Notes under the pieces: generated by a model
What the model saw: the letters and a program-made list of their open reading frames with translations, nothing else
What the model was told of the DNA's origin: nothing
The model's database searches: none
Source: a virus
Virus record (IMG/VR): IMGVR_UViG_3300023179_000434
Coordinates: 1 to 27,088 of that record
Direction: 5' to 3' (one strand)
Length of the DNA: 27,088 bases
Made by a program: the position numbers and the translations under genes
In this document: positions 1-27,088 of the stretch, one piece after another
How positions within the stretch are numbered: the stretch's first letter is position 1
Layout of the letters: every line of letters begins with the position of its first letter

Positions 1-182
1 ACCGGTGCTGTTTTTCTAATTCTATTAGCTGGACAATCACCTGCAGCGTTATGGTCATCAGCAGCCTTAGAAAGGGCTCTTGCATCAGAGGGTGAATGGC
101 CTCTAATGGTTTCTTTGGTAATCATAGATTGGCTATATGCTTCAAATATCTTTAGAGTTTCTTTGCTGGTGCCTTTTGTCAT
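1..182 (-). CDS. Unknown phage protein, N-terminal part (runs off left edge)
   Basis: An open frame starts at the ATG at 182 and continues to the window edge without a stop (60 codons visible). In-frame TAG lies 18 codons upstream of this ATG with no other ATG between, so the start is well defined. The visible part is hydrophilic and probably helical, beginning MTKGTSKETLKIFEAYSQ, with no signal peptide or membrane segment. I do not recognise the family. A good sigma70-like promoter lies upstream at 251-278 on the same strand, leaving a leader of about 60 nt, which supports a real gene. The C-terminus is outside the window. Confidence 0.6.
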   Translation of the reverse strand, partial: MTKGTSKETLKIFEAYSQSMITKETIRGHSPSDARALSKAADDHNAAGDCPANRIRKTAP

Positions 183-212
183 ATTTTTACTTAGGGATTT
201 AATGCAACCTAA

Positions 213-292
213 AGCAGCTCTATGCTTTATATCCTAGCGACTTCGTCTATATTATAAATGTTTTGTTTATAAAATCAAGGCTTAGAGCTGCT
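213..292. repeat. Inverted repeat around a minus-strand promoter
   Basis: AGCAGCTCTA (213-222) and TAGAGCTGCT (283-292) are perfect 10-bp inverted copies; allowing one mismatch the match extends by GC. A second, inner dyad TTATAAA/TTTATAA lies at 252-258 and 266-272. The intergenic stretch 183-304 holds these dyads and the promoter at 251-278, and no gene. The repeat may be an operator or, for a transcript reading through from the 305-520 gene, a long stem-loop. Function is inferred only from position. Confidence 0.45.
251..278 (-). promoter_or_regulatory. Sigma70-like promoter for the leftmost gene
   Basis: On the minus strand TTGATT (278-273), a 16-bp spacer and TATAAT (256-251) form a near-consensus promoter. 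Transcription would begin near 244 and read into the gene starting at 182. Confidence 0.6.
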
Positions 293-304
293 ATTTAATG
301 GATT

Positions 305-520
305 TTAGCGAAGGAGCTTCCAAAAAGTACTATCAATAATCTTTTGTTGCTCCTTATCTGTATATTCTCCATTACCAACTCTATGGGCATAACTCCAACT
401 ATCGGCATTTTGCACTAATTGCCTAATGCCTTCGTTGTTACCAGCAGTTACCAATAAGCTAATTTTATGCAGAAATGATTCATACATAACAATCTTATCT
501 CTTTGAGTAGGTTTCTTCAT
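305..520 (-). CDS. Small conserved-looking phage protein, function unknown
   Basis: A 71-aa acidic/basic mixed protein with no membrane segment. It begins MKKPTQRDKIVMYESFL and ends with an aromatic stretch FWKLLR. The core (NADSWSYAHRVGNG) looks like that of a small protein seen in several T4-like phages, but no function is known to me. It starts one base after the stop of the SprT-like gene, so the two are probably co-transcribed from the promoter region upstream of 1151. No Shine-Dalgarno sequence precedes the ATG; the upstream bases are TATAAT. Confidence 0.75.
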   Translation of the reverse strand: MKKPTQRDKIVMYESFLHKISLLVTAGNNEGIRQLVQNADSWSYAHRVGNGEYTDKEQQKIIDSTFWKLLR

Positions 521-521
521 A

Positions 522-1151
522 TTATATAGATGCTACAGAGAGATATTCATCGATAATTGCCTCCACCGCTTTACCTTTTTTAGATTCACCAGTGAGCTCC
601 ATTACCTTCTGTAAGCGGTCCAGATAATCAATGCTAATTGGGATAGTAATATACTTCTGTTCCTTAGCTTTACGATTAGCACCAAAGCTACGGAAGATAC
701 TAAAGACATCAGGAGCAAGGGTCAACTCATTAATAGCTTTCTTACTTTCATCGGCTAGACCGGTCTTAGCATAGCCATATCGTCCCATTTTCTCACAAGT
801 AAGACCAAAGCGCTTTGCAGCTTCGGCAAATGTCTTTTTATGGTATTGGTTGGAAGTACAATCGTCAATACCATGCTGATGATTCCAAAGGTGACTACAT
901 TCATGTAACAATGTTTCTAAAATATCGTCATTAGATCTTTTAAAATATTCAGCACTGATATTAATTTCATGAAAAGATTTGTCAGATTTGTCTTTCCACG
1001 CATTTTGTGCAAACCAACCATATGCTTTTTTTCTGCCTACTGATTGAATAGTAATAACAGCATCCTTAAGTTCACCATTGGCGAAAACTTTATTAAAATG
1101 GTTATATGCATCTGTCAAGGCTGTATGTGCTTGTATAAATTCTTGAATCAT
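522..1151 (-). CDS. SprT-like zinc metalloprotease
   Basis: Predicted 209-aa SprT-family metallopeptidase. The zinc site is LLHECSHLWN, with H83 and H87 as ligands and E84 as the catalytic base in the HExxH motif. The SprT/Spartan family cleaves DNA-protein crosslinks in eukaryotes; the role of phage members is not established. The region after the catalytic domain (about residues 120-209) includes a basic helical segment ending in IDEYLSVASI, which could bind DNA or a partner. I place the start at the ATG at 1151 (MIQEFIQAHT). An upstream TTG at 1184 would put the start inside the 14-bp inverted repeat. It is divergent from the HNH gene and from the 1937 gene. Confidence 0.8.
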   Translation of the reverse strand: MIQEFIQAHTALTDAYNHFNKVFANGELKDAVITIQSVGRKKAYGWFAQNAWKDKSDKSFHEINISAEYFKRSNDDILETLLHECSHLWNHQHGIDDCTSNQYHKKTFAEAAKRFGLTCEKMGRYGYAKTGLADESKKAINELTLAPDVFSIFRSFGANRKAKEQKYITIPISIDYLDRLQKVMELTGESKKGKAVEAIIDEYLSVASI

Positions 1152-1174
1152 CACACAAAATATAATAGGTTTAA

Positions 1175-1890
1175 ATATAAGCAACTAAATAAATGTGCCA
1201 CCCTAAGTATTTCTATGGAATTCAAAACATGCTTTAAATGTAAAGACAGTAAAGAAATAATAAACTTTAACAAATGCAAGAGTAATAAAGATGGATTGCA
1301 AAGAAAATGCAAATCATGCGAAAAGAAAAATCATAATGAAAGATATAAAGATCTTGATAAAAGAACGGATAAAATAACTAGAGCATGCATTTATAATAAA
1401 CTCAAAAGGGATAATGAATCAGTGGACGACAGACGCATCAGGTTGGCTAAAGCTAAAAAATGGTATGAAGATAATAAAGAACAACAGAAAATATACAGGA
1501 AATGCTGGTACAAAGAAAATCACGACTATTATATTAAAAGATCAAAGGTACCTATTAATAAATTAATACAAAGATGCAGAACACAAACACGAAACGCATT
1601 TAAAAAGAAAAGTGGTAATGGGTATCTCAAAAAACATACTAAAGAATTATTAGGCGTTTCGTGTTGGGGTGAAGCTAAAACACATATGGAAAATTTATTC
1701 ACTGGTGGTATGTGTTGGGAAAACATGCATTTATGGCATATAGACCATATAAAACCCATACACTCCTTTGATCTAACTGACCCTATTCAATTTGAAACAT
1801 GCTTCAATATAAAAAATCTACAACCATTATGGATAGCTGATAATTTAAGCAAAGGATGCAAATACCCATATCATTATTAGTTGCTTATAT
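1175..1890. mobile_element. HNH gene cassette bounded by 14-bp inverted repeats
   Basis: ATATAAGCAACTAA (1175-1188) and TTAGTTGCTTATAT (1877-1890) are exact inverted copies. They bracket the HNH endonuclease gene almost perfectly; the gene's TAG stop at 1878-1880 lies within the right copy. They could be ends of an inserted cassette, or duplicated regulatory sequence of two divergent promoters separated by the insertion. No target-site duplication was found, and homing endonuclease genes do not normally carry terminal repeats, so mobility is an inference. Confidence 0.4.
1215..1880 (+). CDS. HNH endonuclease, probable free-standing homing endonuclease
   Basis: A 221-aa protein starting at the ATG at 1215 (MEFKTCFKCKDSKEI). 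The N-terminus has paired cysteines (CFKCK and CKSC) that look like a zinc finger. The middle is very Lys-rich and probably binds DNA. The C-terminal HNH domain contains WHIDHIKPIH and FNIKNLQPLW, the usual metal-binding His/Asp and Asn positions. This arrangement is typical of phage HNH homing enzymes. It lies between the divergent SprT-like and 1937 genes, in what would otherwise be their shared promoter region. The open frame extends further upstream to 1044, but that part is antisense to SprT and is not credible coding. Confidence 0.85.
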   Translation: MEFKTCFKCKDSKEIINFNKCKSNKDGLQRKCKSCEKKNHNERYKDLDKRTDKITRACIYNKLKRDNESVDDRRIRLAKAKKWYEDNKEQQKIYRKCWYKENHDYYIKRSKVPINKLIQRCRTQTRNAFKKKSGNGYLKKHTKELLGVSCWGEAKTHMENLFTGGMCWENMHLWHIDHIKPIHSFDLTDPIQFETCFNIKNLQPLWIADNLSKGCKYPYHY

Positions 1891-1908
1891 AAAGCATGCT
1901 ATTATAAT
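1881..1908 (+). promoter_or_regulatory. Promoter for the 1937 gene
   Basis: TTGCTT (1881-1886), a 16-bp spacer and TATAAT (1903-1908) form a sigma70-like promoter. It overlaps the right inverted repeat and contains the element AAAGCATGCTATTATAATA, related to the motif at 6691, 8718 and 20899. The leader to the ATG at 1937 would be about 22 nt and lacks a Shine-Dalgarno sequence. Confidence 0.55.
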
Positions 1909-1936
1909 AGAGTAGTTAATAAACACAAACACAGAA

Positions 1937-2365
1937 ATGCCTAAAGCTGCTACTCCATTCAAAGTTGATCTAGCTAAGATTAAAGCTAATCATCTCTTAG
2001 GTAAATTTCCATTTAAGATTCCTTGCTCAAGCTGTCAAAAGCCTTGTGGCAATACTTCTCTTGAAATTTTCAATACCCGTATCACTACCTATGGCAGTAT
2101 TGATAAGTTATATCAAAATTATGTTTGTACCAGCTGTCGTAAAATTAAAAAAATTGTTCCTATTCGTGAAGTAACTAAAGGACCTGAAACTAATGAAGCA
2201 GGTGTTGTTATCACCAAGGATGCCTTTGGTTGGATGCCTGATGGTAGACTTGATTATTGGTGGATGCATCCCTTGTTTAACTTACCTTCAGATCAGCGCG
2301 AAATGATCTTAACAGGTGACGGATATTGTACCTTCGTTCCAACCATCAAGAAAGTCGCGGCATGA
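1937..2365 (+). CDS. Zinc-ribbon-like phage protein, function unknown
   Basis: A 142-aa soluble protein. Two CxxC pairs (CSSCQKPC near residue 30 and CTSCRK near residue 64) suggest a zinc ribbon holding the N-terminal half together. The C-terminal half contains an aromatic segment (DYWWMHPLFNL). I do not recognise a catalytic motif. It is the first gene of a run of overlapping short genes and is preceded by the promoter at 1881-1908. Its TGA stop overlaps the next ATG (ATGA), suggesting translational coupling. Confidence 0.8.
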   Translation: MPKAATPFKVDLAKIKANHLLGKFPFKIPCSSCQKPCGNTSLEIFNTRITTYGSIDKLYQNYVCTSCRKIKKIVPIREVTKGPETNEAGVVITKDAFGWMPDGRLDYWWMHPLFNLPSDQREMILTGDGYCTFVPTIKKVAA

Positions 2366-2598
2366 TCAATACTCGAAAAGGCTGGCGATCTTTTAAATGT
2401 CCTGAATGCGGCAACCAATGGGAATGGCCTTCACGAGATAGGTTTTCACCCAGCGGGGAAGATTGTCTACAATGTGGTGAATGGGTATTCCCTTTTGCAA
2501 ATCGAGAAGACGAAGCACTTGAAACAGATGATTACGGAAATCTTAGAATTGCCTGGAATACTACACCCGAAGATTTAAATGAGAATAAGAAAATATAG
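2362..2598 (+). CDS. Small zinc-ribbon protein, function unknown
   Basis: A 78-aa protein with the start chosen at the ATG at 2362, which overlaps the preceding stop as ATGA; a start at 2326 would overlap the previous gene by 40 nt. The pairs KCPECG and CLQCGEW form a likely two-Cys/two-Cys zinc ribbon in the first 45 residues. The C-terminus is acidic. Small ribbons of this type occur in many phages and may bind nucleic acid or a host protein, but nothing here fixes the role. Confidence 0.75.
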   Translation: MINTRKGWRSFKCPECGNQWEWPSRDRFSPSGEDCLQCGEWVFPFANREDEALETDDYGNLRIAWNTTPEDLNENKKI

Positions 2599-2956
2599 AG
2601 TTTGGGATCGCAAAGCAAAGCAACTTATTTATCCAGATGTATTGGCTTTTGTATCTGCGGATTTTGACGGCCACATAGAAGATTATCTGGTTGTAACATG
2701 TGACGATGATGATGTAACGGAATTTATAGGACTTCACGACAAGGACGGCCGCGAAATCTTTGAAGGTGACATTATAAAAATAGATGCTGATAATGAAAAT
2801 CCCGGCGTTATTAAGTGGTCAAAGAACGGCTGCTATCTTCTTATAAAGAAACTAACGAACAGTAAAGAAAGCACCCCTAAGCAGGTAAATAAAGGCAGTA
2901 CAAAGTTCTGGACTGTCATTGGAAATATCTTTGAAACACCTGAATTCTTAGAATGA
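2579..2956 (+). CDS. YopX family protein
   Basis: A 125-aa protein matching the YopX domain pattern found in phages of many hosts. It starts with RKYRVWDRKAKQ, has the central signature IGLHDKDGREIFEGDI, and ends with VIGNIFETPEFLE. The family forms small beta-rich oligomers of unknown function. The start at 2579 overlaps the previous gene by 20 nt, and its own stop overlaps the next ATG by 4 nt, so it is embedded in a tightly coupled operon. Confidence 0.85.
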   Translation: MRIRKYRVWDRKAKQLIYPDVLAFVSADFDGHIEDYLVVTCDDDDVTEFIGLHDKDGREIFEGDIIKIDADNENPGVIKWSKNGCYLLIKKLTNSKESTPKQVNKGSTKFWTVIGNIFETPEFLE

Positions 2957-3183
2957 ACTGGATTACCAACCACCCAAAGCCGCTTAAAGGTATGTGGCCG
3001 CGACGAGTTGGCTGTGAGTATATTGAGGGTGACCCCAAAAGCACAGCTACATATAGTACCGAAGAGCTAAAAGTAAAGGGATACATAGGTGTATATGTGG
3101 ATATGCCTATTGAGGAGTATAAAGAACTACACGTAGTCAGAAATCCTAGAGATCTTGAACTTTACTATGAGTATAATAAGTGA
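2953..3183 (+). CDS. Unknown 76-aa phage protein
   Basis: A soluble protein beginning MNWITNHPKPLKGMWPRR, with an ATGA overlap to the YopX-like gene upstream. It has no cysteine motif, membrane segment or other recognised feature; it is rich in Tyr and charged residues. It closes the first operon: the next gene, at 3226, has its own promoter. Probably a real gene because of the tight coupling; function unknown. Confidence 0.7.
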   Translation: MNWITNHPKPLKGMWPRRVGCEYIEGDPKSTATYSTEELKVKGYIGVYVDMPIEEYKELHVVRNPRDLELYYEYNK

Positions 3184-3191
3184 CAAACCTG

Positions 3192-3220
3192 TTGATTAGA
3201 GGACTCTTATAAATTATAAT
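3192..3220 (+). promoter_or_regulatory. Near-consensus promoter directly before the 3226 gene
   Basis: TTGATT (3192-3197), a 17-bp spacer and TATAAT (3215-3220). The hexamer ends 5 nt before the ATG at 3226, so a normal start point would fall on or beside the start codon and the transcript would be almost leaderless. An overlapping TATAAAT at 3208-3214 also resembles a T4-type late promoter. Confidence 0.6.
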
Positions 3221-3225
3221 ATGTT

Positions 3226-3447
3226 ATGATTAAGTTTGCCATTAAAGTCACCACCGAAACTGACACTATTCTCCAAAGCAGAATTCAAGAAGCTCCAAGC
3301 GAAGAGATATTCAAAGCCTTTATCGATGGCTTATATAAAAATATAGGATCTGGTAATTTCCTCTTAGAAGATAGTGACAATGACCTTATAATCATCCCCC
3401 AACACGTAATCAGCAGATCTATAGTACAAATAATTAAAGTAAACTAA
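3226..3447 (+). CDS. Unknown 73-aa phage protein
   Basis: Begins MIKFAIKVTTETDTILQS. The pattern of beta-forming segments at both ends (FAIKVTT, IVQIIKV) around a helix suggests a small alpha/beta fold. No motif is recognised. It is the first gene after the promoter at 3192-3220 and is followed one base later by the next gene. Confidence 0.7.
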   Translation: MIKFAIKVTTETDTILQSRIQEAPSEEIFKAFIDGLYKNIGSGNFLLEDSDNDLIIIPQHVISRSIVQIIKVN

Positions 3448-3448
3448 T

Positions 3449-3829
3449 ATGGCAAAGCCAAAATCCGACAAAATATATAAAGTAACATGTGTGGCTACAG
3501 GTAAAGTAGCAACCGTACGCCCTGAAGTATGGAAAAAACGTGTAGAGAGATACCAGACAGATCCGGGTACACTTATAAGAAATTATCTTTGCAGAGATGC
3601 TATAAGATCAATTAAATCTGGTGGAGATCCAAAAGAAAATTTAAAAAACCTTTGTGCTGCTTCAAACCAGCCCGAAGTTAATATCAATGACCAATTATGG
3701 GATAAATATATGAACGGAACATGGTTCGACGAAGATGTAGAACAAATAAAAAAAGAACCGAACGAATTTCCATATACAGTAGCAGAATTTGAAGTAGTTA
3801 ATGCTGACATAAAATATACCACTAAATAA
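3449..3829 (+). CDS. Unknown 126-aa phage protein
   Basis: A basic N-terminal half (KSDKIYKVTCVATGKVATV, with repeated Lys/Arg) is followed by an acidic C-terminal half, with no membrane segment. The N-terminal segment could contact nucleic acid, but this is only a charge-based guess. The gene follows the 3226 gene by one base and precedes the 3831 gene by one base, so it belongs to the same small operon (3226-4082). Confidence 0.75.
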   Translation: MAKPKSDKIYKVTCVATGKVATVRPEVWKKRVERYQTDPGTLIRNYLCRDAIRSIKSGGDPKENLKNLCAASNQPEVNINDQLWDKYMNGTWFDEDVEQIKKEPNEFPYTVAEFEVVNADIKYTTK

Positions 3830-3830
3830 T

Positions 3831-4082
3831 ATGGCACCAGAAATTTTAGACTTAGAAAAGAAAATAGCTGCCTTTGAAACTGCTAAAGAAAAGCTAGAAG
3901 GATATATTCATGATATAATTCCTTTACCAACTGTAAATTGGACCAAAAAAGAATTTATTCAACTTCAGCGCACAGCTATTAATGAATTGTTTGATAATGT
4001 TATATTCAGTGCCATGGCACTTGAACGTATTAATGTGCTTCCAGTAGAACTCTCAGAAAAAATAGCATTACTCACAAAATAA
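3831..4082 (+). CDS. Unknown 83-aa helical protein
   Basis: Almost entirely predicted helix, beginning MAPEILDLEKKIAAFETAKE, with heptad-like spacing of hydrophobic residues in the first 30 residues that suggests a coiled coil. No cysteine motif or catalytic residues are seen. It is the last gene of the 3226-4082 operon. Function unknown. Confidence 0.7.
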   Translation: MAPEILDLEKKIAAFETAKEKLEGYIHDIIPLPTVNWTKKEFIQLQRTAINELFDNVIFSAMALERINVLPVELSEKIALLTK

Positions 4083-4111
4083 GTTGATTCAATAGGCATT
4101 ATCATTGATCT

Positions 4112-4117
4112 TATAAT
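4112..4117 (+). promoter_or_regulatory. Candidate -10 element before the 4143 gene
   Basis: A perfect TATAAT in the 60-nt gap after 4082. There is a TTGATT at 4084-4089, but the 22-nt spacing is too long for a standard promoter. A weak AGGA at 4128-4131 lies about 11 nt before the ATG at 4143. Confidence 0.4.
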
Positions 4118-4142
4118 CTTCCTAAACAGGAACTAAACACAT

Positions 4143-4355
4143 ATGAGAAAACAAATAGACCGCAGTTGGTATAATAACAAGAACGTCCGCCCTAAAACCT
4201 TCAACGTTACAGTTGAACGTACGTCTACGGGTGGTTATCGCATTGTTGAAGGTACAATCGTTAACGAAATTAATCAGCATACCACAAAGTTGCAACGTGT
4301 AGATGCACGCGACCTTGTATCTGATATTAATCAAAAGGGCATCTTTGCTCTTTAA
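4143..4355 (+). CDS. Unknown 70-aa basic phage protein
   Basis: Begins MRKQIDRSWYNNKNVRPKTF and contains a beta-rich middle (TFNVTVERTSTGGYRIVEGT). It is a monocistronic unit: a TATAAT precedes it and a strong terminator follows at 4374. The antisense frame is also open but has no independent support. Function unknown. Confidence 0.75.
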   Translation: MRKQIDRSWYNNKNVRPKTFNVTVERTSTGGYRIVEGTIVNEINQHTTKLQRVDARDLVSDINQKGIFAL

Positions 4356-4373
4356 TAGATTAAACGACTAATT

Positions 4374-4406
4374 AAAAGGCTAGGGATAAAATCCCTAGCC
4401 TTTTTT
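4374..4406 (+). terminator. Rho-independent terminator
   Basis: AAAAGGCTAGGGAT (4374-4387) and ATCCCTAGCCTTTT (4391-4404) form a 14-bp perfect stem with a 3-nt AAA loop, followed by more T residues. The A-run on the left arm means it could work in both directions. It separates the 4143 gene from the following unit. Confidence 0.9.
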
Positions 4407-4432
4407 ATTGCATTGGAATATAAGTAATGTAA

Positions 4433-4507
4433 ATGGATTTCTATACCTATTGTCTAATATCTGAAGCAAATTTACCCAAGCCATTCAAGGCAAAGACATG
4501 GTATTAA
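4433..4507 (+). CDS. Possible 24-aa leader peptide
   Basis: A short frame MDFYTYCLISEANLPKPF and six further residues runs from the ATG at 4433 to the TAA at 4505-4507. It overlaps the start of the 177-aa gene at 4498. It lies in the otherwise empty 4407-4497 gap, with TATAAG at 4420-4425 upstream. It may be a coupled upstream peptide or chance. Confidence 0.2.
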   Translation: MDFYTYCLISEANLPKPFKAKTWY

Positions 4508-5031
4508 GGGTTTTCAAAAATAAAACAGATACAAAAAAGGCACATAAGAATAATATACCAGAGCTATACGACTTTGGTACCACATGTCCTGAAGGTTATG
4601 AAGACATTGGTGATATGGTATTTAAACCACTTTCTGAAAAACGAAATGGTATTAGCATCTATTCAGCTTTAGTATTTCGACCATCCAAATCTCAAAATTC
4701 TGCCAACAAAGTAGAATTATTTCATTTAGCCAGAGACCGTCACGAAACGCGTCAGTATAAAGAAGGCAATCACTTACCAGAAATCCATGATGCAAGATAT
4801 AAGAAAGATTTCTTTAATGCTACAGTAGACAAGACAGTAGAGACACTTCTTAAAGCAAACACAGATACTATACTTTATATCAGTTCAAAGTCACCCTTTA
4901 ATACAACTGTTATTGAAGCAGCTAAAAGAGCCAATCCCAATATAAAAGCCACTAATAGTATAGATAGTATTATCTTAAAACATCCTTACAGTGAAATAAT
5001 AAAATTGGTTGATAATAATCCCCAAATGTAG
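4498..5031 (+). CDS. Unknown 177-aa phage protein
   Basis: A soluble protein beginning MVLRVFKNKTDTKKAHKN. It has a mixed alpha/beta pattern with a segment DTILYISSKSPFNTTVIEA that looks like a strand-loop-helix unit of a Rossmann-like fold, but no glycine-rich nucleotide loop is present. I do not recognise a family. It sits alone between the terminator at 4374 and the leader of the kinase/phosphatase gene. Confidence 0.75.
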   Translation: MVLRVFKNKTDTKKAHKNNIPELYDFGTTCPEGYEDIGDMVFKPLSEKRNGISIYSALVFRPSKSQNSANKVELFHLARDRHETRQYKEGNHLPEIHDARYKKDFFNATVDKTVETLLKANTDTILYISSKSPFNTTVIEAAKRANPNIKATNSIDSIILKHPYSEIIKLVDNNPQM

Positions 5032-5037
5032 TTATAA

Positions 5038-5109
5038 ACTGGGTTGTAGGAATTAAGCTGCCCGTTATTAAATAAGTGTTGAGTTAGTATTTAACCCGCA
5101 GTAAACTGC
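5038..5109 (+). promoter_or_regulatory. Inverted repeats in leader of the kinase/phosphatase gene
   Basis: The 81-nt gap before 5113 contains a long-range pairing ACTGGGTT (5038-5045) with AACCCGCAGT (5093-5102, one extra base) and a compact hairpin GCAGT-AA-ACTGC (5098-5109) ending three bases before the ATG. The two pairings are mutually exclusive at 5098-5102, which could form a switch near the start codon. No Shine-Dalgarno is visible. Function inferred from position only. Confidence 0.3.
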
Positions 5110-5112
5110 TAC

Positions 5113-6021
5113 ATGTTAAAACAGAAAATTATTCTTACTAAAGGTTTGCCAGGTTCTGGAAAATCCACATGGGCAAAGGACTTCGTGGCTAAATCTAATG
5201 GAAAAGCTAAGCGTGTCAATAAAGACGATCTTAGAGCTATGATAGATAATAGTGTTTACTCCAAGACTAATGAGAAAATGATCTTAGATGTAAGAGACAC
5301 TCTCGTTGATTTGTTCCTTACTAAAGGCATAGAAACGATCATCATTGATGATACTAATTTTGAACCTAAGCATTTTGAACGAATGATAGAAATTAAAGAG
5401 CAGCAGAGATATAAATACAGTGGTGAAAAGTATCTTACAACAGATATCACTCTTGAATATAAAGACTTCCTTGGCGTGCCTTTAGAAGAATGTATCCAAC
5501 GCGATGCCAAAAGGGCTAACCCTGTAGGCGAAAAAGTAATCAGAGATATGTACAATCGTTATATTGCTCCTACCATTCCGCGAAATATCGGAAGCAATAA
5601 AAAAGGCAATACTATCATTGTTGATGTAGATGGCACCATTGCTCATAATAATGGCCATCGTGGCTGGTTTGAATGGTCTAAAGTAGGAGACGATGAACCT
5701 ATTATTCCTGTTATCAATCTTGTTCAAATGTATTCCGATAATGGCTATCGTGTAATTGCAGTCTCTGCCAGAGAAGGTACTGCTGAATGCAGAGAGCTTA
5801 CAAAACAATGGCTGTGGAAATATAATGTTCCATTTGATGAGTTGTATATGAGACCGGAAAAGGATTTTCGTAAAGATGACATCATCAAAGAGGAAATTTA
5901 TAACACATACATCAAAGGCAAATATGATATAGAAGCTGTCATTGACGATCGTGATGGTCCTGTCTCTTTTTGGAGATCAGTAGGGCTTAGGTGTTACCAA
6001 GTCGCTCCCGGAAACTTCTGA
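5113..6021 (+). CDS. pseT: Polynucleotide 5'-kinase / 3'-phosphatase (T4 PseT-like)
   Basis: A 302-aa protein, the same length as T4 PseT (301 aa) and with the same two domains. The N-terminal kinase has the P-loop GLPGSGKST (11-19), a general-base Asp in VNKDDL (36-40) and the lid Arg cluster CIQRDAKR. The C-terminal HAD-type phosphatase has DVDGT (171-175) and a late acidic site AVIDDRDG. In T4 the enzyme repairs tRNA cut by the host anticodon nuclease: it removes the 2',3'-cyclic phosphate and phosphorylates the 5'-OH so that RNA ligase can seal. No RNA ligase gene is in this window. All key residues appear intact. Confidence 0.95.
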   Translation: MLKQKIILTKGLPGSGKSTWAKDFVAKSNGKAKRVNKDDLRAMIDNSVYSKTNEKMILDVRDTLVDLFLTKGIETIIIDDTNFEPKHFERMIEIKEQQRYKYSGEKYLTTDITLEYKDFLGVPLEECIQRDAKRANPVGEKVIRDMYNRYIAPTIPRNIGSNKKGNTIIVDVDGTIAHNNGHRGWFEWSKVGDDEPIIPVINLVQMYSDNGYRVIAVSAREGTAECRELTKQWLWKYNVPFDELYMRPEKDFRKDDIIKEEIYNTYIKGKYDIEAVIDDRDGPVSFWRSVGLRCYQVAPGNF

Positions 6022-6032
6022 TATAAAATACC

Positions 6033-6215
6033 ATGACAAATACAGAAACAAATCTTCTTAATAATGAAGAACATAGAGAAGCTATGCAATCAGATGTCAC
6101 TAACAAAACCAAAGAAATGTTAAAGATACATGGTGATGAATATCTTCGTAAATATGAAGTTATTGAAGAAGTAATGCAAAAGCTTACAGATAACGGCGTA
6201 CATGTTGTTTTATGA
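6033..6215 (+). CDS. Unknown 60-aa phage protein
   Basis: An acidic, helical small protein beginning MTNTETNLLNNEEHREAM. TATAAA (6022-6027) ends 5 nt before the ATG, the same geometry as several other starts here. No recognised motif. Confidence 0.6.
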   Translation: MTNTETNLLNNEEHREAMQSDVTNKTKEMLKIHGDEYLRKYEVIEEVMQKLTDNGVHVVL

Positions 6216-6292
6216 GGATTTCTGCCTACAGCTGTAAGAGGAACGGATAAAGAGATGCCCGTATACTTCCAAAATCTCTCATCATTTATTAA

Positions 6293-6505
6293 ATGGGAAC
6301 AAGGCAAAGCATATTAGAAAGTCAGATTGAAATGTCCTGCCAAAACCATGCATTAATGTTGGCTTTTATGAATCACTTCCGAACATTTAATATGCCAGAA
6401 AAACATACAAATACGGAAGTGATTCATGAATTAGCAGGATATGTACATCATGCGTATAATTGGTTTATGAACGATACACTGCCCCATACATTACCAAATA
6501 TATAG
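6293..6505 (+). CDS. Unknown 70-aa His-rich phage protein
   Basis: Begins MGTRQSILESQIEMSCQNH. It contains seven histidines spread over the chain (including YVHHAYNW), but no clear metal-binding motif. The 6216-6292 gap holds only short frames; one of 20 codons (6255-6317) overlaps the start and is not convincing. Function unknown. Confidence 0.55.
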   Translation: MGTRQSILESQIEMSCQNHALMLAFMNHFRTFNMPEKHTNTEVIHELAGYVHHAYNWFMNDTLPHTLPNI

Positions 6506-6518
6506 ACACATTTAAACA

Positions 6519-6689
6519 ATGAACCAAGAATCTAATACACAAACTATCGAAAGTCTTCAAACTGAAGTAAGATTTCTATATAATGCATTAATGAGAATTC
6601 AGCAAATAGCAGTGGGTGGAAGTTCCGAATATAACTTAGCAGCAGCTGCTTGTAGCGCTTGCTCATTATCTATTAAAATAAGTGACTAG
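6519..6689 (+). CDS. Unknown 56-aa phage protein
   Basis: A short gene from the ATG at 6519 to the TAG at 6687-6689. It begins MNQESNTQTIESLQTEVRFL, a helical amphipathic segment, and ends with an Ala/Cys/Ser-rich stretch. It fills the gap between the 6293 and 6715 genes and has codon use like its neighbours. No function recognised. Confidence 0.55.
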   Translation: MNQESNTQTIESLQTEVRFLYNALMRIQQIAVGGSSEYNLAAAACSACSLSIKISD

Positions 6690-6690
6690 C

Positions 6691-6710
6691 ATAAAGCCCT
6701 CTCTATATTA
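6691..6710 (+). promoter_or_regulatory. Recurrent phage promoter motif before the HNH-like gene
   Basis: ATAAAGCC (6691-6698), 5 nt, TATATTA (6704-6710), then the ATG at 6715. The flanking GACTAGCATAAAGCC is nearly the same as GACTAACATATAGCC before the 8743 gene, and the second half matches that before 20924. This is a repeated motif, probably a promoter giving a nearly leaderless transcript. Confidence 0.5.
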
Positions 6711-6714
6711 AGTA

Positions 6715-7323
6715 ATGAGTAAACGACTTATATTAAAACTAAATGCGGGATTTTTTCCCCTGTCTACAGCACCTTGGGAAGATACTATTGTTAATATCTT
6801 CTCTGAGGCCGCCCATCCGTTAGATATTGTATATACTCAAAACGAAGATGGTAGTTATGATGAAAGCAGTGTTGAATATTTTAATATCATTAAAGACTGG
6901 AAAGAATGGGCAAAGCTGCCTATCAGATCTTGTGATGATTATGTTCATACTACCAGTGGTCCAGTTCGTCTGCCAAGTGTCGTAGTGTGTGGCAAATTCA
7001 ATAGAGTTGTATATAAAACTGTACAATTCCCTACTAAGCATAATATTTTTAAAAGAGATAAATACACCTGTGGTTACACTGGTAAAAAATTACAGAAACA
7101 CGAACTTTCTGTGGATCATATATTACCAGTAAGTCGTGGTGGTCAAAATACATGGGATAATTTAATTACATGCGAAAAGAAAACTAATACATTCAAAGAT
7201 AATAGAACGCCATCAGAATGTGGGCTTAAATTACTTTGGAAACCAGAAAAGCCAAAAAATGGCATGGTCTTTGACGCATTGCGTGAAGATTGGAACATGT
7301 TCTTAGGAAATAAAAATGAATAA
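6715..7323 (+). CDS. HNH nuclease family protein
   Basis: A 202-aa protein. The N-terminal region (LILKLNAGFFPLSTAPWEDT) matches the conserved start of a widespread bacterial and phage HNH family. The C-terminal HNH core is NIFKRDKYTCGYTG, SVDHILPVSRGGQNTWDNL and FKDNRTPSECG. The usual first zinc knuckle CxxCG is here CGYTG, so one Cys is missing, and the metal-binding structural site may be lost. The catalytic DH and the downstream Asn are present. It could act as a genuine nuclease or be a maintained phage accessory protein; nothing around it marks an insertion. It overlaps the next gene by 8 nt. Confidence 0.85.
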   Translation: MSKRLILKLNAGFFPLSTAPWEDTIVNIFSEAAHPLDIVYTQNEDGSYDESSVEYFNIIKDWKEWAKLPIRSCDDYVHTTSGPVRLPSVVVCGKFNRVVYKTVQFPTKHNIFKRDKYTCGYTGKKLQKHELSVDHILPVSRGGQNTWDNLITCEKKTNTFKDNRTPSECGLKLLWKPEKPKNGMVFDALREDWNMFLGNKNE

Positions 7324-7915
7324 TACGTTTACTATACAATACTTTGATCAGATTACCAAATATAAATGGAATTTTTGGTATATCAAACCCTCAGCATTAG
7401 AATGGGATGAATGGGATCGGTGGGAAACCATAGCAAAACTCAAACATCCTGTTCAGTATTTCTTTAGAGAAGGATATAGCACCGCGCAGTTTAGAATAAA
7501 ACGTAACTGGAGAGATTTTTATTATTGGTGCCGTAAATGGTTCAAACCAGCCCATCCTATAATCAGAAAAGCACTCAAAAGAGAATGGTGCGATCTTGTA
7601 GAACTATCAGTCGATCTTAACCTAGCTATAATACTGCAATTCAAACAAGAAGCAGATGAAAGTTATATAGATTGGACATATGGAAATCATGCAATCTTTA
7701 AAAAATGGTTAGACGAATCAGCAGAGTATATTACCAAGCAGCGGCCTTTATTACATAAACAATTGATGGAAGCTTATCCAAAAAATGTTTCATTGGCCAA
7801 AGAACCATACGAAACTCTTTACAGTGAAGTTATAAGAATAGAAAAACTTATTGAAGATACAGACACCAAGATCATTAAAGAAATGATTGATTACAGAAAC
7901 TACATGTGGACCTAA
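7316..7915 (+). CDS. Unknown 199-aa Trp/Tyr-rich phage protein
   Basis: A soluble, strongly aromatic protein: many Trp and Tyr residues, for example YKWNFWYIKPSALEWDEWD near the N-terminus and DFYYWCRKWF in the middle. The C-terminal half is predicted helical. It starts inside the end of the HNH gene (8-nt overlap), so it is likely co-expressed. I do not recognise the family and see no catalytic motif. Confidence 0.75.
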   Translation: MNNTFTIQYFDQITKYKWNFWYIKPSALEWDEWDRWETIAKLKHPVQYFFREGYSTAQFRIKRNWRDFYYWCRKWFKPAHPIIRKALKREWCDLVELSVDLNLAIILQFKQEADESYIDWTYGNHAIFKKWLDESAEYITKQRPLLHKQLMEAYPKNVSLAKEPYETLYSEVIRIEKLIEDTDTKIIKEMIDYRNYMWT

Positions 7916-7919
7916 TATT

Positions 7920-8342
7920 ATGACAGTTAACCATTATACTGATTTCTATTCTGCTGAAAAATACGCCAAGACATATGATGCTGTTATAAGCCTTGGTCAT
8001 AAGCTGGAAGAAGAATACCTCAACCCAAATGCTCCTTATCTTTTTCTTGACTTTGAGGATGTAGAAATGGATGATCTTGATGATTTGTGTACCCCACCAT
8101 CAGCCAGTGACATCTATAAATTAGTCGAATTCATTCAACAGCTTAATCCAGATGATAAGCTTCTTATTCATTGTTTTGCTGGATATTCTAGATCTTCAGC
8201 TGGGGTACTCATAGCTAAATGTGAAAGAGATAAAAAGACAATTAAAGAGGCGATGGCTGAATTATATGATGCTCGCATTCCTGATAAATTAATACCAAAA
8301 CCAAACAACATAATGGTACACCAGTATCTAATGTCCAAATGA
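7920..8342 (+). CDS. Dual-specificity / tyrosine-type protein phosphatase
   Basis: A 140-aa compact cysteine-based phosphatase. The P-loop signature HCFAGYSRSS gives C85 as the nucleophile and R91 as the phosphate-binding Arg of the CX5R motif; an acidic loop (DFEDVEMDD, about residues 44-52) could supply the general acid. Such enzymes remove phosphate from Tyr/Ser/Thr or, in some families, from RNA 5' ends. I start at the ATG at 7920, just after the previous stop; an ATG 33 nt earlier would overlap the upstream gene. Its stop overlaps the next ATG. The substrate in the infected cell is unknown; a host signalling or nucleic-acid target are both possible. Confidence 0.85.
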   Translation: MTVNHYTDFYSAEKYAKTYDAVISLGHKLEEEYLNPNAPYLFLDFEDVEMDDLDDLCTPPSASDIYKLVEFIQQLNPDDKLLIHCFAGYSRSSAGVLIAKCERDKKTIKEAMAELYDARIPDKLIPKPNNIMVHQYLMSK

Positions 8343-8716
8343 AAAAAATAATAAGAATCAACAACACATCTAAGTTAGAGGATATTAAGAAAGCAGCTAA
8401 GCGTTGTCGTACTGCTATAGAAGAGGGCTGGGAGAGCGAACTAGAGTCTGCTAAAACCGCATACTTCGGTATGAATGTGTTTATGCGTATATGGCATAGG
8501 TACTTTGTATCTATAGTGTCTGCTAAGAATAAATGGCTTGCATTGAAGGATGCAGAAATAGACTACAAATGGAAGTATAAGCTGCAGTATGACTTCTGTG
8601 ATAGAATACTTAATAAGCTGGAGATAGTTAAGAGTATAGATCTGGATGAGCATGCCTGTAAACGGTTATGGTTAACAGATCTATGGGATAAAACTACAAA
8701 AATTTCAGTAGACTAA
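8339..8716 (+). CDS. Unknown 125-aa helical basic protein
   Basis: Rich in Lys, Trp and Leu, beginning MKKIIRINNTSKLEDIKKAA and predicted nearly all helical. A segment NVFMRIWHRYFVSIVSA is hydrophobic but interrupted by Arg and His, so a membrane span is doubtful. The ATG overlaps the phosphatase stop by 4 nt. No known family. Confidence 0.7.
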   Translation: MKKIIRINNTSKLEDIKKAAKRCRTAIEEGWESELESAKTAYFGMNVFMRIWHRYFVSIVSAKNKWLALKDAEIDYKWKYKLQYDFCDRILNKLEIVKSIDLDEHACKRLWLTDLWDKTTKISVD

Positions 8717-8717
8717 C

Positions 8718-8738
8718 ATATAGCCTTAGATTATAATA
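8718..8738 (+). promoter_or_regulatory. Recurrent phage promoter motif before the phosphoesterase gene
   Basis: ATATAGCC (8718-8725), 6 nt, TATAATA (8732-8738), and the ATG at 8743. Same architecture as at 6691-6710 and 20899-20918; the TATAAT hexamer ends 5 nt before the start codon. Confidence 0.55.
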
Positions 8739-8742
8739 CATA

Positions 8743-9447
8743 ATGAGTACAGAAAAGGATAAAATACTGCTGTCGGGCGACATACACGGGGCGTTCTCGA
8801 CACTTGGCTACGAACTAAAACGTAAGCAAGTGGAAAATGCTTATATTATCCAAGTGGGCGACCTAGGAATAGGATTCTTTAAGCTAAATTATTATAAGAC
8901 CGCATTAGGATTACTGAATGATACTCTCAAAAAAGGTAATAATCATTTATATGCCATTCGCGGCAACCATGACGATCCCTCATTCTTTGAAAAGACTAAT
9001 AACCCTTTTGATCTGAGTAATATAACACTACTAGCAGACTACTCTGAGTTAACGCTCTTAGATAAATCCATTCTCTGTGTAGGCGGAGCCATATCCGTGG
9101 ACAGAACTGAACGTGTTCCCGGAAAGAGCTTTTGGGAAAATGAAGCATTTAAATTTAATGATCGATTTCCTTATAAAGATCGACAGTATGATGCGGTTAT
9201 TACCCATACAAGACCTAAATGTGCTGGCGGTCCGAAAGATTATTCTAATATAGCATATTGGATTGAAAAAGATACCCCTCTTAAAGAACATCTTGAAACA
9301 GAAGCAAAGGAAGTACAAAAGCTTTATGAATTAACCAAACCAACTAAATGGTTTTATGGACATTTTCATAAATCCATTACTAGCCAATACGAAAATACAG
9401 AATTCAGATGTCTTAATATTGACGAATTATATGAATACAGAAGCTAA
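8743..9447 (+). CDS. Calcineurin-like metallophosphoesterase
   Basis: A 234-aa protein with all five metal-binding blocks of the family: SGDIHG (D13, H15), VGDLG (D40), RGNHDD (74-78 region), VITHTRP and YGHFHKS near the C-terminus. The family hydrolyses phosphomono- or diesters with a two-metal centre; related phage enzymes act on nucleotides, RNA or proteins. The substrate cannot be told from the sequence. It starts its own transcription unit at the 8718-8738 motif and overlaps the next gene by 17 nt. Confidence 0.9.
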   Translation: MSTEKDKILLSGDIHGAFSTLGYELKRKQVENAYIIQVGDLGIGFFKLNYYKTALGLLNDTLKKGNNHLYAIRGNHDDPSFFEKTNNPFDLSNITLLADYSELTLLDKSILCVGGAISVDRTERVPGKSFWENEAFKFNDRFPYKDRQYDAVITHTRPKCAGGPKDYSNIAYWIEKDTPLKEHLETEAKEVQKLYELTKPTKWFYGHFHKSITSQYENTEFRCLNIDELYEYRS

Positions 9448-9661
9448 GAAAAGAACCAAACATCGCGGTGTATATATTGGATTAAATCATCACAATCCAG
9501 CACTTTGCCATGGCCAAACAGGATATTATTATAATCTTAAAGGTAATGCGAATGTTGAATTCTATGCTGATGGTATGAGCCCGATGATTGCTCCTATCGT
9601 TGTTCCCAAAGAACATGCATGGAAAGATGAAGAAGGATATGCCAATCTACACTGGGTATGA
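9431..9661 (+). CDS. Unknown 76-aa phage protein
   Basis: Start placed at the ATG at 9431 (MNTEAKKRTKHRGVYIGLNH); a longer frame from 9356 would lie deep inside the phosphoesterase gene. His- and Tyr-rich and probably beta-rich. No motif recognised. Its stop overlaps the next ATG by 4 nt. Confidence 0.65.
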   Translation: MNTEAKKRTKHRGVYIGLNHHNPALCHGQTGYYYNLKGNANVEFYADGMSPMIAPIVVPKEHAWKDEEGYANLHWV

Positions 9662-9918
9662 ATGAAGAAATGTTAAAAGCTGAAATAGCTCAGCTCCAAA
9701 GTGATCTTGCCATTGCAAATAAGCAGATTGATGGAGTATTCAAAAGCTATCGTTGTATACCTTATGAAAGTGCTAAGCACATAGGATTACAGCAACTTAT
9801 TGATACTCGTTATATCACACTCGAAGCTCATAACGAAATAGTTCAACGCTTGGTATTTGCCTTAGAAAAGGCCTATGAAGAAATTGAATCATATCACCAA
9901 AACACTAAAGATATTTAA
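9658..9918 (+). CDS. Unknown 86-aa coiled-coil protein
   Basis: The first 30 residues (MNEEMLKAEIAQLQSDLAIA and following) form a clear heptad pattern, and the rest is also helical. Such short coiled-coil proteins are common in phage early regions and cannot be assigned. Coupled on both sides by overlapping start/stop codons (ATGA before, TAATG after). Confidence 0.7.
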   Translation: MNEEMLKAEIAQLQSDLAIANKQIDGVFKSYRCIPYESAKHIGLQQLIDTRYITLEAHNEIVQRLVFALEKAYEEIESYHQNTKDI

Positions 9919-10307
9919 TGAGTAAAGAACTCTTATTCTCTGTAACAGCTAATGATTGTGATTGGCAATTCTTCTGTGCTGGTGGACCTGGCGGACAGCA
10001 CCAAAATAAAACAGCTTCGGCTTGTAGGTGTGTTCATAAAGCCAGCAAAGCTGTAGGTGAAAGTAGAGAGCACAGAGAACAACGGCGTAATAAGATTGAA
10101 GCTTTTAAGCGAATGTCTCAATCTAAAGAGTTCCAACTTTGGATGAAGATGGAATCCTCGCGGTTGATGGTTACAAAAGAGGAGAAAGCTCGCAGAGAAG
10201 CAGCTATTGAAGCTACAGTTAACCAAATGATGAAAGAAGAAAATCTCAAAATTGAAATGAAAGACAAAAACGGTAAATGGATTACATACTTTGAAGATAC
10301 TATATGA
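9918..10307 (+). CDS. Release-factor-like GGQ protein (peptidyl-tRNA hydrolase domain)
   Basis: A 129-aa protein made of a single RF-1-type catalytic domain. The signature CAGGPGGQHQNKTASACR contains the universally conserved GGQ (25-27), whose Gln positions water to hydrolyse the peptidyl-tRNA ester in the ribosomal A/P site. The codon-recognition domains of RF1/RF2 are absent, as in ArfB, ICT1 and PrfH. The basic helical tail (residues 50-100) could enter the mRNA channel as in ArfB. The likely role is rescue of stalled ribosomes or release of damaged ones during infection. It overlaps neighbours by 1 and 4 nt. Confidence 0.9.
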   Translation: MSKELLFSVTANDCDWQFFCAGGPGGQHQNKTASACRCVHKASKAVGESREHREQRRNKIEAFKRMSQSKEFQLWMKMESSRLMVTKEEKARREAAIEATVNQMMKEENLKIEMKDKNGKWITYFEDTI

Positions 10308-10597
10308 CACCCGAACAATTCTGCTACTGGCTCCAAGGTACATTTGAAATTAATAATTCCAAAACCTTTGATGAACCCCAAGTACAAATCATTAAAGACC
10401 ATTTAAATACGGTTTTTAATAAAATTACCCCTCCGGTATGGCTTAAAGCAGATATGCTTAAAGAAATACAAAAACGAATCGATGGTAGTAAAGAGCTTGA
10501 AGAATTTAAGAAAATTCATCCTTGCACCAAACATATTATAGAAGCCGATGCAATTCCAGCAGATGCTGTCGTCTGTAAATCACAAACATACTGCTAA
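10304..10597 (+). CDS. Conserved phage protein, function unknown
   Basis: A 97-aa protein beginning MTPEQFCYWLQGTFEI, a start seen in a small protein family common in tailed phages, followed by a helical segment with IIKDHLNTVFNKITPPVW. The role of the family is not known to me. The ATG overlaps the stop of the GGQ gene and its stop touches the next ATG (TAATG), indicating coupled translation. Confidence 0.8.
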   Translation: MTPEQFCYWLQGTFEINNSKTFDEPQVQIIKDHLNTVFNKITPPVWLKADMLKEIQKRIDGSKELEEFKKIHPCTKHIIEADAIPADAVVCKSQTYC

Positions 10598-11205
10598 TGA
10601 AAAATTTTGAACAATATTTAATGGATAAATATCCAGAACTCTTCCACTCCGATGAAGAAGGTTTAACATGTCCCTGTGGTGTGTGGGTTCCACAAGGTTG
10701 GGAGAATATTGTAGATGATTTATGTGGGTCTATTACTGACTATTCAAAACACACCTATAGATCAGCGTTTGACATCACTAGTAAAAAGTATTATTTTTGG
10801 GAATACATAGTCAAAATCATAGACAAAGCCCATTTATGTTTTATTAAGATTTTTTCCAGATATAATAAATGGGAGTTCAACAAACCCTATTTCGCCTTTG
10901 TGCAGAAATTCAAAGATAAGGCATCCAAGTATAGAAAATATAGGAAAGTATATCCACCTGGTATTAAAATTGATCAGATTAAGGAGAAATTCGGAGATCT
11001 CCGATTTTACTTTTCCGGGGGCGATGAACAAATAACCGGAATGGTACGTTTTGCTGAGTATCTTTGCACCCAAACTTGTGAAGTTACTGGTAAAAAAGGG
11101 CGAATGTGTAGTTCTGCTGGTGGCTGGATGAAAACACTGTGTGAAGAAGAAGCATTAAAATTAGGATATAAACCACTTAATGAATACAATCCCAAAAAAT
11201 CTTAA
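10597..11205 (+). CDS. Conserved phage protein with cysteine pairs, function unknown
   Basis: A 202-aa protein. The N-terminal part has CPCGVW; the C-terminal part contains IKEKFGDLRFYFSGGD and CEVTGKKGRMCSSAGGW followed by TLCEEE. These are the hallmarks of a protein family often found in phages, where the segments surround a possible zinc site. Between them (about residues 65-120) lies a Lys/Tyr-rich linker. No enzymatic function is known. It overlaps the next gene by 26 nt. Confidence 0.75.
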   Translation: MKNFEQYLMDKYPELFHSDEEGLTCPCGVWVPQGWENIVDDLCGSITDYSKHTYRSAFDITSKKYYFWEYIVKIIDKAHLCFIKIFSRYNKWEFNKPYFAFVQKFKDKASKYRKYRKVYPPGIKIDQIKEKFGDLRFYFSGGDEQITGMVRFAEYLCTQTCEVTGKKGRMCSSAGGWMKTLCEEEALKLGYKPLNEYNPKKS

Positions 11206-11674
11206 AGGAGGCCAGTACTGGCATGTCATATATGAATGTCGCCCTGATATCATTCTCATTAATCCCCAAGGCACAGGATTTTATGCTTTCGGGCAAGATG
11301 CTGTATGGGATTTATCTGCTGTAGGTGAATGGCTTAATGAAGTTGATATTGCCCATGCTGAATATGATGGAACAATTGAAGCAGAATATGGTTATCAAAA
11401 TGACTACTGCCTTACTTGTGGTAGCTGTGGTATAAATGGTTGTTGCCCTCCTACTAGATGCATGGTATTTACTTGTAGACATTCAAAGACATATTTTGAG
11501 GATTACCAAATTCTGCAAGATCAGTGGAGTATTATGCATGACTTTATTAAACGATTAGCTGAAGATAAAGTAGAAAATATAAGTCAAATCGAATACATTG
11601 CCGATGACGTCTTAAAAGAAGTAGACGATTTATTCGCCAAACCCGATACAATCAATGATCACCGAGATCCATAA
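11180..11674 (+). CDS. Unknown 164-aa cysteine-rich protein
   Basis: Begins MNTIPKNLKGGQYWHVIYEC. A dense cysteine cluster (CLTCGSCGINGCCPP, then CMVFTC) at about residues 77-100 suggests a zinc- or iron-sulphur-binding knot. The C-terminal third is helical and acidic. The AGGAGG inside its 5' end (11207-11212) encodes the KGG of the protein and is not followed by a suitable in-frame ATG, so I do not move the start. It overlaps genes on both sides by 20-26 nt. Confidence 0.7.
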   Translation: MNTIPKNLKGGQYWHVIYECRPDIILINPQGTGFYAFGQDAVWDLSAVGEWLNEVDIAHAEYDGTIEAEYGYQNDYCLTCGSCGINGCCPPTRCMVFTCRHSKTYFEDYQILQDQWSIMHDFIKRLAEDKVENISQIEYIADDVLKEVDDLFAKPDTINDHRDP

Positions 11675-12176
11675 AGACCTATTAAAAGTACAGCAAGGCA
11701 TTATATGCCATCAAGTCAACTGCTTAGGAGCTGTTGGCGGATTATCTAATGATATTGCCAAGAAATGGCCCAAGAACAAAGACGCTTATAAGCAATACGT
11801 ATGGGATATGGCAGCCAAAGAAGGCAATGCAGTATTCTCCTTAGGTAGAGTATGTGATGTTCAAGTAGAATCTAATCTTTACATAGCCAATTTATTTGGG
11901 CAATATGATTATGGCAGAGACTATAGGCGTACTGAATACTGTGCAGTTGAATCTGCCTTAAAGAGAGTCAGAAACAAAATATATAATTCAACGGAGACAG
12001 AAGAAGTATTAACATTTATGGGTATTGATGTTTTTAACGTTCCTCTTAAAGACATCTATATTCCGAAATGGATGGGGTGTGGCTTGGGTGGTGGTGATTG
12101 GAATATAGTCCTCGATATAATCAATAAAGTATTTGATTCATCAGATAAGAATGTGTATATTTGTGAATTCAAATGA
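11655..12176 (+). CDS. Macro-domain protein (ADP-ribose binding/hydrolysing)
   Basis: A 173-aa single macro domain. HQVNCLGAVGGLSNDIAKKW (19-38) is the ADP-ribose-binding loop with the conserved Asn22; later blocks are YIANLFGQYDYG and KWMGCGLGGGDWNIV, the second phosphate-binding loop. The closest type is the Poa1p/ALC1-like group, which removes ADP-ribose from proteins or nucleic acids or dephosphorylates ADP-ribose-1''-phosphate, a product of tRNA repair. In a phage it may counter NAD-derived defence signals or ADP-ribosylation. Substrate is inferred, fold is firm. It overlaps the upstream gene by 20 nt and the next ATG by 4 nt. Confidence 0.9.
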   Translation: MITEIHKDLLKVQQGIICHQVNCLGAVGGLSNDIAKKWPKNKDAYKQYVWDMAAKEGNAVFSLGRVCDVQVESNLYIANLFGQYDYGRDYRRTEYCAVESALKRVRNKIYNSTETEEVLTFMGIDVFNVPLKDIYIPKWMGCGLGGGDWNIVLDIINKVFDSSDKNVYICEFK

Positions 12177-12274
12177 GTGCTAAATCAAAATATCCCGATT
12201 GGTTTGATTATAACAGATCACCAAACCTTTTTTATAAGCCAAAACCAACGGCTATAAATGCAAAGACAACATGA
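12173..12274 (+). CDS. Small 33-aa protein, unknown
   Basis: ATG at 12173 overlaps the macro-domain stop (ATGA). The frame encodes MSAKSKYPDWFDYNRSPNLF plus 13 residues rich in Lys and Pro. The coupling and composition support a real small gene, but no homologue is known to me. Confidence 0.4.
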   Translation: MSAKSKYPDWFDYNRSPNLFYKPKPTAINAKTT

Positions 12275-12377
12275 ATGGAAGAGTTTGAGGGAACTGAAAA
12301 CCATTGAAATGAACACTGACAGAGAGCGACGTGAGTATTTAAGGCTTAAGAAAATATTTGAACCAGAGCATAAATAA
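12258..12377 (+). CDS. Small 39-aa basic helical protein, unknown
   Basis: ATG at 12258, stop TAA at 12375-12377. The product begins MQRQHEWKSLRELKTIEMNT and is a single, highly charged helix. It overlaps the previous small gene by 17 nt and fills the gap ahead of the lysis cassette. Low certainty. Confidence 0.35.
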   Translation: MQRQHEWKSLRELKTIEMNTDRERREYLRLKKIFEPEHK

Positions 12378-12397
12378 GCTTATTTACTGCTATAAGT

Positions 12398-12619
12398 ATG
12401 TTTATGAACGATCTCATCACATCTCTTACTGAAACATTCAGCGACAACCCATACTTTCATGTCATTACTGCCGTGATTGTTCTTGCATCTAGTATTTGTG
12501 CCCTTACAAAGACTCCTGATCCGAATACCACTTATGGTAAAGTCTATAAAGTCATTGAATTCCTTGCCCTTAACATAGGTAAAGCTAAGGAAGTTCATCC
12601 TAATGACCCAGCTAAGTAA
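12398..12619 (+). CDS. Candidate holin
   Basis: A 73-aa protein (71 aa if it starts at the in-frame ATG at 12404). One clear membrane segment, VITAVIVLASSICALT (about residues 24-39), follows a short polar N-terminus; the C-terminal tail is charged and Lys-rich. It is the first gene of a cassette containing spanins and an endolysin, so a holin role (timed opening of the inner membrane) is likely. Holins share little sequence, so this rests on topology and position. TATAAG (12391-12396) just upstream may be its promoter. Its stop overlaps the next ATG (TAATG). Confidence 0.6.
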   Translation: MFMNDLITSLTETFSDNPYFHVITAVIVLASSICALTKTPDPNTTYGKVYKVIEFLALNIGKAKEVHPNDPAK

Positions 12620-12888
12620 TGGCCTGGACATTACTAATCAAAGCTTTAATAGAAGCAACCACCGAATATCTTAGGTTGCGGTCTAAAACCGTATATCTTG
12701 ATGTATTTCATAAATCATATGATAAACAAGATGAATATATTAAAGAAGTTGAGAAGCTTAGGGTTAATCGTACTCCTGCTGACCTCGAGCGTATCAATGT
12801 CCTCATGCAACGGCTCCAGCAGGAACGTGCAAGGCTTGACGATCTATCAACCCTCATTACTCAGACCACTACCAAACCAAACAATTAA
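12619..12888 (+). CDS. Candidate i-spanin (Rz-like)
   Basis: An 89-aa protein, mostly predicted coiled coil from about residue 20 to 80, the periplasmic form expected of an inner-membrane spanin that fuses inner and outer membranes at lysis. The N-terminus MAWTLLIKALIEATTEYL is only weakly hydrophobic and holds Lys and Glu, so a standard transmembrane anchor is not obvious; this is the main doubt. The o-spanin-type lipoprotein gene begins inside it in the +1 frame, the classic Rz/Rz1 nesting, which is the best evidence. It sits between the holin candidate and the endolysin. Confidence 0.6.
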   Translation: MAWTLLIKALIEATTEYLRLRSKTVYLDVFHKSYDKQDEYIKEVEKLRVNRTPADLERINVLMQRLQQERARLDDLSTLITQTTTKPNN

Positions 12889-13003
12889 AACTGTTGATGG
12901 TTCTTATATAATCCAAGATACAGGATTGGGATTTGAACGGTGGTATTCTGAAAAATATGTCAATGATCTAGAGAATAAAATCCTATATAAAGACAAAAAT
13001 TAA
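12731..13003 (+). CDS. Candidate o-spanin lipoprotein (Rz1-like), nested
   Basis: A 90-aa protein starting at the ATG at 12731 (MNILKKLRSLGLIVLLL). It has a basic n-region, a hydrophobic core and a lipobox-like SMSSC with Cys26 as the lipidation site, so the mature protein would be an outer-membrane lipoprotein of about 65 aa. The residue at -3 is Met, slightly unusual. Its first 158 nt overlap the i-spanin candidate in the +1 frame. Upstream in-frame ATGs (12698, 12701, 12719) would add a non-signal-like extension and are rejected. A terminator follows at 13022. Confidence 0.75.
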   Translation: MNILKKLRSLGLIVLLLTSSVSMSSCNGSSRNVQGLTIYQPSLLRPLPNQTIKTVDGSYIIQDTGLGFERWYSEKYVNDLENKILYKDKN

Positions 13004-13021
13004 TAAATAAAGTGATTCAGC

Positions 13022-13055
13022 AACCTGCTTAAAGTAATATTTAAGCAGGTTTTTT
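13022..13055 (+). terminator. Rho-independent terminator after the spanin genes
   Basis: AACCTGCTTAAA (13022-13033) and TTTAAGCAGGTT (13040-13051) form a 12-bp perfect stem with a 6-nt loop, followed by a T-run to 13055. It ends the holin/spanin transcript before the 13062 gene. Confidence 0.9.
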
Positions 13056-13061
13056 ATACAT

Positions 13062-13244
13062 ATGAACGGAAAAGGAGACAAGCTAAGAAAAGGTGCCAAT
13101 CTTAAAGCATACTATGACAACTACGACAAAATCTTCAGAAAACAAATTACAACTGAAGCTGGTACTAGATGTAATGAAGAAAAATCCAAAAGCACCGAAC
13201 CTAAAAGGGAAATGGAAAGTAGCCCAAGCCCCTCTGCAATTTAA
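13062..13244 (+). CDS. Small conserved phage protein with GKGD start
   Basis: A 60-aa basic protein beginning MNGKGDKLRKGANLKAYYDN, then YDKIFRKQ. This pattern (S/N-GKGD, then an aromatic YD/WDxIF) is a small protein found in many tailed phages, with no known function. The C-terminus is Ser/Pro-rich and low in complexity. A second short frame (13174-13263, 29 aa, starting MKKNPKAPNLKGKW) overlaps its end in another phase and could be a separate peptide. Confidence 0.65.
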   Translation: MNGKGDKLRKGANLKAYYDNYDKIFRKQITTEAGTRCNEEKSKSTEPKREMESSPSPSAI

Positions 13245-13253
13245 AAATTTAAT

Positions 13254-13430
13254 ATGGACCTAATACCACTAATAATCACTACGGCTGTAATAATCTACTT
13301 TTTGAAAAGAGTTATAAATTTTCTATTCAAAGAAGATCACCCAGAATTAAGGCAAGCCATCATAGATGCTGATAATGAACGCCTAATCCCGCGAGATGCA
13401 GCAGCTATGTCGACTGATAACACTAAATAA
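13254..13430 (+). CDS. Single-membrane-span protein in the lysis cassette (holin or antiholin candidate)
   Basis: A 58-aa protein, ATG 13254 to TAA 13428-13430. Residues 3-24 (PLIITTAVIIYFLKRVINFL) form one membrane segment with a short N-terminus and a charged C-terminal tail. It lies 5 nt before the endolysin gene, a usual position for a holin or antiholin. With the 12398 protein this gives two small membrane proteins in the cassette; which one is the holin cannot be decided. Confidence 0.55.
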   Translation: MDLIPLIITTAVIIYFLKRVINFLFKEDHPELRQAIIDADNERLIPRDAAAMSTDNTK

Positions 13431-13435
13431 TAGAT

Positions 13436-13984
13436 ATGAAATACCCTACTAACTACGAATGGCTTGACAAAGTCGGAACATTACCACGATGCATCCAAGA
13501 AGCACTCAACCACTTCGGCACAGCTGAAGTGGTCGGCAAAGGTTCTAACGCAACTATCATTGGATGGCGCGACGAGCTTAATCAAAATGGTGTTAAGATT
13601 AAAGGATATTCAGATGATGATATTCCTTGGTGTGGTTTATTCGCTGCTATCGTAGTACTTCGCGCACGTAGTGCTGGTGAAGTTGTTGAGGAGCCTCTTT
13701 GGGCATTAAATTGGGCTGAATTTGGTACTAAATCACCTCAAGCAGGCCTTGGTGATATATTAGCCTTCCAACGTAACGGTGGTGGTCATGTTGGCTTCTA
13801 CATCGCCGAAGATAGTACCTGTTATCATGTTCTGGGTGGCAATCAATCCAATAAGGTTTGCATCACTCGCGTTGAAAAGGATCGCTGCAAAGCCGTTCGC
13901 CGTCCAAAATATAAGAATCAACCTGAAAGCGTGAAGAGTTATAAGGTTAATGCCAAAGGTGCAGTGAGTAAAAATGAAGCATAA
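13436..13984 (+). CDS. Endolysin, TIGR02594-type CHAP/NlpC-P60-like peptidase
   Basis: A 182-aa cysteine peptidase expected to cut the peptide part of peptidoglycan. The catalytic Cys66 is in DDIPWCGLFA, followed by GDILAF and GGGHVGFY (His118) and the LGGNQSN strand (Asn136). This order matches the TIGR02594 family, common as phage endolysins and secreted amidase/peptidases. No signal peptide is seen, so release through a holin is expected, in line with the membrane proteins next to it. The C-terminal 30 residues are Lys-rich and may bind the cell wall. Its stop overlaps the next ATG (TAATG). Confidence 0.85.
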   Translation: MKYPTNYEWLDKVGTLPRCIQEALNHFGTAEVVGKGSNATIIGWRDELNQNGVKIKGYSDDDIPWCGLFAAIVVLRARSAGEVVEEPLWALNWAEFGTKSPQAGLGDILAFQRNGGGHVGFYIAEDSTCYHVLGGNQSNKVCITRVEKDRCKAVRRPKYKNQPESVKSYKVNAKGAVSKNEA

Positions 13985-14247
13985 TGATATTCAATAATAC
14001 GTTCTTAAATGCAATCACAGAAGATGAGCATTGCTTGTTATATGCGATTTTAAACAATGATAGAGTAGTTCTTTATGAGATTGCATATGCTAATGCGATT
14101 TTATTAATGAATAAACTAATGCGAGTACCTCTTTCAGAAGAAGGAGAACTAGTTAAAGCCAGTATTATTCAAAAGTTTAAAGATGCTACGTGCATTATAG
14201 ACCAGGAAGACTTAGTTATAACAGATGAAAAACCATGTATTAGTTGA
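13984..14247 (+). CDS. Unknown 87-aa phage protein
   Basis: Beginning MIFNNTFLNAITEDEHCLLY, predicted helical and acidic. It starts within the stop of the endolysin gene and its 3' end overlaps the exonuclease start by 23 nt. No motif recognised; coupling supports that it is expressed. Confidence 0.7.
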   Translation: MIFNNTFLNAITEDEHCLLYAILNNDRVVLYEIAYANAILLMNKLMRVPLSEEGELVKASIIQKFKDATCIIDQEDLVITDEKPCIS

Positions 14248-14764
14248 TTTGGAGACTGTAGGGACTGGGCATAATGCTGCCTTACTTTCCATAGGGGCAG
14301 TTCGATTCGATAACTCAGGATTACATGATACATTCTATGTTAATTGTGACCCTTTAGATGGTATTCAAAAGGGTGCTGTGGCAGATCAACGCACTATGGC
14401 TTGGTGGAAGACTCAACCAGCCGAGCTCCAAACTCTACTGACGGTTGATCAACAGCCACTGGCCGTAGCACTGACTAAATTTACCGCTTGGTTTGATAAA
14501 GTAGATAAAAGCTATATTTGGGGCTTTGGGCCTTCATTCGATTGCGCCATTCTCGAAGATAATTATAAACTATGCGGAATGCGCAGTCCTTGGACCTATC
14601 GCCAAGAAAGATGTGGTCGTACTATTATTCAATTTGATCCAGATAAGAAGCATAAAAAAGAGCGCAGACCTGGGCACCACGAACATCATGCGCTCTATGA
14701 TGCTATCTATGAAGCAGGCCAGATAGTGGGCATTTTGAAGGAACTAAACCTTAAGCTTCCTTAA
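14225..14764 (+). CDS. DEDDh 3'-5' exonuclease (Rv2179c/RNase AS-like)
   Basis: A 179-aa DnaQ-fold exonuclease. Motif I is VDLETVG (D8, E10), motif II GFGPSFDCAIL (D106), motif III HHEHHALYDAI (H155, D159), giving a complete DEDDh set of acidic metal ligands and general-base His. The tract TMAWWKTQPAE and the late Arg-rich segment fit the Rv2179c-like group, which trims RNA in mycobacteria. Phage members may degrade RNA or DNA ends. The start at 14225 overlaps the 13984 gene by 23 nt, and TAATG links it to the next gene. Confidence 0.88.
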   Translation: MKNHVLVDLETVGTGHNAALLSIGAVRFDNSGLHDTFYVNCDPLDGIQKGAVADQRTMAWWKTQPAELQTLLTVDQQPLAVALTKFTAWFDKVDKSYIWGFGPSFDCAILEDNYKLCGMRSPWTYRQERCGRTIIQFDPDKKHKKERRPGHHEHHALYDAIYEAGQIVGILKELNLKLP

Positions 14765-15198
14765 TGAATAACAATAGAGATGATGTAAATGCGGTCTTAA
14801 AACAAGACCTCACTGACTTTATATTATTTTTCCTGCTCGAAAAATATCTATCATCATTTAAATCTGAACATATTCCATTAATAGCAGATGCTATAGCCAA
14901 TGGTTGGAAAAAACGTATTCAAGCATCGGAGGCAATGATAAACAGTACCAACGAAATGGCTTTAATGCGTGATATTCTTGGTGGTAATCTTCAATTTAAA
15001 GAAGCTAAGAAAGAATCTGATAAAATTCTTCATGAAGAAATAGAAAGGCTTAGTAATTTAGTTAGGAATATAGGTGCTGAAGCTCAATTCGAAAGGCAAA
15101 TTATAGAGCAATCATTAAATCCTGAAATAATCAAAAAACCTTTACGGAAACCTGCCAATGAAAAACATCACAAATCTCCAACAGATCAAGAAGCTTAA
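14764..15198 (+). CDS. Unknown 144-aa coiled-coil protein
   Basis: Mostly helical; residues about 80-120 (KKESDKILHEEIERLSNLV) show a coiled-coil pattern, and the C-terminal tail is basic and Pro-rich. No family recognised. The 5' end is coupled to the exonuclease gene and the 3' end overlaps the zincin gene by 41 nt, an unusually long overlap for this region. Confidence 0.7.
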   Translation: MNNNRDDVNAVLKQDLTDFILFFLLEKYLSSFKSEHIPLIADAIANGWKKRIQASEAMINSTNEMALMRDILGGNLQFKEAKKESDKILHEEIERLSNLVRNIGAEAQFERQIIEQSLNPEIIKKPLRKPANEKHHKSPTDQEA

Positions 15199-15550
15199 GG
15201 TATTTTCTTATACATACGAAGTTATATGGGTAAAAGACGCAAAAGCAGTCTATAAATCAAAATCTCCTGAGGCATCCGAAGAGGAAAGTGATGTATGGGG
15301 TTGGTGCGATTTCGCTGAACATCATATTTATGTTGATGATTTTTTCATTACTGCAAATTACACCAAGGCAGCTGAAATATTACTGCATGAATGGATACAT
15401 GCAGGACATGATTATCTAAATCTAGAAGATAAAAACACCGAAGAAGAGTATACCGCTCAAACCGCAAAGATGTTTATGGCATTCATGAAAGATAACCCCG
15501 CAGAATTACAGCTCATTCTTAATATAGCAGCCGGTAATAGCAAACCTTAA
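15158..15550 (+). CDS. Zincin-type metallopeptidase-like protein
   Basis: A 130-aa protein with an HExxH site: ILLHEWIHAGHDY, giving H77, E78 and H81, followed about 15 residues later by an acidic helix (NTEEEYTAQTAKMF) that can supply the third, Glu ligand, as in gluzincins of the ImmA/IrrE type. The preceding strand HHIYVDDFF and the helix order fit this fold. It may cleave a host regulator or act in phage maturation; no substrate is known. The start at 15158 is the only ATG that retains the N-terminal strand. Confidence 0.75.
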   Translation: MKNITNLQQIKKLKVFSYTYEVIWVKDAKAVYKSKSPEASEEESDVWGWCDFAEHHIYVDDFFITANYTKAAEILLHEWIHAGHDYLNLEDKNTEEEYTAQTAKMFMAFMKDNPAELQLILNIAAGNSKP

Positions 15551-15555
15551 TTACT

Positions 15556-15834
15556 ATGTCATACGATAATGCTCCCGCCGAAGAATTTTTAGACGAATAT
15601 ACAGCTCTTATAGTAACAGGAGAGAATAATGATGGGTTTGGTGTTAAAATTTGTCAAGATATAGACTTTGATACGTTAGCAACGCTGTTATGTTATATCA
15701 TCAAAACATCCATTGGTCAATTAGTGGATGCCAAAAACATTAATGAAATGGCGGAAATGGATCTGCTAAGACTAGTAGAAGAAAAACTCATTGAAGATGA
15801 AACAAAATATCTGTCAGATGATGAAGAAGTCTAG
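15556..15834 (+). CDS. Unknown 92-aa acidic phage protein
   Basis: Strongly acidic, beginning MSYDNAPAEEFLDEYTALIV and ending SDDEEV. Predicted alpha/beta. A highly acidic small protein could mimic DNA or bind a basic partner, but there is no direct support. It overlaps the MazG-like gene by 17 nt. Confidence 0.7.
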   Translation: MSYDNAPAEEFLDEYTALIVTGENNDGFGVKICQDIDFDTLATLLCYIIKTSIGQLVDAKNINEMAEMDLLRLVEEKLIEDETKYLSDDEEV

Positions 15835-16060
15835 TACTATTTGCATTAAAACAGCAGAAGAATGCGGTGAGCTGATACAAGCTATTTGTAAACAAGCAAA
15901 TGGCCTAGATAATATATCAAATATTGAACATGAAATTGGTGATGTTTTGGGGTGTATTTGGTATCTGACACAAGAGCTAAAGCTTGATGCTAATAAAATA
16001 GAAAGAGTCAAGACAAAGCGCATGCAAAAGCTACTAGCTACCATACAAAAAGCAGTATAG
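15818..16060 (+). CDS. MazG-like nucleotide pyrophosphohydrolase
   Basis: An 80-aa all-helical protein (89 aa if started at 15791) with the metal-binding pattern of the MazG/dUTPase-like family: EECGELIQAIC then, after about 20 residues, EIGDVLGCIWYL (ExxD). The family removes pyrophosphate from NTPs or dNTPs. MazG is a frequent auxiliary gene in aquatic phages, with suggested roles in ppGpp or nucleotide-pool control. I prefer the start at the MM pair (15818/15821) because the extra 9 residues lie deep in the upstream gene. It is adjacent to the nrd operon, in keeping with nucleotide metabolism. Confidence 0.85.
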   Translation: MMKKSSTICIKTAEECGELIQAICKQANGLDNISNIEHEIGDVLGCIWYLTQELKLDANKIERVKTKRMQKLLATIQKAV

Positions 16061-16061
16061 A

Positions 16062-16075
16062 TTTTTACGTAAAAA
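16062..16075. promoter_or_regulatory. Perfect palindrome upstream of nrdA
   Basis: TTTTTACGTAAAAA is a 14-bp perfect palindrome one base after the MazG-like stop. With no loop and no G/C stem it is unlikely to be a terminator, so a protein-binding site is more plausible. Confidence 0.4.
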
Positions 16076-16092
16076 GTCAAATTAAATCTAAC

Positions 16093-16139
16093 ATTTACAG
16101 CGAGTATAATGTATATTAACACTGTAAATACTACTCGCT
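16093..16139 (+). promoter_or_regulatory. Interleaved inverted repeats and promoter region of nrdA
   Basis: ATTTACAG (16093-16100) is inverted at CTGTAAAT (16122-16129), and AGCGAGTA (16099-16106) is inverted at TACTCGCT (16132-16139). The order a-b-a'-b' would be an H-type pseudoknot in RNA, or overlapping operators in DNA. TATAAT (16105-16110) and TATATTAA (16112-16119) lie inside and may be -10 elements. No good -35 was seen. This is the main gap (16061-16154) before the nrd operon. Confidence 0.45.
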
Positions 16140-16154
16140 ACACATAAATTTATC

Positions 16155-18344
16155 ATGGAAATAACAGTCAAAAAGAGAAATAATCAGATCGAAAAATTCG
16201 ATGCAGAGAAAGCCAACAGAGTAGTAGAATGGGCAACAAAAAATATCACAGGTGTATCCAGCACAGATATATTAATGAATGCCAATATTAATTTCTACGA
16301 TGGCATCAGCACAAAAGAGATACACGACTCACTGATCAAATCAGCTGAAGGTCTAATTTCATTAGAACACCCAAATTATACCACAGTCACAGCAAGATTG
16401 CTAACCTATGGACTGCGTAAAGAAGTTTGGGGTGGTAATAGACCACCACGTTTAATTGATCACATTAAGAACTGCGTTAATACTGGTGTATATACCCCAG
16501 AACTACTAGACAAATATACAGAAGACGAAATTAACAAGATAGATAAATGGATAGATCATTCATTGGATGAAACTATGTTTGATTTTGCCGGGATGAATCA
16601 TATGATTAAGACTGCATTGGTTCAAGATCGCATTAATAAGAAGATATACGAAACGCCTCAGTTTGCTTTTATCTGTATTGGCATGGTCCACTTTGCGGAT
16701 TATCAATCACCTAAGAAATTAGAATATGTAAGGGACTTTTATCACGCAGTCTCTCATCGTAAGCTTAATATCCCTACCCCTATGCTCACCCGTTGGCGCA
16801 CAAAAGCCAAATCTGGTGCATCGTGCTGTCTTATTCAAGTAGATGATACGGCAGATTCTATTTTTACATCTGCTCATCTCATGGCCAAAGCCACAAGTTT
16901 TGGATATGGTATCGGCCTTGACTTTAGCCGCATCCGTGCTTTAGGTAGTCCAGTAAAAAATGGAGAAACTGTTCATAGTGGTGTAATACCCTATCTCAGA
17001 GTATTCCAGGATGCCATCAAATCCCAACAACAAGGCGGGGCGCGAAGAGGTGCAGGTACCGCAAGCGTAGCTATCTTCCATTTAGAAATTGAAAACATCT
17101 TACAATTAAGGAGTGTTGGTGGAACAGAACAGAGTAGAGTCAGGCATTTAGATTATGCTATTGCTATTTCTAAATTATTTTATGAGAGATGGAATAATGG
17201 AGAAAATATTACACTATTTTCTTACCATGAAGTTCCTGAAGTGTTCGATTCCTTTGGTCTTCCAGAGTTTGATGATTTATATATTGCTGCAGAACAAAAC
17301 CCAAATATTAAATTCAAAAAAAGCATCCCAGCTGATGATATCTTCAATTCTTTAATTAAAGAACGCATTGAAACCAACAGAATTTACATTCTCAACATTG
17401 ATCTTGCCAATATGTATTCACCATGGCTTGATCGTGTACCTATGTCAAATCTATGCATGGAGGTTCTAACACCCGAAATTCCATGCCAATCGTTAAATGA
17501 CCCTAATGGCGAGATCGGCACATGTCTATTAGCAGCTATTAACATGGCAAATATTAAAAATGATGAAGAACATCGTAAATTATGCCATTTAGCCGTTCGC
17601 ATGTTAGATGACATGATCGACAGACAAACCTACTTTGCACCAGCTGCAGAGAAATTTACGAAAAATAAAAGATCATTGGGTATTGGTGTTACTAATTTGG
17701 CTCATTGGTTAGCATCTAAAGAAATGAATCATGATTCGGAGCAAGCACCCAATGCTATAGATGAGTTTATGGAGAAGCAGCAGTACTTTCTTATGGAAGG
17801 TTCTTGGTTGCTTGCAAAGGAAAAAGGTAAAGCACCAGACTGGCATAGATCCAAATACTCACAAGGTGTATCAAAGCTTGATTTGTATAAAAAGGATGTA
17901 GATGAAGTCATAACACGCAAACCCACAATGGATTGGGATACACTCATGAAGAATATTCATAAAGATGGCATGAGAAACATGACACTATCATGTGCTATGC
18001 CATGCGAAAAATGCTTAAAATGGGATACACTAATATATGCTAATAACACTTCCATGAACTTCCATGAAATTTGTGAGATTTTAGGGTTTTCGTGGGAAAA
18101 CATTGAAAGTAATAATATGGTAGGATGGCATCAATCTGACAAATATATTACCATAGAAACTGTAGACGGCCCTATAGATACAAACATGATATATTATAAT
18201 GGTATATCCGAACAAACATTTGACATTGAACTAGAAAATGGTGAAATTATTACAGCAACCAAAGACCATAAATTTCTTACCAAAAACGGATGGAAGAGAG
18301 TAGAAGATTTGGCTGAAGATGATGATATTTTAGAAATTAACTAA
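16155..18344 (+). CDS. nrdA: Ribonucleotide reductase large subunit, N-terminal part fused to N-intein
   Basis: A 729-aa product: residues 1-619 are the N-extein of class Ia NrdA and 620-729 the N-half of a split intein. The N-terminal ATP cone begins MEITVKKRNNQIEKFDAEKA. Active-site residues are intact: Cys224/225 in GASCCLIQ, the thiyl Cys434 and nearby Glu in SNLCMEV, and Cys457 in GTCLLAAIN. The remaining catalytic parts (Tyr-Tyr and C-terminal Cys pair) are on the separate gene at 18457, so this product alone cannot be active. The enzyme reduces ribonucleoside diphosphates to supply dNTPs for phage replication. Break site: after MPCEK, aligned to MPSET of E. coli NrdA. Confidence 0.95.
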   Translation: MEITVKKRNNQIEKFDAEKANRVVEWATKNITGVSSTDILMNANINFYDGISTKEIHDSLIKSAEGLISLEHPNYTTVTARLLTYGLRKEVWGGNRPPRLIDHIKNCVNTGVYTPELLDKYTEDEINKIDKWIDHSLDETMFDFAGMNHMIKTALVQDRINKKIYETPQFAFICIGMVHFADYQSPKKLEYVRDFYHAVSHRKLNIPTPMLTRWRTKAKSGASCCLIQVDDTADSIFTSAHLMAKATSFGYGIGLDFSRIRALGSPVKNGETVHSGVIPYLRVFQDAIKSQQQGGARRGAGTASVAIFHLEIENILQLRSVGGTEQSRVRHLDYAIAISKLFYERWNNGENITLFSYHEVPEVFDSFGLPEFDDLYIAAEQNPNIKFKKSIPADDIFNSLIKERIETNRIYILNIDLANMYSPWLDRVPMSNLCMEVLTPEIPCQSLNDPNGEIGTCLLAAINMANIKNDEEHRKLCHLAVRMLDDMIDRQTYFAPAAEKFTKNKRSLGIGVTNLAHWLASKEMNHDSEQAPNAIDEFMEKQQYFLMEGSWLLAKEKGKAPDWHRSKYSQGVSKLDLYKKDVDEVITRKPTMDWDTLMKNIHKDGMRNMTLSCAMPCEKCLKWDTLIYANNTSMNFHEICEILGFSWENIESNNMVGWHQSDKYITIETVDGPIDTNMIYYNGISEQTFDIELENGEIITATKDHKFLTKNGWKRVEDLAEDDDILEIN
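18012..18341 (+). other. N-half of split intein in NrdA
   Basis: 110 residues from Cys620 to the C-terminus. Block A is CLKWDTLIY, with the nucleophile Cys1 at the splice junction. Block B is EIITATKDHKFLT, with the conserved Thr and His, followed by GWKRVEDLAEDDDIL, the usual strand ending an N-intein. There is no endonuclease insert. With the C-half it makes a mini-intein of 149 aa, the normal size of a HINT domain. All catalytic positions for an active Cys/Ser-type intein are present. Confidence 0.93.
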
Positions 18345-18396
18345 TTATTAGCAATAATGCGTGTAAATTTAGAGTTGATCCCCGCATTAGATAATT
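18343..18396 (+). other. Hairpin at the break between nrdA halves
   Basis: AATTAT (18343-18348) pairs with ATAATT (18391-18396), and TAATGCG (18355-18361) pairs with CGCATTA (18383-18389), with a 6-nt to 1-nt internal loop. It starts in the stop codon of the N-half and hides the ATG at 18357. There is no T-run, so it is not a standard terminator. It may control translation or mRNA processing between the halves. Confidence 0.4.
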
Positions 18397-18485
18397 CAAT
18401 CAAAGGTGCCTGTTGCAGTATTACAAAAGAAAGCCTATTAACGCAGTATTCAAATTATGAAAATCAAGAAAATAACAAAATCTAA
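18357..18485 (+). CDS. Possible 42-aa protein between the nrdA halves
   Basis: ATG 18357 to TAA 18483-18485. The product begins MRVNLELIPALDNSIKGACC and continues with a polar Asn/Gln-rich tail. It overlaps the start of the C-half gene in another frame by 29 nt. It resembles neither an intein block nor a homing endonuclease. It could be a remnant of sequence once present at the break or a coupling peptide. Confidence 0.3.
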   Translation: MRVNLELIPALDNSIKGACCSITKESLLTQYSNYENQENNKI

Positions 18486-18573
18486 TAATTCTCATGCTAC
18501 TTATGATATAGAAATACCGAAAGTGCATTCTTATATTATAAATTCAAATAACAGTAAAATCATAACACATAAT
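18457..18573 (+). other. C-half of split intein in NrdA
   Basis: 39 residues. Block F is ATYDIEIPKVHSYIIN and block G is SKIITHN, ending in the penultimate His and the terminal Asn that cyclises; the +1 extein residue is Ser (18574-18576). The length is that of naturally split C-inteins. The short, basic start MKIKKITK matches the typical interface with an acidic N-half tail (VEDLAEDDDILEIN). Confidence 0.93.
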
Positions 18574-19011
18574 AGTAGCTTAATGCAGAATTCCACTAAT
18601 GGCATTGAACCTATAGTTCAATTATTCCAATTTAAGGATGATCGTCAAGGCTCTGCTGCATGGATAGCTCCTAATATTAAAAAATATGGTAAGTTCTATA
18701 AATCTGCTTATGATTGTACTAATACAGGTATAATCAATTGTGCCGCTGCTGTTACTAAATGGGTTTGCATGGGAGTTTCTACTAACCATTACTACAACTA
18801 CGGCAATTACGAGGATAATAAATTAGAATCTACTGATGTGGCCTATGATATATTAATGTCCTATAAAAGAGGATTGAAGACTTTATACTATGCCAAGAAC
18901 AAACAGGTAATCAATAAGGATACATCGTTAGATAATTCTACTATTACCAGTACATCAAGAGACGATACAAATAATATTGAATCAGCATGCGGAGGGTCTT
19001 GTAGCCTTTGA
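18457..19011 (+). CDS. nrdA: C-intein fused to C-terminal part of ribonucleotide reductase large subunit
   Basis: A 184-aa product: residues 1-39 are the C-half of the intein and 40-184 the C-extein of NrdA. The extein starts SSLMQNSTNGIEP, which continues the E. coli NrdA sequence after MPSET without loss. It holds the paired tyrosines in KTLYYAKN that pass the radical between subunits, and ends in ACGGSCSL, the redox-active Cys pair reduced by glutaredoxin or thioredoxin. Trans-splicing with the upstream product would give 619 + 145 = 764 aa, close to E. coli NrdA (761). It starts at an ATG with no Shine-Dalgarno. Confidence 0.93.
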   Translation: MKIKKITKSNNSHATYDIEIPKVHSYIINSNNSKIITHNSSLMQNSTNGIEPIVQLFQFKDDRQGSAAWIAPNIKKYGKFYKSAYDCTNTGIINCAAAVTKWVCMGVSTNHYYNYGNYEDNKLESTDVAYDILMSYKRGLKTLYYAKNKQVINKDTSLDNSTITSTSRDDTNNIESACGGSCSL

Positions 19012-19859
19012 ACGACCATATAAAAGAATATATAACTAAAAACCTCTACGATTCAAAAGGTAGATTTTCGAGTGGGAGATGGAATAATATAGAACATATA
19101 AGAAAAAGGCATTTTCCCACGTTTGTATTTTTATCAAATGCACTAAACAATGGAATATCTATTTCTGAAAGTATATTTCTTTTATTTAACCCAAAAACAT
19201 TTTGTATAAAATGTGGAAAGCCTACCGAATTTAAAAGTTTTAACGAAGGGTACAGCAAAACATGCAAATCAAAAATCTGCTTATCTTATGCATACGGATT
19301 AAACCCATGTATTCCTACTATTAAAGATAGAATCGCTCTTTCAGAGCGAATGAAAAAACATAACCCAATGTTTAATAAAGAAATCTTAAACAGAAAAATA
19401 CAAACAGAAAAGGATAAAAACGACGGAATATTGTTTATAAACACCGAAATATCAAAACGCAAGTCATTAGACAGTCGTTACGAAATTTACAATACATTTT
19501 CTCCCAAATCACAGATTTTTAAGCCCAAGGATTACATTTTACCTAGTGGCAAAATAGTTAAAGTTCAAGGATATGAACCTTACGCCCTAGATATTCTTTT
19601 TAAAACATACACTGAAGATGATATAGATATATGCGGAAAATCCCATATGTTCTATTATACATTTAAAGGCAAGACTAGAAGATATTTTCCTGACATTTTC
19701 ATTAAAAAAGAGAAAAGATATATTGAGGTCAAATCAATATACACATATAGAAAGTGTCTCCGGCAAAATTTATGTAAAAGGCAAACAATATTAGATCATG
19801 GATTTCTTTTCAGTTTTATGATCATAACTAAACCAAAAAAACATGCTGAGCGTATATAA
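19008..19859 (+). CDS. EDxHD/Vsr-like homing endonuclease
   Basis: A 283-aa protein starting at a TTG at 19008, overlapping the nrdA-C stop (TTGA). An N-terminal region with FCIKCGKPTEF and TCKSKIC is a likely zinc finger. The C-terminal catalytic domain has GYEPYALDIL (Glu), YTEDDIDI (Asp), RRYFPDIFI (Asp) and YIEVKSIYTY (Glu, Lys), the pattern of the Vsr-fold endonucleases associated with split-intein genes in environmental phages. The position normally occupied by His before PD is Arg-Tyr-Phe. It overlaps nrdB by 17 nt. It probably cuts an nrd locus lacking the element, promoting its spread. The TTG start is uncertain because the first in-frame ATG is far inside. Confidence 0.85.
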   Translation: MNDHIKEYITKNLYDSKGRFSSGRWNNIEHIRKRHFPTFVFLSNALNNGISISESIFLLFNPKTFCIKCGKPTEFKSFNEGYSKTCKSKICLSYAYGLNPCIPTIKDRIALSERMKKHNPMFNKEILNRKIQTEKDKNDGILFINTEISKRKSLDSRYEIYNTFSPKSQIFKPKDYILPSGKIVKVQGYEPYALDILFKTYTEDDIDICGKSHMFYYTFKGKTRRYFPDIFIKKEKRYIEVKSIYTYRKCLRQNLCKRQTILDHGFLFSFMIITKPKKHAERI

Positions 19860-20904
19860 TAAAAACGTAGTTAGTAACCAAGACCGTAAAATGTTTCTTG
19901 GTCCAGGATTAAATCTGCAAAGATTTGATACCTTTAAGTATAAGAAATTTTACGACTTATACAAAGAGCAAAAATCTGCTTATTGGGATCCAGAAGAAAT
20001 TGACTTCTCCGGAGAAGCTGCCAAGATTGATACCATGAACCCCACAGAGAAGTGGATTTTTGAGAATAATCTCATGTGGCAGACAGCTACAGACTCAGTA
20101 CTGAGTCGTGGTATTAACAATATTACTCAGTACGTAACATTGCCAGAATTGGAAGCTGCCTGTGGTTACTGGCAATTTTGTGAAATATTGCACAGTGAGT
20201 CATATACCCATGCTCTTAAGGGATTAACCAAAAAACCTGAAGAGTTCTTTGACTCTATCATAACTAATGAAGAGATTAACAAGAGATCAACAGAAACTAC
20301 CAAGGCATTTGATGCTTTGTTGGGAGCTACAGATACCAATATAAAGGATCATATCTTCAAAACAGTATTATCTACACAGATAGCTGAAGGACTAAATTTC
20401 CATGTATCCTTCCTGTTTTCATTCTGGTTTGGTAAGCAAGGAAAAGCCCCGCAAATGGCAAAAATCATCCGCCTTATTAATAAAGATGAAAGTCTTCATG
20501 TTGCTATTACCCAAAATATCATCAAATATTGGAGAATCAATCCTGACGAAGGATTTCAAGACATTTTAAAAGCCAATAGAGACTTGGTATATGAAATGTA
20601 CAAAACTGCAGTTCAGTGCGAGAAAGATTGGGCTAGTTATTTATTTTCAAAGGGCAGCTTAATCGGATTCAATGAATCTAATGTTCATGATTATATTGAA
20701 TGGTTAGCAAATAATCGTTTACATAGTATGGAATATGATAAAATTTTTGAATGTAAAAAGAACCCTATAGGTTCTTGGCTTCTTGAATATCTAGATCCCA
20801 CACTTGCGCAATCAGCCCCTCAAGAACAGAATCTTACAACGTATCAAATGGGCAGTAGAAATAATAATATCGACAAACTAAAACTTCGCGGGATATCATT
20901 ATAG
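19843..20904 (+). CDS. nrdB: Ribonucleotide reductase small subunit
   Basis: A 353-aa class Ia beta subunit. The di-iron ligands are D84 (TATDSVLSRG), E114 and H117 (FCEILHSES), E182 (AEGLNFHVSF), E216 and H219 (KDESLHV). The radical tyrosine is Y121 (SESYTH). All match E. coli NrdB (D84, E115, H118, E204, E238, H241, Y122). It generates the tyrosyl radical used by NrdA. The ATG at 19843 lies inside the end of the homing endonuclease gene, but the N-terminus (KMFLGPGLNLQRFDT) aligns with the family, so the start is sound. Expected partner is the spliced NrdA. Confidence 0.96.
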   Translation: MLSVYNKNVVSNQDRKMFLGPGLNLQRFDTFKYKKFYDLYKEQKSAYWDPEEIDFSGEAAKIDTMNPTEKWIFENNLMWQTATDSVLSRGINNITQYVTLPELEAACGYWQFCEILHSESYTHALKGLTKKPEEFFDSIITNEEINKRSTETTKAFDALLGATDTNIKDHIFKTVLSTQIAEGLNFHVSFLFSFWFGKQGKAPQMAKIIRLINKDESLHVAITQNIIKYWRINPDEGFQDILKANRDLVYEMYKTAVQCEKDWASYLFSKGSLIGFNESNVHDYIEWLANNRLHSMEYDKIFECKKNPIGSWLLEYLDPTLAQSAPQEQNLTTYQMGSRNNNIDKLKLRGISL

Positions 20905-20918
20905 CCTGCTGTATATTA
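20899..20918 (+). promoter_or_regulatory. Recurrent phage promoter motif after nrdB
   Basis: TTATAGCC (20899-20906), 5 nt, TATATTA (20912-20918), then the ATG at 20924. It overlaps the nrdB stop and matches the motifs at 6691 and 8718, with the same GCCTGCT-type spacer as at 1893. Confidence 0.5.
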
Positions 20919-20923
20919 AACAT

Positions 20924-21136
20924 ATGCCTAACTCAGAACCTGCCTATTATATTTCTATTCCTAATAAAAAGGATAAAAAGAAAACAGTTTATAGTCTTAC
21001 CAAAGAAGAAGGTGATAAACTTCAATTTACGTCATTGGACAGTAAAGATATCTTTAATACCACCAAGAGAGAACTAATGCTTAACCTGCAAGTTAGTGAT
21101 TATGATATTAGTAAAGACCCTTCCTATCTTAAATGA
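20924..21136 (+). CDS. Unknown 70-aa basic protein
   Basis: Begins MPNSEPAYYISIPNKKDKKK; Lys-rich with no recognised motif. It has its own predicted promoter and an ATGA overlap with the phosphoesterase gene, so it is probably co-translated with it. Confidence 0.65.
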   Translation: MPNSEPAYYISIPNKKDKKKTVYSLTKEEGDKLQFTSLDSKDIFNTTKRELMLNLQVSDYDISKDPSYLK

Positions 21137-21852
21137 AATACAAGTCAATCTTTATCTCTGACGTTCATCTAGGACTGCCTCATACTAATCTTGAGCTGTT
21201 ATTAGAGGTGCTAAAGAATAATGAATTTGAGAATCTATTTTTAGTAGGGGATATAATTGACGGCTGGAAGCTTAAACGTAAATTTGAATGGAGTGAGTTA
21301 GAAAATAGACTTATTCAAAAGATATTCAAGTTAGCACGCCATGGCGTCAAGGTTCATTATATCATAGGCAACCATGATGAGTTTCTTTACAGCTTTGAAA
21401 ATCAAAGCTTTGGTGGCATAGAAGTTAAAGAACGCTACATTCATACTACAAATGCAGGTGAAAAGATACTAATAATACATGGACATCAGTTTGACGGTGT
21501 GGTTAAATGTAACAAATGGTTACAACGCATAGGATCAACTCTCTACGAATGGTTACTACGCCTAAATGTAAATTTTAACATCCTTAGGCATAAATTAGGC
21601 ATGGGGTATTGGTCTATAAGCAAGTACCTTAAAAGCAAAACCAAAGAAGCAGTTAATTATGTATCCTCATTTGAGGATACTCTAATGGACTATGCCAAAT
21701 CTCAGGGAGCTAACAGCATAGTATGTGGTCATATTCATACCCCTAAAATAGTTAAGGGTGAAATTAACTATTATAACACTGGTGACTTTGTAGAAAATGC
21801 ATCTTACCTTATAGAGACATTAGAAGGTAAGATGCAATTAATTGAACTTTAA
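21133..21852 (+). CDS. LpxH-like metallophosphoesterase (UDP-diacylglucosamine pyrophosphatase type)
   Basis: A 239-aa protein with ISDVHLG (D10, H12), LVGDIIDGW (D40), IIGNHDEF (N80, H81), IIHGHQFDG and VCGHIHTPK. The DxHLG start and the GHQFD and GHTHxP-type blocks fit the LpxH/YbbF branch that hydrolyses UDP-2,3-diacylglucosamine in lipid A synthesis. A phage copy could alter host lipopolysaccharide, but phosphoesterases are promiscuous and the substrate is inferred. Its stop codon overlaps that of the convergent phoH gene. Confidence 0.85.
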   Translation: MKYKSIFISDVHLGLPHTNLELLLEVLKNNEFENLFLVGDIIDGWKLKRKFEWSELENRLIQKIFKLARHGVKVHYIIGNHDEFLYSFENQSFGGIEVKERYIHTTNAGEKILIIHGHQFDGVVKCNKWLQRIGSTLYEWLLRLNVNFNILRHKLGMGYWSISKYLKSKTKEAVNYVSSFEDTLMDYAKSQGANSIVCGHIHTPKIVKGEINYYNTGDFVENASYLIETLEGKMQLIEL

Positions 21853-22610
21853 TTGGCTCCTAATTTTCTAGTGATAAGTTTCAAGATTTTAGACCGAACA
21901 ATATCATTTTCAGTAAATTGGAATGTATGAATACCATTATCCTCACATTCCTTATCATCAAAGCATTTTAAAATTTTACTGAATCCCGAATGATGCCCAA
22001 TATCTGCCTGTTTACTATCACCAATAATAGCATATTTTGAGTTATGACCAAAACGCGTAAGCACAGACACACTTTCGGCATAAGTCAGGTTTTGTATTTC
22101 ATCTACAATTACGAAGCTATTACTGAATGTCATACCACGAACAAAATTTACAGGAATGCATTCAATTCTACCATCAGTCATTAAATTATTAATAGTAGTT
22201 TTCGTTACAAGCTCATCTAGTTTTTCCATTAACGGAATAGACCAAGGTTTAAATTTCTCATCTAATTCGCCAGGAAGCGCACCAATACTCTTGGATGCCG
22301 ACTCCACGATACTACGAATATAAACGATTTTTTCAACTTTATGTTGAGATAATGCAGTTAACCCCGCTAATACTGAAAGATATGTCTTGCTTGATCCTGC
22401 CGGGCCATCAACCAATACCATCTTGGTTTGTTCATAATTTAATAGTTGTAAGAAGCTTTTATGGGTATCATTAAATTCGAATTTACAGCGAATATTAAAA
22501 TTAAGACCATCTATTTCCTTGCCAAATAACGCACTAAGTGAATCCTTAATGTGGGATTTATCAAGACCGACCGTTTCCTCATTATGCTGAGGGCGCTTTT
22601 TTCTGGACAT
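21849..22610 (-). CDS. phoH: PhoH-like ATPase
   Basis: A 253-aa P-loop ATPase. Walker A is GPAGSSKTYLS (69-79), Walker B VIVDEIQN (167-174), and sensor-like RFGHNSKYAIIGDSKQ follows. The PhoH family is related to helicase domain 1 and is very common in marine T4-like phages; its function in infection is still unclear, with suggested roles in RNA metabolism or phosphate stress. The N-terminal 60 residues are basic. It is the last gene of the minus-strand group and ends convergently, overlapping the plus-strand gene's stop. Confidence 0.92.
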   Translation of the reverse strand: MSRKKRPQHNEETVGLDKSHIKDSLSALFGKEIDGLNFNIRCKFEFNDTHKSFLQLLNYEQTKMVLVDGPAGSSKTYLSVLAGLTALSQHKVEKIVYIRSIVESASKSIGALPGELDEKFKPWSIPLMEKLDELVTKTTINNLMTDGRIECIPVNFVRGMTFSNSFVIVDEIQNLTYAESVSVLTRFGHNSKYAIIGDSKQADIGHHSGFSKILKCFDDKECEDNGIHTFQFTENDIVRSKILKLITRKLGAN

Positions 22611-22616
22611 CGAATA

Positions 22617-23069
22617 TTACTTACTCATTTTTTCCAGATCTAGCTCGGTAATTATTATGAAATCCATGTTATATTTCTTAGCAAATTGTTTCGCTGCTTC
22701 CCATTTGGCTTGATTGACGGCCCAGGTTGCTTGCTCATAAATAACAGTAGATTCTTTCTTCTTTTTAGAAGCTTTCGGTGCTCGAGTTTGTTTATCCGGT
22801 TTAATTTCCACCAGATACTTCTTTATGGTATTATTCTCTTTAATCTTAATATAAAGATCCATAAAATATCGATGAATCTTCTCATCAATCGGGGATACAT
22901 AAGGAATTACCACATTCTCAGAGCCCCACTCAACAACACGGGCGTTTTTATCAGCCCATACCATTAGTTTGAGCTCCAATGAACTTCTATAGGTTATAGA
23001 ACCGGCATTCTTACACTTATCGGGATATATAGGGCGATAAATGCCCTGCTTATATGGTTTTCGTGCCAT
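22617..23069 (-). CDS. Head completion nuclease (T4 gp4-like, TnsA fold)
   Basis: A 150-aa protein. The PD-(D/E)xK-type core is RSSLELKLMVWAD (E32), YFMDLYIKIK (D71) and YLVEIKPDK (E88, K90), in the order and spacing of TnsA and of T4 gene 4. In T4 this protein acts during head completion before tail attachment; mutants make heads that do not join tails properly. The tail is basic (KASKKKKEST). It overlaps the upstream 165-aa gene by 20 nt and is 6 nt before phoH, as in other T4-like aquatic phages. Confidence 0.85.
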   Translation of the reverse strand: MARKPYKQGIYRPIYPDKCKNAGSITYRSSLELKLMVWADKNARVVEWGSENVVIPYVSPIDEKIHRYFMDLYIKIKENNTIKKYLVEIKPDKQTRAPKASKKKKESTVIYEQATWAVNQAKWEAAKQFAKKYNMDFIIITELDLEKMSK

Positions 23070-23547
23070 TTTTTGTCTCTAACCGAGAGGTAAACTCTTT
23101 CTGATGCTCCTCAGTAGAAATATATTTATGAAACTTAGAATCTTTATAGAAATTTATATCATTCTCTGTTTTAATTAAGAGCTTCTTGTAGAATGCCAAC
23201 ATTTCTTTCATTGCCGGGTCCAACCACAACAATTGATCCTTCTCTGATTGAATTAGCAAAGTATTCACAATATTCATAATGACATACATGGGCTCATACT
23301 TGCGAAAGAACTTTTCAAACATGGCCTTCTGCACATCTGTCTCGGATACTCTATAGACGACGCTTGTTTTGTCTATGAACTGCCCGTCATCATAATCACC
23401 AACCCATTCATATGCAGATAAATTAAAATTACCCTCGATCTCTATCTTTCTATATAATGTTTCAGGACTAAGAGATTCTTTTCCTATTGAAAAGCAGACA
23501 AATTTCTTATTCTGCTTATTAAAAATTGCATAAAGGCTATTATCCAT
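23050..23547 (-). CDS. Unknown 165-aa phage protein
   Basis: Begins MDNSLYAIFNKQNKKFVCFS, with an alpha/beta N-terminal half and a long helical C-terminal half (LLIQSEKDQLLWLDPAMKE). No motif recognised. By position beside the gp4-like nuclease and the oxygenase it may be structural or a morphogenesis factor, but this is only context. Upstream bases read GTAGGAGAATAAT, one of the few starts here with Shine-Dalgarno-like sequence; those bases also encode the end of the previous gene. Confidence 0.75.
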   Translation of the reverse strand: MDNSLYAIFNKQNKKFVCFSIGKESLSPETLYRKIEIEGNFNLSAYEWVGDYDDGQFIDKTSVVYRVSETDVQKAMFEKFFRKYEPMYVIMNIVNTLLIQSEKDQLLWLDPAMKEMLAFYKKLLIKTENDINFYKDSKFHKYISTEEHQKEFTSRLETKNGTKTI

Positions 23548-23548
23548 A

Positions 23549-24028
23549 TTATTCTCCTACTACTAATGAATATCTTTCGTAAGTGCACGTAGGAACGAAG
23601 TGTATTGCATCATAATCAAAGTCTATGAGCTGTCCTTCTGAGTCCTCAACTCTAATCATCATATCATTATCGAACACGTAAAACGCATCTCTATTGCTAT
23701 TTGTTAAGCATACGAGATTTAGGCGCCTTATATCATATTTGTCTATGTGAGGAACAATGTAATCACCTGGCATATAGCGTTGAATTTGAATGAATTGATA
23801 AAAATCCCGAAGGTCTTCATCCCATGCACCACCATCAAAGATCATGCCTATTAGTTCCTTGGGCATATCCTTATTTAAAAGACTAGAGAAGCGAGATAAG
23901 TGCTTATGGAACCCAGCATGTGCTAAAGAACCTTCCCTAGGCTTGAATAAACTACGGATATGAGGCTGCTGAACATATTTTACAATTTCAGCTGCATTTC
24001 TCTGGAAGTTTGGGGTTAATTTAAGCAT
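23549..24028 (-). CDS. 2-oxoglutarate/Fe(II)-dependent oxygenase (prolyl-4-hydroxylase-like)
   Basis: A 159-aa oxygenase with the double-stranded beta-helix signature. Iron ligands are H94 and D96 in IVPHIDKYD and H143 in DAIHFVP; R152 in YERYSLVVG binds 2-oxoglutarate. This HxD...H...R order is typical of the small P4H-like enzymes widespread in aquatic T4-like phages, whose substrates (protein prolines or other groups) are unknown. It lies in the minus-strand group with glycan genes and a Pro-Thr-repeat protein. It overlaps the upstream gene by one base. Confidence 0.85.
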   Translation of the reverse strand: MLKLTPNFQRNAAEIVKYVQQPHIRSLFKPREGSLAHAGFHKHLSRFSSLLNKDMPKELIGMIFDGGAWDEDLRDFYQFIQIQRYMPGDYIVPHIDKYDIRRLNLVCLTNSNRDAFYVFDNDMMIRVEDSEGQLIDFDYDAIHFVPTCTYERYSLVVGE

Positions 24029-24678
24029 TAAAGTTTCAATATATGACTTAAAGTCGTACTACTGAGCATTACATCCTTTAAAGCACTATAATAATGCTCG
24101 TCAATGCCAAATTTATTCACATAACCAGGATTTGATTCCTTATTATTAGCATTTACCGCATTTTCTAGTAATTTTCGCTCTATACCAAGCTTTTGATGTA
24201 GATAATTCACAGGATCGGCGAGGCATTGCGCCGCATCAAGTCGTGTAACTGTGGATAAGTCATAATCTCCAGTGCGATTAGCCTTATCATGTTGTTCTTT
24301 CCATGCAGCAATGGTAGAATCGTTATTCAAAATGAAGTTATTAATAGATTGTACTGATATCACCTCTCGAGATATCATTTCAATAGTCTTATACAAGATA
24401 AAATCCATCAAATCATAATCAATCTGACATAATTTATATTCAAATTCACCTGGAGGAACTATATTGAACATTGGAATAGCATTACCGGGAAAAGCAGTTA
24501 AATGATAAACATCAAAAGATGAGTCCTTGATAAACTTTTTTAAGGCAATGACCTCTGGAACAGTAAATTCTTTATTTCCCATTCCATGATAAACACCAGC
24601 TTGTTTATAAACTGATGCTAAAATAGACAATATACGATCACTTGGATATGTTGGTATTCCTAAAACTATGTATTTCAT
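24028..24678 (-). CDS. Unknown 216-aa protein, faintly sulfotransferase-like
   Basis: Begins MKYIVLGIPTYPSDRILSIL, which resembles the first strand-loop-helix of P-loop sulfotransferases, but the canonical 5'-PSB loop is not convincing. The rest is helical, with LDAAQCLADPVNYLHQKLG resembling the later helix of that fold. I cannot assign a function with confidence. The ATG overlaps the preceding glycosyltransferase stop, so the pair is likely expressed together. Confidence 0.7.
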   Translation of the reverse strand: MKYIVLGIPTYPSDRILSILASVYKQAGVYHGMGNKEFTVPEVIALKKFIKDSSFDVYHLTAFPGNAIPMFNIVPPGEFEYKLCQIDYDLMDFILYKTIEMISREVISVQSINNFILNNDSTIAAWKEQHDKANRTGDYDLSTVTRLDAAQCLADPVNYLHQKLGIERKLLENAVNANNKESNPGYVNKFGIDEHYYSALKDVMLSSTTLSHILKL

Positions 24679-25406
24679 GATTCTAATGAGTCTTTAATGG
24701 CTTCTAATGATGCTTTATAACGTTCTTTTGAGTACATGCGACGAGCAGCTAAACGGGCACGCTGCCCATATCGCAGTAATGTTGGATAACTCGTATCAAT
24801 AAAACTAAAAATCCCACCTAAACATTCATGGCAAGGCACAAAATTCTCGCCGCCATCATTATTTTTAGTTTTTAAGAATAAGCTATTAGTTTGGGTGAAT
24901 AATTGCGCACTTCCGCCTGTAGGGGATGTTATAACCGGAACACCAAATAAGGCAGCTTCAGCTAAATACAAGCCAGAATAATTAGTACGATGTGAAGAAA
25001 TAACCACATGGCTATTTTGGAGCAAACTTAGATAATCTTCTCTCTTTTCCAAAGGCCCTATATACTCTATACCAGCTATCTTAAAGGTTCTGATAAGATC
25101 TTCGCGTGGAATATAATTAAATTTGAAAATGACCTTGTATTTCTTTGCATAAGCAGAAGTAAAGATAAAACGTGTCAAATGGACAATATCATTAGTATTA
25201 TAATCCAGTTCATTTTGGAACAAAACAGTAATGTTAAAGGTTTTTTCCTTATTAATAATTGTAGAAGCATATTTCTTATCAAATTCAGCTAAGTCTACTG
25301 GCTTGATGACAGTATATGCATCGGGATATTTAAGTTTCCAGTATTCAGATGGGATAATTTGAATATTCTGGCGACTGACATACTCTTCTAATTCAGTTAA
25401 ATCCAT
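24675..25406 (-). CDS. Glycosyltransferase, group 1-like
   Basis: A 243-aa protein resembling the C-terminal half of a GT-B enzyme. SHVVISSHRTNYSGLYLAEA and FGVPVITSPTGGSAQLFT match the nucleotide-sugar-binding motif (ExxxxG(x)P) of GT1/GT4-type transferases. A full GT4 enzyme is usually 350-400 aa, so the acceptor-binding N-domain is short or absent. Likely transfers a sugar to a phage or host surface component. TATAAT ends 3 nt before the ATG on this strand. Confidence 0.75.
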   Translation of the reverse strand: MDLTELEEYVSRQNIQIIPSEYWKLKYPDAYTVIKPVDLAEFDKKYASTIINKEKTFNITVLFQNELDYNTNDIVHLTRFIFTSAYAKKYKVIFKFNYIPREDLIRTFKIAGIEYIGPLEKREDYLSLLQNSHVVISSHRTNYSGLYLAEAALFGVPVITSPTGGSAQLFTQTNSLFLKTKNNDGGENFVPCHECLGGIFSFIDTSYPTLLRYGQRARLAARRMYSKERYKASLEAIKDSLES

Positions 25407-25440
25407 ACTATTATATACAAATAAAAACTATTTCTGCAAC

Positions 25441-26361
25441 TTATAAGCATAAATTAAGCCAATCATCAAACTCACAACAAACACGTTCTCCCGTTAGATC
25501 ATATGGAAGAAAATGATGTGATAGAACGGCAGATGCGTATGATTTACGCGCATCCATATTCGGTGTATTAAATAGATACGCCAACTGAGTAATATCAGTA
25601 TGGCATTCATGTACTGCACCGGAGCCTGTAAATGCACCAGTTCCCAATACAGCTACGGGTAACCCACTTAATGTAGCCTCACTCGCACATGTTGAATTTA
25701 CAGTGACTAGTGCACTACATTGCGGAAGACGTTCAGCAAAACTTTCAGTTACATCAAGTACCCAATTAGGCCGCCAAATACCACCATGATTAAAATTTTT
25801 TCGCTCACTTGGATGAGGGCGAATTAATGTAGGGATATCAGGCAAGTGATGTTTTAACAACCTGAGAGTTTCGGTGACTTTATCTGCAGCTGAGTTTCCA
25901 TAAGGAAATTCTGTATTGAGATTACAATCATTGCGATTTTGTAATGCAACAAGAATAGGCCCATTATCAATACCCCGAAAGCCATATGTCCATCCAAACC
26001 AACGATTAGATACCCACTCAAGCGAGTATCGATAATTATTTTTCCATCTCTGCTGAGTACATAGATTAGAATGAGAAAAGAATCCTGCGCGATCTACAAA
26101 TATACCAGCAGATTGACAAATAAGACTATTCTCTACATATAGGACATTCTGCCCATAGAGTTGCATCCAATTCTGTGGAACGCGACAGTTCCATGCTATT
26201 ACATTATGGTAGTTTTTTATAGCCGCACAATAACCAGAAGTATCAACTGATATATCAACCCATTTTATTGCCACACCGCTAGCCAAAGCCTTTGCATTAA
26301 TCCATTTCCTAAGTTCTGAGTTTAATACTTTAGGCATTACTAAAGCAATAGCTTCGATCAT
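25441..26361 (-). CDS. Capsule-polysaccharide-synthesis-like glycosyltransferase
   Basis: A 306-aa protein with IRPHPSERKNFNHG (about two thirds along) and TVNSTCASEATLSGLPVAVL, hallmarks of the GT-B-like capsular polysaccharide export/synthesis family (Capsule_synth, KpsC/KpsS type). The His-Pro and Ser-x-x-x-Glu positions match the nucleotide-sugar-binding region. The enzyme probably builds a sugar chain, perhaps on a virion protein or to remodel the host surface. It overlaps the methyltransferase by 4 nt. Confidence 0.75.
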   Translation of the reverse strand: MIEAIALVMPKVLNSELRKWINAKALASGVAIKWVDISVDTSGYCAAIKNYHNVIAWNCRVPQNWMQLYGQNVLYVENSLICQSAGIFVDRAGFFSHSNLCTQQRWKNNYRYSLEWVSNRWFGWTYGFRGIDNGPILVALQNRNDCNLNTEFPYGNSAADKVTETLRLLKHHLPDIPTLIRPHPSERKNFNHGGIWRPNWVLDVTESFAERLPQCSALVTVNSTCASEATLSGLPVAVLGTGAFTGSGAVHECHTDITQLAYLFNTPNMDARKSYASAVLSHHFLPYDLTGERVCCEFDDWLNLCL

Positions 26362-26954
26362 ATTATCTGTATAAGTACCTGTTGGTGTTTCTCATTCCTA
26401 GCTAAAACATTAAAATTAACATTATTAATATTAACCCACTCAAGAAAAGCGTGAAACTCATGATCCTCATAACCGGCATAATTATATAGTTCATCAAAAA
26501 GAAGTAATGGTTTCTCTGCTAGTATCCATTCACTTAAAGCATTCAAAATAGTTTGTGTCGAGCTGCCAAGATCACAGTCAAAATGAATTCCTTCTAGCTT
26601 TCGAATAGGCTCATGACTCATAGACATGAAATGAGGAAGTGTTTCATTAAACCAACCAGGAATAATACGCACATTGGCGCGCCATTTGATCTTACTTACA
26701 TCTGTTTTAAAATGTCCTGCAGGATGTCCAGATATCCATGCTTCAGGAAGACCATCAAATGAATCAAATCCTGTAAACAATGCATTCAGGCGGACTTCAG
26801 CCATATAGTTAATCGACCGCACATTCCATACACCAAACTCAAAAGCATGACCACTCGTAATTCCTGTAAGGTATTGGTGCCATATTTCTCCTCTTGTTTT
26901 ACATTTCATGGGAGCATTCATAATAAGATCTCGTAATTCGTAAAAAGTCATCAT
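26358..26954 (-). CDS. SAM-dependent methyltransferase, TylF-like
   Basis: A 198-aa class I methyltransferase. SAM motif I is AFEFGVWNVRSINYM, motif II GFDSFDGLPEAW, and IHFDCDLGSSTQTIL carries the metal/acceptor Asp residues of the TylF/MycF sugar O-methyltransferase family. It may O-methylate a sugar added by the adjacent glycosyltransferases. Two consecutive ATGs (26954, 26951) are possible; the TGA stop of the upstream Pro-Thr-repeat gene overlaps them, implying coupled expression. Confidence 0.8.
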   Translation of the reverse strand: MMTFYELRDLIMNAPMKCKTRGEIWHQYLTGITSGHAFEFGVWNVRSINYMAEVRLNALFTGFDSFDGLPEAWISGHPAGHFKTDVSKIKWRANVRIIPGWFNETLPHFMSMSHEPIRKLEGIHFDCDLGSSTQTILNALSEWILAEKPLLLFDELYNYAGYEDHEFHAFLEWVNINNVNFNVLARNEKHQQVLIQII

Positions 26955-27088
26955 GGCGTTGGAGTAGGCGTTGGCGTAGGCGTTGGAGTAGGCGTTGGCG
27001 TTGGAGTAGGCGTTGGCGTAGGCGTAGGCGTAGGCGTAGGCGTTGGCGTAGGCGTAGGCGTAGGCGTTGGCGTAGGCGGAGGCGGAGG
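26951..27088 (-). CDS. C-terminal end of a protein with a Pro-Thr repeat (partial)
   Basis: Reading from the right edge, the minus strand is open for 45 codons: five Pro, then alternating Thr-Pro to the end, closed by TGA at 26953-26951. The frame is uninterrupted and its stop overlaps the methyltransferase ATG, supporting a genuine coding end. Codons alternate CCT/CCA and ACG/ACT. The rest of the gene lies beyond the window, so its identity is unknown; similar repeat tails occur in virion surface proteins. Confidence 0.6.
   Translation of the reverse strand, partial: PPPPPTPTPTPTPTPTPTPTPTPTPTPTPTPTPTPTPTPTPTPTP
26955..27088. repeat. Hexanucleotide tandem repeat to the window edge
   Basis: More than 130 bases made of GGCGTW-type 6-bp units (plus-strand view: GGCGTT, GGCGTA, GGAGTA), ending in GGCGGA copies at the edge. 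All units keep the minus-strand Pro-Thr frame; point differences are nearly all at third codon positions. It is GC-rich compared with the rest of the window. Such tracts vary in copy number and may be misassembled. Confidence 0.9.

What the first reader, a model, noticed from the sequence alone, without database searches (positions are those of the whole stretch)
18012..18573. Split intein breaking nrdA into two genes
nrdA is encoded as two cistrons. The first ends with a 110-aa N-intein (Cys1 in CLKWDT, TxxH block B), the second begins with a 39-aa C-intein ending in THN followed by Ser+1. Joining the exteins gives a 764-aa NrdA that aligns across the break (MPCEK/SSLMQNSTNG against E. coli MPSET/SSQISNATNG). 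So an essential nucleotide-metabolism enzyme depends on protein trans-splicing. Split inteins of this 'fractured gene' type are known from environmental phage sequences; whether this particular intein is described cannot be told here. The sequence between blocks A and B looks unlike the well-known NrdA and NrdJ split inteins I can recall.
Basis: partly seen in the sequence, partly recalled or inferred. Interest (0 to 1): 0.85.

Follow-up and report, generated by a model that had tools for sequence, protein, structure and literature searches.

The report
Split intein cutting phage nrdA apart
An uncultured phage makes its DNA-building-block enzyme (ribonucleotide reductase) as two separate proteins that a split intein very probably stitches together, and the gap between the two genes still holds the eroded tail of the homing endonuclease gene that usually lies in the break.

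Summary
nrdA is two cistrons: 619 aa of NrdA plus a 110-aa N-intein (stop 18342-18344), then a 39-aa C-intein plus 145 aa of NrdA. A phage whose N-extein is 93.5% identical carries the same gene uninterrupted (MPCEK|SSLMQNSTNG). Seven one-piece mini-inteins occur in RNR genes at the equivalent site. The window's halves align to their two ends, and the joint AlphaFold model is an intein (pLDDT 97). Relatives split in the same place exclude a sequencing error. The insertion falls between the equivalents of E. coli NrdA Thr624 and Ser625, so activity without splicing is unlikely.

(1) In sister phages the break holds a complete HNH-like endonuclease gene; here about 40 codons of its 3' end survive (18345-18485). 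(2) Intein halves plus endonuclease moved as a block between related phages (90-93% DNA identity against 71-80% in the adjoining exteins). (3) Across 39 related inteins, one-piece, split-with-endonuclease and split-without-endonuclease forms interchange freely.

This is a new member of the known 'fractured gene' split-intein kind (Dassa et al. 2009), caught after endonuclease loss. Trans-splicing is inferred; nothing was tested at the bench.

The parts
16155..18011 (+). N-extein: NrdA residues 1-619 (ATP cone, all-alpha domain, most of the barrel), ending MPCEK
   Evidence: Pfam PF03477, PF02867 positions 1-390; 93.5% identical to uninterrupted NrdA of L007
18012..18341 (+). N-intein, 110 aa; Cys1 nucleophile (CLKWDT), block B T-x-x-H (TKDH)
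   Evidence: TIGR01445 26.3 bits, over cut-off; alignment A2 with C1, T83, H86 conserved in 9-10 of 10; dN/dS 0.085-0.09 against L003/L009
18342..18344 (+). Stop codon (TAA) ending the first nrdA cistron
   Evidence: same stop position in L003, L005, L009
18345..18485 (+). Eroded 3' end of the in-break homing endonuclease gene: 46 open codons, LLAIMRVNLELIPALDNSIKGACCSITKESLLTQYSNYENQENNKI*, running 29 nt past the C-intein start as the intact gene does in L003/L009
   Evidence: In-register match to the last ~40 residues of the 362-aa protein of L003/L009; anchored score 34 against a maximum of 28 in 20,000 shuffles; identical +29 stop/start overlap
18457..18573 (+). C-intein, 39 aa (MKIKKITK...HSY...THN), last residues His-Asn
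   Evidence: TIGR01443 22.9 bits, over cut-off; alignment A1, H38 N39 S40 invariant
18574..19011 (+). C-extein: rest of NrdA, beginning SSLMQNSTNG (Ser+1), ending in the Cys pair CGGSCSL; stop 19009-19011
   Evidence: PF02867 positions 389-522; first codon 18574-18576 corresponds to E. coli NrdA Ser625 (via L007)
19008..19859 (+). Second, different endonuclease-like gene (DUF7487, PD...E-x-K motif YFPDIFIKKEKRYIEVKS) in the nrdA/nrdB junction; start codon uncertain
   Evidence: PF24308 E=7e-26; absent from the nrdA/nrdB junction of L003, L005, L007, L013; relatives annotated 'endonuclease' or HJR/Vsr-family nuclease
19843..20904 (+). nrdB (class Ia small subunit), partner of NrdA
   Evidence: PF00268 E=1.5e-48

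Best explanation
The phage NrdA is made as two polypeptides. The N-intein at the end of the first and the C-intein at the start of the second associate into one HINT (intein) domain. Cys1, the block-B Thr/His, the penultimate His and terminal Asn, and Ser+1 then carry out class-1 protein trans-splicing, which releases the intein and leaves a seamless 764-aa NrdA that works with NrdB. The split intein is the splicing half of a mobile cassette whose other half is an endonuclease gene in the break. Here that gene has been deleted except for its last ~40 codons, so the split intein is immobile unless another nuclease helps it. Shown: gene structure, conserved catalytic residues, an uninterrupted allele, the fold of the one-piece homologue, purifying selection, block transfer in sister phages, the endonuclease remnant. 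Inferred: that splicing happens, that NrdA activity depends on it, and that the missing gene was an active homing endonuclease.
For: Intein-specific models over cut-off on both halves. Uninterrupted NrdA in L007 with exactly the predicted join, and in L013. One-piece inteins in RNR genes of L043, L057, L068, L026, L071, L074 and L087; the window's halves align to the two ends of one-piece forms. AlphaFold2 of L043 with the window's halves in the alignment: pLDDT 97.4, pTM 0.90, matching solved inteins (gp41-1 TM 0.83, NpuDnaE, Mxe GyrA). dN/dS 0.035-0.09 on intein halves in most comparisons where dS is not saturated (0.22 for the C-intein against L003). L003/L009: intein and endonuclease 90-93% nt identity against 71-80% in adjoining exteins. 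Complete endonuclease gene in the break of L003/L009 and its remnant here. Insertion between the equivalents of E. coli Thr624 and Ser625, in what I recall as the substrate-phosphate-binding loop.
Against: No splicing experiment; no expression or proteome data. The C-half has no recognisable Shine-Dalgarno sequence (upstream 'cagtattcaaatt'), so its translation is not explained. The upstream-only part of the endonuclease remnant is weak without the positional anchor (3 of 5000 shuffles reach its local score). The window is a 27-kb fragment from one assembly.
Confidence: 0.9

Rival explanations
1. Genes-in-pieces without splicing, as in Aeromonas phage Aeh1, where mobE splits nrdA and the two proteins assemble into an active enzyme without an intein. 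The intein halves would then be dead tags.
For: The precedent is real (PMC3653736; PMC2988022). The gene order (nrdA piece, endonuclease remnant, nrdA piece) looks the same.
Against: Unlike Aeh1 as described in those papers, both pieces carry intein halves with every catalytic residue kept, under purifying selection. The cut lies between the equivalents of Thr624 and Ser625, and 149 aa of intein would sit at the active site.
Confidence: 0.06
2. A one-piece intein with an internal endonuclease, broken by a sequencing or assembly error.
For: Single metagenomic contig; one-piece relatives exist.
Against: The same stop and the same internal start recur in L003, L005 and L009 from other samples. 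The two halves are in different frames with 112 bp between, and no intact endonuclease lies in the gap.
Confidence: 0.01
3. nrdA is a decaying pseudogene and the phage relies on host or other reductases, as suggested for some Campylobacter phages.
For: Degenerating intein-laden nrdA is reported in Campylobacter phages (PMC3653736).
Against: Both reading frames are intact, the C-terminal Cys pair is kept, nrdB is intact and adjacent, and dN/dS of the exteins is low where measurable (0.096-0.105 for the C-extein).
Confidence: 0.03
4. An addition rather than an alternative: the 18345-18485 ORF is a functional short leader that couples translation of the C-half to the first cistron, not just a remnant.
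For: It is open over all 37 codons upstream of the C-intein ATG (3% of shuffles), has an ATG 12 nt after the N-half stop and overlaps the C-half start by 29 nt. Endonuclease genes overlap the C-intein start in most loci that have one.
Against: Comparable remnants in L022 and L048 are open but have no ATG/GTG/TTG start, so they cannot act as leaders.
Confidence: 0.25

Closest known systems
'Fractured gene' split inteins of environmental phages (Dassa et al. [quoted passage not shown]
   Same: RNR large-subunit gene broken into two cistrons by a split intein, with a free endonuclease gene in the break in the close relatives
   Different: Here the endonuclease is reduced to a ~40-codon stub; the in-break gene of its sisters is HNH-like, while the 2009 paper as I recall it described a Vsr-like family (that type is seen here, by eye, in L014/L015). 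Sequence identity with the 2009 inteins could not be tested.
NrdJ-1 and gp41-1 split inteins (PDB 8ubs, 6qaz)
   Same: Same family of fold (gp41-1 is a Foldseek match), similar small size, naturally split
   Different: Sequence similarity is marginal (E about 0.025 for the family profile), so not the same intein
Klebsiella phage KP13-7 nrdA (OP617745)
   Same: Cultured phage with the same intein family at the same NrdA site (CQSWDN...|SHN), split, with an HNH-like gene in the break
   Different: N-intein only 27-28% identical; endonuclease intact; nrdA broken twice; annotated as hypothetical proteins and nrdA_2 without mention of inteins
Aeromonas phage Aeh1 nrdA/mobE and T4 mobE
   Same: Endonuclease genes breaking nrdA (Aeh1) or sitting between nrdA and nrdB (T4); Aeh1 mobE has its ribosome-binding site held in an RNA hairpin (PMC2988022)
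   Different: As described there, no intein; the pieces work without splicing

Membership tests
Split intein (class 1) | N-terminal Cys/Ser nucleophile and block B TxxH | tested here: met
   C1 and T83/H86 of the N-intein; TIGR01445 over cut-off
Split intein (class 1) | C-terminal His-Asn followed by Ser/Thr/Cys+1 | tested here: met
   THN|S; TIGR01443 over cut-off; H38 N39 S40 invariant
Split intein (class 1) | Two halves on separate polypeptides making one HINT fold | tested here: met
   Separate ORFs; they align to both ends of one-piece homologues whose joint-alignment model is a HINT fold. The window's own pair was not modelled as a complex.
Split intein (class 1) | Trans-splicing activity | not testable with these tools
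   Needs co-expression
Fractured-gene arrangement | Host gene intact once the intein is removed; empty alleles exist | tested here: met
   L007 and L013 have uninterrupted nrdA
Fractured-gene arrangement | Free-standing homing endonuclease gene between the two halves | tested here: not met
   Only a 3' remnant in the window; complete gene or full-length gap in L003, L004, L008, L009, L011, L012. The window is an endonuclease-less derivative, not a full example.
Aeh1-type genes-in-pieces RNR | Pieces without an intein | tested here: not met
   Both pieces carry conserved intein halves
HNH homing endonuclease (the remnant and its intact sisters) | HNH catalytic motif | tested here: inconclusive
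   Sister protein has YHVDH...VVNLE...N by eye, but no Pfam match at E<0.05; the window remnant keeps only the last part
DUF7487 (PF24308), gene at 19008-19859 | Profile match over the curated cut-off | tested here: met
   91.9 bits against 27; nuclease activity not tested

The most novel reading that the evidence does not exclude
Fractured genes run their own homing cycle: at one RNR site a single intein family moves repeatedly between one-piece, split-with-endonuclease and split-without-endonuclease states. Endonuclease genes are lost from the 5' side (start region and body), often leaving 3' stubs in the break, so the gene stays split and dependent on trans-splicing with no mobile element left. 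The window is one of at least five such losses.
Probability: 0.6. Interest if true: 0.55.

Novelty: new member of a known kind. Interest (0 to 1): 0.42.

Why it matters
The split intein itself is one more of a known sort, useful mainly as a new sequence for protein-ligation work. The set around it is worth more. Close relatives show the same intein with an intact endonuclease, with an eroded one, with none, and the same site empty. That gives a series in which to ask how a gene becomes permanently split, whether split inteins can return to one-piece form, and why a nucleotide-metabolism enzyme stays dependent on trans-splicing after the selfish gene has gone.

Tried and rejected
Sequencing error making the stop: rejected from relatives. 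Aeh1-type pieces without splicing: judged unlikely. First attempt to score the endonuclease remnant used a wrong frame and was redone. DNA-level alignment of the gap with L003 found only the overlap with the C-intein coding region, so the remnant rests on protein similarity and register. Single-sequence AlphaFold of the one-piece relative failed (pLDDT 36.5); the alignment version succeeded. A search for other phages near the window's first ORF found only the relatives already known, and its second endonuclease has no close relative. The idea that the remnant is kept as a translational leader is open: two parallel remnants lack start codons. Dassa 2009 and Carvajal-Vallejos 2012 are not in the paper library, so identity to named inteins was not tested.

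Full report
What was claimed and whether it is there. The coordinates are exact. The first ORF (16155-18344, 729 aa) is 619 aa of NrdA followed by 110 aa beginning CLKWDT and ending DDDILEIN*. The second (18457-19011, 184 aa) is 39 aa ending IITHN followed by 145 aa of NrdA beginning SSLMQNSTNG. NCBIfam's intein models pass their curated cut-offs on both halves (26.3 against 24.5 and 22.9 against 15.6 bits), and the RNR profile PF02867 runs 1-390 in the first and 389-522 in the second, with no loss at the junction. The record is a 27,088-bp virus fragment.

Empty and filled alleles. Scans of 2.9 million viral contigs with the second ORF found relatives. L007 carries nrdA as one 753-aa ORF reading ...CAMPCEKSSLMQNSTNG..., its N-extein 93.5% identical to the window's; L013 (84%) is uninterrupted too. 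That fixes both intein boundaries by comparison alone. L003, L004, L008, L009, L011 and L012 carry the same split intein with about 1.1 kb between the halves; in L003 and L009, read in full, it is filled by a 362-aa ORF. L005 has the same halves, in different frames, with 13 bp between stop and start. The N-intein stop and the C-intein start fall at the same places in all, so the split is biological.

Family and fold. An alignment-based scan gave 39 distinct related inteins, all at corresponding sites in class Ia NrdA-type or class II NrdJ-type proteins: 18 split with an endonuclease-sized ORF in the break, 14 split without, 7 in one piece. Alignments keep Cys1, the T-x-x-H of block B, His-Asn and Ser/Thr+1. 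The window's halves align to the two ends of the one-piece inteins. AlphaFold2 on the L043 one-piece intein, with the window's halves among the 38 aligned sequences, gave pLDDT 97.4 and pTM 0.90; its best matches among solved structures are inteins, with gp41-1 at TM 0.83 by target length. The family profile matches DnaB and DnaE inteins by sequence and NrdJ-1 only marginally (E 0.025). Cultured Klebsiella phage KP13-7 has a member at the same NrdA site, with no intein named in its annotation.

Why splicing is probably required. L007 NrdA aligns without gaps to E. coli NrdA through the junction; the numbering (DW at 598-599) places the insertion between Thr624 and Ser625. From my knowledge of the E. 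coli R1-substrate complexes (not tested here), these residues bind the substrate diphosphate. An unspliced protein would have 149 extra residues at the active site. Both intein halves are under purifying selection: dN/dS 0.085-0.09 for the N-intein against L003/L009, 0.22 for the C-intein against L003, and 0.035-0.05 between L003 and L009; several comparisons are saturated at synonymous sites. This and the kept catalytic residues make the Aeh1 arrangement (pieces that work without an intein; PMC3653736, PMC2988022) unlikely.

The endonuclease that was here. In the window the 112-bp gap holds, in one frame, open codons from 18345 to a stop ending at 18485. They line up, without gaps and anchored by the shared overlap with the C-intein start, with the last ~40 residues of the 362-aa in-break protein of L003 and L009: VNLELIPALDNSIKGACCSITKESLLTQYSNYENQENNKI against VNLEILERSKNCSKQSRSSISIDELYRLYNEYENQKNNKI. 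The last eight residues overlap C-intein coding sequence and were left out of the test. The rest scores 34 in fixed register against a maximum of 28 in 20,000 shuffles; as a free local alignment it is weaker (3 of 5000 shuffles). KP13-7's in-break protein ends NLQIIPAKENIAKNYRSNMDINDLLRIYNENRKN, a look-alike from another phage. The 362-aa protein has an HNH-like pattern by eye (YHVDH...NLE...N) but no Pfam match. Parallel stubs occur in L022 (66 codons, a near-copy of the tail of the L019 gene), L051 (tail of the L052 gene) and L048 (62 codons), and L005 and L050 have lost almost everything. Five sister pairs, one with and one without the endonuclease, are separated by only 0.01-0.10 substitutions per site. 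Loss rather than gain is shown where a stub remains; for L005 and L050 it is inferred.

Mobility. Between L003 and L009 the N-intein, endonuclease and C-intein are 93, 91 and 90% identical at DNA level while the adjoining exteins are 71-80%, with sharp edges. Their synonymous divergence is lower too (pS 0.29-0.42 against 0.66-0.70). The simplest reading is that intein halves and endonuclease moved together, by homing, after the two nrdA genes had diverged. The window's intein shows no such recent exchange with L003.

Tree of states. On a tree of 39 inteins the window groups with L003, L005 and L008. One-piece and split forms are sisters in supported places (L057 with L014, 100; L074 with L102, 100; L071 with L088, 94). 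Parsimony needs 7 changes between one-piece and split and 17 among the three states, no fewer than for shuffled labels. The states are labile; the tree does not tell the direction of each change.

Control of the endonuclease. In L003 and L009 the endonuclease start codon lies in a perfect 18-bp hairpin (z -6.3 and -7.3). Hairpins with z below -4 over the start region occur in 7 of 17 in-break endonuclease genes against 4 of 91 other gene starts in the same loci (Fisher p = 1.6e-4), and at least one of those four looks like another endonuclease gene in a break. The related pairs among the 17 are not independent, so the p-value is optimistic. T4-type phages hide the ribosome-binding sites of I-TevI, segB and Aeh1 mobE in this way (PMC2988022). 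The window lost the hairpin with the gene.

The second endonuclease gene. Between nrdA and nrdB the window has a 283-aa ORF matching DUF7487 (PF24308, E 7e-26) with a PD...E-x-K motif. It is absent from the same junction in L003, L005, L007 and L013. Distant relatives in phage records are called endonuclease or HJR/Vsr-family nucleases. Its place is that of T4 mobE. Whether it now helps the orphaned split intein to move is an untested idea.

Verdict. Almost certainly a working split intein in nrdA, new as a sequence in these searches but of a known kind, in a late stage after endonuclease loss. What stands out is the comparative series, not the single locus.

Noticed in passing
L003:2889-2960, L009:2888-2960, and the breaks of L044, L045, L052, L054, L061, L102: Start codons of in-break endonuclease genes of several sequence types lie in strong RNA hairpins of mostly unrelated sequence; z below -4 in 7 of 17 against 4 of 91 control starts. 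L102's hairpin contains TATAAATA, the T4 late-promoter consensus as I recall it.
   Followed up: partly
L025 (Klebsiella phage KP13-7) 565-4558; L016: nrdA appears broken twice by two split inteins; in KP13-7 the first break holds a GIY-YIG-like gene and the second an HNH-like gene. The deposited annotation names no intein.
   Followed up: partly
L014 versus L057; L015 versus L043: Close relatives carry the same intein either split with a Vsr-like endonuclease gene or in one piece with a 4-7-residue linker, so splitting or re-fusion has happened recently.
   Followed up: partly
window 19008-19859: DUF7487 PD-(D/E)xK-like gene at the nrdA/nrdB junction, not found there in the relatives read; PF24308 is listed as of unknown function.
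   Followed up: partly
window 1044-1880 and 6715-7323: Further HNH / endonuclease VII-like free-standing ORFs (for the first; SVDHILPVSRGG...N by eye for the second).
   Followed up: no
window 26955-27088 (minus strand): Low-complexity repeat translating as AYANAYAYAN... at the contig end, upstream of the ORF at 26358-26954; may be a real repeat or an assembly edge.
   Followed up: no
L115 (Candidatus Cloacimonadota MAG contig) 4920-6569: The same split-intein family with an in-break endonuclease-sized gene in an RNR gene of a contig binned as bacterial; may be a phage contig.
   Followed up: no
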